Source: Methanobrevibacter millerae
GTDB lineage: Archaea; Methanobacteriota; Methanobacteria; Methanobacteriales; Methanobacteriaceae
Direction: 5' to 3'
Length of the DNA: 64,000 bases
Assembly (NCBI RefSeq): GCF_001477655.1
Contig: NZ_CP011266.1
Span: 2,464,001 to 2,528,000, forward strand
Position numbers and translations under genes: made by a program. How positions within the stretch are numbered: position 1 is the stretch's first letter; the number at the start of each line of letters is the position of its first letter. The notes beneath the pieces were generated by a model. The model was not told the DNA's origin and did not search any database. It saw only the letters and a program-made list of their open reading frames with translations. This document shows, one piece after another, positions 1 through 64,000 of this stretch.

Positions 1-632
1 TAAACGATAGCATCAGGATCCAATAGATTCCTATAGCCATAAATTTGTGAACGGATAGCCAAATCAACATCTTCCATATATGCAAAATAATTATCGTCAA
101 ATAATCCAATTTCATCAAAAACACATTTTTTATATAATGCCGCTCCTGCACAGCTAGAAAATATTTCATTTACCTGAGAATAATTATCCGAATCCTGATT
201 TTCACCAATCTTTTTAGTCCACCCAAGAAGGTTGTATTCATCTCCTGCATCATCAATAAGCTTTTTATTATCAGCCTGAAGCATTTTCGCCTGTACCGAA
301 AAAACGTTTTCATCCCGAATTAGGTCCACCATCGATTTGATTGAATCCTTTTGAATTTCAGTATCATTGTTTAAAGAAAAAACATAATCATATTTGGCTT
401 TTGAGATTCCCTGATTGACTGCAGGGGCAAATCCTAAATTTTCATCATTTTTTATAACAACAACAGGAAAATTAAAAGAGTTATTTTGAATATAATCCAA
501 ACTGGAATCAGTGGATCCATTATCAATAATGATTACTTCTCCAATGAATTCACTATCATGATTAAGTGACTTGAAATAATTTTCTAAGAATTTAACACCA
601 TTATAATTAGGCGTGACAACTGAAACTTTCAT
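1..632 (-). CDS. Glycosyltransferase family 2 (partial, C-terminus outside window)
   Basis: This is the first 210 or so codons of a GT-A fold glycosyltransferase, cut by the window edge. The start at 632 reads MKVSVVTPNYNG, the usual GT2 opening strand. It is followed by a VIIIDNGSTD nucleotide-binding segment, LNNDTEI as the metal-binding DxD-type motif, and a later YMEDVDLAIR acceptor-side motif typical of rhamnosyltransferase-like GT2 enzymes. It probably transfers a sugar from a nucleotide donor onto a growing surface glycan at the cytoplasmic face. The start lies 5 bases beyond the stop of the preceding glycosyltransferase gene, so the two are probably co-transcribed. No strong ribosome binding site is visible. 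Donor and acceptor cannot be told from sequence. Confidence 0.85.
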   Translation of the reverse strand, partial: MKVSVVTPNYNGVKFLENYFKSLNHDSEFIGEVIIIDNGSTDSSLDYIQNNSFNFPVVVIKNDENLGFAPAVNQGISKAKYDYVFSLNNDTEIQKDSIKSMVDLIRDENVFSVQAKMLQADNKKLIDDAGDEYNLLGWTKKIGENQDSDNYSQVNEIFSSCAGAALYKKCVFDEIGLFDDNYFAYMEDVDLAIRSQIYGYRNLLDPDAIV

Positions 633-637
633 ATTAT

Positions 638-1594
638 CTAAATTGAATTTTTGAATTTTTTCCACAATATATAATATAGTTTAGGATTTAATAAAAATAA
701 CTTAATTTTAATGGTGAATTTTTTATCGCCTTTAAACTTGGAGAGCTTTTTAAACAAATCCAACTCGTTCATTTTTTTTATTACTTCACCATAATCATAA
801 TCATTGTAAAAAAAGTAGTTCATATTGCCAAAAATAGCTCTTGGAATTCTTGATGTATAAATTAATTCCGCCAAATCGCTACGATTTTGATTTTTAAAAA
901 ATAAAGCCAAATCCTCCAAGACCAGAATGTAATCGAAACGTTTAAGTTTTGAAGTACTTATTAATGAATCATGATGCTGAATATAATAATATGTTATTTC
1001 ATTGGAAATTTTTATTGAATTGCCGTAGCTTAAAGCCTTTATTGCAAAATCTGTGTCTTCACCATAAGTGACATCCTCACGGAATTTAAGATTATGTTTT
1101 TTAATTATATCCGTTTTATAAGACAACTGTACGAAATTGAAAGGAACTTTCATCTCCAGCTCCAGTCTGATGAAATCATTAGCATCGATTTCTTCAAATT
1201 TATAATAATGGATGTTAGATAAATTATCGTTTTCTTTTTTTACCATCTGAGTTAAACTAAAGTCATAGCCTTCATTATATAATTGGGATAAATGATTTGT
1301 TAAAATATAGTCATCACCATCAACAAACACAATATATTCACCGCGAGCAAGCGAAATTCCCTTATTTCTTGCCGAACTTACGCCCGCATTTTCCTGATGA
1401 ATTATCTGATGGGGCAGACTCAATCCCTCAAAGGTTTTTTCAACAATGTTTAAAGTATCATCTGTTGAGCCGTCATCAATTACTATTACCTCATAACCAT
1501 TGAAATTTTGATTGATAATTGAATCCAATGTCGCTTTGATATAATTAGCTTCATTAAAGACTGGCAAAATCACACTAACTTTAATATTCTCCAT
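638..1594 (-). CDS. Glycosyltransferase family 2
   Basis: The protein of 318 residues opens with KVSVILPVFNEANYI, has VIDDGSTDDT around residues 38-47 and a DGDD metal-binding motif at 92-95. This is the standard GT2 GT-A core. It then has a helical C-terminal part of about 120 residues ending in a lysine-rich tail. I start it at the ATG at 1594 because a good ribosome binding site (GGAAGGTG) lies just upstream. An upstream GTG at 1603 would put that site inside the coding sequence. The start overlaps the last 14 bases of the preceding glycerophosphotransferase-like gene, which suggests translational coupling. It is probably one of the assembly enzymes of the surface glycan; its specificity is unknown. 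Confidence 0.85.
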   Translation of the reverse strand: MENIKVSVILPVFNEANYIKATLDSIINQNFNGYEVIVIDDGSTDDTLNIVEKTFEGLSLPHQIIHQENAGVSSARNKGISLARGEYIVFVDGDDYILTNHLSQLYNEGYDFSLTQMVKKENDNLSNIHYYKFEEIDANDFIRLELEMKVPFNFVQLSYKTDIIKKHNLKFREDVTYGEDTDFAIKALSYGNSIKISNEITYYYIQHHDSLISTSKLKRFDYILVLEDLALFFKNQNRSDLAELIYTSRIPRAIFGNMNYFFYNDYDYGEVIKKMNELDLFKKLSKFKGDKKFTIKIKLFLLNPKLYYILWKKFKNSI

Positions 1595-2672
1595 TCTTTT
1601 CACCTTCCTTTAATGCAAAATCCACAACACGTTTGGATGAATTGCCGTCGATTTCATCGAATTGTGTTTTTAAAAAGGAATCCAAATTTGAATTATCAAC
1701 ACCTTTTTCAATGCATTCAATTAACTCTTCTGTTGTATGAACAATTGGACCTGGGAGATCATTTTTATAATTCAGATAAAAACCACGTTCGTTAGACAGA
1801 TAATTATCCAAATCATAAGCAAAAAATACAATTGGTTTGTTTAATAGGCCAAACTCTATCATTATTGATGAATAATCAGTGATTAAAATATCAGCTAATA
1901 ACATCAATTCCTGCTCATTTTTATAATCGCTGCAGTCAATATAATCCCCTTCAATTTTTATATCTGATGAATAAAACTTATTTATCTTAGGATGGAGTCT
2001 TAAAATCAATGTGTAATCATCAGATAATCTTTCATTGAATTTAGCCAAATCCAAATAATTAAAGACATTGTTGAATTTTTCATTTTCTCTGAAAGTAGGA
2101 GCATATAAAATGATTTTTTTATTTGAATCCAAATTGTACCTTTTATAAAAATTCTTCTTCAATTCATCCACATCATGATTTTCAAAATAATAGTCTGCCC
2201 TTGGAAGGCCTAAAGACCTTATTTTAGATTTGTCAATCTGAAAAGCTTCACTATAAAAATCTTCAATATTTTTTGAAGTAACGATTAAATAATCAGTATT
2301 TTGAGAAATCATTTTAAGCATTGAAGCGTTTTCCACACTCCCACCAAATTTCTTAAATGCACCAGGGGCATGCCATAATTGAATAACTAAGGTTTTTTTA
2401 TTAAAATTCATGAAGGCAAAAGGAAAAAAATTATCATTTAAAAAGATATATTTGGATGTTGCTAATTTTTTTAAAGAGTTAACTGACAATTTATCCTTAT
2501 AATAGAAATTGAATTTGAAATTTCCTCTTTTTTCAAATTCATTTTTAATATATTCCAGATTGCCGCTGAAAGATTCATTGGAATCTATGATAAAAGAAAT
2601 CAGGTTATCATCTATAGAAAATCTGGTGAAAACATTGAATATCTTTCCAAAAATTTTATGTTTCAAAAACAT
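1581..2672 (-). CDS. CDP-glycerol glycerophosphotransferase-like protein (TagB/TagF family)
   Basis: The protein has 363 residues and the family signature in order: QLWHAPGAFKKFG near residue 100, LGLPRADYY near 150, ILYAPTFRE, then ILRLHPK, then LITDYSSIMIEFGLL and a final GPIVHTTEEL. These are the conserved blocks of the Glyphos_transf family. In Gram-positive teichoic acid synthesis that family moves glycerol- or ribitol-phosphate from a CDP donor onto a polymer. The two histidine-containing blocks (HAPG and RLHP) thought to be catalytic are intact. A strong ribosome binding site (AGGAGGT) precedes the ATG. The archaeal polymer may therefore contain a polyol-phosphate or another phosphodiester. 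No CDP-glycerol synthesis gene is seen in the window, so the true donor is open. Confidence 0.85.
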   Translation of the reverse strand: MFLKHKIFGKIFNVFTRFSIDDNLISFIIDSNESFSGNLEYIKNEFEKRGNFKFNFYYKDKLSVNSLKKLATSKYIFLNDNFFPFAFMNFNKKTLVIQLWHAPGAFKKFGGSVENASMLKMISQNTDYLIVTSKNIEDFYSEAFQIDKSKIRSLGLPRADYYFENHDVDELKKNFYKRYNLDSNKKIILYAPTFRENEKFNNVFNYLDLAKFNERLSDDYTLILRLHPKINKFYSSDIKIEGDYIDCSDYKNEQELMLLADILITDYSSIMIEFGLLNKPIVFFAYDLDNYLSNERGFYLNYKNDLPGPIVHTTEELIECIEKGVDNSNLDSFLKTQFDEIDGNSSKRVVDFALKEGEKNGEY

Positions 2673-2676
2673 TAGT

Positions 2677-3723
2677 TTACCTCCTAGTTTTTAATAAATT
2701 ACCAGATAGGTACTTTAAGATTCCACGATATCTTTTAATATTATTAATATTCTTGACAATACCTTCATAATCATCTTCCAAAATAGGTTTGGTTAAATTA
2801 TTATAAATTCTTTCATTAAATCCTGGAAGAACTTTAACATCTTTTTTAAGAAGTTCATTGGCTGATGAAACCAGTTCCAATTTTTCACTATCAGGAATGT
2901 CACTCATAATTAAGCTTGTAATCCAATAGACAAAATGCATATTAAAAATATCCGTATAATATCTGCATAAGTTAGAATCAATTAAAAATTCCTCAATCTT
3001 ATAATATCCTTCAACCATTTTACCCAAATATTTTTTATTCCTAATATGAATTGTTGATTTGTCACCTTCAACATTACGAATGAAATAATTGTAGCTGTAA
3101 AAATCATCCAAATAAACAGTGCATGAAGATTTGAACAATGAGACAATGAAGAAATAAAAATCCTCTGCAAGCATTGACTCTAAAAATCGAATATCATTTT
3201 CAATCAGGAAATCTTTTTTAAATAACTTACACCAAATAGCTGGATCTATAGTAAAAAGGCGTGTGTCTTCAGCAATGTCATTTATTACGATATTTTCACC
3301 ACGAAATACCGTTTCCACTTTCACTTTTTCTTCAGGAAATACCTTATAATAATTTGTAATTACCATATCCGCATCATTTTCAATAGCGGCATTATAAAGA
3401 ACTTCAAATGCCTGAGGAACATATGTATCATCATGATCAGAAAAAATAACATAATCAGAATCAGCCAAATTTAATCCAAAATTACGGCCTTTTCCTGGAA
3501 ATCCGTCATTTTCATCTAAAAATATTGATTTTACATTTGAAAAACCATCATTAAATAAATGGAGTAAATATAAAGTATACTCATCATCCGAACAGTCATC
3601 TACAAAAATAACTTCAATATTTTCAAAACCTATGCTTTGATACATTATTGAATCAAAAAAAGCATTTAGAAATAATCCTGAGTTATATGTTGGAACAATT
3701 ACACTTACTTTATATTTAGCCAT
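2677..3723 (-). CDS. Glycosyltransferase family 2
   Basis: This 348-residue GT2 protein has KVSVIVPTYNSG at residues 5-16, an IFVDDCSDD segment near 39-47 and a DHDD metal-binding motif at 96-99. A long C-terminal half carries the recurring pattern of this subgroup: WCKLFKKDFL, then AEDFYF, then RNKKYLGKMVEGYYKI. It is a clear paralogue of the next gene upstream (3725-4774) and of the plus-strand gene at 11267. All three share the SQSIGFENIEVIFVDD-type stretch and the SDHDD motif. Its start lies 2 bases after the stop of the 3725-4774 gene, consistent with an operon. The sugar donor is unknown. Confidence 0.85.
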   Translation of the reverse strand: MAKYKVSVIVPTYNSGLFLNAFFDSIMYQSIGFENIEVIFVDDCSDDEYTLYLLHLFNDGFSNVKSIFLDENDGFPGKGRNFGLNLADSDYVIFSDHDDTYVPQAFEVLYNAAIENDADMVITNYYKVFPEEKVKVETVFRGENIVINDIAEDTRLFTIDPAIWCKLFKKDFLIENDIRFLESMLAEDFYFFIVSLFKSSCTVYLDDFYSYNYFIRNVEGDKSTIHIRNKKYLGKMVEGYYKIEEFLIDSNLCRYYTDIFNMHFVYWITSLIMSDIPDSEKLELVSSANELLKKDVKVLPGFNERIYNNLTKPILEDDYEGIVKNINNIKRYRGILKYLSGNLLKTRR

Positions 3724-3724
3724 A

Positions 3725-4774
3725 CTATCTTACCAATTTATTTTTAATTCTTGAAAATAAACTTCTATTATTCATGTTTTCCTGTATTTTATTTAATCTA
3801 TTCGATTCCAAAACCGCTTCATCAAATTGTTTATTTAATATTAAATCCACTAATTTATCATATCTTTTTTTAAAGTAAGGGTCTTCGGAGTAATAATCAT
3901 TAAATATGTCATAAGCCTTGACAAATAATTCTTTTTTATCAGTATCATCAATTCTGGACAAAACAATTGTATACAGCCATGATGTAAGATGGCTTTTAAA
4001 GATTATCTTACCATATGAGGTTTTATTTAAATTGACAAGCATCTCGTCAATTTTATAATAACCGTTTAAAATAGCCTCGATATATTTTCGATTCCTTACA
4101 TGAATTGTGGATTTATCCTTTTCACTATCTCTTATTTTGTAGTTATAAGAATAAAAATCATTAAGATAAATTATTCCATTTGCCTTGATGCATGAATATG
4201 ATGCAACATAAACATCTTCAGCCAGCATTCCCTCTAAAAAATAAATATCATTTTCTATTAAAAAATCCCTTCTAAATAATCTTGTCCAAATTGCAGCAGG
4301 AACCCTGAACAAGTTTTTGTCCTCATCAATGCTTAAAACTTGAATTTCACCGGAATCCTTATAAATGGATTTGAAAGGAACTGATTTATCTGGATAAACT
4401 TGATTAAAATTAGAAATCAGCATGTCATTTTCACCTATTTTATCGTACATTACCTCAAAAGCGTTATCGACGTATGTATCATCATGATCCGAGAAAATAA
4501 CATAATCGGCACTTGCCAGTTTTAGACCAATGTTTCTACCCGTTCCGGGAAAGCCGGAATTTGTACTTAAAAACTCAACCTTTACATTATCATAAGATTT
4601 CTCAAATTCTTTTAATAAATCTAAAGTATAGCTATCATTTGAATTGTCATCAACAAAAATAACTTCAATATTTTCAAATCCAATACTTTGAGACTTAATA
4701 GATTCTAAAAACTCATTTAAGAAATCTCCAGTATTATAAGTTGAAATAATAACCGAAATTTTATAATTTAACAT
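3725..4774 (-). CDS. Glycosyltransferase family 2
   Basis: This 349-residue paralogue of the neighbouring 2677-3723 gene has KISVIISTYNTG at residues 5-16, IFVDDNSND, GFPGTGRNIGL and a DHDD motif at 96-99. The second half contains WTRLFRRDFL, AEDVYVASYS and NRKYIEAILNGYYKI, matching the sister protein block for block. The pair looks like a tandem duplication that has diverged in the acceptor-side half. Such divergence would suit successive additions of similar sugars, but that is inference. It lies between two other glycosyltransferase genes with 1-base gaps on both sides, so it should be translated from the same message. Confidence 0.85.
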   Translation of the reverse strand: MLNYKISVIISTYNTGDFLNEFLESIKSQSIGFENIEVIFVDDNSNDSYTLDLLKEFEKSYDNVKVEFLSTNSGFPGTGRNIGLKLASADYVIFSDHDDTYVDNAFEVMYDKIGENDMLISNFNQVYPDKSVPFKSIYKDSGEIQVLSIDEDKNLFRVPAAIWTRLFRRDFLIENDIYFLEGMLAEDVYVASYSCIKANGIIYLNDFYSYNYKIRDSEKDKSTIHVRNRKYIEAILNGYYKIDEMLVNLNKTSYGKIIFKSHLTSWLYTIVLSRIDDTDKKELFVKAYDIFNDYYSEDPYFKKRYDKLVDLILNKQFDEAVLESNRLNKIQENMNNRSLFSRIKNKLVR

Positions 4775-4775
4775 A

Positions 4776-6359
4776 TTAATCCGTTAATTTAGCAAATAAT
4801 GATATATATTCATCACACATTTCATCCAATTCTTTAAACTTGATTTTTGAAATATTGGAAAGTTTGTTTTCATAATCATTATGGTTTATATTAATAATTA
4901 AGTTATATATCTCTTTTATATTTGTATAATCGACAAGCCATCCGGCATCATTTGAATTGATTCTTTCTTTTAAAGCTCCCAAATCACTTGCTATGACCGG
5001 TAACCCTGCCATCCAGGATTCTGTTAGAGTATACGAATAAGTTTCTGGACAAGTGGACAATATTAATGAAAATGAAGGTTTGATTTCCCCCACAATTCTA
5101 TTAAAATCCTCACGTTTATATCTTCCATGGTTAATTCCATAACTGTTTAAATTAGGAATGGTGGTTCCCATAAAGTGGAATTCCATCTTATTATTTTTAT
5201 CATAATCTTTTAGTTGTTTTATAATTAATGAACCCTTATGCGGTGAAATATGACCTGGAATTAGAATTTTTATTGGATTTGAAGTTAACTTTGCTTCATA
5301 AGAAGATTTATCTATTTTCAAACCATGCTCAATTACTTTAAAATTATCCAAATCCGGATAAATTTCATTATATAAATCGATGACACTTTGAGTTGGAGCA
5401 ACATTAACATATGAATTTTTCAAAAGATTCATACATTCTTCGCGCCACCTTTTAAGTATGAATTCATTGGATATATCTGAATTATGAGATATTCCGCTGC
5501 AATTTTGGCAATTAAACTTGCAATATTGGCAATCGCTATCCACTAAATGAATGGATGGACAGATATAATAGAAATCATGTAGATTAACAACAAATGGAAT
5601 TGATTTTTTTATGATGACATTGATTAAATCAAAACTATGATTAATTAAATGATTAATATGAACCAAATCTATTCTTAATTTTGAAAGGATTTCTTCATAA
5701 ATGATGGCCAAATCATCATTGGAAAATAGCTTATCAAAATTGCCTAGTGAAATGAAATTATCATCATTATCTATAACTGAAAAATTAGTTTTAAAAGAAA
5801 TTTTATAATTAGCAATCTTTTCTAGATTATCATTAAACCACCATAATTCAAAATCTTCACCATCAGAAGTTAATATAAAAGCATTATACTCATCAGGCAA
5901 ATTATCAATAATATCCATATTTAAAAAGCCTGTACCCCCAACAGTGCCTATCTTCTCATGCAAAACAAAAAGAATACTTTTTTTATCAGGTATGTAAAAT
6001 TCTGACAAATCTTTATTTTCGACTTCGATCCGCCTATTTTCATTAATTCCATATAAAGCATAGTGAATTAATGGATTGATATCAACATCACAATAGTGAT
6101 TTTGATAAAAAACACCGTCAAAAGTATCATTAGGTTTTTTCCCCTCACTATAACCAAAAAAAATGTAATGCAATAAAGGATCCATTCCGGATGAAGCAAC
6201 TTTCGGATACTTTTCTAAATAGAATTTATCATCAAATAATTTATTTTTGCGAATAGCCTTATATCCTTTAATAATTTCAGAAGCCTTAGATTTATCCTTG
6301 ACTTTATAGGAAATATATTTGCTTGGAAATTTAGCAAAAATTTTATTTTTAAAACTCAT
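4776..6359 (-). CDS. Glycosyltransferase family 4 with N-terminal DPLxHY repeat module
   Basis: The first 110 residues carry two copies of a repeat of the form FDxxFYxxxYP..DPLLHYxxxGxxEG, shared with several other glycosyltransferases in this locus. The rest is a GT-B fold retaining enzyme of the GT4 type: a VGGTGFL loop near residue 140, a cysteine-rich insert around 262-285 (C-P, then CQYCKFNCQNC) as seen in some family 4 enzymes, and a C-terminal donor half with ILIPGHISPHKG and PETYSYTLTESWMAGLPVIAS, the E-x7-E-like motif. I prefer the ATG at 6359 because GGATGA lies just before it; an ATG at 6365 is also possible. It overlaps the preceding gene slightly. Probably a processive or branching sugar transferase. 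Confidence 0.85.
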   Translation of the reverse strand: MSFKNKIFAKFPSKYISYKVKDKSKASEIIKGYKAIRKNKLFDDKFYLEKYPKVASSGMDPLLHYIFFGYSEGKKPNDTFDGVFYQNHYCDVDINPLIHYALYGINENRRIEVENKDLSEFYIPDKKSILFVLHEKIGTVGGTGFLNMDIIDNLPDEYNAFILTSDGEDFELWWFNDNLEKIANYKISFKTNFSVIDNDDNFISLGNFDKLFSNDDLAIIYEEILSKLRIDLVHINHLINHSFDLINVIIKKSIPFVVNLHDFYYICPSIHLVDSDCQYCKFNCQNCSGISHNSDISNEFILKRWREECMNLLKNSYVNVAPTQSVIDLYNEIYPDLDNFKVIEHGLKIDKSSYEAKLTSNPIKILIPGHISPHKGSLIIKQLKDYDKNNKMEFHFMGTTIPNLNSYGINHGRYKREDFNRIVGEIKPSFSLILSTCPETYSYTLTESWMAGLPVIASDLGALKERINSNDAGWLVDYTNIKEIYNLIININHNDYENKLSNISKIKFKELDEMCDEYISLFAKLTD

Positions 6360-7941
6360 AATCATCCATTATTATAATTTCAAGTTTTTCTAAAAATTCA
6401 GATACAAAATCATCAACAATATTAATATTGTATTTTCCATTTGAATTTAAATCATTTAAAGAAACTACAATATCATAACCGTCAGTACTTAAATCAGAAT
6501 TATTTACAATAACTTTAACAATATCTCCACGAGCTATAATATTTTCTAAATCATAATTATCTGTAAATGAAAGCAAAATATCAGCAGAATTTCCTATATA
6601 ATGGTTTCCCATATCCGAAATTATTTCAACAGTAAAATCCAAATTATTGAAATCTTTTGAAATTTCAGAAATTAACTCCAAATTACTATCATCTTCATTA
6701 ATTATGGTAATTTTAAGATTTTTTTCTGTGAAAAACTTTTTAGCATGAAGTTTGTCAATGAATAAAGATTTTGATAGATACTGCCCCCATTTGTTCCAAA
6801 ATACAGAGTAGTTATGCTTATCATTTTTAAAATAGCTTTTACTTTTTACACGAGTACTTGATTCATGATGGAATAATAAAGCATTTCCTGCAAATAAAGT
6901 TTTATAACCATTTTTATGTAATTTCAAACAAAAATCAACATCTTCAAGGCCATAAACATATTCCTCATCAAGTCCTGAAAGCTCATCATAAACTTTTTTA
7001 TCAATTAAGTTAACGGCACCGGTTACTGCTATACAGAGATTGTTTCTAGTAAGTGATGAATCAAAAATATCCAATTTAGAATCTGACTTATTTACTGCAT
7101 ATAAACAGCAGGGATACATTCTTTCAGCAAAAATATCACCACTATGCTGTATTCTATAGGACGATTCCCTATTTGTATTATAATAAAATGGAAAAATAAG
7201 TTTAGCACCTACAGAAGCAACATCATTATAAACAATAGTGCCCACCAGTTCATTTAACCATCCATAAGTAGGCTCTATATCATTATTTAATAAAAGCAAA
7301 TAATCCCCATTGGCAATATCTGCCGCATCATTATTTCCTTTAGAAAAATTGACATTAACATCATTTTCAATAATTTTTATCGGCAAATCGAGGCTTTTCA
7401 AATATTTAACTGAATCATCTTTCGATGCATTATCAACAACAATAATTTCATAATTAGAATAATTAGTTTTAGAATCAAAATCTTTGAATAAACGTTTTAA
7501 ATGGTTTAAACCATCCCTGTTTAAAATTATAATTGACACCAATGGTTCTTCATCAAATTCATAATTAGATAAAAAGGCCAGATTTGTTTCACAAATTTCC
7601 TCTTTTCTTCTTATTGCATACGCTTGCTGAATTAATTTACCTTCTGATTTACCATAAGCAATATAATGGAATAAAGGATTTAAATCTGCTTGTTTTACAT
7701 CAGGATACGTATTTAAATAAAAATCCGGGTCAAAATTAAGAGACGGCAATTTACCTTCCCGATAACCTTTTGTCAAATAGTGGGTTAACGGATCACCTGA
7801 AACATCATCATATTTTTTATTATAAAAATCCTCATCAAATAATCCTGAATTACTAATTTTTGCAAAGTATTTATGATTTTTTAAAGATGATTTTAAATTA
7901 AAATTTGATGAAACAAGCATATTAACAATATTTCTACCCAT
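6349..7941 (-). CDS. Glycosyltransferase family 2 with N-terminal DPLxHY repeat module
   Basis: This is a 530-residue protein. Residues 33-105 hold two repeats (FDEDFYNKKYDDV then DPLTHYLTKG; FDPDFYLNTYPDV then NPLFHYIAYG). The GT2 domain starts near 133 (PLVSIIILNRDGL), with IIVVDNASKDDS near 166-177, LLNNDIEP at 217-224 as the DxD-equivalent and YGLEDVDFCLKLH as the acceptor-side ED motif. A C-terminal segment of about 120 residues follows with no family I recognise. It closely resembles the gene at 14939, including the linker FLSNYEFDEEPLVSIII, so the two are paralogues. The ATG follows the stop of the DUF616 gene with no gap, and GGTGAT serves as ribosome binding site. Confidence 0.85.
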   Translation of the reverse strand: MGRNIVNMLVSSNFNLKSSLKNHKYFAKISNSGLFDEDFYNKKYDDVSGDPLTHYLTKGYREGKLPSLNFDPDFYLNTYPDVKQADLNPLFHYIAYGKSEGKLIQQAYAIRRKEEICETNLAFLSNYEFDEEPLVSIIILNRDGLNHLKRLFKDFDSKTNYSNYEIIVVDNASKDDSVKYLKSLDLPIKIIENDVNVNFSKGNNDAADIANGDYLLLLNNDIEPTYGWLNELVGTIVYNDVASVGAKLIFPFYYNTNRESSYRIQHSGDIFAERMYPCCLYAVNKSDSKLDIFDSSLTRNNLCIAVTGAVNLIDKKVYDELSGLDEEYVYGLEDVDFCLKLHKNGYKTLFAGNALLFHHESSTRVKSKSYFKNDKHNYSVFWNKWGQYLSKSLFIDKLHAKKFFTEKNLKITIINEDDSNLELISEISKDFNNLDFTVEIISDMGNHYIGNSADILLSFTDNYDLENIIARGDIVKVIVNNSDLSTDGYDIVVSLNDLNSNGKYNINIVDDFVSEFLEKLEIIIMDDYEF

Positions 7942-8973
7942 TCAATCACCGTTATTTCTAAAATTTCTAAGTTTTTTGGTTAATTTCCACGAACTGGAAT
8001 TCCGAATAGCATTAATTTCTCTGTCCCAATGATTTCTTACTTGGTTTAATGCTTCAGCTTCATCTCTTAGAGCATCAATATCATTGAAAAGTAAATTAAT
8101 TTCTTCCTTTGTTAAAGTATTTTTTTCATTAATGTTTCCTTCAAGAGATCTGATTAAATTTCTACTGGTAATATAATCATCCAATTCAACCTCATGGTGA
8201 TAATCATCAACTTTTGTCCAGTAATCATTAATCCAGATGTATTCTGATGCAACTGATGGATGAAAATTATTTTTCCACATCAAATATGTGAAGCTTAGCT
8301 GGTCCTGATTAGTATAATTAATTATTTCTTTCCACCATTGCTCCATTAATGAAACGATTTCAGGATTATTATGTTTTCTAAAAATCGCTCCAAGTGAAGG
8401 CAAACCATAGTGCAGAGGCATTCCTTCATTTCTATATTTTTCAACCTGTTTTGAAATTGTATAATTTGAATAGCGAGGAAATTGAATTGAGCTTAAAGCT
8501 TCATCAAAGATGCAATCACGTTCTGGATGAACAACAGTCAACATGGATGAATTAATGTATTTATAAACATATTCTCGGATACTTCCAACAAGTTTAAAAG
8601 ACCCATCAATCCAGAAACTGTATTCATTGTCTGGAAAATACTTATTTGGAAATATTTTGTATTGTTTTGCAATTCTATTATCATCCAAAGTAGACGGTTC
8701 CATTTGAATAATTTCCCATGTTTTAGAAGTTAAGTCAGGATTTTGTGTGAAACATACATATCTTGTATTATCATCCACAAATTCAGGTTCTTTTAATGAA
8801 TCATAGCCTCCTGTGAATGCAGTATAAACAACTAGTTCATTATCCTTAATATCTTCAATCAATTCATCGTTAACTTCAAGAGTAGGTTGAAATAACTCAC
8901 TTAAAATAAAGCTATCAACATTTGATTCATATCTAGTTCTGACTACTTCATAAGGATTTAAATTATCATTCAT
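7942..8973 (-). CDS. DUF616 (TOD1/MUCI70-type) glycosyltransferase-like protein
   Basis: The 343-residue protein matches the DUF616 pattern: VVYTAFTGGYDSL near residue 47, YVCFTQNPDL, AKQYKIFPNKYF, YSFWIDGSF, HPERDCIFDEA, LPSLGAIFRKHN, and NQDQLSFTYLMWKN. The family is found in plant and bacterial polysaccharide systems and is treated as a glycosyltransferase. The C-terminus has a short helical stretch and then NSSSWKLTKKLR, a tail motif seen again in other proteins here. I start at the ATG at 8973; a TTG at 8985 is less likely. It is homologous to the N-terminal third of the 856-residue fusion at 12364. No clear ribosome binding site is visible. Confidence 0.8.
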   Translation of the reverse strand: MNDNLNPYEVVRTRYESNVDSFILSELFQPTLEVNDELIEDIKDNELVVYTAFTGGYDSLKEPEFVDDNTRYVCFTQNPDLTSKTWEIIQMEPSTLDDNRIAKQYKIFPNKYFPDNEYSFWIDGSFKLVGSIREYVYKYINSSMLTVVHPERDCIFDEALSSIQFPRYSNYTISKQVEKYRNEGMPLHYGLPSLGAIFRKHNNPEIVSLMEQWWKEIINYTNQDQLSFTYLMWKNNFHPSVASEYIWINDYWTKVDDYHHEVELDDYITSRNLIRSLEGNINEKNTLTKEEINLLFNDIDALRDEAEALNQVRNHWDREINAIRNSSSWKLTKKLRNFRNNGD

Positions 8974-9001
8974 AAAAATCAGCAATTAATAAATTGTATA
9001 T

Positions 9002-9022
9002 TTAATATCTTTTTGATATTAA
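9002..9022 (-). terminator. Possible hairpin after the small membrane gene pair
   Basis: A perfect 8-bp inverted repeat (TTAATATC and GATATTAA) with a 5-base T loop lies between the DUF616 gene and the two small membrane genes. It could separate their transcripts or mark a processing site. The flank is only moderately T-rich on the minus strand, so the call is weak. Confidence 0.3.
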
Positions 9023-9047
9023 TTAAATTTATCTAAAAAATTATAAT

Positions 9048-9326
9048 TTAGTGGAAAAACTTTAAAATTCCAGGTAATGACTCAACCATAGCCTGAATAC
9101 CTAAAATGAAAATAGCAAGTCCACCAATGAAGTTTATATGGCGTGCATACTTAATAGCAACTTTAGTACCGAATGTACCAATTAAAAGCCAACAAGTTAC
9201 TGCAATTAAACTTAAAATAGCTAATCCTATAGGGTTAACACCGGCACCGACACCCTGAGCCGCTAAAATAAGGTTTTCAATATTTCCAAAAATAAGTAAA
9301 CCTATAAAAGGTTTTAATTCATCCAT
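9048..9326 (-). CDS. Small three-helix membrane protein (paralogue B)
   Basis: This protein of 92 residues has three predicted membrane helices: roughly residues 5-25, 33-55 and 64-84. A conserved GNIENLIL motif lies in the first helix, and GGLAIFILGIQAM in the third. The helix-one motif and the overall shape recall one half of six-helix cation or small-solute exporters such as the MntP, CadD or LysE groups, in which two three-helix halves are fused. I start at the ATG at 9326 with AAGGGGTG as ribosome binding site; a GTG at 9338 would place that site inside the gene. It follows its paralogue at 9331 with a 4-base gap. Substrate unknown; the family assignment is tentative. Confidence 0.7.
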   Translation of the reverse strand: MDELKPFIGLLIFGNIENLILAAQGVGAGVNPIGLAILSLIAVTCWLLIGTFGTKVAIKYARHINFIGGLAIFILGIQAMVESLPGILKFFH

Positions 9327-9330
9327 CAAA

Positions 9331-9600
9331 TTATTCACCCCTTATAGATTCAATCATAGCCTGTGCACCTAAAACGAAAATAATAAAACCACCGAAGAAG
9401 TCTATAAAATCAACATAAGGTAGTGCAATTTGAGTTCCAAAAGTTCCAATAGCTAACCAACAAATTACAACTATAATACTGAAAATCCCTAATTTAAGAG
9501 GATTAACACCAGCTACAACTCCCTGTGAAGAAAGCACCAAGTTTTCAATATTTCCAAATATTATCAATCCCACAAATGGTAAATATTGATCCAAAAACAT
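9331..9600 (-). CDS. Small three-helix membrane protein (paralogue A)
   Basis: The 89-residue sister of the next gene aligns along its whole length with the same LPFVGLIIFGNIENLVLS first helix, a CWLAIGTFGTQIA second helix and a GGFIIFVLGAQAMIES third helix. The glutamate and asparagine in the first helix are the only strongly polar residues there and are conserved in both copies. With two three-helix proteins made from adjacent genes, a heterodimer forming a six-helix transporter is a reasonable inference. The pair is inserted between two glycosyltransferase genes (DUF616 and GT4) whose homologues are fused into one protein at 12364. Function is not known. Confidence 0.7.
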   Translation of the reverse strand: MFLDQYLPFVGLIIFGNIENLVLSSQGVVAGVNPLKLGIFSIIVVICWLAIGTFGTQIALPYVDFIDFFGGFIIFVLGAQAMIESIRGE

Positions 9601-9691
9601 TACATCACCATTTCCCTCATCGGAATATTACTTCCGAATTAATTCATTTCCATTGAATAATGTTAACATTTAAAAATATATAAAACTATCC

Positions 9692-11218
9692 TTATTTTGT
9701 TAAAACAATATCCCATTCATTAATTCTATCATCAATCATATAATCAGATAAAACCTTGTTTAAAGCATTGCCACGAATAGTTTTTCTTAAAGATTCATCC
9801 AAAATCAGTTTTTCAATTTTTTCTATCCATTCTTCATCATTTGAAGCTAAAAAACCATCAATACCATCACTTACAACATTATTGTAGACACACATGTCAG
9901 AATACACCCCCGGAAGACCCAAAATAGCCAATTCAATGAATTTTAATTCACTTTTACACTGGTTAAATGGTGAATTTTCAAGTGGAACAACAGCAATATC
10001 CCAATCAATGGTTTCAGATAACCACCCCATGAATTTTTTGAAATTCATATTGTCTGGAGGCAAATCTATTGGTTTAAACCACTCTTCTTCAACATTATCC
10101 GAAGCATTAAAACCACCAATCACTTCAAAGTCAAAATCATATTTTTCCTTTAATCTTAAAATTACATCTTTTATTAAGAACAAATCTTTAGAATGAGTCA
10201 ATGTACCATAATATCCTAATTTAAGTTTACCTTCTTTTTTAATATCTTCCTTAATATCAAAAACAGAATCCACATAATAATTTGGAATGATAACAGTTTT
10301 ATTTTCATCAAACTTTGATGCCAAAGTTGGTGTGGTGACTGTAATAACATCTGATGCGTCAATAAAATCCTTAATAGATTTAGAAACCCTATTTACATAT
10401 TCATAAGATGGACTATTCTTTTCAACACCCAATAAATCATCATCAGTTTCATAAACTAATTTAATACCATATTTTTGACATTTTTCGCGCAAAATATCTA
10501 AAAAGGGCAATATTCTTTGAACTACAACTACATCAAACAGCTTACATCTTAAAATATTGTCAATATCCATCATCACAAAACTATCCATACCATACATGAA
10601 AAATGTGAATTTTTCACTTTCAGACAATTTTGAAAACAATGCATGTAACCTTATATACGGACATGGAGCAAGATTTTCAAAAGGATCATTTGTAAAAACT
10701 CCAACACGTATCCTCCCCGTTTCAATAGGATTTTCACGTTGAATATAAGGAATCAATGTTCGTTTGTCATGAATATAAAAAGAATTTGAAACAGTTTTCT
10801 CAACCTTTGATTTTTCATTGGAAAAATATTGTTCAAAAAGGTCCGTTTCAAGTGTATCTATATAGCCATTATCCAATATATTAACCTGATTCTTTTTATA
10901 AAAACCCTCTAAAACATAATCTAAAACAGGATTTTCTGCTCCATATGTGTTTTTATAAAATTCCAAATTGAAAACATCACTTACATATGATTGCTGAATA
11001 TCTAATGAATCATTTACCCCATAATATAAATAATGAAGAATATAATCCAAATCGTTTAAATTTCCATGAACCTCTCTGTATTTGGCTCCATCAATTATGG
11101 CTAAACTTTTAATACGAGAATATGCTTTTTGATATTTGGAAATTTTTTGAGGATTGCCCTTTGATTTGAATGCAATATAAGCCTTAGGATTGTTTTTAAT
11201 AGATTTAGAAAAAAACAT
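9692..11218 (-). CDS. Glycosyltransferase family 4-like with degenerate N-terminal repeat module
   Basis: The 508-residue protein has weak versions of the DPLxHY repeat at about residues 40-125 (ILHYLYYG, NPVLDYVLEGF). After that comes a GT-B domain beginning IRVGVFTNDPFENLAPCPYIR near residue 172, with VVVVQRILPFLDIL, LVYETDDDLLG, LKLGYYGTLTHSKDL and a C-terminal FNQCKSELKFIELAILGLPGVYS as donor-binding region. It is homologous to the C-terminal half of the 12364 protein. It is transcribed away from the plus-strand gene at 11267, sharing a 48-base intergenic region that contains one symmetrical TATA-like sequence. Its substrate is unknown. Confidence 0.82.
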   Translation of the reverse strand: MFFSKSIKNNPKAYIAFKSKGNPQKISKYQKAYSRIKSLAIIDGAKYREVHGNLNDLDYILHYLYYGVNDSLDIQQSYVSDVFNLEFYKNTYGAENPVLDYVLEGFYKKNQVNILDNGYIDTLETDLFEQYFSNEKSKVEKTVSNSFYIHDKRTLIPYIQRENPIETGRIRVGVFTNDPFENLAPCPYIRLHALFSKLSESEKFTFFMYGMDSFVMMDIDNILRCKLFDVVVVQRILPFLDILREKCQKYGIKLVYETDDDLLGVEKNSPSYEYVNRVSKSIKDFIDASDVITVTTPTLASKFDENKTVIIPNYYVDSVFDIKEDIKKEGKLKLGYYGTLTHSKDLFLIKDVILRLKEKYDFDFEVIGGFNASDNVEEEWFKPIDLPPDNMNFKKFMGWLSETIDWDIAVVPLENSPFNQCKSELKFIELAILGLPGVYSDMCVYNNVVSDGIDGFLASNDEEWIEKIEKLILDESLRKTIRGNALNKVLSDYMIDDRINEWDIVLTK

Positions 11219-11230
11219 TGTTTCAACTCT

Positions 11231-11242
11231 TAATTATATATA
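11231..11242. promoter_or_regulatory. Shared TATA-like sequence between divergent glycosyltransferase genes
   Basis: The 48-base gap holds a near-palindromic TTATATATAATA element. Archaeal transcription starts about 25 bases from the TATA centre. That would put the plus-strand start only a few bases before the ATG at 11267, which has no ribosome binding site, so that message may be leaderless. The minus-strand start codon at 11218 is only about 19 bases away, so its true promoter may lie elsewhere. Confidence 0.4.
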
Positions 11243-11266
11243 ATACCTTTACATAAAAATAAATTT

Positions 11267-12367
11267 ATGTCATATAAAGTAACTGTTATTATTCCATCAT
11301 ACAATAGTGTTGAATTTTTAGACTCAACAATAGATTCAATAAAATCACAAACAATAGGTTTTGAAAATATAGAACTGATTATAATCGATGATTATTCAAC
11401 AGATTCCACACAGGAATTAATTAACAGATACTGTGAAGAATATGAAAATATTAAAACTTTCGAGTCTGGTAAAAAAACAGGTACCCCTGGAAGAGCAAGA
11501 AACATTGGAATAGCTAACAGTGAATCTGACTATATTATGTTCATAGACCATGATGACAATTATCTTCCGGATACTGTTGAAAAGTTATATAATGCAATTA
11601 CGGTAAATTCAAGTGATGTTGCTATTGGTAAATTTCAGACTTTCGGTGAAAATTATTTTGTAACGGAAGATTGGATTACGGAAGATGTGATTTTAAATTC
11701 GATTGATGAAAATTTGCTCTTCTTTTCAATAAATGGGATTTGGAGAATGATATTTCCAAAAGAATTCCTATTACAACATGACATAACATTTCCCGAAGGA
11801 GTGTTTGCAGAAGATTTAACTTTCATGATTGATACATTTGTTAACGCTGAAAAAATTGTATTTATCAATGATGTTGTTTATAATTTCCGGTTAAGAACCG
11901 GAGATAACTCATCAACTAGCCTTTCAAAAGGAATGCATTACTTAAATGGATTGATTGATGGTTATTTATACACAGTTGATGTCTTAGAAAAAAACAATGC
12001 ATGCAAATATTATGATACAATATTTAATCAGCATTTGTCTGTATGGCTCAGTGATGTTGCATTAAGCGAAACAATATCTTTGGAAGATAAAAAAGTATTA
12101 GTTGAAAAATCAGCCCCATTATTTAAAAAATTAAAAAATATTGAGCCATTTCCAGAAAACAATGCGATAAAAAGCATTATTAATCAAATAGTTAAAGACA
12201 ATCTTGATGAGGCATTTATGCAAATGGGAGATTATCAGTTATTTACAAATAGAATACATAATCTGGAAGTAGAATTAAATCAAAAGACCGCGCAAGTTGC
12301 AAGACTTCAAACTACTAAGGGCTGGTTTAAATACAAAATAAATAATATAAAAGAAAGATTATTTTAA
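11267..12367 (+). CDS. Glycosyltransferase family 2, lone plus-strand member
   Basis: This 366-residue GT2 protein has KVTVIIPSYNS at residues 4-14, IIDDYSTDST near 40-48, GTPGRARNIGI and a DHDD motif at 94-97. The C-terminal half resembles the 2677 and 3725 proteins (WRMIFPKEFL, AEDLTFMIDTF, LSKGMHYLNGLIDGYLY), then ends in a short coiled coil and TKGWFKYKINN. It is the only glycosyltransferase of the first 25 kb on the plus strand. Its TAA stop and that of the opposing 12364 gene share the same TTAA tetramer, so the genes overlap tail to tail by 4 bases. No ribosome binding site precedes the ATG. The inverted orientation suggests a later insertion or inversion. Confidence 0.85.
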   Translation: MSYKVTVIIPSYNSVEFLDSTIDSIKSQTIGFENIELIIIDDYSTDSTQELINRYCEEYENIKTFESGKKTGTPGRARNIGIANSESDYIMFIDHDDNYLPDTVEKLYNAITVNSSDVAIGKFQTFGENYFVTEDWITEDVILNSIDENLLFFSINGIWRMIFPKEFLLQHDITFPEGVFAEDLTFMIDTFVNAEKIVFINDVVYNFRLRTGDNSSTSLSKGMHYLNGLIDGYLYTVDVLEKNNACKYYDTIFNQHLSVWLSDVALSETISLEDKKVLVEKSAPLFKKLKNIEPFPENNAIKSIINQIVKDNLDEAFMQMGDYQLFTNRIHNLEVELNQKTAQVARLQTTKGWFKYKINNIKERLF

Positions 12368-14934
12368 TCTTCCACTATTTTTTTAAAAATATTGTCCCAT
12401 TGGATTAAACGGGATTTTAAATTGTAATTTTTAAAAATATCATCTCGGGCATTATTTACCATACCATTTCTTAAAATAGGGTCTTCTATTAACAAAGATA
12501 ATTTATCTACCCATTCATCTTCATTATTTGCTAAATATCCAGTGACTCCATCTTCAATTGCATCATTATATACATTCATATCACTTGCAACTACAGGAAT
12601 GCCCAAAGCTGCAAATTCAATGTATTTTAATTCACTTTTGCATTTGTTGAATTCTGTGTTTACTAACGGAATTATACCAATATCCCAATCAGAATTTTTA
12701 CCGAGCCAATCATAAAATGTATGCATTGACATTGGATAATAAGGTATTTTTTTAATGGAATACCAGTCGGAATTCTCGTCGATTGATGCACCAGCAATTT
12801 CAAATTGAACTTGAACACCCTTTTTAGAAAATATATCTTTCAATCTCAATATTACATTATGAATTAACTCTAAGTCATTTTCATGAGTTAAAGTTCCAAA
12901 ATATCCAATTTTAATAAATTTATTTCCTCTAAAAGTAAAAGGCCTTAACGGCAAATAATCATTGACATAATAATTTTTAATAATTTCAATGTTATCAATT
13001 TCCAGTTTATCAAAACGTTTTTTTAACTCAGAAGTACTTACAACAACCTGATCAGAGTTACTAACAAGTTTTTTAATATTATCGAAATTGCCCATAATAT
13101 AATTATAGGCAGGATTAGCGGGATTAATATCTAGAAAATCATCGTCAGTTTCATATATAATTTTAATATTATGTTTTTTAGCTTTCTTTAGAATTTGATT
13201 TGAATATGGATTAACCCTTTGGATAACTATAACATCAAAAATATGGGCATTTATCATGTTATCAATATCCAAAAGTGGCATTATCTCCTGACCATAAATA
13301 AAGAAGTGATATCCTCCTTTTTCAGCCAGCTTTGAAAATGGAGTATGAATTCTGATGAACGGACAAGCATTCATATTATCATAGTTATCTTCTAAAAATA
13401 CACCAACTTTAATTGTATTTGTTTTAAATTCTTCATTACTGACAATATAATCAATCAAAACCTTGGAATCAGTTATATATTTATTTTTACTTAATTCTTT
13501 TTTAATACGATTTTTTGCAAATTTATCCAACTGTAAATGAATATTTTCATTCAAATTAGCTAAAAAATGAGGGTATTTACGATTAAACCTGAATTTAAAT
13601 TTATAACCTCTTCTTAAATAATGCAGCAAAGGATCTTCATCACCGATATCATTGAGGCTCATATAATAATACATGTCGAAAATAGAATCAACATATTTAA
13701 TTTTATCATCAATGGAGTCTGTTTTACTGCCTTTTTCAATGAAATGTAATATCGGATTAAGACAAGGATGTATTTGACTATATTGGGCTTCATTAATAAG
13801 ATCCAACTTTTTAAGGGCATTATATTCTTCAAGTTCTTGAGTTACATTAATTTTAGAATTTTTCGCTGATTTAAAGTAATGATTGTTTTTAAATCGACGA
13901 GCATAATCTCCTGCAACCCTTAAAGGTTTAGTTAACTTTAAAGAATTTGAATTAATAAATTCATTGTATTCATTTTGTAAAAAACCGATTCTGCCTGCAG
14001 TGTCAATTCTATAACCTGCCATTCCTTTCACATCATTAACAAGCAAATATAATTCTTCACGAGATAATTCTATAGTGTCACCCAATTCCATATTTTCAAC
14101 TTCAACACCTATTTTAGCTCTTAAATTATCACTTGTAATTGGTGTTGTCAAAACAATCTTATGATGGTAATCTCCACTTTCCTTAGCCCAATATTCATTA
14201 TCCCAATAGTAAATGTGGCTTACTGACGGATGAAAATCATTTTTCCATGAAACATATGCAAAGCTAAGTTGATCCTGGTTAGTGTATTTAATATTTTCAT
14301 CCCACCAGTCTTCCATCACCTTAATGACCTCAGGATGGTTGTGCTGTCTGAATAATGCACCCATAACCCCCAATCCATAATGCTTTGGAAAACCTTGGGA
14401 TTTGTAATATTCAATTTGTTCTTCCATTACAGCCCTAGGGTAACGGGGAATAATCTTAGAAGCTTTATATTCCTCATAAATACAATCTCTTTCAGTATGA
14501 ACTGGTACCAACATTTTAGAATTAGCTCTGATATTTTTATAAATATATTCACGAATGCTTCCTTTAATCTTGAATGTTCCGTCAAGCCAAAAACTATACT
14601 TATAATCTTTCAGGTATTTGTGGGGGAGTAATTTATATTTTTTAGCTTTTCTGTTATTATCCAAAACAGATTCTTCCATAGGGATAATTTTCCATAAGTC
14701 GGATGTTAACTCAGGGTTATCTGTAAAACAAATATAATCGCAGTTATCGTCAATTACTTCAGGATATTTTAAAGTGTCATAATCTCCTGTAAATGCGGTA
14801 TAAATAACAATTTTATTGTTTCTAATATCTTCAATAGTTTCTTCAGCTGAATCAGTAGAATGATCGAATAGCGGCCTATTAATATGTTCCTTTGAAACCT
14901 CTTGATAAGTTTCATAAATTTCATCATAACCCAT
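12364..14934 (-). CDS. Fusion protein: DUF616 domain, repeat module and GT4-like glycosyltransferase
   Basis: This 856-residue protein joins two enzymes. Residues 1-290 are DUF616: VIYTAFTGDYDTL, YSFWLDGTFKI, VHTERDCIYEE, LGVMGALFRQHN, NQDQLSFAYVSWKN. Around 335-345 comes NSNSLKLTKPLRV, the tail motif that ends the free-standing DUF616 protein. Residues 370-460 hold DPLLHYLRRG-type repeats. From about 510 a GT-B domain follows: TIKVGVFLEDNYDNMNACPFIR, VIQRVNPYSNQIL, IIYETDDDFLD, IKIGYFGTLTHENDL and KCKSELKYIEFAALGIPVVAS. The halves correspond to the separate genes at 7942 and 9692. A single chain with two transferase domains suggests successive transfers at one site, as in other bifunctional glycan polymerases, though this is inferred. 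Confidence 0.83.
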   Translation of the reverse strand: MGYDEIYETYQEVSKEHINRPLFDHSTDSAEETIEDIRNNKIVIYTAFTGDYDTLKYPEVIDDNCDYICFTDNPELTSDLWKIIPMEESVLDNNRKAKKYKLLPHKYLKDYKYSFWLDGTFKIKGSIREYIYKNIRANSKMLVPVHTERDCIYEEYKASKIIPRYPRAVMEEQIEYYKSQGFPKHYGLGVMGALFRQHNHPEVIKVMEDWWDENIKYTNQDQLSFAYVSWKNDFHPSVSHIYYWDNEYWAKESGDYHHKIVLTTPITSDNLRAKIGVEVENMELGDTIELSREELYLLVNDVKGMAGYRIDTAGRIGFLQNEYNEFINSNSLKLTKPLRVAGDYARRFKNNHYFKSAKNSKINVTQELEEYNALKKLDLINEAQYSQIHPCLNPILHFIEKGSKTDSIDDKIKYVDSIFDMYYYMSLNDIGDEDPLLHYLRRGYKFKFRFNRKYPHFLANLNENIHLQLDKFAKNRIKKELSKNKYITDSKVLIDYIVSNEEFKTNTIKVGVFLEDNYDNMNACPFIRIHTPFSKLAEKGGYHFFIYGQEIMPLLDIDNMINAHIFDVIVIQRVNPYSNQILKKAKKHNIKIIYETDDDFLDINPANPAYNYIMGNFDNIKKLVSNSDQVVVSTSELKKRFDKLEIDNIEIIKNYYVNDYLPLRPFTFRGNKFIKIGYFGTLTHENDLELIHNVILRLKDIFSKKGVQVQFEIAGASIDENSDWYSIKKIPYYPMSMHTFYDWLGKNSDWDIGIIPLVNTEFNKCKSELKYIEFAALGIPVVASDMNVYNDAIEDGVTGYLANNEDEWVDKLSLLIEDPILRNGMVNNARDDIFKNYNLKSRLIQWDNIFKKIVED

Positions 14935-14938
14935 AATA

Positions 14939-16474
14939 TCACAAATACTTTTCTTCGATTATATTCATTAATTCATTAGCATAATCATTGCTTTTTTCCA
15001 GACAAATATCATATCTTGAATCGTCTTCATTAGAAATTAAAACTTTAATGATGTTCAATCTTGAAATTATCTTATCAACATCATACTCCTTATTATTGGA
15101 TATCAAGATATCGCAATCCTCACCAATGGCAAGATTATTTAAATTTGGAATTAGTTTAACGTTAAAATCCCTATTATTTAAATCTTTTACCAACTTAGAT
15201 ATAAATTCATCATTTTTAGAAATGATAGAAATATCAATTTTTTTATCTGTTATAAAATGATTTTGATTAATTTTATCAATAAATATTTCTTTGAAGAGAT
15301 AATCTCCCCATTTATTGTAAAAATACATTATGTTTTCATAATTAAGCCTATTTTTTTCATCTTCATCTTCAACACGTGTAGCTGACTCATGATGAAACAA
15401 TAATGCGAAAGGATTGAATATTGATTTGTAATGATTTTTATGTAATTTGAATGCGAAATCAATATCCTCATAACCATAGAAATAATTTTCATCAAGCCCT
15501 CCTAAATTTTCATAAACCTCTTTAGGAACCAAAAGGCAAGCAGCAGTATTTGAAATAACCTCTTTTTGGTGATTTACTTCATTTGAAAATATTAATGTGG
15601 AAAATATGTTGCTGTGATATGGTCCATAAACATAAGGTGTTCTCTCCTCCCTAAATTTTACACCTGCATGCTGAATGGAAAATGATTTTTCTTGATTTTT
15701 CATGTCTTCATAATAAGGAAATATTAATTTAGCTCCAACTGAGCCTACATTATCATTATTTAAAATGCAGCCAACCATTTCATTTAACCAACCGTATGTA
15801 GGTTCAATATCATTATTTAATAAAAGTAAATATTCACCATTAGCAATTTTAGCCGCATCATTGTTTCCTTTAGAAAAACTGACATTTTCTTTATTTTCAA
15901 TTAATGTAATTGGTAAATTTAAACTTTTTAAATATTCAACAGACCCATCATTTGATGCATTATCAACAACTATGATTTCATAATTAGAATAATTTGTTTT
16001 AGAATCAAAATCTGTAAATAGCCTCTTCAAATGATGCAAACCATTTCTAGTTAAAATAATAATGGACACCAATGGCTCTTCATCGAATTCATAATTGGAT
16101 AAAAAATTCATGTTAGTATCTATAATTTTTTGTTTTCTTAACTCAAATGGACTTTTATCCATAGTAAATCCTTCATTATCATTGTCAATATAGTGAATCA
16201 AAGGATTTAAATTATTTTGTTCTATTTCAGGATATTCATAAAGGTATCTTTTAAGATTGAATGTTGGTGAAGGACTTTTATATTCACTAGCACCATAAAA
16301 TAAATAATGGAGTAATGGATCCATTCCTGACTTTTTTACATGAGGATAAGCCTTTAAGTAATAATTTTTATCAAACAAACCAGATTCCATTATCTTATCA
16401 TAGCTTTCCTGATAAAGTTTTGCCTTTTTTACATTGAATTTTGATTTTATTAAGAAATCCTTGAAAGTTACCAT
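14939..16474 (-). CDS. Glycosyltransferase family 2 with N-terminal DPLxHY repeat module
   Basis: The 511-residue paralogue of the 6349 protein has repeats at residues 30-105: FDKNYYLKAYPHV, MDPLLHYLFYG, and a decayed second copy NLNPLIHYIDN. The GT2 core begins near 134 (PLVSIIILTRNG) with IIVVDNASND, SFSKGNNDAA, LLLLNNDIEPTYGW and later GLDENYFYGYEDIDFAFKLH. The last 110 residues contain a second small alpha/beta-looking region that I do not recognise. Four bases separate its start side gene from the fusion gene at 12364, so it is in the same run. Conservation with the 6349 protein is strongest in the catalytic half and weakest in the tail, as expected if acceptors differ. Confidence 0.85.
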   Translation of the reverse strand: MVTFKDFLIKSKFNVKKAKLYQESYDKIMESGLFDKNYYLKAYPHVKKSGMDPLLHYLFYGASEYKSPSPTFNLKRYLYEYPEIEQNNLNPLIHYIDNDNEGFTMDKSPFELRKQKIIDTNMNFLSNYEFDEEPLVSIIILTRNGLHHLKRLFTDFDSKTNYSNYEIIVVDNASNDGSVEYLKSLNLPITLIENKENVSFSKGNNDAAKIANGEYLLLLNNDIEPTYGWLNEMVGCILNNDNVGSVGAKLIFPYYEDMKNQEKSFSIQHAGVKFREERTPYVYGPYHSNIFSTLIFSNEVNHQKEVISNTAACLLVPKEVYENLGGLDENYFYGYEDIDFAFKLHKNHYKSIFNPFALLFHHESATRVEDEDEKNRLNYENIMYFYNKWGDYLFKEIFIDKINQNHFITDKKIDISIISKNDEFISKLVKDLNNRDFNVKLIPNLNNLAIGEDCDILISNNKEYDVDKIISRLNIIKVLISNEDDSRYDICLEKSNDYANELMNIIEEKYL

Positions 16475-16481
16475 AATTACA

Positions 16482-17906
16482 CTACTTTAAAAAATTAAAT
16501 CTACTTTTTTTATTTTTTTGCTTTGTCTCAGTTATAATATTCTTTTTTTCAATAATACTTCTTTCTTTTAAAGCAAAAAAATCAGCTAATTCAGCTTTAG
16601 TTAAAAATTCTAAATCAAAGTCTATCATTAATTTATCATCATTTAAATCCACATCAAGAATAAAATTAGGGTCTAATGTTAAAAAATATTGATAATCGTC
16701 ATTAATTGAATTATTGGAATTGGAGTCAATAACTTTGATATTGTTTATTCTGGATTTAACAAAATCCCCTTCTAAAGGGTCGAAACGAATAGATGAAATA
16801 TTAGAATAATCGCTTAAATCAAAGTTTAATCTGTTATTTTTCATTTTAGGAGAATAACTAACATTTATTTTATCATCCTCATTAAAACCGTTGCCAGCAT
16901 CTATATATAAATTGGCTGAAGTTTCAACTTTAGATAAATGATTGAAATATTTATATTTAGCAAGAAAAGTTTCTGCATCATAATTATTTAAATTTAAAAT
17001 ATCATCTTTGTAAAAATTCCAATTAGGGAATGAATTAAGGAAATTTTCAACATCTGACCTAGTGATATTAGATGAAATTGATTGAAGTTTTTTTACAAAA
17101 GATATTTCATCACTAATTTCCCAATCATAATAATAAATCCAAAACATTACATCATTAATAAAGTTAATAGCTAATAAATTAATATTATTGTTTTTAAATT
17201 CATATAGCTGAGAAATTACATTACACAAGTCATATACATTATTTTTAGAAATTTTTTCAGTTATTGAATCCATATTTTTTCTGTAATAATAAGTTGAATC
17301 TTTACTGTAGAAAATAGCTTTTGCATTTAATAAAACATTACATGTTACATAATTATCTTCATAAAAACCTTCTGAATACTTTAATAAATAAAATAAACTT
17401 TTGTGATAAATTTTATTCCATGCTGAAGTTAAAAAGAATAATTTTGGAAAGTCATTAATATCATCTATTAACATATTCTCTTTAAAATCGGGATGGTGAA
17501 TGTTATTTGTCTGAACAACATTTTTTCCATCATATGTTTCCCAATTATAAATTAACAAATCCACATTAAATTCATTTATCTTATCTAAAGCATCTTTAAA
17601 AGTATTTAATGAAATAAAATCATCACTGTCAATAAATGTAAGATAATCTGATGTGGCATGACTTATTCCAATGTTTCTACTTTCGCCCAATCCTTTATTA
17701 ACTTCATTATTAATTATTTTAAAAGAAGGATATTTATCCACATATTCCATGACAATATCCATACTGTTATCCTGTGTTTTATCATTGACTATAATAACTT
17801 CAATATTTTCTATTCCTATAGTCTGATTAACAATTGAATCCAAACACTGTCTAATATAAGATTCAACATTATAAACAGGTATAATAACACTTAAAGCTGT
17901 TTTCAT
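16482..17906 (-). CDS. Glycosyltransferase family 2 with C-terminal accessory beta domain
   Basis: The protein has 474 residues. The GT2 domain occupies about 1-230 with LSVIIPVYNVESYI, VIIVNDKTQDNS, NKGLGESRNIGI and a DSDD motif at 93-96. After a helical region, residues 335-450 form a predicted beta-rich accessory domain: LYIDAGNGFNEDDKI and then ISSIRFDPLEGDF. This pattern often follows GT2 domains in cell-surface polysaccharide enzymes and may bind glycan. A basic tail ends the protein. Its stop side overlaps nothing, and its start overlaps the end of the 17903 gene by 4 bases, so the two are coupled. Probably part of the rhamnose-containing glycan assembly line; specificity unknown. Confidence 0.84.
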   Translation of the reverse strand: MKTALSVIIPVYNVESYIRQCLDSIVNQTIGIENIEVIIVNDKTQDNSMDIVMEYVDKYPSFKIINNEVNKGLGESRNIGISHATSDYLTFIDSDDFISLNTFKDALDKINEFNVDLLIYNWETYDGKNVVQTNNIHHPDFKENMLIDDINDFPKLFFLTSAWNKIYHKSLFYLLKYSEGFYEDNYVTCNVLLNAKAIFYSKDSTYYYRKNMDSITEKISKNNVYDLCNVISQLYEFKNNNINLLAINFINDVMFWIYYYDWEISDEISFVKKLQSISSNITRSDVENFLNSFPNWNFYKDDILNLNNYDAETFLAKYKYFNHLSKVETSANLYIDAGNGFNEDDKINVSYSPKMKNNRLNFDLSDYSNISSIRFDPLEGDFVKSRINNIKVIDSNSNNSINDDYQYFLTLDPNFILDVDLNDDKLMIDFDLEFLTKAELADFFALKERSIIEKKNIITETKQKNKKSRFNFLK

Positions 17907-19036
17907 AATTTCACAATTTTGCTAAATTTATTTTTTATGGAATTTTCATTCAATTTTTCTTTTAACTGATTATTTTCATCAGTTAACATATCAATTTGTT
18001 TTTTATATTCATTTGATAATGTTTTATAATGCTTGGATAAAATCTCATAACAAATTTTTTCATAATACAGGTCAAACTCTTTATAGTTTTCAGCCAGTAA
18101 AATTGATTTATGAAATGCTCTATCCTCATAATGCCAATTTTGACTATAAACAACCTCATTTAAAGAAAAATCATTATATTTATCCTTCATTTCCAAGAGA
18201 AACTGGTCTTTAAATTGAATATCCAATCTTAAATAAATGAATTTTAAATTTACAATAATAAACATTAACCATTCATTTTTTACTTCAATATAAATATTAG
18301 AATCAATCAATATCTGTTTTGTAGATTTTAATACATTAAAAATATCAAAAGAGCCTTCATCACCAATATTTGAAATAGATTCATCACGGATACGGTAAAA
18401 ATAAAGATATTTAGGTAAAACTGAAACTTTTTCAGCTTTTAAAAATACCTTATAAAAAAACTCCAAATCTTCATAATATGAACCATATAAGAATTTTGCA
18501 TCCAATTCTCTTAAAAACGAAGTTTTATAAAGTTTATTGAAAGGAGAATGAGATATCTTAAATAAAATATCTAAAACATTATTATAATTAAAGTTGGAAG
18601 TTATTAATGAATCGGGAATAATCTCCAGTTTAGAATTTTGACTTTCACTAATTTTTTTTGTATCTTCATCAAAAAATTTAAATTTAAACATTGTAATATC
18701 TGAATTAAAACCTTTAACATGATCATATAATAGTTCTAAAGCATTTTCTTCCAGCCAGTCATCAGAATCAACAAAAATGACATAATCCCCTTGAACATGT
18801 TCGATTCCAGTGTTACGTGCACCGCTTAATCCCTGATTTTCTTGATTGATTATTTTAAATCTAGAATCTGATACTGCATAACCTTCAAGAATGCCTAAGG
18901 ATAAATCTGTAGAACCATCATTGACACATATTACTTCAAAATCTTTGAATGTTTGATTGACAAGACTATCCAAACATTTTCTAAGATAATTTGCAACATT
19001 ATAAACCGGCAGAACTACTGAAATCTTTACATCCAT
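17903..19036 (-). CDS. Glycosyltransferase family 2
   Basis: This 377-residue protein starts MDVKISVVLPVYN at 19036. That ATG has GGGTG five bases upstream, whereas starts further upstream would run into rmlB without need. The GT2 signatures are CVNDGSTD near 37-44, GLSGARNTGIEHV and a DSDD motif at 90-93, followed by WLEENALELLYD. The C-terminal half has YYEDLEFFYKVFLKAEKV and a long helical region that ends in a coiled coil (residues about 330-365) and a basic tail. It directly follows rmlB in the operon, so it may use dTDP-rhamnose as donor, although sequence alone does not prove this. Confidence 0.84.
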   Translation of the reverse strand: MDVKISVVLPVYNVANYLRKCLDSLVNQTFKDFEVICVNDGSTDLSLGILEGYAVSDSRFKIINQENQGLSGARNTGIEHVQGDYVIFVDSDDWLEENALELLYDHVKGFNSDITMFKFKFFDEDTKKISESQNSKLEIIPDSLITSNFNYNNVLDILFKISHSPFNKLYKTSFLRELDAKFLYGSYYEDLEFFYKVFLKAEKVSVLPKYLYFYRIRDESISNIGDEGSFDIFNVLKSTKQILIDSNIYIEVKNEWLMFIIVNLKFIYLRLDIQFKDQFLLEMKDKYNDFSLNEVVYSQNWHYEDRAFHKSILLAENYKEFDLYYEKICYEILSKHYKTLSNEYKKQIDMLTDENNQLKEKLNENSIKNKFSKIVKL

Positions 19037-19047
19037 AATTACACCCA

Positions 19048-20055
19048 TTATCTGTTTCCATACATTTTTTCGTAGTATTGTTGGTATTGGCCGCTTTTGA
19101 CTTGGTTCATCCAATCCTGATTATCAAGATACCATTGAATTGTTTCTTTTATGCCTGTTTCAAAGGTGTATTTTGGTTCCCATCCAAGTTCGTTGCGTAT
19201 TTTATCCGCGTCTATTGCATATCTGCGGTCATGACCAAGACGGTCAGCAACATATTCAATCAATGATTCATCTTTTCCTAATGCTTCAAGAATCAGTTTG
19301 ACAATTTGAATGTTTTGCCTTTCGTTGTGACCACCGATGTTGTAGACTTCACCAAGCTTTCCTTCATGCAAAACAAGATCAATTGCCTGGCAGTGGTCAT
19401 ATACATGAAGCCAGTCACGAATGTTTTTACCATCACCATAAATAGGCAATTTCTTATTTTCAAGTGCATTGGAAATCATCAAAGGTATCAATTTTTCAGG
19501 AAACTGATAAGGACCGTAATTATTTGAACATCGTGTAATGTTGATTGGTAGGTCAAAAGTTTCAAAGTATGCTCTTGTAATTAAGTCTCCACCTGCTTTA
19601 GAAGCGGAATAAGGACTGTTAGGCTGTAACGGAGTAGTTTCACAAAAATAGCCTGTTTCGCCAAGTGTTCCGTAAACTTCATCTGTTGAAATCTGAATGT
19701 ATTTTTCAACACCACAATCTTTGGCAGCATTTAATAAAACCTGAGTGCCAAGCACATTAGACTTAATGAAAATTTCAGGATCAGTAATGCTTCTGTCAAC
19801 ATGACTTTCAGCGGCAAAATTAATAACAAAATCAGATTTGGAAACTAAATCATTCACCAGATCCTTATCACGAATATCACCCTTTACAAAAGTGTAATTA
19901 TCCATATCTTCAATATCTTTCAAGTTTTCTAAGTTACCACAGTAAGTCAATGCATCCAAATTAACAATATCATAATCAGAATACTTATCCAACATATATT
20001 TGACGAAATTACTTCCGATGAACCCTGCCCCACCAGTAATTAAAATAGTACTCAT
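19048..20055 (-). CDS. rfbB: dTDP-glucose 4,6-dehydratase
   Basis: This is the second step of dTDP-L-rhamnose synthesis: NAD-dependent conversion of dTDP-D-glucose to the 4-keto-6-deoxy sugar. The 335-residue protein is full length for the family. It has the Rossmann motif GGAGFIGSNF at residues 8-17, the catalytic TDE at 124-126 within STDEVYG, and YSASK with Tyr149 and Lys153. NNYGPYQFPEKLIPLMI and GDGKNIRDWLHVYDHC are also diagnostic of RmlB rather than other short-chain epimerases. It lies 12 bases after rmlC and is followed by a glycosyltransferase. The order on the minus strand is rmlA, rmlC, rmlB, a compact cluster. Confidence 0.96.
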   Translation of the reverse strand: MSTILITGGAGFIGSNFVKYMLDKYSDYDIVNLDALTYCGNLENLKDIEDMDNYTFVKGDIRDKDLVNDLVSKSDFVINFAAESHVDRSITDPEIFIKSNVLGTQVLLNAAKDCGVEKYIQISTDEVYGTLGETGYFCETTPLQPNSPYSASKAGGDLITRAYFETFDLPINITRCSNNYGPYQFPEKLIPLMISNALENKKLPIYGDGKNIRDWLHVYDHCQAIDLVLHEGKLGEVYNIGGHNERQNIQIVKLILEALGKDESLIEYVADRLGHDRRYAIDADKIRNELGWEPKYTFETGIKETIQWYLDNQDWMNQVKSGQYQQYYEKMYGNR

Positions 20056-20067
20056 AAATATTCCACC

Positions 20068-20625
20068 TTAATATTTGATTTGTGATTCAGCAAGCGTTGG
20101 CCATTTTTCATCCTTTTCAGAAAATATTAACTCATCAATTTCATCAATAGGCCAGTCAATACCAATATCTGGATCATTCCATATTATTCCGCCTTCATCT
20201 TCACCATGATAAAATTCAGTGCATTTGTATGCAAACTCTGCTTCATCAGATAAAACCACAAAACCATGAGCAAAGCAAGGAGGAATATACAATTGTTTCT
20301 TGTTTTCATCAGATAAAATAGCACCAAACCATTCACCATAAGTTGGAGAGTCAGCTCTTAAATCAACACCAACATCAAAGACTTCCCCTTTCAAAACCCT
20401 AACAAGTTTACCTTGAGGGTATTTTAACTGTAAATGGAGACCTCTAAGCACACCATTTGATGAAGAAGACTGATTATCCTGAACAAATGTCAAATCATAA
20501 CCTGCATCCTTAAAATCATTCTCATTATAAGTCTCCATAAAATAACCACGATTATCACCAAAAACCGCAGGCTCCACAATAAACATACCTTCAATATCAC
20601 ATTCTGTAAATTTAAATTGACCCAT
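20068..20625 (-). CDS. rfbC: dTDP-4-dehydrorhamnose 3,5-epimerase
   Basis: This enzyme makes the double epimerisation at C3 and C5 of the dTDP-4-keto-6-deoxyhexose, the third step to dTDP-L-rhamnose. The 185-residue cupin protein is full length. It contains GDNRGYFMETY near residue 23, FVQDNQSSSSNGVLRGLHLQ with the catalytic base histidine at residue 64, KLVRVLKGEVFDVGVDLR, and IPPCFAHGFVVLSDEAEFAYKC. The last block carries the catalytic tyrosine region. It sits 6 bases from rmlA and 12 from rmlB, so the three should be made together. Confidence 0.96.
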   Translation of the reverse strand: MGQFKFTECDIEGMFIVEPAVFGDNRGYFMETYNENDFKDAGYDLTFVQDNQSSSSNGVLRGLHLQLKYPQGKLVRVLKGEVFDVGVDLRADSPTYGEWFGAILSDENKKQLYIPPCFAHGFVVLSDEAEFAYKCTEFYHGEDEGGIIWNDPDIGIDWPIDEIDELIFSEKDEKWPTLAESQIKY

Positions 20626-20631
20626 AATTAA

Positions 20632-21498
20632 TCACCTCTTCGCTAAATTAAATAAATATTGTCCATAATCAGTTTTTTTAAGCTCTTCAGCTGTTTTAAG
20701 TAATTGTTCTTTTGAAATATAACCTTTAAGATATGCAATTTCTTCAAGACAAGCAATATACAAACTTTGTCTTTTTTGAACCGTTTCAATAAAATTAGCG
20801 GCTTCTAAAAGACCTGTATGAGTTCCAGTATCCAGCCAAGCCATTCCACGACCTAAAAGCTCTACTTTAAGTTTTCCACGATTTAAATACTCTTCGTTAA
20901 CTGATGTGATTTCAACTTCTCCTCTTTCAGAAGGCTTAACATTTTTTGCGATTTCAATTACATCATTATCATAGAAGTATAATCCTGGTACGATATAATT
21001 TGATTTAGGATGTTCAGGTTTTTCTTCAACAGATAAAACATTCCAATCATCATCAAACTCAACAACACCAAAAGCCTCAGGATTATTAGTATAATAACCA
21101 AAAATAACTGCTCCATCCTCAAGATTAGTTGCACGCTCTAAAATTTCAGTAAACCTATGGCCATGGAAAATGTTATCCCCTAAAATCAAAGCAACATTAT
21201 CATCACCAATAAAATCCTCACCAACAATAAAAGCTTCAGCAAGACCATTAGGATGCTCTTGAACAGCATACTCAAAACTAATACCCAATGAAGAGCCATC
21301 ACCCAACAAATCCTTATACATAGGCAAATCACGAGGAGTGGAAATAATCAAAATCTCCTTAATTCCAGCAAGCATAAGAACAGAAATCGGATAATAAATC
21401 ATAGGTTTATCATATAATGGTAATAACTGCTTAGAAACAGCCTTAGTAATAGGATACAAACGAGTTCCAGAACCACCAGCAAGTACAATACCTTTCAT
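20632..21498 (-). CDS. rfbA: Glucose-1-phosphate thymidylyltransferase
   Basis: This enzyme activates glucose-1-phosphate with dTTP to give dTDP-glucose, the entry to the rhamnose pathway. The 288-residue protein starts [16 protein letters not shown], the conserved nucleotide-binding loop, so I use the ATG at 21498 rather than a GTG nine bases earlier. Other family marks are [15 protein letters not shown], the metal-binding aspartate in [31 protein letters not shown], and [18 protein letters not shown]. An AT-rich gap of about 145 bases separates it from the ABC ATPase gene, so a separate promoter for rmlACB is possible. Confidence 0.96.
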
Positions 21499-21642
21499 AA
21501 AAATCACTTTAATATTTAAATATGATTAATATTTTATAACTAATAATTAATTAAAATAACTATTTGAAAAAATAAAATATTAAAAAATTAAATTATGAAA
21601 TTAAAATTCATCTTAATAAATAATAAAAAAAGTTTTAAAGAA

Positions 21643-23412
21643 TTATTGTAATTGTAAACCACTTAATTCTTCTTCAGATGCTTTTTTAGCTGCTTCAATG
21701 TAAGCATCACAAACATAATCAACATCCCCATCCATTACAAGTTTACCATGATCAAGCCAAATAGCACGAGTACATAATTCACGAATATTATCAGTTGCAT
21801 GAGATACAAGTAGTACTGTTACACCAGACCCCATCATTGATTTAAGTTTATCTCCACTTTTTTTCTGGAATTTTACATCTCCCACCGATAATACTTCATC
21901 CAATATTAAAACATCGGGTTCTACTATGGTTGCAACTGAAAAACCTAATTTTGCTACCATACCTGAAGAGTAATTTTTAATTGGAATATCTATGAAATCC
22001 TCCAATTCTGAAAATTCCAAGATTTCTTCATATTTACTTTCTAAAAACTCTCTTGAATAACCTAAAATAGCACCATTTAAAAATACATTTTCACGACCAC
22101 TATAATTATGATCAAATCCCGCACCTAACTCAAGTAGAGGAGCAATAGTACCATAAGTATGAATTTCACCAGAAGTTGGTTTTAAAACACCAGATAATAT
22201 TTTTAATATAGTACTTTTACCAGCACCATTAAAACCAATAATACCAACCCGTTCACCCTTATGAACAGAAAAAGAAACATTATCAAGAGCTTTAAATTTA
22301 TTTTTAGGTTTTAATTCTCTTTTAACCCATTTAATACAATATTCTTTAAGATTATCCACTTTTTCTTGAGGTTTTTTGAATTCCATTGATACATTATCAA
22401 CATCTATAACAATATCCTGATTCATTAACTGATAGTATTCATCATCCCCCAGTTCTGAACCCCAAACATTAGTTGTTTCATCAAATAAGTTAGGAGGGCT
22501 GTCAAAATCTTTGTCATGAACTTCAACATAAAAATTAGGAGTAACACCAAAGTTTTCATTATACCCCGACAATGCCTTTAAACCTTCGCTAGTGCATTTT
22601 AAAACTAACCTAATAGCTGCTGAACCTTTTCCTCGCACAGATGGATGCCAAATTAATGTTTTTTCATCAAATTCATCTTCATACAACTCTTCATCAACAT
22701 CATCATCTGTTAATTTATTAATTTTAGATGCTTTGAAATAATATCTTAAGATTTCAAGGCCTTCAGGAATATTAATTTTAACTTCTTGACGTTTTGTTGA
22801 TACCCCATTGACATTTCTAAAGTAAAGAGAATACCTGAATTCATCTCCAACAGCTAATTGAATAGGTTCTTCTTCAGTCGGGAAATAAGTATTGGTTTCA
22901 CCTGAAGTCAATAAATATCTTTTAATATCAAAAACCAACCTTACACGTACAAAATCAAAGAATAATAAACCACCATTTTTGTTTATATTTTCAGGAAATT
23001 CAAATTTGATTTGAAAATCATCCCCTTTAACATCCTCCCCCAAAACTTCTTCTAAAGGAATTGTAACACTACGGTCTGCAGGGTAAATATCAGCATTAAT
23101 AAAAGAATAAATTTCAAATTCTTTTTCACCAATCATAAGTGTAATTAATGGAGGTTCTATTTCTATTGGTCTTTGAGAAGATTCCTTGTGAAAATCATGC
23201 TCAATAACAACTTCAGAAACTCTAGCATCATCAGGAATATTAAAATTAAAATCACTTATTGTAAATACCCCAGGTTTTTGTCCAGGAGATACATATGTAG
23301 ATGCAACATCATCCCAATCATCAAGCATTATATTATCTAAATTTTCCCATTTGGACTTTTCATCGTCTTCCTTTTGAGAAATTCTTTTTGGATATCTTAA
23401 TTGAATAGTCAT
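21643..23412 (-). CDS. Polysaccharide ABC exporter ATPase with large N-terminal beta extension
   Basis: The 589-residue protein carries the ATPase domain at its C-terminal end: about residues 345-589 with Walker A GFNGAGKST near 390, PTSGEIHTYGTIAPLLELGAGFD, signature YSSGMVAKLGFS near 480 and Walker B VLILDEVLSVGD near 500. These match the TagH/Wzt/RfbE type that powers export of lipid-linked polysaccharide. Wzt proteins normally have the glycan-binding domain after the ATPase. Here about 345 residues lie in front, seemingly two beta-sandwich units (FNIPDDARVSEVVIEHDF near 70-90; FRNVNGVSTKRQEVKINIP near 205). A strong AAGGAGAT ribosome binding site precedes the ATG. It lies 12 bases after its permease. 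Confidence 0.9.
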   Translation of the reverse strand: MTIQLRYPKRISQKEDDEKSKWENLDNIMLDDWDDVASTYVSPGQKPGVFTISDFNFNIPDDARVSEVVIEHDFHKESSQRPIEIEPPLITLMIGEKEFEIYSFINADIYPADRSVTIPLEEVLGEDVKGDDFQIKFEFPENINKNGGLLFFDFVRVRLVFDIKRYLLTSGETNTYFPTEEEPIQLAVGDEFRYSLYFRNVNGVSTKRQEVKINIPEGLEILRYYFKASKINKLTDDDVDEELYEDEFDEKTLIWHPSVRGKGSAAIRLVLKCTSEGLKALSGYNENFGVTPNFYVEVHDKDFDSPPNLFDETTNVWGSELGDDEYYQLMNQDIVIDVDNVSMEFKKPQEKVDNLKEYCIKWVKRELKPKNKFKALDNVSFSVHKGERVGIIGFNGAGKSTILKILSGVLKPTSGEIHTYGTIAPLLELGAGFDHNYSGRENVFLNGAILGYSREFLESKYEEILEFSELEDFIDIPIKNYSSGMVAKLGFSVATIVEPDVLILDEVLSVGDVKFQKKSGDKLKSMMGSGVTVLLVSHATDNIRELCTRAIWLDHGKLVMDGDVDYVCDAYIEAAKKASEEELSGLQLQ

Positions 23413-23424
23413 CTTTTTATCTCC

Positions 23425-24210
23425 TTAAATATTAAGTATAAATTCATCTTGGTATTTTTTAAATAAAAATATTCCAATAACAAGTGCAATAATGGATGTA
23501 ATTATTAAATAAATGAAAAATTTCATTTCGGGAAAAGTACCTGCCAAAACTATATCTCTGAAACATTTTACTCCAGCATATAACGGATTTATTTTAAATA
23601 ATATCAGATATTGCTCAGGAATCATTTCAATAGGATAGAATAATGGAGTCATAAATGACAATAGCATTATCAAAACACCGTACAAATATTTAATATCTGT
23701 AAAAAATGTTGTAGCAGTAGCCAAAATCAAACCAACACCCATTGTTAATAACAATAAGAAAAACAATGGAATCGGTGAGTAAAGAAGTGACCAGTAAAAT
23801 GGTGCACCTGTTGCAACCATCACAGCGACAAGCACTATAAGAGATATTAAAAAGTTTATAAATTCCGAACATACAATTCCTACTGCAAACATATATTTTG
23901 GAACATAAATTTTTTTAATAATTTCTGAATTACCTTTAATTGAATCCATTGCTCCAGTAGTTGCATTGGCAAATAAATCAAAAACCAATTTACCACTCAA
24001 TAAATAAACTGGGAAATTAGGAATTGATCCACCGAAAAATTGTGAAAACACCATAGTTAAAACAATCATAGATAATAATGGATTAAAAAAACTCCAAAAC
24101 AAACCTAAAGTAGAATCCTTATATTTTCCGCTAATATCCCTTTTAATTAATTCTGTAAGTAAAAATGAATACTTATTAAAATTTCTTAAGTGCTTATTTC
24201 TTTCAAACAT
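23425..24210 (-). CDS. ABC-2 type polysaccharide export permease (TagG/Wzm family)
   Basis: This 261-residue integral membrane protein has about six membrane helices and the hallmarks of the O-antigen/teichoic acid permease group: an amphipathic N-terminus LITELIKRDISGKYKDSTLGLFWSF cut into the typical KRDIxxxYKxSxLGxxW pattern, NPLLSMIVLTMVF, then FTDIKYLYGVLIMLLSFMTPLFYP and INPLYAGVKCFRDIV. It should pair with the ATPase encoded 12 bases downstream to move the finished glycan across the cytoplasmic membrane. The gene starts 86 bases after barstar, with an AT-rich gap that may hold an extra promoter. Confidence 0.93.
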   Translation of the reverse strand: MFERNKHLRNFNKYSFLLTELIKRDISGKYKDSTLGLFWSFFNPLLSMIVLTMVFSQFFGGSIPNFPVYLLSGKLVFDLFANATTGAMDSIKGNSEIIKKIYVPKYMFAVGIVCSEFINFLISLIVLVAVMVATGAPFYWSLLYSPIPLFFLLLLTMGVGLILATATTFFTDIKYLYGVLIMLLSFMTPLFYPIEMIPEQYLILFKINPLYAGVKCFRDIVLAGTFPEMKFFIYLIITSIIALVIGIFLFKKYQDEFILNI

Positions 24211-24295
24211 TAAAAATCTAACTCACATATTTATATTAAATTTATAATAAGTTAATTTATTATAATTTTATGAAATATAATATAAAAAACTTACT

Positions 24296-24532
24296 TTAAA
24301 CGAATTTTATTATTAAATTCTCATTATCATTATTTGCATCATCAAAAGTATCTAAAATGCATTCTTTTACATCAACAACATTAATGATATGAATTTCACA
24401 ATTCAAATCACATAAACAATCATAAAGTGCATCTAAATTTTCACCATAATAATCTGGAAAATCTAAAGCTTTTTTTATATATTTATGACCATCACGAGCT
24501 ATTAATTTTCCATCAAGTTCATAAACGTTCAA
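24296..24532 (-). CDS. Barstar-family ribonuclease inhibitor (immunity protein)
   Basis: The 78-residue protein has the barstar core YYGENLDALYDCL at residues 28-40. In barstar this helix plugs the barnase active site with two aspartates (Asp35 and Asp39), which correspond here to Asp34 and Asp38. The opening MNVYELDGKLIARDG matches the first beta strand and loop. The start is a TTG at 24532, 4 bases after the stop of the barnase-like gene. The ribosome binding site GAGGT lies in the last codons of that gene, seven bases upstream of the TTG, so translation of inhibitor and nuclease is likely coupled. It has no export signal, as expected for a protein that protects the producing cytoplasm. Confidence 0.88.
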   Translation of the reverse strand: MNVYELDGKLIARDGHKYIKKALDFPDYYGENLDALYDCLCDLNCEIHIINVVDVKECILDTFDDANNDNENLIIKFV

Positions 24533-24535
24533 TTT

Positions 24536-24961
24536 TTATACCTCTTTAAATGTTTTATAATGGTCAGATGTATAATACACTTGAAATGTATCACTATTAT
24601 AAATTATTCTTTCAGGTCCTCTTGAAGTACCATTTGCATTAATATCACATTCAATGTATTTAGCCGAAGTTTTAGGAAGTACATCTTCCCTATTACCAAA
24701 TACATCACCGCCAATACTTTTACCCGGAGCATATTTATTTAAAGGACCTCCAGACCATCCTAAATCCCTAGCTTGATTTTTTGTAATATAATTACTAGGT
24801 AATTTATGAAATTCTTTAATATATGCTGCCACTTCATCAACAGTACAATATTGGCCATCTTCCACTACCTTAACATCTTTTTGAGCAAAAGATCCTGATA
24901 AGAAAAGGCCTCCCAATAATGCTATAATTGCAAAAACAATTATTAACATCCTTTTATCCAT
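24536..24961 (-). CDS. Secreted barnase-type ribonuclease
   Basis: The 141-residue protein aligns with barnase from about residue 41 to the end. Shared blocks include KLPSNYITKNQARDLGW, APGKSIGGDVFGNRE and SDHYKTF. Counterparts of the catalytic and substrate-binding residues are all present: Lys61 (barnase Lys27), Arg91 (Arg59), Glu104 (Glu73, general base), Arg114 and Arg118 (Arg83 and Arg87) and His134 (His102, general acid). The N-terminus MDKRMLIIVFAIIALLGG is a signal peptide or membrane anchor, so it is exported or surface-tethered. It starts 9 bases after rmlD with AGGTGG as ribosome binding site and is followed by its barstar inhibitor. It should cleave single-stranded RNA, probably of competitors. 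Confidence 0.92.
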   Translation of the reverse strand: MDKRMLIIVFAIIALLGGLFLSGSFAQKDVKVVEDGQYCTVDEVAAYIKEFHKLPSNYITKNQARDLGWSGGPLNKYAPGKSIGGDVFGNREDVLPKTSAKYIECDINANGTSRGPERIIYNSDTFQVYYTSDHYKTFKEV

Positions 24962-24970
24962 TTAATCCAC

Positions 24971-25810
24971 CTACTTTATGATATCAATATATTCTTTAAT
25001 AGCTTCTTTATAACTTCTTAAAGGTTTAAATCCATTATCAATCCATTTTTTATTATTTAAAACAGAATAAGAAGGTCTTGGAGCAGGTCTTGCAAATTCA
25101 GATGCAGTGACTGGAGTAACCTTAACATCAACATCTGCAATTTCAAAAATATATTTTGCAAAGTCAAACCAGGAACAACTGTCAGAATTAGTCAAATGAT
25201 AAATCCCGTAATATTCTGTTTCAATTAATTTGGCAATGGCTTTTGCCAAATCCAAAGTATATGTAGGACAACCAACTTCATCCGTAACAACAGTTATTTC
25301 AGGATGAATTTTAGCTAATTCCAACATTGTTTTAGGAAAATTACCCCCATTTACTCCATATAACCAAGCAGTCCTTATGATAAAGAAATTATCTATTGTT
25401 TCTTGAATTCCAATTTCACCTTCAAGTTTACTTTTTCCATAAACACTGATTGGATCAATTTCATCGTCTTCAACCCAAGGCCTTGTATTTTTACCATTAA
25501 ATACATAATCCGTGCTCACATGAACAAGAGGACAATTTACTTCCTTACATCCCAAAGCCAAATTTTTTGGACCTTCACCATTAACGGCAAATGCCAAATC
25601 AACATTTTCTTCACAGCCATCAACATTAGTATAAGCGGCAGAATTAATTACAACATCAGGATTTTTTTCCTTAATAAATGAAATAACATGTTCTTTATTA
25701 GTTATATCCAATGATGAAGAAGTAGTTAATATCAATTCATGTTTAGCATCTAAAACTTCTATTAAATCATGCCCCAACATACCATTAGAACCAGTAATTA
25801 AAATCTTCAT
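24971..25810 (-). CDS. rfbD: dTDP-4-dehydrorhamnose reductase
   Basis: This is the last step of dTDP-L-rhamnose synthesis, NADPH-dependent reduction of the 4-keto group. The 279-residue protein starts MKILITGSNGMLG with the GxxGxxG cofactor loop at residues 7-13. STDYVFNG, the YGKSK motif containing the catalytic tyrosine and lysine, and RTAWLYG are the RmlD hallmarks. I use the ATG at 25810 because GGGGAT lies just upstream; a start further upstream would have no ribosome binding site. It is the first gene of the minus-strand run and is separated from rmlACB by barnase, barstar and the ABC exporter, an unusual split of the four rhamnose genes. Confidence 0.94.
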   Translation of the reverse strand: MKILITGSNGMLGHDLIEVLDAKHELILTTSSSLDITNKEHVISFIKEKNPDVVINSAAYTNVDGCEENVDLAFAVNGEGPKNLALGCKEVNCPLVHVSTDYVFNGKNTRPWVEDDEIDPISVYGKSKLEGEIGIQETIDNFFIIRTAWLYGVNGGNFPKTMLELAKIHPEITVVTDEVGCPTYTLDLAKAIAKLIETEYYGIYHLTNSDSCSWFDFAKYIFEIADVDVKVTPVTASEFARPAPRPSYSVLNNKKWIDNGFKPLRSYKEAIKEYIDIIK

Positions 25811-25885
25811 TTTTATCCCCAAAAATTTTATTATATAAATTAAATATATCAATATTAATATTTAAAATTTCAAGGGGTGTTTAAT
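25811..25885. promoter_or_regulatory. Divergent promoter region, rmlD and wecC
   Basis: The 75-base gap between the two divergent starts is almost wholly A and T. It contains a TTATATAA core near 25830-25840 and TATTTAAAA near 25859-25867, which could serve as TATA boxes for the minus and plus strand respectively. Ribosome binding sites GGGGAT (for rmlD) and AAGGGGTG (for wecC) lie at the two edges. No repeated operator was found. Confidence 0.45.
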
Positions 25886-27118
25886 ATGAAAGTATGTATT
25901 ATTGGACAAGGTTATATCGGACTTCCAACTGCCGCATTATTTGCAAGAAATCATTGTGAAGTCGTTGGAGTTGATGTTAACGAAAAAATGATTGAAAATT
26001 TAAATAATGGAATCATTCACATTGAAGAGCCTGGAATATCTGATATAATAAAACAAGCTTTAAAAAATAAAGTTTATAAAGCTTCCCTAAAACCTGAAAA
26101 AGCAGATGCATTCATAATAACCGTCCCTACACCATATATCGCAGATAATTATAGCTGTGATTTAAGCTATGTCATTAGTGCATGCGAATCAATCATTCCA
26201 TTTTTAGAAAAAGATAATATAGTTATTGTTGAATCAACAATAGCTCCAATGTCAACTGACGATATTGTAAAACCTATTTTTGAAAAAGAAGGATTTACTA
26301 TAGGTGAGGATTTATACCTTGCCCATTGCCCCGAAAGAGTTCTGCCCGGAAAAATTATAGAAGAATTAATTCATAATGACCGTATTATCGGAGGAATAAC
26401 ACCAAAATGCAGTCAAAAGGCCAGCGAAGTATATGGTCAATTTGTAGAGGGTGAATTAATGTTAACTGAAGCAAAAACTGCTGAATTATCAAAATGTATG
26501 GAAAACACTTTTAGAGATGTCAACATCGCATTAGCTAATGAACTCACAAAAATTTGTGCTGAAATTGGTGTTAATGCATTAGATGTAATAAAAATGGCAA
26601 ATAAACATCCAAGAGTCAACTTACATACACCAGGACCAGGTGTTGGCGGTCACTGCCTTGCAATTGATCCTTATTTTATTTATGCAAAAGCTCCTGAAAC
26701 TGCTAAGTTAATTAAGCTTGCAAGAGACACCAATAATTCCATGCCGGAATTTGTATGTGATAATGTAAGAAAAATAATAACTAAAGGAAAAATTGCAATA
26801 TTAGGTGTTTCCTATAAAGGGAATACTGGTGATGACAGAGAAAGTCCATCATATGAGATTATAGACAATTTAAAGAAAAATTATGAAATATCAATTCATG
26901 ACCCTCATATAGACAAACCAAATTTTGTTAGCTTTAAAGAAGCTGTAACCGATGCTGACTTAATTTTAATATTATGTGACCATAATGAGTTTAAAAACCT
27001 AGATTATACATTAATACATGAAGATACAGTAATTTTTGATACAAAAAATATAATCTACAAGGTTCCAGATAAGATTAAACTTTACAATTATGGAAACTTA
27101 TACGAACTTAATCTTTAA
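25886..27118 (+). CDS. wecC: UDP-N-acetyl-D-mannosamine dehydrogenase
   Basis: The enzyme oxidises UDP-ManNAc twice with NAD to give UDP-ManNAcA, a donor used in archaeal glycoprotein glycans and surface polymers. The 410-residue protein starts MKVCIIGQGYIGLP (NAD loop at residues 7-12), has STIAPMSTDD, LAHCPERVLPGK, ELSKCMENTFRDVN, and HTPGPGVGGHCLAIDPYF with the catalytic Cys257. The wording of the last block fits the WecC branch better than UDP-glucose dehydrogenase. The ATG at 25886 has AAGGGGTG at ideal distance; a GTG nine bases earlier overlaps that site. No UDP-GlcNAc 2-epimerase is in the window. It meets the DUF2264 gene tail to tail with an 11-base overlap. Confidence 0.9.
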   Translation: MKVCIIGQGYIGLPTAALFARNHCEVVGVDVNEKMIENLNNGIIHIEEPGISDIIKQALKNKVYKASLKPEKADAFIITVPTPYIADNYSCDLSYVISACESIIPFLEKDNIVIVESTIAPMSTDDIVKPIFEKEGFTIGEDLYLAHCPERVLPGKIIEELIHNDRIIGGITPKCSQKASEVYGQFVEGELMLTEAKTAELSKCMENTFRDVNIALANELTKICAEIGVNALDVIKMANKHPRVNLHTPGPGVGGHCLAIDPYFIYAKAPETAKLIKLARDTNNSMPEFVCDNVRKIITKGKIAILGVSYKGNTGDDRESPSYEIIDNLKKNYEISIHDPHIDKPNFVSFKEAVTDADLILILCDHNEFKNLDYTLIHEDTVIFDTKNIIYKVPDKIKLYNYGNLYELNL

Positions 27119-28286
27119 TGTACATATTTGAGTCTATATCCTTTCCGCTCCAAGCCTTTAGTGAAGTCCATTCCGCACTTGGAGCTGACCAAAATCTATC
27201 CTTTTCAGGTAAACCCAAAGGCAGAAATCCAGTTGTGCATAAATACATACTACCAGTATTACTATAATCTTCAGCCACATTTGGCTGATTTCCATTAAAT
27301 CCAAATCGTAACCATCCATCATTATCAAAATTAGCATTATCCGAAAATTGATTTTGAATTACAGAAGTTAATGCACATCTAATCTGTTCAGGCTTTACAT
27401 CCTCATTATATAAACCAAACAAACATGCCTGACCCAAAGCCTGAAAAACAGCAGTTCTATATAACATTGACCTACCAACTACAGGATATGTTCCTTCAGG
27501 AGATATAAGCCTTTCCAAGTGTCCTGCATAATGCCTTAACCTATGTAAATGAGCATCTAAAAAAGTATATTCGCCAATGCCATGCTTTCTTAAAACTGAA
27601 AGTATGTCAGTAAGCATTGGATGAATGACATAACTATTATAATAATCAAAATGGAAATTGGGACCATCGCCATAATAGGAATCACCACAATACCATTCAT
27701 TCATATAGACATTTACACCATGCATTAATCTGAACTCATCATATTCCCCAGTAGTTTCAAGTAAAAAAGCTTCAATCATTGATGGAAATAAAATCCAATT
27801 GTTAATCCATGGTTCAATAGAACGAGTTTGTTTTAACGCATCAACAATCATTTCTTGATTGTCATGATTAATGTTATCCCAAAGTTGAGTTTTAGCCCTA
27901 AGCAATCCCTCTACCAAATGTGCAGAATCAACTAACGGCTGATACGGTTGATTAAAAATTAAATAATCGGGTGAATCTGGATTACATATATTGACTAATC
28001 CTTTAGTGGTTAACTCTATATATTTGGCCCTTAATTTACCTTCATAAGAATTATCAGCACCTAATTCTAGCCAAGGAGCAATACCACATACAGTACGACC
28101 TACTGCCTCCAAATGTGCAAATTTAGCTCTTTCATTCTTGACGGCATTAACCGGCATATTTTTTTTAAGAGTTTCATTTGCAGCATTTGTTAATACCGGA
28201 TTAATGATTTTAGATAATGTATCGACCCAAATTTTCCGGTCATTATTTGAATTAAAATTTTTAGAAAAAAATGATTTAAAACCCAT
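27108..28286 (-). CDS. DUF2264 family protein
   Basis: The 392-residue protein resembles the DUF2264 group: FAHLEAVGRTVCGIAPWLELG near residue 56, LVEGLLRAKTQLWDNI, NNWILFPSMIEAFLLE, GDGPNFHFDYYNSYVIHPML, and GRSMLYRTAVFQAL. The family is predicted to be an alpha/alpha-toroid protein of the kind found in polysaccharide lyases and glycosidases, but no activity is established that I know of. It has no signal peptide, so it acts inside the cell. It is a paralogue of the next gene, 10 bases away, and the pair lies at the edge of the polysaccharide locus, which suggests a role in glycan metabolism. Confidence 0.82.
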   Translation of the reverse strand: MGFKSFFSKNFNSNNDRKIWVDTLSKIINPVLTNAANETLKKNMPVNAVKNERAKFAHLEAVGRTVCGIAPWLELGADNSYEGKLRAKYIELTTKGLVNICNPDSPDYLIFNQPYQPLVDSAHLVEGLLRAKTQLWDNINHDNQEMIVDALKQTRSIEPWINNWILFPSMIEAFLLETTGEYDEFRLMHGVNVYMNEWYCGDSYYGDGPNFHFDYYNSYVIHPMLTDILSVLRKHGIGEYTFLDAHLHRLRHYAGHLERLISPEGTYPVVGRSMLYRTAVFQALGQACLFGLYNEDVKPEQIRCALTSVIQNQFSDNANFDNDGWLRFGFNGNQPNVAEDYSNTGSMYLCTTGFLPLGLPEKDRFWSAPSAEWTSLKAWSGKDIDSNMYIKD

Positions 28287-28295
28287 AAAAATCCA

Positions 28296-29504
28296 TTAAA
28301 AGTTTATTGGTTGATCATTGCCTATCACATGCCCGTTCCAAGCTTTAAGAGATGACCATTCTTCAAAGTCATCTGTCCAAAATGGATCATTGGAATCAAG
28401 CCCTAAAGGTAAAAATACAGAACAACATAAGTATAAACTTCCAGTATTAATATCTGTCTCTGCAATATCTACCTGATGACCATTTAAACCAGTTATTAAC
28501 CATCCACCATTAGAGAAATTTTGATTTCCATCAAATAAATTTCTTAAAACTTTAGTCAATGCTGCTCTAACTTGAGATACTTCAATATTTCTTGGTAAAA
28601 TTCTAAGTAAAGCAACTTGAGATAAAGTATGGAAAATACCAGATCTATAACTAATTGATTTACCTACAATAGGATAAGTACCATCTGGAGAAATACATCT
28701 TTCTAATTGGGATGCTAGTCTTGATGATCTCATTAATTGAACATCCAAAAATTCTCCATCCGGTAATCCATATTTTCTCATTACCATTAAAATATCGTTA
28801 AGCATTGGATGAATAAAAATACTATTATAATAATTTGAAGCAAAATCTGCCCCATCCCTATAAATTGCATCTCCAACATACCATTCATCCCTAAATTTAT
28901 GAACAGCATATACCAAACGTTCTTTATCACACTCGCCAGTGAATTCTAAAAGTGCTGCCTCAATAATTGAAGTGTATAAAAGCCAATGATTGTCATATGG
29001 AGCTATAATTCTTGAATTTTTAAATTCATCCATAATTTTTGCCTGTACATCCATCGGTAGATTAAGCCAAATTTGATTTTTAGAACGAAGTAAACCTTGA
29101 GCAAATAAAGCCATATCCACTAATGATTGTTTAGGTTCATTATAAAATATATAATCATTTTTATTTGGATTAACTGCTACACTAATAGCTTCAATTGTTA
29201 AATTAATATATTTATCACGAAGTCTACCTTCTTCAGATTCTGAAGGTCCAAGCTCTAACCATGGAGCTATACCATTAAATACACGTGCAAATGCTTCAAG
29301 ATAAGCAAATTTACCACCTTCAGAACTACTTGACTCTAAAAGCATATTTTTCCTTAAAGAATCTTTCCTAAGATTTATTAATACCGGTAAAGCTATTTTT
29401 TGTAAAGTTTCAACCCAAAAAATTCTATCTTCCCAAACTGGAACCTGTTCTTCCATAACAGGAATTTCTTCTTCTTTTTTAAATCTTCCAAAAAACTTGC
29501 TCAT
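28296..29504 (-). CDS. DUF2264 family protein (paralogue)
   Basis: The 402-residue sister of the 27108 gene has the same order of blocks: FAYLEAFARVFNGIAPWLELGP, MALFAQGLLRSKNQIW, DNHWLLYTSIIEAALLE, GDAIYRDGADFASNYYNSIFIHPML, GKSISYRSGIFHTLSQ, and a C-terminal GWLITGLNGHQVDIAET. Both proteins start with a short basic stretch and then a DRIFWVETLQKI helix. The conserved aspartate, asparagine and histidine in the RDGADFASNYYN region could form an active site, by analogy with toroid lyases, but this is inference. Its upstream region is divergent from leuC. Two tandem copies suggest a heteromer or two related substrates. Confidence 0.82.
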   Translation of the reverse strand: MSKFFGRFKKEEEIPVMEEQVPVWEDRIFWVETLQKIALPVLINLRKDSLRKNMLLESSSSEGGKFAYLEAFARVFNGIAPWLELGPSESEEGRLRDKYINLTIEAISVAVNPNKNDYIFYNEPKQSLVDMALFAQGLLRSKNQIWLNLPMDVQAKIMDEFKNSRIIAPYDNHWLLYTSIIEAALLEFTGECDKERLVYAVHKFRDEWYVGDAIYRDGADFASNYYNSIFIHPMLNDILMVMRKYGLPDGEFLDVQLMRSSRLASQLERCISPDGTYPIVGKSISYRSGIFHTLSQVALLRILPRNIEVSQVRAALTKVLRNLFDGNQNFSNGGWLITGLNGHQVDIAETDINTGSLYLCCSVFLPLGLDSNDPFWTDDFEEWSSLKAWNGHVIGNDQPINF

Positions 29505-29644
29505 GAAATTTATTTTGTTCTACATATTATATAAATGTATGATTATTTTTACTAACAAAAATTCGTTGATTGATTAAAAAATTAAGTATTTTTTTATTAA
29601 ATTCAATGCTAATTAATTTAATCTTAAAAATAACTATTTTCCAA

Positions 29645-29654
29645 AATTTAAATA
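29645..29654 (+). promoter_or_regulatory. Likely TATA box for the leuC operon
   Basis: AATTTAAATA lies about 50 bases before the leuC ATG, and a GAGGT ribosome binding site at 29685-29689 is nine bases before that start. Transcription would begin near 29675-29680. The rest of the 195-base gap to the divergent DUF2264 gene is AT-rich with no other feature that I can support. Confidence 0.45.
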
Positions 29655-29699
29655 GAATGTTAAACAAAATATAATTTATTACTATGAGGTTTTGTTAAT

Positions 29700-30947
29700 A
29701 TGTCAAGTACAATGTCTGAAAAAATATTGGCTAGAGCATCAGGTAAAGATAAAGTTGAGGCCGGAGATATTATTATTGCAAATATTGATGTTGCAATGAC
29801 ACATGATTTAACTGGACCTCTCGCCGTTGAATCTTTTGAAAAAATTGGTGCAGATAAAGTTTGGGATTCGTCCAAAATTGTAATTCCATTTGACCATCAG
29901 GTTCCAGCAGATTCTATAGACTCAGCTAATAATCATATAATCATGAGAAATTTTGTAAAAAAGCAAAATATTGAAAATTTTTATGATATAAATGCGGGAG
30001 TATGTCATCAAATACTACCGGAACTAGGCCATGTAGTACCAGGAGACGTTATTGTCGGAGCTGATTCACATACCTGTACACATGGAGCTTTAGGTGCCTT
30101 TTCAACAGGAATTGGTTCAACCGATATGGCAATGGTTTTTGCTGAAGGAAATTTATGGTTTAAGGTTCCTGAAACTAACCGTTTTGAAATAACTGGTACT
30201 CTAAAAGACAATGTTTACGCAAAAGATGTAATTTTAAATATAATAGGCCAAGTTGGTGCTGACGGTTCCACATATAAAGCCTGTGAGTTTGCAGGTCAAA
30301 CCGTTAGTGATATGAGTGTTTCAGACAGAATGGTTTTATGTAATATGGCAATTGAAATGGGTGGGAAAACAGGTTTGGTAGAACCTGATAAAAAAACAAT
30401 TGAATATGTAGAAAAAAGGTCAAATAAGCCATATAAAATTTTCAAAACAGATTTAAATGCTTCTTCTTTAAATATTATTGACATTGATGTTAACAATTTA
30501 GAGCCTCAGGTAGCCTGTCCAAACAATGTTGATAATGTAAAGCCCGTAAGCGAAGTTGACCAGGAAATAGATCAAGTATTTTTAGGTTCATGCACCAATG
30601 GAAGAATCAGTGACTTGAGAGATGCTGCAAAAATTCTTAAAGGAAAACAAATAGCTAAAGAAACTAGAATGCTTGTTATTCCAGCATCAAAAGAAGTTTA
30701 CTCAAAAGCTTTGGATGAAGGATTAATAAGAATATTTGTTGATGCAGGAGCCTTGGTTTCTGCTCCTTGTTGTGGTCCATGTCTTGGAGGACATACAGGA
30801 ATTATCGGACCTGGAGAAGTAAGCCTATCAACATCAAACAGGAATTTTAAAGGAAGACAAGGTTCTCCTGACGGAAAAGTTTATTTATCTTCTGCTGCAG
30901 TTGCTGCTGCATCTGCAATTGAAGGAAGAATTGTTGCACCGGAGTGA
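29700..30947 (+). CDS. leuC: 3-isopropylmalate dehydratase large subunit (LeuC/HacA family)
   Basis: This 415-residue protein belongs to the archaeal aconitase-like family. It has [54 protein letters not shown] with Cys298, and [11 protein letters not shown] with Cys358 and Cys361; these cysteines hold the 4Fe-4S cluster. The enzyme isomerises 2- and 3-isopropylmalate in leucine synthesis; a close paralogue does the homoaconitase step in coenzyme B synthesis. The small subunit next door has a YLIY loop, which points to isopropylmalate rather than homoaconitate. It is followed directly by leuD and leuB. Confidence 0.88.
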
Positions 30948-30952
30948 TTAAT

Positions 30953-31435
30953 ATGAAAGGAACGGCATGGAAATTTGGAAATGACATTGATACAGACATT
31001 ATTCTTCCAGGAAGATATTTGATTTATACTGATGAAGAAAGATTATCTCAACATTGTATGGAAGGATTAGACGATGAATTTAATGAAAAATGTAAAAAAG
31101 GAGATTTTATTGTAGCGGGCAAAAATTTTGGTTGCGGATCTTCCCGTGAACATGCGCCTATTGCAATTAAAGGTGTTGGGATTTCAGCAGTGCTAGCTGA
31201 GTCATTTGCCAGAATTTTTTATAGAAACGCTACAAATGTTGGTGTTCCGCTTCTTGAAGCTCCAGGAATTACTGATTTAGTGGAAAATGGAGATGAAATA
31301 GAAGTTGATATGGATAATGGAATTATTAAATCTGAAAGTGGAGAAAAAATAACATTTAAAAAATTACCTCCATTCATGTTAGAAATATTGGAAAAAGGTG
31401 GGTTAATTGAATACCTCAAAGACAAAAGAGAATAA
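30953..31435 (+). CDS. leuD: 3-isopropylmalate dehydratase small subunit
   Basis: The 160-residue swivel domain partner of LeuC has [20 protein letters not shown] near residues 6-25, [19 protein letters not shown], and [17 protein letters not shown], all family marks. The YLIY segment matches the loop that, in the methanogen enzymes studied, separates isopropylmalate isomerase (YLVY-like) from homoaconitase (YLRT); this is from memory of that work. The start is the ATG at 30953 with GGAGTGAT as ribosome binding site; a GTG at 30944 overlaps the leuC stop and the binding site. It is cotranscribed with leuC. Confidence 0.88.
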
Positions 31436-32420
31436 ATATACAATTGCCGTTGTTCCAGGTGATGGAATAGGTACCGAAGTTATGGATGCAACAATTTCCG
31501 TTTTGAATGAATTAGATATTGAATTCAACTACATTTATGCTGAAGCAGGTGATGCCTGCCTGGAAAAAACTGGCAGTGCGCTTCCTCAAGAAACACTTGA
31601 TATTGTTAGAGATGCTGATGCTTGTTTATTTGGTGCAGCAGGTGAAACTGCAGCAGATGTTATTGTTAAATTGCGTCAGGAAATGAAAATGTTTGCTAAT
31701 TTAAGACCTGTGAAAGCATATCCAAATACAAATTCATTATCTGAAGACATTGATTTTATGATTGTTCGTGAAAACACCGAAGGATTGTACATTGCAGATA
31801 AAGAAGAGTTCACTGATGATGGTGCTACTGCAAAGCGTGTCATCACCCGTGAAGCAGAAGAGCGCATCATTGATTATGCGTTCCAATATGCAAAAGACAA
31901 TAATAAGTCCAAGGTTACTGGCGTTCACAAAGCAAATGTTTTAAAGAAAAGTGATGGTTTATTTAAAGAAATCTTTTATGAAGTTGGAGAAAGATATCCT
32001 GATATAGAAAAAGAAGACTTTTATGTAGATGCAACCGCAATGTATCTCATTACACAACCGGAAAGCTTCGAAGTTATCGTTACAACCAACTTGTTTGGAG
32101 ATATTTTATCTGATGAAGGTGCTGGTCTTGTAGGTGGGCTTGGATTGATTCCATCAGCAAATATTGGAAATTATGGTGCTTTATTTGAGCCTGTTCATGG
32201 TTCCGCTCCAGATATTGCAGGTAAAGGGATTGCAAATCCAATAGCCATGATGTTATCTGCAGTTATGATGCTAAGATACCTGGGTGAAAGTGAATCTGCA
32301 CAAAAGCTAGACAATGCTATTTTAAAATTATTAACTGAAGCTAAAGTCTTGACTGGAGATTTAGGCGGAAATGCAACTACAAATGATGTTGCAAATGAAA
32401 TAATTAAATTATTAAGATGA
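31407..32420 (+). CDS. leuB: 3-isopropylmalate dehydrogenase
   Basis: The protein belongs to the isocitrate/isopropylmalate dehydrogenase family and is 337 residues long. It shows IAVVPGDGIGTEVM at 13-26, LRQEMKMFANLRPVKAYP, IVRENTEGLY, GVHKANVLKKSDGLF, DATAMYLI, TTNLFGDILSDEGAGLVGGLG and FEPVHGSAPDIAGKGIANP. It oxidatively decarboxylates 3-isopropylmalate to 2-oxoisocaproate with NAD. The only sensible start is a TTG at 31407, inside the end of leuD (29-base overlap), with GGTGGG just upstream. The homoisocitrate dehydrogenase paralogue (AksF) cannot be fully excluded, but the leuC-leuD context favours LeuB. Confidence 0.88.
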   Translation: MNTSKTKENKYTIAVVPGDGIGTEVMDATISVLNELDIEFNYIYAEAGDACLEKTGSALPQETLDIVRDADACLFGAAGETAADVIVKLRQEMKMFANLRPVKAYPNTNSLSEDIDFMIVRENTEGLYIADKEEFTDDGATAKRVITREAEERIIDYAFQYAKDNNKSKVTGVHKANVLKKSDGLFKEIFYEVGERYPDIEKEDFYVDATAMYLITQPESFEVIVTTNLFGDILSDEGAGLVGGLGLIPSANIGNYGALFEPVHGSAPDIAGKGIANPIAMMLSAVMMLRYLGESESAQKLDNAILKLLTEAKVLTGDLGGNATTNDVANEIIKLLR

Positions 32421-32424
32421 TAAA

Positions 32425-34752
32425 ATGATTAAAGAATCAGACTTGAAAGATGGTATAAGTGCCATCATACCAACATACAAAGGAGAAAAATACATTAATA
32501 AACTTCTTGATTCTTTAATAAATCAAAGTATAGATTTTAACTTATTTGAAGCAATATTTATTGTGAACGGAGAACTTGATTCAACACCAGACATTATTAA
32601 AAAATATCAAACCGCGAATCCTGAAGTTAATATTATATTAACAGAAAGTGAAAAAGGAGTTTGTAATGCTCGTAATAAAGGTATTGAATTAGCTTCAATG
32701 AAATATTCTATTTTTATTGATGATGATGACTTCATAAGTGAAAACTACTTTGAAGAATTATACAAATTTGTCAAGCCAAATAGAATTGTTCTTGGAACTT
32801 TTTATGACATTGATGAAGATACGGGTAAGGTCATGGACTCATATATGACTCCACAACTTCTTAAAAATTCAGGAATTATAGAAAATCCCTATAAAACAAT
32901 TAAAGATGCAATAGTGATTACAACAAATAAAATTATTCCAACTATTAACGTTAAAAATTCAAATTTTAATCCAGAACTAACCAATGGTGTAGATATTGCA
33001 TATTATGCAAACTTTTATCCGGATAATGATTTTGAGTTTTATGTTGTTGATAAAAGCATTGGCGCAAATTATTATAGACTATGGAGAGAAGGTTCAATAT
33101 CCAGACAGGATATGTCCTATGAATTTAATATTGACAATCGCTTGAAAGTAATTGAAAACATTAATAAAGGCCTTAAAAAAGCAAAGAATCAGGAAATGAG
33201 AAGCTTTATTGAAAGTTTAACAGGCGGACAAGTAGTCAAAATAAACGAATACTTAAATAAATATCCTAAAGAATATAATAATGTTTTAAAGGACATATTG
33301 GAATATGATTATGAATTTTTCCCATATAAATATTTAAATGAAGATTTATCGAAATTAAATAACGATGAAAGGAAATTAATTATTTCTTATGCATTTTCAC
33401 CGACTAATACGACCACAAGTAATGTTGTTGCAAAGAAAATATTATCTGATAAAAAGAATGTTGATATTATTTGTGCTAGTTTAGATGATATGCCAAAAGA
33501 TTTTACACTTGAAAAAATCGTTTTAGAATATATTGTTAATAAGTTTACAGTAACTTCAAATTTCTCAACGGAATGGGACAACATTTTAAATTTTGTAAAT
33601 GAGGGAATGAAATTAATTAAAGATTATGGGGAAATCTATAGCAGAGCGAATTTTGTCCATTCACATTTTTTAGCTTTAGAGTATAAAATAAAAAACCCAA
33701 AAACTTACTGGAAAGCTGAATTCTCTGACCCGTTAATATACACTTTTGGAAATAGGCATTTGAGCGGAAAATTAACTGATGAAGAATACATTTCAAGAAT
33801 AAATAAAATTTTAAAAGAAAAGAATTTAGAACCTATAAGCAGTGAAAACGACATTAATTGTGTCTGCGAATATTTAACATTTATTTTTGCAGATGAAATA
33901 ATATTTACAAATGAAAGTCAAAAAGATGTTATGATAGATTCATTGCCTTTTAAAGTGGATATAGATGAAAAATATATAATTTCACCTCATCCAACATTAG
34001 ATGAAAAATATTATCATATTAAAAAAAGCAATTACTCTTTAGATAAAAATTATGTTAATTTCGCATACTTTGGAGTGATATTTCCAAACAGATCATTTGA
34101 AGATTTTATCAATGCCTTTGAAAATATAAGTGAAAAATTTAAAGATAAAATTAGATTGCACTTATTTACTCCAAATAGAACTTTATTTGAACAACTTTTA
34201 ACTAAAGATTTGCTTGAAAAAACCACATTCAATCAAAATATTGATTATCTGGAATTTTTAAATCTATCAAAAAAATTTGATGTGCTTATTGCTGAAGACA
34301 GCTATACAAAAGGACATTTCATTAAAAATCCATACCTTCCATCAAAAATATCTGATTATAAAGGCTCAGATACAACAATTTGGGCAATATGTGAGAAAAA
34401 TAGTGAAATGTCAAAATTAGACATCAAATATAAATCATATATCAATGATTTGTGTGGAAATACAGATACATTAAATTCAATAATGTGTGAAAAGACCAAT
34501 GAAGAAATAGAACCATTTACAATTGATGAAAAAGAATACAATAAACAACGAACTGTTCATTTAACTCAAAAGATTGCTGAATTGATTGATGTCTGTGAGT
34601 CCGAATTTAAAAAAGATGAAATGTATTTAGCTAAAATTAATGAACTAACAACGAGAATTCAAAATTTAGAAAAAGAAAACTCGGAAATTTTAAATTCGAA
34701 TAGTTGGAAAGTTACAAAAAATTTCAGAAAAATTGGAAAAAAATTTAAATAA
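32425..34752 (+). CDS. Two-domain glycosyltransferase (GT2 plus GT-B-like)
   Basis: The 775-residue protein has an N-terminal GT2 domain: ISAIIPTYKGEKYINKLL near residue 11, VCNARNKGIELA, and IDDDDFISENYFEELY as the metal site. A long helical middle is followed by a GT-B-like C-terminal part (residues about 530-690: YFGVIFPNRSFEDF, RLHLFTPNRTLFEQL, VLIAEDSYTKGHFIKNPYLPSKISDY). The end is a coiled coil and then NSNSWKVTKNFRK, the tail motif shared with the DUF616 proteins. It starts 4 bases after leuB, so a surface-glycan gene seems to ride on a leucine operon. No ribosome binding site stands out. Substrates unknown. Confidence 0.8.
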   Translation: MIKESDLKDGISAIIPTYKGEKYINKLLDSLINQSIDFNLFEAIFIVNGELDSTPDIIKKYQTANPEVNIILTESEKGVCNARNKGIELASMKYSIFIDDDDFISENYFEELYKFVKPNRIVLGTFYDIDEDTGKVMDSYMTPQLLKNSGIIENPYKTIKDAIVITTNKIIPTINVKNSNFNPELTNGVDIAYYANFYPDNDFEFYVVDKSIGANYYRLWREGSISRQDMSYEFNIDNRLKVIENINKGLKKAKNQEMRSFIESLTGGQVVKINEYLNKYPKEYNNVLKDILEYDYEFFPYKYLNEDLSKLNNDERKLIISYAFSPTNTTTSNVVAKKILSDKKNVDIICASLDDMPKDFTLEKIVLEYIVNKFTVTSNFSTEWDNILNFVNEGMKLIKDYGEIYSRANFVHSHFLALEYKIKNPKTYWKAEFSDPLIYTFGNRHLSGKLTDEEYISRINKILKEKNLEPISSENDINCVCEYLTFIFADEIIFTNESQKDVMIDSLPFKVDIDEKYIISPHPTLDEKYYHIKKSNYSLDKNYVNFAYFGVIFPNRSFEDFINAFENISEKFKDKIRLHLFTPNRTLFEQLLTKDLLEKTTFNQNIDYLEFLNLSKKFDVLIAEDSYTKGHFIKNPYLPSKISDYKGSDTTIWAICEKNSEMSKLDIKYKSYINDLCGNTDTLNSIMCEKTNEEIEPFTIDEKEYNKQRTVHLTQKIAELIDVCESEFKKDEMYLAKINELTTRIQNLEKENSEILNSNSWKVTKNFRKIGKKFK

Positions 34753-34794
34753 TTTAAAAATGTTATATTAATTATAATTTAAGGAGATATTATT

Positions 34795-34893
34795 ATGAGA
34801 AAATTTTCTAGAATGCAATTAGCAGCACTTTTTATTATACTTATTATGGTATTAAGTGGGGTTGCTGGTTTTTTACTTTTTATATTCGCATAA
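34795..34893 (+). CDS. 32-residue single-helix membrane peptide
   Basis: A short gene with a very good ribosome binding site (AAGGAGAT at 34781-34788) seven bases before the ATG encodes MRKFSRMQLAALFIILIMVL and twelve further mostly hydrophobic residues. The pattern is a basic, amphipathic start and one membrane helix, with the N-terminus predicted inside. It lies in the 150-base gap between the glycosyltransferase and ribH, with ribH starting 24 bases later. I do not recognise the family. The strong binding site, correct reading frame and clean membrane helix argue that it is real. It could be a small subunit or regulator of a membrane complex, which is only a guess. Confidence 0.65.
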   Translation: MRKFSRMQLAALFIILIMVLSGVAGFLLFIFA

Positions 34894-34917
34894 ATTATAT
34901 TAATGGAGGACTTAAAT

Positions 34918-35334
34918 ATGGTAAAATACAAAATAGCTGCAGTAGTTGCAGAATTTAATTATGATATTACACAAATGATGTTGGAATTAGCAACAGCTGA
35001 AGCTAAAAATAGAGATTGTGAAATTACAAAAGTAGTTGCTGTTCCTGGTGTATTTGATATGCCACTTGTTATTAAAAAATTATTACAGAAAGATGAATAT
35101 GATGCAATTATCACTTTAGGTGCAGTCATTGAAGGAGCAACTGACCACGATCAAATCGTAGCACAGCATGCTTCCCGTAAAATAGCTGATTTAGCACTTG
35201 AATATGATACTCCTGTTGCATTAGGAATCACCGGTCCAGGTATGACAAGATTAGATGCACACAGACGTGTCAAAAATGCAAAAAGTGCAGTTGAAGCAGC
35301 TATTAAAATGTGTGATAGATTAAAAGAAATTTAA
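34918..35334 (+). CDS. ribH: 6,7-dimethyl-8-ribityllumazine synthase
   Basis: The 138-residue enzyme condenses ribulose-derived butanone phosphate with the ribitylamino-uracil to give lumazine, the precursor of riboflavin and flavin cofactors. Family marks are IAAVVAEFNYDI, VPGVFDMPLVIKKLL, ITLGAVIEGATDHDQIV with the catalytic histidine, and ALGITGPGMT. I use the ATG at 34918 because GGAGG lies at a normal distance before it; the ATG at 34903 contains that binding site. The protein is slightly short, as is usual for archaeal RibH. It is followed by methanogenesis marker 11 after 9 bases. Confidence 0.94.
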   Translation: MVKYKIAAVVAEFNYDITQMMLELATAEAKNRDCEITKVVAVPGVFDMPLVIKKLLQKDEYDAIITLGAVIEGATDHDQIVAQHASRKIADLALEYDTPVALGITGPGMTRLDAHRRVKNAKSAVEAAIKMCDRLKEI

Positions 35335-35343
35335 GATGATTGT

Positions 35344-36282
35344 ATGGAAATTTTAAAACCTGAAGAGTTAAAAGAAAAATTTTCTGATCCTTGGGTTGCA
35401 CCATATGAAAAAGTGCTAACCATGGTTGATGGAGATAAGGTTGAAATTGTCGAGTATCATCCATGTATTTCAGGATCCCACTGGTTATTACATCAATATA
35501 AAAATAATTCCGAATTGATTGATGATGCTTACCGTGACGGAAATAAACATGTTTATTCCTGCCATGTAGGCTCTGCTCCTCTCGACTTAAAAGCTAGTTT
35601 TAATGCAGCCGGAATTGATGAAATCAAAATTGTTGATGATGAGGTTAAAGTCACTCATGCAGGTCTTGCGGGTGCAGGCGTAGGTGCTGGAATGTGTAGA
35701 GGAATGGGTAAAGGCGTTAAATATATAGAGCTCATTAAATCTGGTGGAGGTTCAAAAGAAGGTAGAGCAACAGTAGTAACACCTAAACTTGAAAAAGTCG
35801 TCATAGGTGTTGACGATACTGATGTAAAAGATGCCGGTGCAACATGGACAATGGCTCATAATCTAGGTGTTGAATTGGCTAGCGAAGGTTTTGAATACTT
35901 GGATCATATAATTGTTCAGTTATATCCACACAACCCACATAAAACTCAAAACTGCGTTTCAATCGCTTTAACATTTGCTGTTGAAAGTGACAAAAAAGAA
36001 GCTTTAATTAATAGAGTTATTGAAATTCTTAAAAGAGACACTTTATCCGATAAAACTGCAATAGCTATTTTGGAAGGTCTTGAAATACCAAAAAAATTAA
36101 GAGAATACTCAATCGCTACAAAATCCGGTATGATGGACATTGAAACTGCAGAAGCTACTGCAAAAGAATTAGATATAGACTTGATTGCAGTTACTGGTGA
36201 ACAAGGTAAAGTAGGTGCTCTTGCAGCTTTAGGTCTTTACAACGATGTTGAAGAAGCAGTTAAAGCATATGATAAAAAATAA
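35344..36282 (+). CDS. Methanogenesis marker protein 11
   Basis: This 312-residue protein matches the marker found only in methanogens: VEYHPCISGSHWLLHQYKN near residue 40, VYSCHVGSAPLDLKASF, AGLAGAGVGAGMCRGMG, and then a second half starting VVIGVDDTDVKDAGATW near 160. The IGVDDTD motif is shared with the TiaS-type nucleotide-binding proteins that modify tRNA(Ile2), so an ATP-dependent reaction is likely, but the real function is unknown. LYPHNPHKTQNCVSIALTF also belongs to that half. The gene ends in a hairpin terminator. Its presence strongly supports a methanogenic host organism. Confidence 0.92.
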   Translation: MEILKPEELKEKFSDPWVAPYEKVLTMVDGDKVEIVEYHPCISGSHWLLHQYKNNSELIDDAYRDGNKHVYSCHVGSAPLDLKASFNAAGIDEIKIVDDEVKVTHAGLAGAGVGAGMCRGMGKGVKYIELIKSGGGSKEGRATVVTPKLEKVVIGVDDTDVKDAGATWTMAHNLGVELASEGFEYLDHIIVQLYPHNPHKTQNCVSIALTFAVESDKKEALINRVIEILKRDTLSDKTAIAILEGLEIPKKLREYSIATKSGMMDIETAEATAKELDIDLIAVTGEQGKVGALAALGLYNDVEEAVKAYDKK

Positions 36283-36312
36283 GGGAAAATTCTCTTATTT
36301 ATCTATTTTTTA
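36278..36312. terminator. Bidirectional hairpin terminator
   Basis: AATAAGGGA and TCTCTTATT pair over nine positions (one G-T wobble) around an AAAT loop. A TATTTATCTATTTTTT tract follows. The hairpin overlaps the marker 11 stop codon and separates it from the convergent gene at 36310, so it may end transcripts from both sides. Confidence 0.6.
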
Positions 36313-38031
36313 AGTATTAGCTGATTTACTAAAATCTATATTTATAAATCCATTCTTTTCAAATCTTTTTGAAGAGGAACCATTCACATCATCGAATTTT
36401 AATTGAATTAAATGATTTTCATATGTAAAATTCTTATTTTCAATCGTTGAATTGACATAACCAATACTGCCCACATAGGAATCATCCGCCATAATGGAAT
36501 AGCTTTCATTTTCTAAAAAAACACCTGTGGAATTAGATATTGATACATTATCCACTATTAACTCATAAGACCATGACCCGGATTGTCTTGAAGAAATCAT
36601 GTATTTCTCATCATAAGATACATTATTTTCTTTTATATTGTGAGAAACTACTGACTTATCAAAGACATCAATCAGCCTACTGTTTTGAATAATGTCACCA
36701 TCATCAACATGAAGTGCATTTTTTACATCAAGAGGCAGTCTTAATATATCAGGTTCAAAGTCTCTTGTTTCATTTATTACATAAAGGTCATTATCTATAA
36801 GAACCGTATCATTTACTTTAATTCCAAGCGTCATCATTGCATCTGATGGCATCCGTATTACATTAGATTCATTTTCAATTGCAGTGTCCACAGTGTATGG
36901 ACCTCTAACTGAAATTGAATTGTCATTTCTATGGTCAGTGAAAATTATTAAATTTCGGGAATTGGGTTCTATTGAAATAGTACCATTATCAAAAGTAGCG
37001 GCACCTAAAAATGTTGAAAGCATCAAAAGCAAAATGATGAGTGAAATAATTAGTGGAAAATGAACTTTAATAAAAGATTTTAATAAATTTCCCCCACGAG
37101 TTTTTCTATACATGCTAATGGATTGAATTATAACTTTAGCAAAATAATAGATTGATAAAAGTATGCCCACAACAGAAATTATAACTCCTACAGATAAAGG
37201 AATGAATTTAACAAAGAATATGGTAAACAAACCTAAAATAACTAAAGATAAACCAACGATTGACATACGAATATAATACCCAATATCATCAATCATAGTA
37301 ACCCTACCATACTTATTAGCACGGTTCATAATTGTTCTTACAACTTCATTAGCCATGATATTTAAATCAGCTAAAGGAGACATATCATGTTCTATTGCAC
37401 CAATGTCGACCTCCATAATGGAAATGCCCAATACATCAGCATCAATAACAATACCAACATCCACACCATAATCCTTTTCAAAATGAATTTTCTTTAAAAT
37501 TTCCTTACGTGCAGCAAACTGACCGCTTAAAGGCTGTTCAAATGAAATCTCTGGAAAAAAAAAGTTTAAAAGTGGTTTTGCAGTAAGTTCAGTGACACGG
37601 CCACTTTCACGTGCAAATTTTGTCTTAGTAATATCTGTTTTACCCATTAAAATAGGTTTAATCATTGATTCAACTTTTTTACTAGTTAAATTATGAATAT
37701 CTGCATCAATAAATGCTATAATATCACATTCAGCATATTTATAGCCCGTAAATAGAGCTTCACCCTTACCTTTATTAACTTCATGATTAATTACAATAGC
37801 ACCGGCATTAGAAGCTTCTTCAGCGGTATTATCTGATGATCCGTCATTGACTACTATAATTTCATCAACACATGAAACCTTTTTAATTACTTCCACTACC
37901 CTAGCTACTGTATTTTCTTCATTAAAAGCAGGTATGATTACAGAAACCTTTTGATATTTAGGTTTTGATGATTTTATACCCGCAAGCAAAAAAGTAAGAA
38001 GTACAAATAACCAAGACAAATTATTCACCAA
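36310..38031 (-). CDS. GpgS-like glycosyltransferase fused to membrane and exterior domains
   Basis: The 573-residue protein begins with a membrane helix (residues 4-18). Residues 28-250 are a GT2/GT81-type transferase: VSVIIPAFNEENTVARV, VNDGSSDNT, NKGKGEALFTG, IDADI at 108-112, GRVTELTAKPLLNFFFPE, EQPLSGQFAARKEIL and YGVDVGIVIDAD. The last blocks are diagnostic of glucosyl-3-phosphoglycerate synthase. Membrane helices follow at about 256-300 and 323-345, and then a roughly 220-residue tail rich in N-glycosylation sites. That tail has two repeats of the form VIRMPSDAMMTLGIKVNDTV and ILRLPLDVKNALHVDDGD, which resemble swapped-hairpin or double-psi barrel strands. The role of a GpgS-like domain tied to an outer domain is unclear. 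Confidence 0.8.
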   Translation of the reverse strand: MVNNLSWLFVLLTFLLAGIKSSKPKYQKVSVIIPAFNEENTVARVVEVIKKVSCVDEIIVVNDGSSDNTAEEASNAGAIVINHEVNKGKGEALFTGYKYAECDIIAFIDADIHNLTSKKVESMIKPILMGKTDITKTKFARESGRVTELTAKPLLNFFFPEISFEQPLSGQFAARKEILKKIHFEKDYGVDVGIVIDADVLGISIMEVDIGAIEHDMSPLADLNIMANEVVRTIMNRANKYGRVTMIDDIGYYIRMSIVGLSLVILGLFTIFFVKFIPLSVGVIISVVGILLSIYYFAKVIIQSISMYRKTRGGNLLKSFIKVHFPLIISLIILLLMLSTFLGAATFDNGTISIEPNSRNLIIFTDHRNDNSISVRGPYTVDTAIENESNVIRMPSDAMMTLGIKVNDTVLIDNDLYVINETRDFEPDILRLPLDVKNALHVDDGDIIQNSRLIDVFDKSVVSHNIKENNVSYDEKYMISSRQSGSWSYELIVDNVSISNSTGVFLENESYSIMADDSYVGSIGYVNSTIENKNFTYENHLIQLKFDDVNGSSSKRFEKNGFINIDFSKSANT

Positions 38032-38098
38032 TTATTAATTTATTATTTATAATATATTTTTTTAATACTATAAATGTTTATTATTAACATAGAAAAAA

Positions 38099-39130
38099 TT
38101 AATTCTTAATTTCAATAGTATTAGATTCACATAATCCATTGAACATAGTAGTTATTATATATTTACCTGCCGGTAAATTAATATTTAAGTTTGCTATACC
38201 ATTTGTATCTGTGATTCTTGTGTAAAATACACCATTAATATTAAAATTAACACTTTGATTAGGGCATGGGGTTCCATATCCATCAAGTATTGTAGCCTTG
38301 AATTTTGTACCATCCCTATAACTCATTGTAACGTCATTTGCTTTTATGATACTTAAAACAGTGATTGTGTTAGATACTTTTGAATCTCCGTACTGTGCAG
38401 TAATTATATATTTTCCAGGAATTAAATTAATAGCTAAGCTAGCTACACCTTCAGAATTGGTTAATCGAGTATAAAATACTCCATTAATGTTGAATGTTAC
38501 ATTAACACCCGCCATAGAAGATCCTTTTTCATCTACAAGTTTAACAGAATATCTGGAAGCATTTCTATAATATTTAACCAAATCATTATTTTCAACCAAA
38601 CGTGACAAGACAGTGATATGGCTAGCAGAATTTTCACCTGTGACGGGATTAGTTACAGTTAATATATAATTACCGGAGTCTAAATTAATATTTAACCTAA
38701 CATCACCATTTGAATCTGTTGTTCGATAATAAAAGACACCATTGATATTCATCATGACCTCTTTATTTGCAATCGGATTGCCATCAAAATCACGAATTGT
38801 TGTACTGAATTGAGATGAATTTTTATAATATTTAGTTAAATTATAAGAATCGACACTGGATTTTATGTTAACATATATTTCACAAGAAGAATTAATATAA
38901 TTACCTTTACCCTCAAATTCCAAGTTTACTAAATAATTACCTGAATTAAGACCCATATTTAATGAAATAAAACCATTTTCATTTGTATGTCTTGTATACT
39001 TTAAGCCATTGACATAAATATTAATTGATTCATTAGATAAAATATTGTTATTTGAATCAGCCAGCATTGCGATTAATTTTGTACCGTCATGATAATACAT
39101 TGAAATATTATCCGCTTTAATAACAGTATT
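38099..39130 (-). repeat. Four C-terminal adhesin repeats, nearly shared with 46567-47600
   Basis: Four tandem modules of about 85 codons encode the pattern YYRDGTKFxATI, NINGVFYTR, GxAxLNINLxxGKYIIT. Two of them are almost the same at DNA level as the matching modules of the second adhesin: for example, a 45-base stretch at 38333-38377 is identical to 46804-46848. This is the wall-proximal end of the protein and may serve as a stalk or wall-binding part. Confidence 0.75.
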
Positions 39131-42100
39131 AATTGAATCGATAGTGAATTTTTCATTAAGCAATATTGTTTTATATGTAGATTTATTGAATAATGCTTCA
39201 ACAGAATAATCTCCCAAATTCAAATTATTTAAAACTAGAATGCCTTCACCACCAATAGTTTTAACATTATAATTCTGATTATTTATTTTTAAATTAACGG
39301 TTTCATTTAGATTTTTAGATAATCTTACATTAATAGATACATTATTAATATTTTTTTCGATATTTACATCCATATTTATCTCATTTAGATAAACTTTGAA
39401 TGTTATTTCATTATCTGCCCCATTATAATTAGAATTACCATTGAAAATAATACTGGCCACATATTCTCCTACATCCAAACTATAAGGTAGCACAAATTCC
39501 TTATTAGAATTTATTTGATATTCTTTACCATCAATTATTAAAGTAAGAATTTCATCAATTTGATGATTTAGACCTGTGAAATAGTTTTTTACAATTATAT
39601 CATTAGAATAAAGAGTATTAGAAATGTTAATCATTAGTGAAGGATCAATCTTATTAATATTAACACTAACATTTTTATTTACAGGTTTATAATTGTTATT
39701 TCCAGCATAATGAATATTAATAGGATATTTGGAAGCATTTAAAATAACTGGAACAGAAAATTCACCATTTGATTTAAACAAATAATCAACATTGTTAATA
39801 GTTAATATAACATTTTCGTTTAATTTTAAGTTATTAATACCAATTAAATCAACAGTTGTCTTAATATATTCTCCATAATTAATATCAAATGTGTCAACAT
39901 CAAGTTTAGGTGTGGCCTTATCCACAAATACATTAATTTTTTGAGAATTTGAATAATAATTACTGTTACCCTCGAAATTCAAGACACATTCCCAAATTCC
40001 TGCATTCAATAAAACTGGAAGTTGATAGAGAGAATTTGCATTAATTAAATAAAGTTTATTATCAATATTTAAAGTTATTTCATGATTAAAAGTATTATTT
40101 ATAATTAAATAATCACCATAAGTTATATTTTCAATATTAATATTTAAATTAATATTTGATTTATTAATCTGGAATGCTTTAGAGGTATTTACTTTATTGA
40201 AGTTATCATTTCCTTCAAAAATTAAGTAAGCTACATAATTAGATGCATTTAATAAAACAGGAATTGTAAATTTAGAATTAGAATTTACTTCATAAACTAT
40301 ATCCCCCATATTTAATTTTAACTTTTCATTGATTTGATTACCTTTCATATCAGTTAAAGAAGTAATAAGAGTTGTTTTTTCACCATATGTGCCATTTGAA
40401 ACCAACAATCCAATATTGAAATTATTTTTTGATATTGTGAAATTTTCTATATTTTTAATAGAATTATAATTTTTATTTCCATTGAAAATAATATTAGCAC
40501 TATATTTAGAAGCATTTAATTGAATTGGAAGTGTATAATCATTGTTTGAATTGAAAGAATATTTTTTATTATCAATAATTAAATCAATATTTTCATTTAG
40601 TTTAGAATCGTTAATTCCAGTTAATTTAACATTAACAATCACATCCTCACCATATTTAACACTATTAATACTGGATTCTAAAAGAGGATTAGCTTTTAAT
40701 ACCTCAACATTGCCGGTAATGTTTTTACTGTTGAATTTTTCACTACCCCGATAATAAATAAAAATATTATAAGATGATGCATCTAAAATAGCTGGAAGAG
40801 TAAATAATCCATTAGCATTAATAGAATAATTAATACCATTAATATTTAAAATAAGTTTTTCATTAATTAATTTAGAATTAAAGATTAATGAAGTATTGAA
40901 AATTAAGTTATTTCCGTAATAAACATTTTCAACATTAAAACTTAAATCAGCATCATATTTTAAAACAGAAACATTATTGAAAGTTTTAGCGGAACAATAT
41001 TTTGATGTTTCACCATAATATACATTTATATTATAAAAACCCGCTTTAAATACATCAGGAATTAAAAAATATGAATTGGAAGAAATATTATAAGATTTAT
41101 TTTCTATAGTTAAAACAACAGTATCATTGATTAAAATGCCATTATCATCAATTAATGAAACAAAAACATTGAACTTATCACCATAATAAATATCATCGAC
41201 ATTTAAAGTTAAATAAAGAGGATGCTTGGAAAGATTAATCTTTAACTCATCATTTGAAGCTAAATAATGAACATTATTTACATAATTTGCAGTTAAATTA
41301 TTAATTCCATGTTTTAAATTAGTGAATGATGAACTAGCAAATCCATTGTTAACAGTTTTATTGTATTTTACACCATTACATTCAAAAATAACATAACCCT
41401 CATTAACCAAATGACCATATTGATCCTTAACCTCTGCAGTTAAATCAACAGAATTGTCATATCTTGAAACCTCGCTTAATACAGTAGTGGTCGTTAAATT
41501 GAAAACTGAGAATGCTTTAATACAAGCCACTTGAGAATTATAAAAGTGGCCTCTTTCAGACATGTTAATCTCATAATCATAAAAGTCAATCCAGTCAACA
41601 CCATTATAACTTATAAATGAAGTGTTTGGTTTATAGTGAGTTCTAGTTAAGGATACTTTCTCAGAAATTGGAATCCATGCTTCAGATGAAGTGGATAATT
41701 TAATAATTATTTTAAATAAATCATTTTTATAAATTGGTATGAATTCATCAAAATTAATTGTGAAATAACCTGGAAGTGAGGTACCATTCTGTGTTAGTTT
41801 CAACTCGTTGTTGACATATATTTCAACTGTATAATTTGATTCAATATTGAAATAGGTTGAAAATGCAGCCAAAATTTCATCAGATGTGGCATTGAAATTA
41901 TTCTGATACCACATAGTGCTTTGATTTGTTAAAAAATAATCTGTTATACCCGAAACGTCATATTGATAGTTTTTATTATATTTAACAGTATCATTTAAAA
42001 TAAAAGTGAATGAAGCATCATTTTGACCTACTCCCGCACAGCCAGTATCATAATATGATACATAAAAGTATCCGTTATCACCCCAATCAGGTCCCCAACT

Positions 42101-43588
42101 ATTTTTACATATCCATGCACCATCTCCGGGAGGAGAAGTTTTGAATTTGCTTTTAGAATAATTATCATCCCAACCTACAATTACAATAGCATGATTAAGA
42201 TTAGTTGGAATTGAACAATAATAACTATTAGATCTCATATATAAACCCGAATAATAAATTCCAGTAAATACCCCACCATAATTTAAAATTGCATACTTAA
42301 TTGCATCATTATCCGTATAACTTAATCTAGGAAGATAAACAATGTTTTGTACATGCATAACACTATCCATTAATGGAGATAAAAGAGTATTTAAAATATA
42401 TTTATCATCGGATTCATTAACTGGACCCATCCAACTTGCAAAATAACTTGGAACCATATTATTATATCCACCATTATTTGTCATCATATTACGTCCATAA
42501 TCAGAAAATAATGCCATTAAATTTTTCATGTTTTCTTCAGAAAAATCATATTCCACACCAGTAGCCTTTAAAATACAAGATTCCAATGCCGCAATTCCTG
42601 CAAATGCCCAGCAATTACCATCAGTTCCTTGATTTTTAACAGAAGAAACAAGTCCGTATTTTCTTAAATCATAACTAGAAGGTATGGAACCAGCATACGG
42701 AGTATAACTCATTTGAGTATAATTAAATCTTTCAAAATTAATATTATAAAAATCCAACTTAGTTAATTCACAATTGATGAATTTGTTATTAATGAAATTC
42801 TCATTATTATTGACAACACTAAAAACATTGTTCTTATTAAAAATATTATTTTCCATCATGAATGAAGAAATATCACAATATATGGCTTCACCTTCAATGG
42901 CTGAATTGTTAAAAAAGTTGGATGATGAAACACTGAGATTTCCATACATTTTATAAATGGCACCACCCTGATAAACAGCAGAGTTATTAATTGCAGTTAT
43001 ATTAATAAGTAACATATTAGTGTTCAAATCACAAATAGCTCCACCTAATTTAGCACTATTGTTTATAAAATAAGAATTCGAAATATTTAAAGTAGATGAG
43101 AAAGAATAAATGGCTCCCCCATAATCAGATGAAGAATCTCTAAAAATTACATTATCAGAAATTAATTCACCAGTGTTATAGATAGAAGCTCCTTTTAAAG
43201 TTAAATCATTGAATTTTAATAAACCTGAATTTAAAAAAGCATTTCCTGAGTTTTTAAATGAAATAATGGTATTTTCACTACTTTCACCATTAAATGAATT
43301 ATAATTAGAAATGGATTTCGAACTATCTAAAACATATTCACCATTGGCCAGATAAATATTTGAATTTTCTTTAATTCTATTAGATGTTAAATATTTATAA
43401 GGATTATCTATTGAACCATTTCCATTATCCTGAGATAAAGAAGAATCAAAATAAATATTTGAATATGAATCATCACTTGAGGCAGATAAAACAGAATCTG
43501 AAGATGTTATATTGTCTTCTGCACAAGTAAAAGGAATTGCTAATAATCCTATGAATAAAATTATAAAAATTATTTTATTATTTAACAT
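38099..43588 (-). CDS. Giant adhesin-like protein with papain-family peptidase domain
   Basis: A secreted 1,829-residue surface protein. The start MLNNKIIFIILFIGLLAIP is a signal peptide; I use the ATG at 43588 rather than a GTG at 43597. Residues about 45-280 are a right-handed beta helix of short repeats (YGGAIYSF, LGGAICDL, YQGGAIYKMYG). Residues about 300-530 are a C1A cysteine peptidase: KNQGTDGNCWAFAG with Gln320 and Cys326, NHAIVIVGWDDN with His466, CKNSWGPDWGDNGYFYVSY with Asn496. Then come about eight Ig-like repeats of 80-90 residues and four C-terminal repeats with NINGVFYTR and NLPAGKYIIT. It probably sits on the pseudomurein wall as an adhesin or wall-acting protease. Substrate unknown. 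Confidence 0.88.
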   Translation of the reverse strand: MLNNKIIFIILFIGLLAIPFTCAEDNITSSDSVLSASSDDSYSNIYFDSSLSQDNGNGSIDNPYKYLTSNRIKENSNIYLANGEYVLDSSKSISNYNSFNGESSENTIISFKNSGNAFLNSGLLKFNDLTLKGASIYNTGELISDNVIFRDSSSDYGGAIYSFSSTLNISNSYFINNSAKLGGAICDLNTNMLLINITAINNSAVYQGGAIYKMYGNLSVSSSNFFNNSAIEGEAIYCDISSFMMENNIFNKNNVFSVVNNNENFINNKFINCELTKLDFYNINFERFNYTQMSYTPYAGSIPSSYDLRKYGLVSSVKNQGTDGNCWAFAGIAALESCILKATGVEYDFSEENMKNLMALFSDYGRNMMTNNGGYNNMVPSYFASWMGPVNESDDKYILNTLLSPLMDSVMHVQNIVYLPRLSYTDNDAIKYAILNYGGVFTGIYYSGLYMRSNSYYCSIPTNLNHAIVIVGWDDNYSKSKFKTSPPGDGAWICKNSWGPDWGDNGYFYVSYYDTGCAGVGQNDASFTFILNDTVKYNKNYQYDVSGITDYFLTNQSTMWYQNNFNATSDEILAAFSTYFNIESNYTVEIYVNNELKLTQNGTSLPGYFTINFDEFIPIYKNDLFKIIIKLSTSSEAWIPISEKVSLTRTHYKPNTSFISYNGVDWIDFYDYEINMSERGHFYNSQVACIKAFSVFNLTTTTVLSEVSRYDNSVDLTAEVKDQYGHLVNEGYVIFECNGVKYNKTVNNGFASSSFTNLKHGINNLTANYVNNVHYLASNDELKINLSKHPLYLTLNVDDIYYGDKFNVFVSLIDDNGILINDTVVLTIENKSYNISSNSYFLIPDVFKAGFYNINVYYGETSKYCSAKTFNNVSVLKYDADLSFNVENVYYGNNLIFNTSLIFNSKLINEKLILNINGINYSINANGLFTLPAILDASSYNIFIYYRGSEKFNSKNITGNVEVLKANPLLESSINSVKYGEDVIVNVKLTGINDSKLNENIDLIIDNKKYSFNSNNDYTLPIQLNASKYSANIIFNGNKNYNSIKNIENFTISKNNFNIGLLVSNGTYGEKTTLITSLTDMKGNQINEKLKLNMGDIVYEVNSNSKFTIPVLLNASNYVAYLIFEGNDNFNKVNTSKAFQINKSNINLNINIENITYGDYLIINNTFNHEITLNIDNKLYLINANSLYQLPVLLNAGIWECVLNFEGNSNYYSNSQKINVFVDKATPKLDVDTFDINYGEYIKTTVDLIGINNLKLNENVILTINNVDYLFKSNGEFSVPVILNASKYPINIHYAGNNNYKPVNKNVSVNINKIDPSLMINISNTLYSNDIIVKNYFTGLNHQIDEILTLIIDGKEYQINSNKEFVLPYSLDVGEYVASIIFNGNSNYNGADNEITFKVYLNEINMDVNIEKNINNVSINVRLSKNLNETVNLKINNQNYNVKTIGGEGILVLNNLNLGDYSVEALFNKSTYKTILLNEKFTIDSINTVIKADNISMYYHDGTKLIAMLADSNNNILSNESINIYVNGLKYTRHTNENGFISLNMGLNSGNYLVNLEFEGKGNYINSSCEIYVNIKSSVDSYNLTKYYKNSSQFSTTIRDFDGNPIANKEVMMNINGVFYYRTTDSNGDVRLNINLDSGNYILTVTNPVTGENSASHITVLSRLVENNDLVKYYRNASRYSVKLVDEKGSSMAGVNVTFNINGVFYTRLTNSEGVASLAINLIPGKYIITAQYGDSKVSNTITVLSIIKANDVTMSYRDGTKFKATILDGYGTPCPNQSVNFNINGVFYTRITDTNGIANLNINLPAGKYIITTMFNGLCESNTIEIKN
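39360..41260 (-). repeat. Tandem Ig-like repeats in the first giant adhesin
   Basis: About eight diverged modules of 80-90 codons share the order YG-x-x-hydrophobic-x-V near the start, LNENVxLxINNxxY in the middle, and PVxLNASxYxxxIxFxGNxNY at the end. Copies differ enough that they are unlikely to recombine at DNA level. They form a long spacer between the peptidase and the C-terminal repeats and are missing from most of the second adhesin. Confidence 0.7.
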
Positions 43589-43597
43589 GTAATTCAC

Positions 43598-44375
43598 TAA
43601 TTAATATATTTATAAAAAACATGTTAATATAATTTTTATATGATGAATGAGTGGCAAAAATATTTAATTTCTTGTCATGACGTTTTATTGATTATAATTC
43701 TGTATTTTTTAATTGTTAGAATTCCATTTTTAGTCTTGTATAATTTATTTATTATTTAGGGATTGGTTTGTCTGTAGTAATTTTTGACTTTGTTGGATGT
43801 TTTCTCGATATTTTTATCATCAAAGCATGTATATCTCTTTGGAATTGATTGATTATGTATTTTCTTATGAAATCTTTTAATACAACTTGTATGACACTGT
43901 AATTTTGTAAATAATGTTTAAAATATTCTATTGATTATTTTGTTGATTTTAGCCTAAAACAATTTTTCTTTTACAATAGACTTTTAATTTGTGATGTATT
44001 GTTTGGAACAAATGAAATGTACATAATTTTATTGTTTGGTGTGATATTCAAATTCCCGGAATATTTCATAGTATTTACTTATTTTACGAAGTAAGTGATA
44101 TCCAATTTTCATTATTCTGGAATTTTATCCATAATATCTTGTAAAAATTGCTTATGTTCACAATTAATGGATTATTTTTTTCCACATTTTTTGCACTGAT
44201 ACTGCTGTTCTTTAAATTATATAGTTTTTCCATTGATATTTTGTTTATTTTTAGTTATTGTACTTTTTAATAATTTTATAAGCAAACAATCAGGACAATT
44301 AGAATGAATTTTAGTGATATGAAATTTCAAGTGTAAAAAAAATAATTTGAAAGAATCCTATAAAATTTTACAGAC
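43598..44375 (-). pseudogene. Decayed insertion-sequence transposase with one terminal repeat
   Basis: This 778-base stretch has no intact gene. On the minus strand, scattered reading frames recover transposase pieces in order: a zinc-ribbon start (SNCPDC, then QYQCKKCGKK), CEHKQFLQDIMDKIPE, and an end KRFHKKIHNQSIPKRYTC followed by IEKTSNKVKNYYRQTNP. Many stops and frameshifts separate them. At 44354-44375 lies a 22-base end (read on the minus strand GTCTGTAAAATTTTATAGGATT) that matches both ends of the remnant at 46158-46552. This could be an ISM1-type element of Methanobrevibacter, which I cannot confirm. The first 100 bases next to the adhesin hold TATA-like sequences, its probable promoter. 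Confidence 0.7.
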
Positions 44376-46103
44376 TCAATTTTTTAAAATATTATGAATA
44401 CCTTTTTTTTCAATTATAGAAATAATACCTGCAATAGCTAAAACTTCAAATGTAGCAAAAATAGCTTGACAATTAGATGAATAGGCCCTAGTATATTCAC
44501 AATAACCTAAAAATGATGAAAACCAACAGAGACCAAATAGTTGTACTGCAAATGTTCCCAATAACAATATTTCAAAAAGAAATACTAAAGAAAGATTTTT
44601 TGATTTGAATCTATTCAATATTAAATTAATACCTGTTAAAATGAATGAAATAACAGATATGATTACAATAATTATTGAAATTAATTGATAAAAGTGAATA
44701 CTTGCTTTTGCAAAATTCCATTCAAAATTATCCTGTGAATATTCGCTTTTAGTAAATATATTCATGTGTAAAAATGATTCGACATCTTTAACCTGATTAT
44801 TTTCTCCAAAAGTCAGTGACGGAAGCATTATATCAACATTACACTTCTGAATATCTCGACCTAAATCTTTATATAAAATGGATGTTTTAAGTAATAAGAA
44901 GAATAAATCTTTTAAATCAAAAATTTCACCAACAGATCTTCCGACAGCATATTTGGATATGAATATTTTATCAGATTTATTTAAATCACCATTTTTAAAA
45001 GCATCATTAAGTTCGGCATTTACTTTATGGAAAAAATCACTTGTTGATTTTTCATCAGCATATAAACCAGAAGCTGCCAGTGCATCCCTTAAACTCCAGG
45101 CATTTGTATCTCCATTAAGTTTATTTTCTTTTAAATTTCCCTGTGCCCAGCCGGAATGAACCCAGTTATTAAATAAGTCTGGTCTACTTTGTAATGTAGG
45201 AGAAGCATTCCATGCCTTATCAATTGTGGAATAAGTGACCCAGTAAATATCAGAGTTATTTTTATCATCTATTAATAAAAGATTATGGAAAAATTCACCC
45301 AATTCTCCTTCAGTTCTTGTATTGATATCATACACCCCAAATTTTTCATGATTAACCTCAGAATAAGCAAAAGTGCATCCTACAAATATAAAAATAGGAA
45401 TAATAGATATAACAATGATTTTATAATATTTTTTTACATTGAAACTTTTATTTTTAACAACAGGTCCCAAATTAAGAATCAGAACAAGAAATATTGAAGC
45501 TAAAAATAAAATTAAAATTCCAACACCATCTTCTTTGAGGTAATAATTAAAAGTAAATATAATTCCCAATAGAATACCCCAAATCAGTAGACTTCGATTA
45601 GAACTATCCTCAGAAATTACCTTATTCATGAAAATAAATAAAGAAGACAAAAACAAAATTAAAAATGGAGCAATAGCAGCATTTCTATAAACTCTACCGC
45701 TAATAAAAAGATCCATACCACAAGGCAAAAATATTATGAATAAATATATTAATGCTAAAATAATCTTATTTTTAGTCAAATAATTATAAACAGCATATAC
45801 TATTAAAATTCCACCTAATATCCATACTAACGAAAGAACAAAACCATAAGGCAACCCAATTACATTAACAAACTTTAAAAAGAGAGAATAACTAATGGTT
45901 TTACTTAACGAATGAATATTCCAATTAGCAAAGTATTGGCCCAAATGAGCATTATTAATTAATAGCAATTCATCAAGTTGATTTGTAAGCAAATACCAAT
46001 AAGGAAAAAAATTCCCAATGTAAAGGCGCAATACTGTAAGTAAAGACACGATAAAAATAATCAAATAAGAACTAATTTGGTTAATTTTACCTATAAATTC
46101 CAT
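44376..46103 (-). CDS. Polytopic membrane protein, GT-C-like, function unknown
   Basis: The 575-residue protein has about eleven membrane helices, a first outer loop with NQLDELLLINNAHLGQYF (acidic pair at residues 43-44), and a long soluble loop at about residues 245-460. An acidic motif in the first outer loop is typical of GT-C fold enzymes that take sugars from polyprenyl-phosphate carriers on the outer membrane side, so a role in surface glycosylation is likely; no family name is certain. Its stop codon at 44378-44376 directly touches the end of a decayed insertion sequence, and another remnant lies 54 bases before its start. The natural C-terminus may therefore have been lost. Confidence 0.75.
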   Translation of the reverse strand: MEFIGKINQISSYLIIFIVSLLTVLRLYIGNFFPYWYLLTNQLDELLLINNAHLGQYFANWNIHSLSKTISYSLFLKFVNVIGLPYGFVLSLVWILGGILIVYAVYNYLTKNKIILALIYLFIIFLPCGMDLFISGRVYRNAAIAPFLILFLSSLFIFMNKVISEDSSNRSLLIWGILLGIIFTFNYYLKEDGVGILILFLASIFLVLILNLGPVVKNKSFNVKKYYKIIVISIIPIFIFVGCTFAYSEVNHEKFGVYDINTRTEGELGEFFHNLLLIDDKNNSDIYWVTYSTIDKAWNASPTLQSRPDLFNNWVHSGWAQGNLKENKLNGDTNAWSLRDALAASGLYADEKSTSDFFHKVNAELNDAFKNGDLNKSDKIFISKYAVGRSVGEIFDLKDLFFLLLKTSILYKDLGRDIQKCNVDIMLPSLTFGENNQVKDVESFLHMNIFTKSEYSQDNFEWNFAKASIHFYQLISIIIVIISVISFILTGINLILNRFKSKNLSLVFLFEILLLGTFAVQLFGLCWFSSFLGYCEYTRAYSSNCQAIFATFEVLAIAGIISIIEKKGIHNILKN

Positions 46104-46157
46104 GATAAATAGTAAGTTTAAATAAATATTTAAAATTTTTTAAAATCAAAATTATGA

Positions 46158-46552
46158 GTCTGAAAAATTTTATAGGCTTCTTTCAAATTATTTTTTTACA
46201 ATTGAAATTATTAATATCACTCATTGTACAACAGGATTTAAAACAAAAACACAACTACAAAGACTGAGTGAAGATAATGTTGTTCAACACCCCAGTATCT
46301 AAAAAAAGCAATAAAAAGAAAGACAAATCAAAAAAAATATAAAAAATCACAAACACTATCAAATACAGGACAACAAAAACTTGAAATAGGTGCAAAAGAA
46401 GAGCAAAAAACACTCTAGAATTTTGTTCTGTCTAACACCATATAAATAAATCATACAAGACTAAAAATGGAATTCTAACATTTTTAGATTATCAATGAAA
46501 AATTGGACTGAAAAACATTAAAAATCAAATAAGCCTATAAAATTTTACAGAC
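46158..46552. mobile_element. Internally deleted insertion-sequence remnant with 22-base inverted ends
   Basis: The ends GTCTGAAAAATTTTATAGGCTT (46158-46179, read in plus orientation) and the complement of 46531-46552 pair with one mismatch in 22. The 395-base element holds no open frame over 60 codons and only weak transposase-like pieces. The bases following its left end (TCTTTCAAATTATTTTTTTA) also match the end of the 44375 remnant. The rest of the 46104-46566 gap holds nothing else I can support. Confidence 0.7.
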
Positions 46553-46566
46553 CAAAAAAATAGAAA

Positions 46567-47600
46567 TTAAGTGCTTTTAATCACGATAGTATTAGAAGCA
46601 CTTAATCCGTTGAATATGGTTGTTATTATATATTTTCCTGATTGTAAGTTAATATTTAAATTTGCTACACCTGTTGAATCAGAAATTCTTGTATAAAACA
46701 CACCATTAATGTTGAAAGTAACTGCCTGATTAGGATATGGGTTTCCATTACCATCCAAGATTGTAGCCTTGAATTTTGTACCATCCCTATAATTCATAGT
46801 AATGTCATTTGCTTTTATGATACTTAAAACAGTGATTGTGTTAGATACCTTTGAGTATCCATACTGTGCAGTAATTGTATACTTTCCAGGAATTAAATTA
46901 ATAGCTAAACTAGCTACACCATCAGAATTAGTTAAACGGTCATAAAATACCCCATTGATGTTAAACGTTACAGTAACTCCCGCAATAGGAGATCCCTTAT
47001 CATCAAGAACTTTAACAGAATATCTTGATGCATTTCTATAATATTTAACCAAATCATTGTTTTCAACCAATCTTGACAAGACAGTTATGTTATTTGCTGC
47101 TTTTTCACCAGTTACGGGATTATACACAGTCAATACATATTTTCCAGGAATCAAATTAAGATTTAATCTAGCAATACCATCAGAGTTGGTTTTTCTAGTA
47201 TAAAAAACACCATTAATATTCATTTTCACATCAACATCAACAACTTTATTACCATCATAATCCAAAATTGTTGCATAAAAATGAGTTCCATTTCTATAAT
47301 ATTTAACAACATCAGATGATATGACAGTCGATTTGACTGTTATATTTCTAGAAATCGTTGAATTCACATATTTTCCATCACCAGAATATGAAACCACAAC
47401 ATTATAATTACCGCTGTTTAAATTTATAGCTAATGATGCAGAACCGTCATCTTTAGTTGTTCTTTTATTTTCAACACCATTAAGAAGAATAGTTATGTTT
47501 TGGTTTGATAATGGATTGTTATTTTTATCTTTTAAAGTAACATAGAATCTAGAGTTATCATGATAATACATTACCAAATCATCAGCTTCCAATTTTGTTT
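46567..47600 (-). repeat. Four C-terminal adhesin repeats, second copy
   Basis: Four modules of about 85 codons match those at 38099-39130 in number, order and wording (VENNDLVKYYRNASRYSVK, IIKANDITMNYRDGTKF). Stretches of 30 to 45 bases are identical between the copies while other parts of the two genes have diverged strongly, which suggests gene conversion. Confidence 0.75.
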
Positions 47601-50600
47601 TGATATAATCTACACTAAAGTTACCGCTATCAGAAGCATTCTGATAATAATCATTAGAAAATGAAGCTTTAACTCCATATTCTCCATAATCCAAACCAGA
47701 TAATGATAATGAAGCCATACCATTGGTTGATTTAACATTATAAGATTTAGAATTTACTTTAACGACAACAGTTTCATTAATTGATTTTGAAAGTTTTACT
47801 GTAATATTGACAGAATCAACATCGGTTTTTAAAATATTTAAACTCATAGATAAAGGTATCTTACTTACAATGAAACTTGTAGTTGCAGATTCATTATTAT
47901 AAGAAGCTATAGCAACATATTTACCCGGATTAAATAAATCGTTTATTGATGTTTTTGTATTTGAAACAAGTGAATAGGTTTTAGATCCAATTTTTACATT
48001 AACATATCCGGATACATTTAACCCGTTTTGAGTTAATGTATTATCGATGCCCAGTTTATCTCCGTAATAAATATCTGAAATGCTTATTTTCAAATAAGTG
48101 ATTATATTATCTGCATTAATAATATTTGAAACGAGAGAATTAGAATAATAACTATCTTCATAACTTGCTAAAATATTATAACTTCCTTCAGATTTCAGCT
48201 GAGTTTTAATTGTTGCTTTTCCATTTACAACAGAAGCCGTGTAATTTTTAGAGTCAATTGTAAAAGTTACCTTACCCTGATTAATTAAACTGCCTGAAGC
48301 ATCTTTAACAGTAGCCACAATATCAAATGAAGAATTGATATTAACAACTTTCGGATAGTTAAGATAAATATTAGAAGTTAATTGATTAGAAGTGAATGCC
48401 TTTATACATGCCACCTGTGAATCATATGTATGGCCATATTCCGGCATGTCGGCTTTATAATTAAATAAATCAATCCAATTTTTACCATCAATACTGAAAA
48501 ATGAAACACCTTCTGAGTAAAGAATCCTATTTGATCTGACCTTTTCTGAAATAGGAACTGATGCAAGATTATCAGTTGAAATTTTCAAAACGATAGTGAA
48601 TGTATCGCCTGTTTTTAAAGGAATATTCTGATTTAGATTAAAAGTATAATATCCGGCATCCGCTTTTCCGTTTTGAGTGAGCTTTAATGCATTATTAACA
48701 TAAATTTGAGCTGTCCATTCAGATGTTGCATTAAAATAGGTAGAAAATGCATTTAAAAGTTCATTACCTGTTGCATTGAAAGTATTTTTATACCAAACAG
48801 TATCTTTACCTGTAATTAAATAATCAGTGATTCCAATAATATCATACTGATAATTTTTATCATAATGAACTGTGTCATTTAAAATAATGGTATATGTGGA
48901 TTTATCATAATCTCCAAGTCTTGCACATTTTGTATCATAATATGAAACATAGAAATAACCGTTATTTCCCCATGTCTCACCCCAGCTATTTTTACATATC
49001 CAGGCTCCGTCTCCAGGAGGAGAAGTTTTAAAATTGCTCCTGGAATAATTATCATCCCATCCGACAATTGTTACTGCATGATTTGGTCCTGTTGTACCCG
49101 GGTAATAATAATTATTCGATTTCATATATGAAACAGAATAATAAACACCTGTAGCTACAGCACCATACTTAATAAGAGCTTCTTTAATAGCATCATTATC
49201 TGTATAATCACTGCGTGTTAAGTAAATAATATTTTGAACATGAATAGTACTGTTTAAAACAGGAGATAAAACAGACCAATCACTGAATGTTTCTAAATCT
49301 TCTTGTATAGCACCTAACCAGCTTACAAGATAACCAACACCCATATCATCATATCCACCTTTATTAGTTGTTAGCTGCCAACCATAATCAGAATAAAGCG
49401 CCATGACATTTTTCATGTTCTCTTCAGACAAGTCAAAACTTTGTGTAGATGCCTTTAAAATACATGATTCCAAAGCTGCAAGAGAAGTAAATGCCCAGCA
49501 ATTACCGCTACCTTTTTGATTTTTAACTGAAGTTACCTGGTTATAATCTCTCAAATCATATTTTGAAGGTAAAACTCCATTAAATGAAAAATCGCCAACA
49601 AATTGTACGTAATTTCCGTTTCCTATAACTAAATCATATCCCAAACTTTTATAATAATTTTTTTCTTTTGAAGCCTTGTTATTATTATATGTATTTGAGG
49701 TTACACTTTCATTTATATTTAAAATCGTGTAAATCGCTCCGCCTTCATAAGTTGCTTCATTGGAATTGAATTTAGATGATTTGATTGAAACTTCTGATGA
49801 ATTATCTATAAAAAGAGCACCGCCGCTTAATGCTTTGTTTGAGTCGAATGAAGATGATGAAACAGTTATTGTACCATACATTTTATAAATAGCTCCACCC
49901 TGATAATTAACTATATTATTATTAGCATTTATTGAATCAATAATCGAATTGGAATTCAAATCACATATTGCTCCTCCAAAAGTTGCATTACATGATGTGA
50001 AATTAGATTTCTTAACATTTAATGTAGATTCCTTTGCATAAATAGCCCCACCGGCATTCGTCAAAGTATAGCAATTATTAAATAATGTGTTTATTACAGT
50101 TAAATCCGAATTGCTTTCACTGGCTATCGCACCACCATATTTATAAGCATAGTTACTATCAAAAGTAGAGTCTATGACTTTTAAATTTGTATTGGATGAA
50201 TATATAGCCCCACCATATGTAGCATGATTATTCCTAAAGGTAGATGACTCAATCAATACATTTCCTTTAGAAGAGTATATTGCACCGCCAAATACATTAT
50301 CATAACTTCCCTTATATGCACCATTATTATTTTCAAAAATAACATTAGATGCTGTGAAATTTTTATTATTATAAATTGTTAAACCGTTTAATGTAATATC
50401 AGAAATGAATAAAGAATCTTGAGAATAAATCTGTAGAGAATAGCTTTTAATAATCGTGTTTGAAGAATCCTGACCTATAATTGTTAAATTATTAAAATAT
50501 TTCGTTCCATCCAAAGTATATTCCCCACTTGCAAAATAAGCGACACTATCATCAGACAATCTATTATATGTTAAATAATTATAAGGGCTTGATTTCGAAC

Positions 50601-50778
50601 CGTTTCCATCAATTGATGCATGTGAATCAAAATAAATATTTGATGAAGTTAATACATCATTATTATCATTTAATGCTAGCTGATCATCATTTAAAGTTAC
50701 ATTATCACTAGCAAAAGATATTGGAACTAGCACCATGAATAAAATAAAAAATATAAAAAATTTTTTAAAATGTTTCAT
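46567..50778 (-). CDS. Giant adhesin-like protein with papain-family peptidase domain (paralogue)
   Basis: A secreted 1,403-residue relative of the 38099 protein. Signal peptide MKHFKKFFIFFILFMVLVP; I use the ATG at 50778, with GAGGTG five bases upstream, over an adjoining ATG at 50781. Residues about 50-385 form a longer beta helix (FGGAIYSS, YGGAIYSSN, YGGAIASES, SGGALFID). Then comes a C1A peptidase with KNQKGSGNCWAF (Gln421, Cys427), NHAVTIVGWDDN (His567) and CKNSWGETWG (Asn597). About two Ig-like units and four C-terminal repeats follow, the last ones almost the same as in the other adhesin. It has far fewer spacer repeats, so its peptidase would sit closer to the wall. Possible roles are adhesion and wall protein processing. 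Confidence 0.88.
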   Translation of the reverse strand: MKHFKKFFIFFILFMVLVPISFASDNVTLNDDQLALNDNNDVLTSSNIYFDSHASIDGNGSKSSPYNYLTYNRLSDDSVAYFASGEYTLDGTKYFNNLTIIGQDSSNTIIKSYSLQIYSQDSLFISDITLNGLTIYNNKNFTASNVIFENNNGAYKGSYDNVFGGAIYSSKGNVLIESSTFRNNHATYGGAIYSSNTNLKVIDSTFDSNYAYKYGGAIASESNSDLTVINTLFNNCYTLTNAGGAIYAKESTLNVKKSNFTSCNATFGGAICDLNSNSIIDSINANNNIVNYQGGAIYKMYGTITVSSSSFDSNKALSGGALFIDNSSEVSIKSSKFNSNEATYEGGAIYTILNINESVTSNTYNNNKASKEKNYYKSLGYDLVIGNGNYVQFVGDFSFNGVLPSKYDLRDYNQVTSVKNQKGSGNCWAFTSLAALESCILKASTQSFDLSEENMKNVMALYSDYGWQLTTNKGGYDDMGVGYLVSWLGAIQEDLETFSDWSVLSPVLNSTIHVQNIIYLTRSDYTDNDAIKEALIKYGAVATGVYYSVSYMKSNNYYYPGTTGPNHAVTIVGWDDNYSRSNFKTSPPGDGAWICKNSWGETWGNNGYFYVSYYDTKCARLGDYDKSTYTIILNDTVHYDKNYQYDIIGITDYLITGKDTVWYKNTFNATGNELLNAFSTYFNATSEWTAQIYVNNALKLTQNGKADAGYYTFNLNQNIPLKTGDTFTIVLKISTDNLASVPISEKVRSNRILYSEGVSFFSIDGKNWIDLFNYKADMPEYGHTYDSQVACIKAFTSNQLTSNIYLNYPKVVNINSSFDIVATVKDASGSLINQGKVTFTIDSKNYTASVVNGKATIKTQLKSEGSYNILASYEDSYYSNSLVSNIINADNIITYLKISISDIYYGDKLGIDNTLTQNGLNVSGYVNVKIGSKTYSLVSNTKTSINDLFNPGKYVAIASYNNESATTSFIVSKIPLSMSLNILKTDVDSVNITVKLSKSINETVVVKVNSKSYNVKSTNGMASLSLSGLDYGEYGVKASFSNDYYQNASDSGNFSVDYIKTKLEADDLVMYYHDNSRFYVTLKDKNNNPLSNQNITILLNGVENKRTTKDDGSASLAINLNSGNYNVVVSYSGDGKYVNSTISRNITVKSTVISSDVVKYYRNGTHFYATILDYDGNKVVDVDVKMNINGVFYTRKTNSDGIARLNLNLIPGKYVLTVYNPVTGEKAANNITVLSRLVENNDLVKYYRNASRYSVKVLDDKGSPIAGVTVTFNINGVFYDRLTNSDGVASLAINLIPGKYTITAQYGYSKVSNTITVLSIIKANDITMNYRDGTKFKATILDGNGNPYPNQAVTFNINGVFYTRISDSTGVANLNINLQSGKYIITTIFNGLSASNTIVIKST

Positions 50779-50935
50779 CATTTCACCTCATGAATATATA
50801 ATTATAAATTATTATTTTCATTATTTATTAATTTATTTTAAATTATATTTTTGTAAAAAAAGTTAAAAAAACAAAAAAGAATATAAAAGAGAATAAAAAA
50901 ACAGATTAATTAAGGAGATATAGGGAGGACTATTT

Positions 50936-51961
50936 ATTTATAAAAAATTGTTAATTTTATTATTAACACTTTCTGTTGTTTTTTCTGTTGCAGTTGTTTC
51001 AGCAATTGATGCAAATTCATCGGACAATCACCACATAATTCAAAATGATTCAAGTGTTAATTATGAAAATCAAGAAATAAACCATCCGCCAAAAAATCAC
51101 CACCCGCCAAAGCATGACTTTAGACCTGATGAAAAATCCGTTTCAAAAGATTTCGATTTCTTTGGACTTTTTACTATTTTTAAAGATAATAAAAAACATG
51201 GATATTGGGTCTTGTCAGAAGACATGAAAAAGGTCGATTTGGATAAGCTTTCCAAAAATGGAGTTAATATAATATTTTTAAACTCTTATGCATTTACCGA
51301 ACATGGACAAAGAGATGTTTTAGACTGGATTAAACAGGCTAATGACCATGGAATAGAAGTTCATATATGGATGCAAATATTTAATACGGGCGACTGGATA
51401 TCTCCATTGAAAAATGGTACTCCAGATACTGCATACTTTAACTACAAAATAGAAGAAGCCAAGTATTATGCAGGTCTTGATGGAGTGAGCGGACTGCAAA
51501 TGGATTACATAAGATATGAAGGAGATGCTTATAAATATCCTAATGGAACCGCTGCAATAACTCAATTTGTTAAAAGTTTTTCAGAATCTGTTAAAAAGGT
51601 AGATCCAAGTTTAACCGTATCTGCAACAGTAATGCCTGAAGAGAATGCAAGCTATTATTATGGGCAGGACATTACAACAATAGGAAAATATGTTGATGTC
51701 ATAGTTCCTATGATGTATAAGGGAAATTATCAGCAGAACAGTTCATGGATACAAAATACAACAGAGTGGTTTGTAAATAATTCTGGAGACGCTAAAATAT
51801 GGATTGGTCTTCAAACATACAAATCCGATTTCAATGTAACCAAAACCCCAGTAAAAGAATTAATGAATGATCAAAAATTTGCTTTTGATAATGGTGCTAA
51901 TGGAGTAATATACTTCAGATGGGGGCTAAACGAAGAACTTGAAAATGAAAAATTAAACTGA
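50936..51961 (+). CDS. Secreted glycoside-hydrolase-like TIM-barrel protein
   Basis: The mature part resembles putative glycosidases of the GHL type: HGYWVLSEDM, VNIIFLNSYAFTEHG, IEVHIWMQIFNTGDW, a catalytic-looking acid in GLQMDYIRY (Asp190), VIVPMMYKGNY, and ANGVIYFRWGL. It is about 341 residues long with a signal peptide and a His/Pro-rich linker (NHPPKNHHPPKHD). The start is odd. GGGAGG at 50923-50928 points, with seven bases spacing, to an ATT at 50936 giving (M)YKKLLILLLTLSVVFSV, a good signal peptide. A TTG at 50948 would have 19 bases spacing and lose the basic residues. It probably acts on surface glycan or pseudomurein; substrate unknown. Confidence 0.78.
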   Translation: MYKKLLILLLTLSVVFSVAVVSAIDANSSDNHHIIQNDSSVNYENQEINHPPKNHHPPKHDFRPDEKSVSKDFDFFGLFTIFKDNKKHGYWVLSEDMKKVDLDKLSKNGVNIIFLNSYAFTEHGQRDVLDWIKQANDHGIEVHIWMQIFNTGDWISPLKNGTPDTAYFNYKIEEAKYYAGLDGVSGLQMDYIRYEGDAYKYPNGTAAITQFVKSFSESVKKVDPSLTVSATVMPEENASYYYGQDITTIGKYVDVIVPMMYKGNYQQNSSWIQNTTEWFVNNSGDAKIWIGLQTYKSDFNVTKTPVKELMNDQKFAFDNGANGVIYFRWGLNEELENEKLN

Positions 51962-51968
51962 TTCTACA

Positions 51969-51997
51969 AATAATCTAAATTAAATTTTTAGATTATT
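51969..51997 (+). terminator. Hairpin terminator after the glycoside-hydrolase-like gene
   Basis: A perfect 11-bp inverted repeat (AATAATCTAAA and TTTAGATTATT) with a seven-base loop is followed by AATTTTTATT. It lies 8 bases after the stop codon and before tex. Confidence 0.6.
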
Positions 51998-52098
51998 AAT
52001 TTTTATTAAATACTTTTTTTAATCTTTTTTAATATAACAGGAAATTATTTATCTTAAAAGTTCGAAAAAATAATTAGAATTATTGAAGGTTTTAATCA

Positions 52099-54249
52099 AT
52101 GATAAATCAAACACTGGAAAAAGAATTAAATCTCAAAAATTGGCAAGTGAAAAAAGTAATAAAACTGATTGATGAAGGAAATACAATCCCATTCATTGCA
52201 AGATATAGAAAAGATGTAACAGGTTCACTTAACGATGAAGTATTAAGAAAATTCGATGAAAGATTAAAATATCTTAGAAATCTTGAAGAAAAAAAAACTA
52301 AAATTATCGAAAGAATTCGTAGTCTGGATAAATTAAACGAACAGCTTAAAAACGATATTTTAAATGCAAAAACATTAGTTGAACTTGAGGATTTATACAG
52401 ACCATATAAAAGTAAAAAACATACAAGAGCTACAGTTGCTAAAGAAAAAGGTCTGGAAGCATTGGCCAATATTATTTTAAAGCAGGACACTGAAAAACCT
52501 ATTTTGGAAATAGCTAAAAAATATATTAACCCAAAAAAAGATGTAAACACTGCTGAAGAAGCAATTGAAGGTGCAAAAGATATTATCGCTGAGATAATAT
52601 CAGACAATTCTCTTTTTAGAAAAAAAATAAGGCAGAATACTTTTTATACTGGTAAAATTGAATGTAAAGTAAAAAATAAAGATATTTCATCACAATATGA
52701 AGATTATTATGAGTATTTTGAAGATTTAAGAAAGATTCCTCCTCACAGAATTCTTGCCATCAACAGGGCTGAAAAAGAAGGTGTTATTAGAGCAAAAGTT
52801 ACACTTGAAATAGATGATATCATCATTTATTTAAAAAGACATATTCTTAAAAATAAATCCAAAATTGCTGAAAAAATAAAATATAATCCCAATACAACTC
52901 CAATTATCTCAGATGCTATAAATGATTCCTATAAACGATTAATAGCACCTGCAATTGAGCGGGAAATTAGAAGTTTTCTAACTAAAAAAGCGGAAGAAAA
53001 ATCAATTAAAGTATTTGCACAAAACTTAAATCAGCTTTTAATGGAATCTCCATTGGCCGGAAAAACCATTCTTGGATGGGATCCTGCTTTTAAAACAGGA
53101 TGTAAACTAGCAATTATTGATGAGACTGGGAAAGTACTTGAAACTGCATTGATTTATCCGACAGAACCGCAAAATAAAGTAGCTGAATCTAAAAAAGTAG
53201 TTCGTGATTTAATTAAAAAACATGACATTGATGTCATTGCAATAGGTAATGGAACAGCATCAAGAGAATCAGAAGAGATTGTATCGGATATCATAAAAGA
53301 TACTGATGTTGAATACATTATTGTAAATGAAGCAGGAGCATCTGTTTATTCAGCAAGCAAATTGGCTGATGAAGAGTTTCCTGATTTTTCAGAAGGTGAA
53401 CGCAGTGCAGTCAGTATTGCCCGAAGACTTCAAGATCCACTAGCCGAACTTGTAAAAATCGACCCGAAATCTATTGGGGTGGGCCAATACCAGCATGATA
53501 TGAATCAAAAGCAATTAACAGAATCACTGAGTGGTGTTGTTGAAAAAGTAGTAAATGAAGTCGGTGTTGATTTAAATACCGCATCTCCTAGCCTACTTAA
53601 CTATGTTTCAGGGCTCAATAAAACCACATCCAAAAATATTATAGAATATAGGGATAAAAATGGCAGCTTTAAAAACAGAAAAGAACTGCTTAATGTTAAA
53701 AAATTAGGAAAAAAGACTTTTGAGCAATGTGCGGGTTTTGTAAAAATCGATAATCCGGAATATCCTCTCGACAATACAACGATACACCCTGAATCATATG
53801 ATGCAACATTAAAACTTTTAAAAGGATTAGGTTACTCTTTAGATGATATTGGTAAGGAAAATTTAAAATTAGACAATTTAAAACTGGATGAAATATCTAA
53901 AGATTATGATATCGGTGTTGAAACTCTAAAGGACATCATTCATGAACTTAAAAAGCCCGGTCGTGACCCACGTGACGATATGCCAAAACCAAAATTAAGG
54001 AAAAATGTTTTGTCTATTGAAGATTTGGAGGAAGGCATGATTTTAGAGGGAACTGTTAGAAACATAGTTGATTTTGGTGCATTTGTTGACATTGGAGTTC
54101 ATCAGGATGGTTTAGTCCATAAATCACAGCTGGCAAACAAATTTGTTAAACATCCTCTCGACATTGTTAATGTTGGTGAAATAGTTAATGTTAAGGTTCT
54201 GGATGTTGACATCAAAAGAAATAGGATTCAATTGTCAATGAAAATTTAA
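52099..54249 (+). CDS. tex: Tex-family RNA-binding transcription accessory protein
   Basis: The 716-residue protein is full length for Tex. In order it has the N-terminal helical part with GNTIPFIARYRKDVTGSL, LEDLYRPYKSKKHTRA, a YqgF/RNase H-like domain starting ILGWDPAFKTGCKLAIID near residue 321 and including IAIGNGTASRESE, a helix-hairpin-helix region VGVDLNTASPSLLNYVSGL with YRDKNGSFKNRKEL, and a C-terminal S1 domain (residues about 645-715, GMILEGTVRNIVDFGAFVDIGVHQDGLVH). Tex binds nucleic acid and acts in transcription or RNA quality control in bacteria. In archaea it is less common, so the gene was probably acquired from bacteria. Its own GAAGG ribosome binding site precedes the ATG. 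Confidence 0.93.
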   Translation: MINQTLEKELNLKNWQVKKVIKLIDEGNTIPFIARYRKDVTGSLNDEVLRKFDERLKYLRNLEEKKTKIIERIRSLDKLNEQLKNDILNAKTLVELEDLYRPYKSKKHTRATVAKEKGLEALANIILKQDTEKPILEIAKKYINPKKDVNTAEEAIEGAKDIIAEIISDNSLFRKKIRQNTFYTGKIECKVKNKDISSQYEDYYEYFEDLRKIPPHRILAINRAEKEGVIRAKVTLEIDDIIIYLKRHILKNKSKIAEKIKYNPNTTPIISDAINDSYKRLIAPAIEREIRSFLTKKAEEKSIKVFAQNLNQLLMESPLAGKTILGWDPAFKTGCKLAIIDETGKVLETALIYPTEPQNKVAESKKVVRDLIKKHDIDVIAIGNGTASRESEEIVSDIIKDTDVEYIIVNEAGASVYSASKLADEEFPDFSEGERSAVSIARRLQDPLAELVKIDPKSIGVGQYQHDMNQKQLTESLSGVVEKVVNEVGVDLNTASPSLLNYVSGLNKTTSKNIIEYRDKNGSFKNRKELLNVKKLGKKTFEQCAGFVKIDNPEYPLDNTTIHPESYDATLKLLKGLGYSLDDIGKENLKLDNLKLDEISKDYDIGVETLKDIIHELKKPGRDPRDDMPKPKLRKNVLSIEDLEEGMILEGTVRNIVDFGAFVDIGVHQDGLVHKSQLANKFVKHPLDIVNVGEIVNVKVLDVDIKRNRIQLSMKI

Positions 54250-54295
54250 TATAACATTTGTAGTAAAAAAACGAAATTATAATAAATATATTCAC

Positions 54296-54472
54296 TTAAC
54301 AAATTGATGTCAGGTATTTTTCTTTAAAATTTTTTTGTAGTGAATCGCCTCGACATTTATCATTAAAGATATTATGAGATTCTTCTATTAACATTTCTTT
54401 TGATTCGATTATTATGCCTTTATAGTACTTTACCAAATTATTATGTTGGATTTGGTAAAAATTCTTGGGCTG
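54296..54472 (-). pseudogene. Possible remnant of a reading frame (58 codons, no start)
   Basis: An open frame on the minus strand, entered from a stop at 54473, encodes QPKNFYQIQHNNLVKYYKGI and about 38 further mostly polar residues before TAA. It has no start codon near its beginning and no ribosome binding site. It may be the end of a lost gene next to the IS630 copy. The rest of the 54250-54650 gap shows nothing I can support. Confidence 0.2.
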
Positions 54473-54650
54473 TTACACTTTTAGTAGTATAAGGATTACC
54501 AAGCTATCCCCGGATTACTTTCCGGTTTGTTAATTTTATTAACAATTATACTTAAGTAATATAAATATAAGTAATTTTATGATTAATATAAATCATATTA
54601 CTTTATATATTTTGTTTTTTTCAGAGCAATTTTTCAATATGAAATCAATT

Positions 54651-55337
54651 TCAATAAAAATCATTTATCAAAAAAATTAAGTAAATAACTATAATATATT
54701 TTTTGTGGATGTCCCAAACACTTTCGACTGGATCAAACCATGGAGAATATTCAGGTATGTATAATAGATATATATTCAATGCTTCTGCTATGTCTTGTGC
54801 AAAATCAGAGAGGTGTGCTCGTGCATTGTCCAAGAATATGACAATACGTGGCTTATTTTGGAAAATTTGATAAATTTCTAAATCTTTTATCATCTGATAG
54901 ATATAATCTTTTTTTGTTTTCTTTATTTTATCGAGATTTTCAGTTGATTCTCTTTTGCAATGTTTTCCTAATTTTCTAGCAAGAATTGATGATTTATCTC
55001 GTTTATTTCTTTTCATTAATCTTAAAATTTTTCCAGTGAAATCATCGTTATTTTCATCATTATTTTCAATAATTTTTCTTATATCTTTTTTTGACAAATC
55101 ATAATTGTTTATTATATAATTTAATAATTTTATATCCTGTTCTTCATGTGAATAGAAATTTCTTATTTTGAATAAAGATTTACCAAATTCAAATTCATTT
55201 AAATTTTTTATATCGAACAATAAAGATTCGCAATTAAACCCTAATATTCCTAAAAAATTCACGGAATATGATTTAGCCGTTATTTGTGCTGTATTTTCTT
55301 CACCTTCGGGATAAATAGTTTTTCTAGTCCCAATTCA
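54651..55337 (-). pseudogene. IS630-family transposase, C-terminal DDE part (interrupted)
   Basis: The open part from 55262 carries the DDE_3 catalytic core: IVIFLDNARAHLSDFA with the second aspartate, LLYIPEYSPWFDPVESVWDIHKKY with the glutamate. The first aspartate of the triad (IALDEST, codon at 55358-55356) lies just upstream of the TGA at 55337-55335 that breaks this frame. The C-terminus VIYLIFLINDFY is short for the family and may also be damaged. The copy is most likely dead. Confidence 0.8.
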
Positions 55338-55384
55338 TGTTTTTATTGTAGATTCATCTAGTGCAATGACAATGTCATGTATTG

Positions 55385-55849
55385 TTATTTTTGCAAAATT
55401 AATGTTTTTTTTAAGATTTCTTCTCCATTTTCTGGCGCTTCTCTAAATTTAGGTCTCGGTTTGCCGTAATTAAATCCTAATTGTCTTACAATATTGCAAA
55501 CATGGGGCAGACTGAATTTGATTCCGAAATCATCTTTTAAAATCCTTTGAGCATCTGTCATTGTTAGATTTTCACATTCAATCAGAATTTGTTTGAATTG
55601 TACTTTATTTTCTTCTGATAATTTTGATGGTTTTCCACCACTAAAATTAGAAATTAAACCATCTAAACCGTTTTTTTCGCAAGCTTTAGCCCATCTATTT
55701 ATTGATCTATAACTAACTCTAAGAATTTCACCCGTTTCTTTATGATTATGTCCTGTGGATATTAATTTCATTGCTATCAAGCGTTGATAATATCTTATTG
55801 GATAATCAAGAGATTCTAAAGCTTCATCTAATTCCTCTTCACTCATCAC
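55385..55849 (-). pseudogene. IS630-family transposase, N-terminal DNA-binding part
   Basis: The 154-codon piece has two helix-turn-helix units: RLIAMKLISTGHNHKETGE then VSYRSINRWAKACEKNGLDG (residues about 22-65), and LTMTDAQRILKDDFGIKFSL then PHVCNIVRQLGFNY (residues about 93-130). It runs out of frame at a run of eight A after GEEILKK. This is the usual two-HTH region that binds the element ends in IS630 transposases. The frame change point has the form of a slippery site, so it need not be a mutation. Confidence 0.82.
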
Positions 55850-56179
55850 ATTAAATATGTCAATTTTACTTTTTTAGGCATAATATATTATATGTCTAAA
55901 TAGTATATAAAAGACATGACAAAAGTTAGTTAAGTTACTATATATTCTAAATTTATTCTATTTACTTATTTGTTCCTAATCAAATGAAACATGCAAACAT
56001 TGATGAAATAAATTTAGAAATAACATAGTTCGGCATTAATTATTGAAAGACTAGTTTTTGGCAAACAAAACTGAGTCAAAAAAAGATGGAATTATGTTAA
56101 ATACTATAATAATATAAATAACTTAAAAAAATATATTATATTAAGAAAATAATTTAGAATATAAAATAAGGGATTTTTT
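55850..56179. other. AT-rich intergenic region
   Basis: The 330 bases between the IS630 copy and the acyltransferase gene contain no open frame or RNA gene that I can support. TATA-like ATAATATAAATAAC near 56107-56120 may be the promoter of the acyltransferase operon. The region before it may include the outer end of the insertion element. Confidence 0.5.
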
Positions 56180-57262
56180 ATGGGCAATAAAATCAGATAT
56201 ATGTACATAGATATTTTAAAAACTGTCGCAATTTTTGCAATAATAATAAGTCATGTGTGCATTATTGGAAGACAAGCCGCAATTTTAAATATACCTTTTA
56301 CTCACTTTCAACACATCGGAAAAGTTGGTGTCCCATTATTTTTAATGATATCTGGTGCATTACTTTTAAATAGAAATTATCCTTCGATTAAAGAATTTAT
56401 TTGCAAAAAAATGTTAAGAATAATTCCACCATACATTTTTTGGATGTTAATTGCATTAATGGTTATTGGATTCCTAAATCACGTTCCTTTTAATTATGAT
56501 GGGTTAATTTTTTATATAAACAATTTTTTTAATTTAGGAGTAAATTGGTACTTCTGGATGGTAATTGGAGTATTTTTAGCTATTCCTATTATAAATGAAT
56601 TTATTAAAAATAAAAAAATTGAAGGGGCAAAATATTTTTCTTTAATATTTATAATATCATCAATCATATACCAAATATGCATTTTATTTAACTGGACTAG
56701 TTTTCTCGATTTAAGCTTCTTTATAACACCAATTGGATATGTAATTTTAGGTTACTATTTAGCAAATAGAGAATATAAACTTTCAAGTAATGCCTTAATT
56801 ATAATTGGACTAATTGTATTTCTCTCAATATTTATTATAAGACTTTATCAGCCAATTCCATATAAAATTCTATATTTATTTATGGTGAATAATACAATTC
56901 ATTTAGATTCATTTTTAGATATTAGTCTAATAGGTATACTTGAATCAACAAGCATATTTATTTTAATTAAAGCAATTGACGACAGTAAAAAAGGATTTGG
57001 AAAAAAAATAAAAGGATTTTTTGAAATTAATGTAGTTAAAAAAATAATACTAAGCATTAGTAAATCAAGTTATGGTATGTATTTAACGCATATATATTTA
57101 GTAATGATTGTTTTCCACTATTTTGACTTACTCCCATTATCCGGAACAAAAATGGCATTATTAATAGCTATTTTAAGTATAATTACTATTATTTTAGCAC
57201 ATATTTCAGTATTAATTGTATCAAAAATACCTAAACTTAAAATATTATCAGGATATTCATGA
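56180..57262 (+). CDS. Acyltransferase family 3 membrane protein (OafA/WecH-like)
   Basis: The 360-residue protein has ten predicted membrane helices and the family marks: YMYIDILKTVAIFAIIISHV with the catalytic histidine near residue 20, GKVGVPLFLMISGALLLNR, LRIIPPYIFWML, GVNWYFWMVIGVFLAIPI, and SSYGMYLTHIYLVMI. Such proteins add acetyl or other acyl groups to surface sugars, taking the acyl group from the cytoplasm. Its stop overlaps the start of the next gene (ATGA), so it is coupled with the DUF2142 protein. It is the first gene of a small surface-glycan operon. The acceptor is unknown. Confidence 0.9.
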   Translation: MGNKIRYMYIDILKTVAIFAIIISHVCIIGRQAAILNIPFTHFQHIGKVGVPLFLMISGALLLNRNYPSIKEFICKKMLRIIPPYIFWMLIALMVIGFLNHVPFNYDGLIFYINNFFNLGVNWYFWMVIGVFLAIPIINEFIKNKKIEGAKYFSLIFIISSIIYQICILFNWTSFLDLSFFITPIGYVILGYYLANREYKLSSNALIIIGLIVFLSIFIIRLYQPIPYKILYLFMVNNTIHLDSFLDISLIGILESTSIFILIKAIDDSKKGFGKKIKGFFEINVVKKIILSISKSSYGMYLTHIYLVMIVFHYFDLLPLSGTKMALLIAILSIITIILAHISVLIVSKIPKLKILSGYS

Positions 57263-58752
57263 TAGACTATAAAGACTACTTAAATAACTATAAATCATTA
57301 ATAATTTTATTAATATCAATTATTATTTTAAACATTATTATATTCAATGAAGCTAATTTTAAATCTTCATTTTTCATTTTTACTGTTATTTACACGACAA
57401 TAAGTGGAATTATTTCATTATATTACTATGAAAAAACAAAAAATATAGAACAAACCGTATTTCTAATTATTATATTATTTGGATTATTGTGTGTATTCCT
57501 ATCCCCGATTAACAGTGTATCTGATGAGGGAGAACATTTCATGAGATCTGAAATAACATCTCATGGAGATTTCTTTCCAAAATACATCACACAGAACAAT
57601 AAAAATGGATTTATGAGTATTGATTCACTAGCCCATATGCCAATGGATAAAACATTCCTTGAAACTGATTCCTGGAATAGTCAACCAATAAATACGACTC
57701 CACATTTAGTTAACTCAGCATTTGAACAAAATCCATTTTATGTATATCTTGCACAGGCCATAGGAATTAATCTAGCAAAATTACTAAATTTAAATCAAAT
57801 AAGTATGTTGTGGGCTGGAAGACTTTTTAATTTATTGCTATATGCTTCATTTACATTTATAGCTATTAAAAAAACTCCTATCCTAAAAGTACCAATGGCA
57901 GTTGTTGCAACATTTCCACTAGCAATAGTTCAAGCCGCATCATTCAGTAGTGATTCTTTTATATTTAGTTTTTCATTTATAGTAATAGCTTATCTTTTAT
58001 ACATGTATAAAGCAAAAGAAGGAAGTTTAACAAAAAAAGAAATTGGGATTTTCACGATTTTAGTTATTATTCTTGGATTTTCAAAAGTAACATTAGGTGG
58101 ATTTGCATTATTAATACTGATTGTTCCAAAAAGTAATTTTAAAAATCCTAAAGACAAATATTTAGGATTTTTATCAATATTTATAATATTAATAACCTTA
58201 ATTATTTGGGCTAAATTTTATGCTGTTGGAAGCATATCACATTCATGGAGAGCTTCTTTATTTACACAAAAAAATGTAAATGCCAATAATCAAATAAAAT
58301 ATTTATTATCAGATATAAATGGTTTAATTACTTTTTTAAAAATTGGAAATCAAATTCCAGTGCAAATTAATGCACTATCGAAACTTTATACAAACTATGA
58401 TAATTTTCCATTGTTTAATATAATATACGCATTATTTTTCATCGTATTCTCCATATTTTATCAGTTGGAAGATAAAATTAAGAGAAATACACGTATAATA
58501 ACTGCTTTCACCTTGTTAATCATTATTTTTGGAACATATCTGGTTCAATATTTAACTTGGGCTCCTGTCGGTGCTAAAGATTTAATTGAATCTGGAGTTG
58601 TTCCTAGATACTTTTTACCTGTATTTGTATTAATTCCATTTATTATAAACTATAAAAATTCAAAAATTAAAAATAGTGAAATTTTAATTATAACGTGCAT
58701 TGTGATATTCTTATGTAGTATGTTTACATTTATGGCCGGAATAATATATTAA
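57259..58752 (+). CDS. DUF2142 family polytopic membrane protein
   Basis: The 497-residue protein has about twelve membrane helices. Family marks are INSVSDEGEHFMRSE near residue 92 (acidic motif in the first outer loop), QNPFYVYLAQAIG, MLWAGRLFNLLLY, and FPLAIVQAASFSSDSFIFSFSF. The family is found in bacterial and archaeal surface-glycan loci and has the layout of GT-C fold transferases that use lipid-linked sugars. Together with GtrA downstream and the acyltransferase upstream it may modify a surface glycan on the outside of the membrane. This is family knowledge plus context; no substrate is known. Confidence 0.88.
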   Translation: MIDYKDYLNNYKSLIILLISIIILNIIIFNEANFKSSFFIFTVIYTTISGIISLYYYEKTKNIEQTVFLIIILFGLLCVFLSPINSVSDEGEHFMRSEITSHGDFFPKYITQNNKNGFMSIDSLAHMPMDKTFLETDSWNSQPINTTPHLVNSAFEQNPFYVYLAQAIGINLAKLLNLNQISMLWAGRLFNLLLYASFTFIAIKKTPILKVPMAVVATFPLAIVQAASFSSDSFIFSFSFIVIAYLLYMYKAKEGSLTKKEIGIFTILVIILGFSKVTLGGFALLILIVPKSNFKNPKDKYLGFLSIFIILITLIIWAKFYAVGSISHSWRASLFTQKNVNANNQIKYLLSDINGLITFLKIGNQIPVQINALSKLYTNYDNFPLFNIIYALFFIVFSIFYQLEDKIKRNTRIITAFTLLIIIFGTYLVQYLTWAPVGAKDLIESGVVPRYFLPVFVLIPFIINYKNSKIKNSEILIITCIVIFLCSMFTFMAGIIY

Positions 58753-58840
58753 TGATTTAAAGATATTAACTAGATGTTTAAGTACTTTAAATATCAAAAT
58801 TAATAAATAAAATAAATTAAAAACATTAATATAAACTACA

Positions 58841-58850
58841 ATTATAAATG
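58841..58850 (+). promoter_or_regulatory. Possible TATA box for gtrA
   Basis: ATTATAAATG lies about 30 bases before the gtrA ATG, and AGGTGA at 58866-58871 is its ribosome binding site. The 123-base gap suggests that gtrA can be transcribed separately from the two genes before it. Confidence 0.4.
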
Positions 58851-58875
58851 TTTATTTACTTATTTAGGTGATTTA

Positions 58876-59304
58876 ATGAAAGATTTGGCCAAAAAATTAT
58901 TTGTTGATAAAACAGACCATGTTTTCTTACAATTCTTTAGATTCATTTTTGTTGGTGGTACAGCATTTTTAATTGACTTTTTTATATATTTCGCATTGGT
59001 GGAATTTGTTAATGTAAACTACTTAATTGCCGCTACAATAGCATTTTTCATATCTGTCCTTGCAAATTACTATTTATCAACATCTTGGGTCTTTAATCAA
59101 AGCCAAATTGAGAATAGGGCCGTGGAATTCAATATTTTTTTAGCTATAAGTATTGTTGGTTGGATATTTACAGAAATACTTCTCTATATATTCACAGACT
59201 TATGGTCAATTAATTATTTATGGTCTAAAATCATTGCATCTATATTGGTTTTATTCTGGAACTTTTCAGCACGTCGCGTAATGTTTTATGGGAAAAAATT
59301 ATGA
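58876..59304 (+). CDS. GtrA-family membrane protein
   Basis: The 142-residue protein has four membrane helices and the GtrA pattern: FFRFIFVGGTAFLIDFFIYF, LIAATIAFFISVLANYYLS, TSWVFNQ, and LWNFSARRVMFYG at the end. GtrA proteins are thought to flip polyprenyl-phosphate sugars to the outside for use by GT-C transferases. A DUF2142 candidate partner lies just upstream. The protein has the usual full length and an AGGTGA ribosome binding site. The sugar carried is not known. Confidence 0.9.
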   Translation: MKDLAKKLFVDKTDHVFLQFFRFIFVGGTAFLIDFFIYFALVEFVNVNYLIAATIAFFISVLANYYLSTSWVFNQSQIENRAVEFNIFLAISIVGWIFTEILLYIFTDLWSINYLWSKIIASILVLFWNFSARRVMFYGKKL

Positions 59305-59350
59305 TTTACTATTTTTAAAACATCACCATTTTATTACACAAAAAAATAAT

Positions 59351-59360
59351 CTTAAATATT
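59351..59360 (+). promoter_or_regulatory. Likely TATA box for the purE-ubiD operon
   Basis: CTTAAATATT lies about 50 bases before the purE ATG. A GAAGGTAA ribosome binding site at 59397-59404 precedes the start at 59409. The gap after gtrA holds nothing else. Confidence 0.4.
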
Positions 59361-59408
59361 AATAAAAGTCATATTATTAACTAATATTAATTTTATGAAG
59401 GTAATTTA

Positions 59409-60428
59409 ATGGTTCCAAAAGTGATGATTATATTAGGTAGTGGTTCTGATATTGCTATTGCTGAGAAAAGTATGGATATTTTAGAAAAATTAGAAATTCC
59501 ATATAGTTTAAAAATAGCATCAGCCCACAGAACATTAAACCTTGTTCGTGAATTAGTAAAACAGGGCACTGATGCAGGAATTGAAGTTTTTATAGGAATT
59601 GCCGGTCTTGCAGCCCATTTACCTGGAGTAATCGCGGCATACACTCCAAGACCAGTTATTGGTGTTCCTGTTGATGTAAAAACAGGCGGTATTGATGCTC
59701 TTGACTCATGTGTTCAAATGCCTTATCCTTCACCTATTGCAACCGTCGGAATTGATAGGGGAGATAACGGTGCGATTTTAGCCGCTCAGTTTATTGGTAT
59801 TCATGATGAAGAGGTTCGCCAGAAAGTCATTGAATTAAGAAAAGAGTATAAAAAAAAGGTTTTTGACAGCAATAAAATTGTAGATGAAATTGAAGATAAA
59901 AAATTCCTTGTTAAAGATTTTCTAAAAGTTGAAAACTTAAAAATTAAAAAGGAAAAACTTGAAATTAACAAGTCAAACATTGAAGAAGATGCAGATGTTG
60001 CAATAATAGCTGGAAGACAATCCGATTTAATAGTTGCTAAAAAAGTAAGTGCAACATTGGATAGGCTTAAAATAAGCTATAATATGAAAGTCGTATGTCC
60101 GATAAGGTCAAACGAAAAATTTAAAAGTTATGTTGCCTCTGTTGAAAACTCCAAAATATTCATTGGAATCAGTTCAAACTCATCTCAAGTTACAGGAGCC
60201 TTGGTTGGTCTGACAGACAGACCAGTAATTGGAGTTCCATGTGAAAATGAGCTTGGAAGAGAACATATGCTTACAACAGTTAATATGCCTCCTGGAGTAC
60301 CTGTTGCAACTGTAGGTATTAACAATGGACGTAATGCGGGTGTTTTAGCTGGTGAAATACTTTCAATTAAAGATACTAATACTATTGAAGTTTTAACAAA
60401 ATTAAAAGATAAAAAAATTAACTTATAG
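59409..60428 (+). CDS. purE: Tandem PurE (AIR carboxylase / N5-CAIR mutase)
   Basis: This 339-residue protein is two PurE domains in one chain, about twice the bacterial length. Domain 1 (residues 4-150) is complete: [61 protein letters not shown]. Domain 2 (about 198-339) begins [14 protein letters not shown], has CPIRSN where domain 1 has SAHRT, and [26 protein letters not shown]. The catalytic histidine and much of the phosphate loop are therefore lost in domain 2. The duplicated form is known in methanogens. It works in purine synthesis, turning AIR (with carbon dioxide) or N5-CAIR into CAIR. Confidence 0.93.
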
Positions 60429-60436
60429 GGATTGAA

Positions 60437-61693
60437 ATGAAAATCAATGATGAAAACATAATTGAAATAACAGAAGAATTATCTTCAGAATATGAAGTGT
60501 CACGCGTTTTAAGAAATTATCCAAAGGACACAGTTATCATAAATAATGTTAAAGGATTTGACATGCCAGTTATTTCAGGCATATGTAATACCCGTGCAAA
60601 AATAGCTGAATCAATTAACTGTGAAGTCTCTGAAATTACTGAAAAGATTATAGAAGCTAGTGATAATCCTATTAAAGTTGATAAATTTACTGATTTCAGT
60701 GAATATGACACTTTAGAAATTGATCTGGATAAAATACCTATATTAACCCATTATAAAAGAGATGGTGGAAAATACATTACCGCAGGTGTTGTATTTGCAC
60801 GTGACCCTGTAAGCGGAATTCAAAATGCATCAATACACAGAATGATGGTGCTGGACAATAAAAGACTTGTAATTAGGATTGTTCCAAGAAATCTTTACAC
60901 ATATTTCCAAAATGCTCAAAAAGAAGGTAAGGACTTGGAAATAGCAATAGCCATTGGAATGGATCCGGCAATATTGCTTGCAAGTACAACTTCAATTCCT
61001 ATAGATTATAATGAAATGGATGTTGCCAATGCATTCAAAGATGGTGAATTGACATTAATTAAATGTGGAGATTTGGAAGTGCCACAGGCAGACATTATTT
61101 TAGAAGGTAAAATTTCCGTGACAGAAACTGTTCGTGAAGGTCCATTTGTCGATTTGACCGATACTTATGATATTATTCGTGACCAGCCAGTGATTAACTT
61201 GGAAAAAATGCATATTAAAAAAGATAATCCATGTTATCATGCAATTATCCCAGCAGGATTTGAACATAAATTATTGCAAGGTCTTCCTCAGGAACCTAGA
61301 ATATTTAAATCCGTTAAAAATGCAGTTCCTACAGTGGAAAATGTTGTTTTAACTGAAGGAGGATGCTGTTGGTTACATGCTGCTGTTTCTATTAACAAAC
61401 AAACAGAAGGTGATGGTAAAAATGCAATAATGGCCGCATTATCTGCTCATCCATCATTAAAGCATTGTGTTGTTGTAGATACAGATGTTAATGTGTTTGA
61501 TGCTGAAGATGTTGAGTATGCAATAGCTACACGTGTAAAAGGTGATAGAGACATTATGATTGTTCCTAATGTTCGTGGTTCTTCACTTGATCCTGTAGCC
61601 GAAAGTGATGGTACTACAACAAAAATCGGTGTTGATGCAACAAAATCTTTAAAAACTATAGAAAAATTCGAAAGAGTAAGTTTTGGGGAATGA
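60437..61693 (+). CDS. UbiD-family prenyl-FMN decarboxylase
   Basis: The 418-residue protein is a complete Ubi[24 protein letters not shown] near residue 94, [42 protein letters not shown], and [20 protein letters not shown] with the conserved acidic residues. It needs prenylated FMN made by a UbiX partner, not seen in the window. In archaea that make mevalonate by the modified route, a UbiD of this type decarboxylates anhydromevalonate phosphate to isopentenyl phosphate, essential for lipid synthesis; I infer this role for the present gene. It follows purE by 8 bases, so the two are probably cotranscribed. Confidence 0.88.
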
Positions 61694-61695
61694 AT

Positions 61696-62568
61696 CTAAA
61701 TATTTCCCAAATAAACATTTTTTATTCCTTTTTTTATTGCAATTTCACGAGCCTTATATAGAATTTTCTTATCTGTAGGTTCAATGTCTCTCATTTTATA
61801 GTATGGAAATGCTCTTGAAAAGTGCAATGGAACATCAACAGATAATTCATCTGCAACAAAATCACATAACTGTTCTATTTCTTGTAATGAATCATTATAA
61901 TCATTAATTAATAGATTTGTAATTTCCAGGTGTTTGCCTGCCAAATATATATTTCTTAAATTATCCAAAACTATGTCTAAATCAGCACCACATACTTTTT
62001 TATAGAATTTTTCAGACATTGATTTCAGGTCTATGTTAAAAGCATCCACAAAAGTTAAGATTTCTTGAAGGGAATTAGTTGACATGTAACCGTTACTTAC
62101 ATAAATCACTTTCAGATTTTTTGACTTTGCAAGTAAAGAAGTTTTTTTGTTAAATGGTAAGTGTATCGTAGGTTCATTATATGTCCAAGCAATTGACTTA
62201 CAATTATATTTTAATGCATTTTCCACGATGGTTTCTGGAAGTATTTTAATTCCATTACCAAACTTTTCATATTCATGTGAGATTATATAGTTCTGGCAGT
62301 GCAAACATGTCATGTTACACCCAAAACCTCCAATCGAATAGGTAAAAGTACCTGGCATGAAATGATTTAAAGGCTTTTTTTCAACAGGATCCGGACTTAA
62401 GGAAGATACAATCCCATAACTTAAATCAAAAAGCTCTCCATTTACATTTTTATGTTGTTTGCAAATCCCAACACTGCCATCAGCTATTTTACAATAATTT
62501 GCGCAAATCTCACATCTAATCTTTTGTGTCTTGGAGCTTTTTTTATATAAATTTTGACTAACTAACAT
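61696..62568 (-). CDS. amrS: Radical SAM protein of the AmrS (AmmeMemoRadiSam) type
   Basis: The 290-residue protein has the cluster motif CNMTCLHC with Cys84, Cys88 and Cys91, preceded by GGFGC. The N-terminus holds a second cysteine set (CEICANYC at 19-26, Cys36) as is usual for this group and perhaps binding a metal. SYGIVSSLSPDPVEKKPLNHF and AWTYNEPTIHLPF are the other hallmarks. It resembles pyruvate formate-lyase activases. The family usually occurs with AmmeMemo and Memo proteins, which are not seen here; its substrate is not established. The start overlaps the end of thiL by 11 bases, so both are translated from one message. Confidence 0.86.
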   Translation of the reverse strand: MLVSQNLYKKSSKTQKIRCEICANYCKIADGSVGICKQHKNVNGELFDLSYGIVSSLSPDPVEKKPLNHFMPGTFTYSIGGFGCNMTCLHCQNYIISHEYEKFGNGIKILPETIVENALKYNCKSIAWTYNEPTIHLPFNKKTSLLAKSKNLKVIYVSNGYMSTNSLQEILTFVDAFNIDLKSMSEKFYKKVCGADLDIVLDNLRNIYLAGKHLEITNLLINDYNDSLQEIEQLCDFVADELSVDVPLHFSRAFPYYKMRDIEPTDKKILYKAREIAIKKGIKNVYLGNI

Positions 62569-63472
62569 AATGATTATATCCCCTATTGTCGATTTCTTTT
62601 ATTTCACCATTGCTTAATGTAATCTGTATTTTATTTGAATTGTTAACTTCACCAATAACCTTAAAATCAATATCCAAATCATCAACATCACTAACGGTAA
62701 AAACCAATTCAAAATCTTCACCTACATGTAAAATCAGTTCAAGATAATCAAGTTCTAATTTGGATGAGATTTCTTTAAATTCATCGGATATTTCAAGCTT
62801 ATCTTCATGAATCATGAAACCGAGCGAATCCCTTTTCATTTCATATAATTCTGATGCCAGTCCATCAGTAATATCTGTTGCGGAAGTAGCTCCTGCATCT
62901 TTAATAATTTTACCTTCTTTTAATCTTGCCAAGGGTTTTAATGATTTATCAGTATAAATATTATCTTCATTTAAATTAAACCCCAATGCGGCAAGGCCAA
63001 TATCTCCAGTGATGCAAAGAAAATCCCCTTCATTGGCCGTGTTTTTAAGTAAAGGATTATCACATAAACCTAATGCCGTGCCGGAAATAATTATTTCCGA
63101 TGCCTCATTTGTATCTCCACCAATTAACGGAATATTATAATAGTTGCAAGCATTGATAACTCCATCAATTATCTCTTTAAAATGTTCAACTTCCAGGTCT
63201 TTTGGAAGGGCTATTGATAGCAAGAAACCTAAAGGATCAGCACCCATAGCTGCAAGGTCACTAACATTAACAGTGACTGATTTAAAACCCATCTGAAAAT
63301 AAGACATCCTACTGGGAAAATGTTTTGATGCTATAAGCATATCACATGTAGAAATAAGATTTGTATCACTGAATCTTGTAACAGCAGTATCATCAGCAAC
63401 AATATCTTCTGATTTAGATAAAATATAGTTAATTAATTCTTTTTCACCAATATCCGAGACCTTTAAAGCCAT
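62558..63472 (-). CDS. thiL: Thiamine-monophosphate kinase
   Basis: The 304-residue enzyme phosphorylates thiamine monophosphate with ATP to thiamine diphosphate. It has the PurM-like fold marks: IVADDTAV near residue 18, STCDMLIASKHFP, GFKSVTVNVSDLAAMGADPLGFLLSIALP, GGDTNEASEIIISGTALG, GDIGLAALGF, DITDGLASELYEM, and HVGEDFELVF. The motif that in bacteria reads DGVHF is ASKHF here, a modest change common in archaeal forms. Length is normal. It is the first gene of a two-gene unit with amrS, separated from the adhesin end by about 80 bases. Confidence 0.94.
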   Translation of the reverse strand: MALKVSDIGEKELINYILSKSEDIVADDTAVTRFSDTNLISTCDMLIASKHFPSRMSYFQMGFKSVTVNVSDLAAMGADPLGFLLSIALPKDLEVEHFKEIIDGVINACNYYNIPLIGGDTNEASEIIISGTALGLCDNPLLKNTANEGDFLCITGDIGLAALGFNLNEDNIYTDKSLKPLARLKEGKIIKDAGATSATDITDGLASELYEMKRDSLGFMIHEDKLEISDEFKEISSKLELDYLELILHVGEDFELVFTVSDVDDLDIDFKVIGEVNNSNKIQITLSNGEIKEIDNRGYNHYVS

Positions 63473-63553
63473 GTATATTAGTATTAATTTTTAAATAAAT
63501 AAATTTTAAGAAAAAAAATAAAGTAATGTGAAAAATCACATTTACTTAAATGC

Positions 63554-64000
63554 CTATTCCACAATTGTAATAGTATTCATACTAAGTATAGATGAATAAT
63601 ATTCATCATCAATAGTACCGAATAAGAAATTATCCTTAAATCCTACTGGGAGTTGCTGGCCGATTTGTACAAGACCGTTTGCATCAGGATATGCACCATA
63701 AGTAGTGCCGTTGAAGTAAAGAATACCATAATGCTCACCGGTTATAGGATTACCTGAATTTTTCTCATGTAAGTAGAATTGAATAGGTTGACCGTATTTA
63801 ACTTCAGAACTTACCAATTTTACAGTTGGAGTAATTCTTACTTTAATAAGGTTGGATAATTTACAGTTTTCAAATTCTGCTGTGATAACATAATTACCTG
63901 GCCTTAAATTAATAGTTAATGATGCGGTACCGTTTTCATCACTGGTTCTGGTATACATTACACCATTGATATTGAATTTAACTTCTTTATTTTTAGCTAA
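63554..64000 (-). CDS. Adhesin-like protein, C-terminal part (N-terminus outside window)
   Basis: The visible 148 codons are the end of a larger protein; the frame stays open to the window edge. It begins inside a repeat of the type seen in the two giant adhesins (KFNINGVMYTRTSDENGTA, then NLRPGNYVITAEF) and then has a different final domain of about 90 residues: KLVSSEVKYGQPIQFYLHEK, YGILYFNGTTYGAYPDANG, and a tail ending in NTITIVE. The repeat connects it to the adhesin family of Methanobrevibacter, so it is probably secreted. Its signal peptide and main domains lie to the right of the window. Confidence 0.85.
   Translation of the reverse strand, partial: LAKNKEVKFNINGVMYTRTSDENGTASLTINLRPGNYVITAEFENCKLSNLIKVRITPTVKLVSSEVKYGQPIQFYLHEKNSGNPITGEHYGILYFNGTTYGAYPDANGLVQIGQQLPVGFKDNFLFGTIDDEYYSSILSMNTITIVE

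Follow-up and report, generated by a model that had tools for sequence, protein, structure and literature searches.

The 64-kb window of the Methanobrevibacter millerae genome analysed here (the whole stretch of DNA studied; coordinates below are positions within it) encodes a barnase-type guanyl-specific RNase together with a barstar. We conclude that the two form a stable, widely inherited gene pair of a known kind, not a new archaeal weapon. The reading we prefer, with a probability of roughly 0.55, is that the RNase is exported, held at the cell surface and used for nutrition on extracellular RNA, with barstar acting as a cytoplasmic safety catch. The molecular part of this reading, an RNase plus its inhibitor, is very probable. 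From the evidence below we infer activity, binding of the partners, surface location, operon transcription and a nutritional role. What the analysis adds is how widely the pair is spread, its fixed place, the sites that lack it and how much the N-termini vary.

The RNase gene (24536..24961, minus strand) encodes a protein of 141 aa with a predicted N-terminal signal or anchor (residues 1 to ~26) and a catalytic domain (~38-141). The protein matches PF00545 (E = 9.7e-19; 68 bits, cut-off 24), with residues 44-141 aligned to positions 4-97 of the 98 in the profile, and matches barnase chains of the PDB in a phmmer search (E = 2.2e-27). Single chains were folded with AlphaFold from alignments of each window protein with homologues from related loci. 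The RNase model (pLDDT 89) has barnase as its top Foldseek match in the PDB (TM 0.91 on the target, rmsd ~1.4), which confirms the barnase fold. The active-site assignments of the preliminary description also held: counterparts of barnase Lys27, Arg59, Glu73, Arg83, Arg87 and His102 are all present (K61, R91, E104, R114, R118 and H134), and Y103 corresponds to Y135. The equivalents of K27, E73, R83, R87, H102 and Y103 are invariant in all 36 archaeal rows of the alignment, and that of R59 is conserved in 35. Tyr occupies the R59 position in five of six aligned bacterial relatives, and these also have barstar partners. On its profile match, catalytic residues and fold, the window RNase is a true member of the barnase family. 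Two of its cysteines, C39 and C105, are located within the catalytic domain or immediately ahead of it. C105 does not vary in the RNase alignment, and C39 is confined to part of the family; a disulfide is possible.

The barstar gene (24296..24532, minus strand) encodes a predicted cytoplasmic inhibitor of 78 aa that lacks a signal peptide. It matches PF01337 (E = 6.8e-14, 52 bits, cut-off 23.4) and PDB barstar (E = 4e-7). The model (pLDDT 97) has barstar as its top Foldseek match in the PDB (TM 0.81 on the query). Both inhibitory aspartates noted earlier in the partner protein are present, with D34 and D38 corresponding to D35 and D39, and the equivalents of these residues do not vary among the 35 archaeal barstar rows. 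Profile, fold and the DxxxD aspartates identify the protein as a barstar family member. The barnase and barstar homologues first recognized from the sequence at these positions on the minus strand are supported by PF00545, PF01337 and PDB matches, and the agreement of both ORFs with their families is far beyond chance. Neither protein had a match in an NCBIfam search, and the window had no hits when scanned with Rfam or for tRNAs. Barstar starts at a TTG codon 3 bp beyond the stop codon of the RNase gene, whose 3' end (24536..24546, minus strand) contains a GAGGT ribosome-binding-site-like sequence for barstar. Given the 3-bp gap, translational coupling of the two genes is likely.

The Bacillus amyloliquefaciens pair shares with the archaeal proteins the fold, the residues K27, R59, E73, R83, R87 and H102 of barnase and D35 and D39 of barstar, and, by prediction for the archaeal enzyme, an export-type N-terminus on the RNase but not on the inhibitor. 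The pair described here differs in being archaeal, in having adjacent genes and in the length of the window barstar (78 versus 89 aa). In archaeal barstars (35 rows) the W38 position is always Tyr and the E76 position always Asp (Y37 and D65 in the window protein). The guanine-contacting Glu60 of barnase is replaced by Gln in most archaeal relatives (29 of 36 rows) but is Glu in the window RNase. Also different are the anchors or lipoboxes that precede the catalytic domain in part of the archaeal family.

These N-termini vary by group. The predicted signal peptide or membrane anchor of the window RNase (MDKRMLIIVFAIIALLGGLFLSGSFA; 24884..24961, minus strand) is hydrophobic, forms a single low-confidence helix in the model (residues 3-22) and has a cleavage-like site, SFA-Q, judged by eye. 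RNases of the thaueri type have a signal-peptide-like N-terminus with VSA-GFF, those of Methanosphaera have an anchor followed by a linker rich in Asn-X-Ser/Thr, and those of the ruminantium/olleyae group (loci L113-L126) have a lipobox-like VSGC. The last group also has PGKCIGGD instead of PGKSIGGD, and an Anaerovorax relative (L136) carries a lipobox-like LTGC on its RNase. No export-type segment was identified at the N-terminus of barstar, in agreement with the earlier suggestion of a signal or anchor on the enzyme only. From the group-specific signals, anchors and lipoboxes we read the archaeal RNases as exported proteins that would tend to stay at the surface.

The source contig is a single 2.54-Mb genome (99.99% complete, 0.62% contamination). 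Bacterial contamination, which would have removed the claim of an archaeal host, is ruled out by this single contig and by the dozens of related genomes with the pair. A search for both families across the phylum Methanobacteriota identified PF00545 in 89 of 152 genomes, distributed over five of 20 genera in one family and with one copy each. A barstar gene lies directly downstream of the RNase gene in almost all carriers, and PF01337 was found in 87 of the 152 genomes, always adjoining the RNase. The carriers include Methanobrevibacter (the millerae/thaueri and ruminantium/olleyae groups) and Methanosphaera, and most of the named carrier records come from samples of the rumen or of other animal guts. 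Among the best 80 of 203 relatives, the nearest named one is M. millerae SIG13 (95% identity). We also considered mobile sources. A viral origin was rejected, as an IMG/VR scan returned no relative, and so was a plasmid origin, as plasmid records returned four distant bacterial matches (≤49% identity) and none from archaea.

There are few exceptions to the paired arrangement. One archaeal barnase stands alone (L127:3088-3543): it has no barstar nearby and carries Glu at the position of R59, the residue that contacts barstar D35 in the known barnase-barstar complex. This single case is the only archaeal RNase of the set that has downstream room yet lacks an adjoining barstar. Its likely source is genome G012, in which PF00545 has a match and PF01337 has none. 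Upstream of this gene is an NRPS-type protein with condensation and carrier domains. In another genome, an intact barstar match (G076:C65:16978-17242) lies beside a broken RNase (a 39-aa open frame with one internal stop), perhaps because immunity was retained after loss of the enzyme, or perhaps through an assembly error. Also identified in some Methanosphaera are second barstar-like genes directly downstream (L105:6690-6935, L104:2007-2258 and L110:1073-1321) with weak scores to the barstar profile. The copy in L105 lacks a Pfam match and the YYGxNLDALYDCL motif.

In a tree of the 80 nearest relatives (the best 80 of 203), the archaeal RNases fall on one side of a branch with SH-aLRT support of 96, and the archaeal genus groups come out together. 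The bacterial side includes rumen Kiritimatiellae, Lentisphaerae and Clostridia. This tree omits B. amyloliquefaciens barnase; in a first tree its branch, with 4.1 changes per column, had split the archaea. The separation of archaeal from bacterial RNases agrees with a transfer between domains that was followed by inheritance. At least three changes are needed to account for gain and loss of the pair on the rmlD tree. Selection on the pair is purifying. For 37 pairs, in which dS is near saturation, median pairwise dN/dS is 0.045 for the catalytic domain, 0.12 for barstar and 0.06 for rmlD, with 0.13 for the RNase N-terminus and 0.04 for rmlA. The rate for barstar is roughly double that for the RNase, a comparison that is rough because dS is near saturation. 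Nothing in the same 37 comparisons points to an arms race in the RNase. No diversification was seen at the RNase/barstar interface, which is strongly conserved (36 RNase and 35 barstar rows).

In the window the pair lies within a gene cluster for dTDP-rhamnose and polysaccharide export, all on the minus strand. Upstream of the RNase gene, across a 9-bp gap, is rmlD (dTDP-4-dehydrorhamnose reductase; 24971..25852; PF04321, E = 7e-100). Following barstar are a Wzm-like ABC-2 polysaccharide exporter permease (23425..24210; PF01061), a Wzt-like ABC transporter ATPase (21643..23412; PF00005), rmlA (glucose-1-phosphate thymidylyltransferase; 20632..21507; PF00483) and rmlC (dTDP-4-dehydrorhamnose 3,5-epimerase; 20068..20625; PF00908). 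Near the surface-sugar genes are two adjacent, similar proteins of 392 and 402 aa (27108-29504), the first with a match to DUF2264. The RNase gene is directly 3' of rmlD in all 43 millerae/thaueri-group loci compared, the window included. In this group rmlA, rmlC and rmlB usually follow barstar, with the Wzm/Wzt-like exporter genes inserted between barstar and rmlA in the millerae subgroup. Four related genomes without the pair (L144, L145, L148 and L149) have rmlD directly beside rmlA. These empty sites indicate that the pair is a discrete cassette within the dTDP-rhamnose gene cluster.

A place after rmlD that is fixed across tens of species, the adjoining Wzm/Wzt-type export genes in the window and the N-terminal anchors of some family members raise the question of whether the enzyme works at the surface in defence or in control of the matrix, where it would clear RNA of the biofilm matrix or the environment from the cell surface in step with polysaccharide synthesis. 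However, the pair is found at another fixed place in the ruminantium/olleyae group and at several places in Methanosphaera. The link to rhamnose genes therefore does not hold throughout, and we regard this role as improbable. Adjacent and probably coupled genes could also indicate an intracellular toxin-antitoxin or abortive-infection module, in which the RNase would act inside the producer once barstar is lost; barnase is lethal within cells in the absence of barstar. The predicted export-type N-terminus of the RNase in the archaeal relatives compared, the location in a housekeeping sugar gene cluster with no mobile context and the lack of copies on viral contigs in the IMG/VR scan all argue against such a module, and we consider it very unlikely.

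The preliminary description knew of no archaeal exported toxin-immunity system built on these proteins, and proposed an antagonistic weapon or an RNA-scavenging enzyme. The claim of novelty falls, as two papers from 2012 predate it. Zhang et al. (2012; PMC3482391) mention "simple barnase-barstar-like systems" in methanoarchaea; these are of the same kind, with toxin then immunity gene and methanogen hosts. The statement is one sentence in the part of that paper concerned, without locus analysis, to which spread, place, empty sites and N-termini are added here. According to Lurie-Weinberger et al. (2012; PMC3445992), the genes that Methanosphaera stadtmanae gained by lateral transfer include a "putative secreted RNase (barnase)". 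This is a homologue in a sister genus, for which a bacterial origin was proposed, but in the relevant portion of the paper it appears as a lateral-transfer candidate only, with no mention of barstar. A full-text search of the literature covered found no further papers on barnase in methanogens.

An antagonistic toxin-immunity pair would require that the exported RNase enter, or be handed to, competitors while barstar protects the producer and its kin. The order of toxin then immunity gene found in polymorphic toxin systems is found here (RNase then barstar, 3-bp gap), the catalytic domain and immunity family are those of Tox-Barnase/Imm-Barstar toxins, and the family serves as a polymorphic-toxin warhead in bacteria, as described in PMC3482391. 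Also compatible are a host-associated niche crowded with competitors and a barstar that evolves faster than the RNase. Those toxins, however, have a large delivery protein, repeats, a pre-toxin domain and cassette polymorphism, all absent here: the RNase is 141 aa of predicted signal plus catalytic domain, and no RHS, WXG, T6SS-type or other delivery part was identified within its gene or adjoining it. Exchangeable cassettes and a sporadic distribution are likewise lacking; the pair is a single copy without toxin-domain swapping, occurs lineage-wide and in the same place in tens of species, and is under purifying selection with a strongly conserved interface. The lipobox or membrane-anchor N-termini of several lineages argue against a diffusible toxin. 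Thus, the weapon proposal lacks positive support and is unlikely; by analogy, RNA scavenging fits the pair better. There is only a small chance that host-associated methanogens (Methanobrevibacter, Methanosphaera), having taken up the pair and kept it as a permanent part of their genomes, use it against rumen bacteria, either to attack on contact or to defend the surface, without a delivery machine. If true, a warhead known from bacteria would have been put to use by archaea, with the pair placed among surface-sugar genes in one group.

The balifase operon of Bacillus licheniformis (PMC5021464) is the described system most like this one and, with RNase and barstar genes in a single operon, its closest match in Bacillus. 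Balifase is a secreted guanyl-specific RNase, as is predicted here, but its operon has its own promoter and is induced by phosphate starvation, whereas the pair described here is placed among rml genes. Under our preferred reading of RNA nutrition, the barnase-barstar module would have been acquired long ago and then passed on mostly by vertical descent among host-associated Methanobacteriaceae. Export of the RNase would probably use the Sec route, and the enzyme would then stay at the cell surface or be released from it. Its cuts in RNA would follow guanosine and be made as in barnase, with Glu104 as base, His134 as acid and Lys61, Arg114 and Arg118 on the phosphate. Barstar would remain in the cytoplasm and plug the active site of any RNase folded before export. 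In the gut, such an enzyme would most likely serve to digest extracellular RNA as a source of phosphate, nucleotides or bases; this reading draws on the analogy of secreted Bacillus RNases under phosphate control and on a common permease. This nucleobase permease (PF00860) is encoded in the window's own genome and in 11 of 14 control genomes; its presence in most genomes counts against it as support for a nutritional role. RNA nutrition also does not explain the place of the pair among surface-polysaccharide genes.

These findings correct a purely bacterial view of barnase and barstar, as the pair is common in gut methanogens, which are major host-associated archaea. The roughly 60 archaeal barnase-barstar pairs can be used to study the evolution of the interface. 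M. millerae is cultivable and offers a simple test of how an extracellular RNase serves an archaeon.
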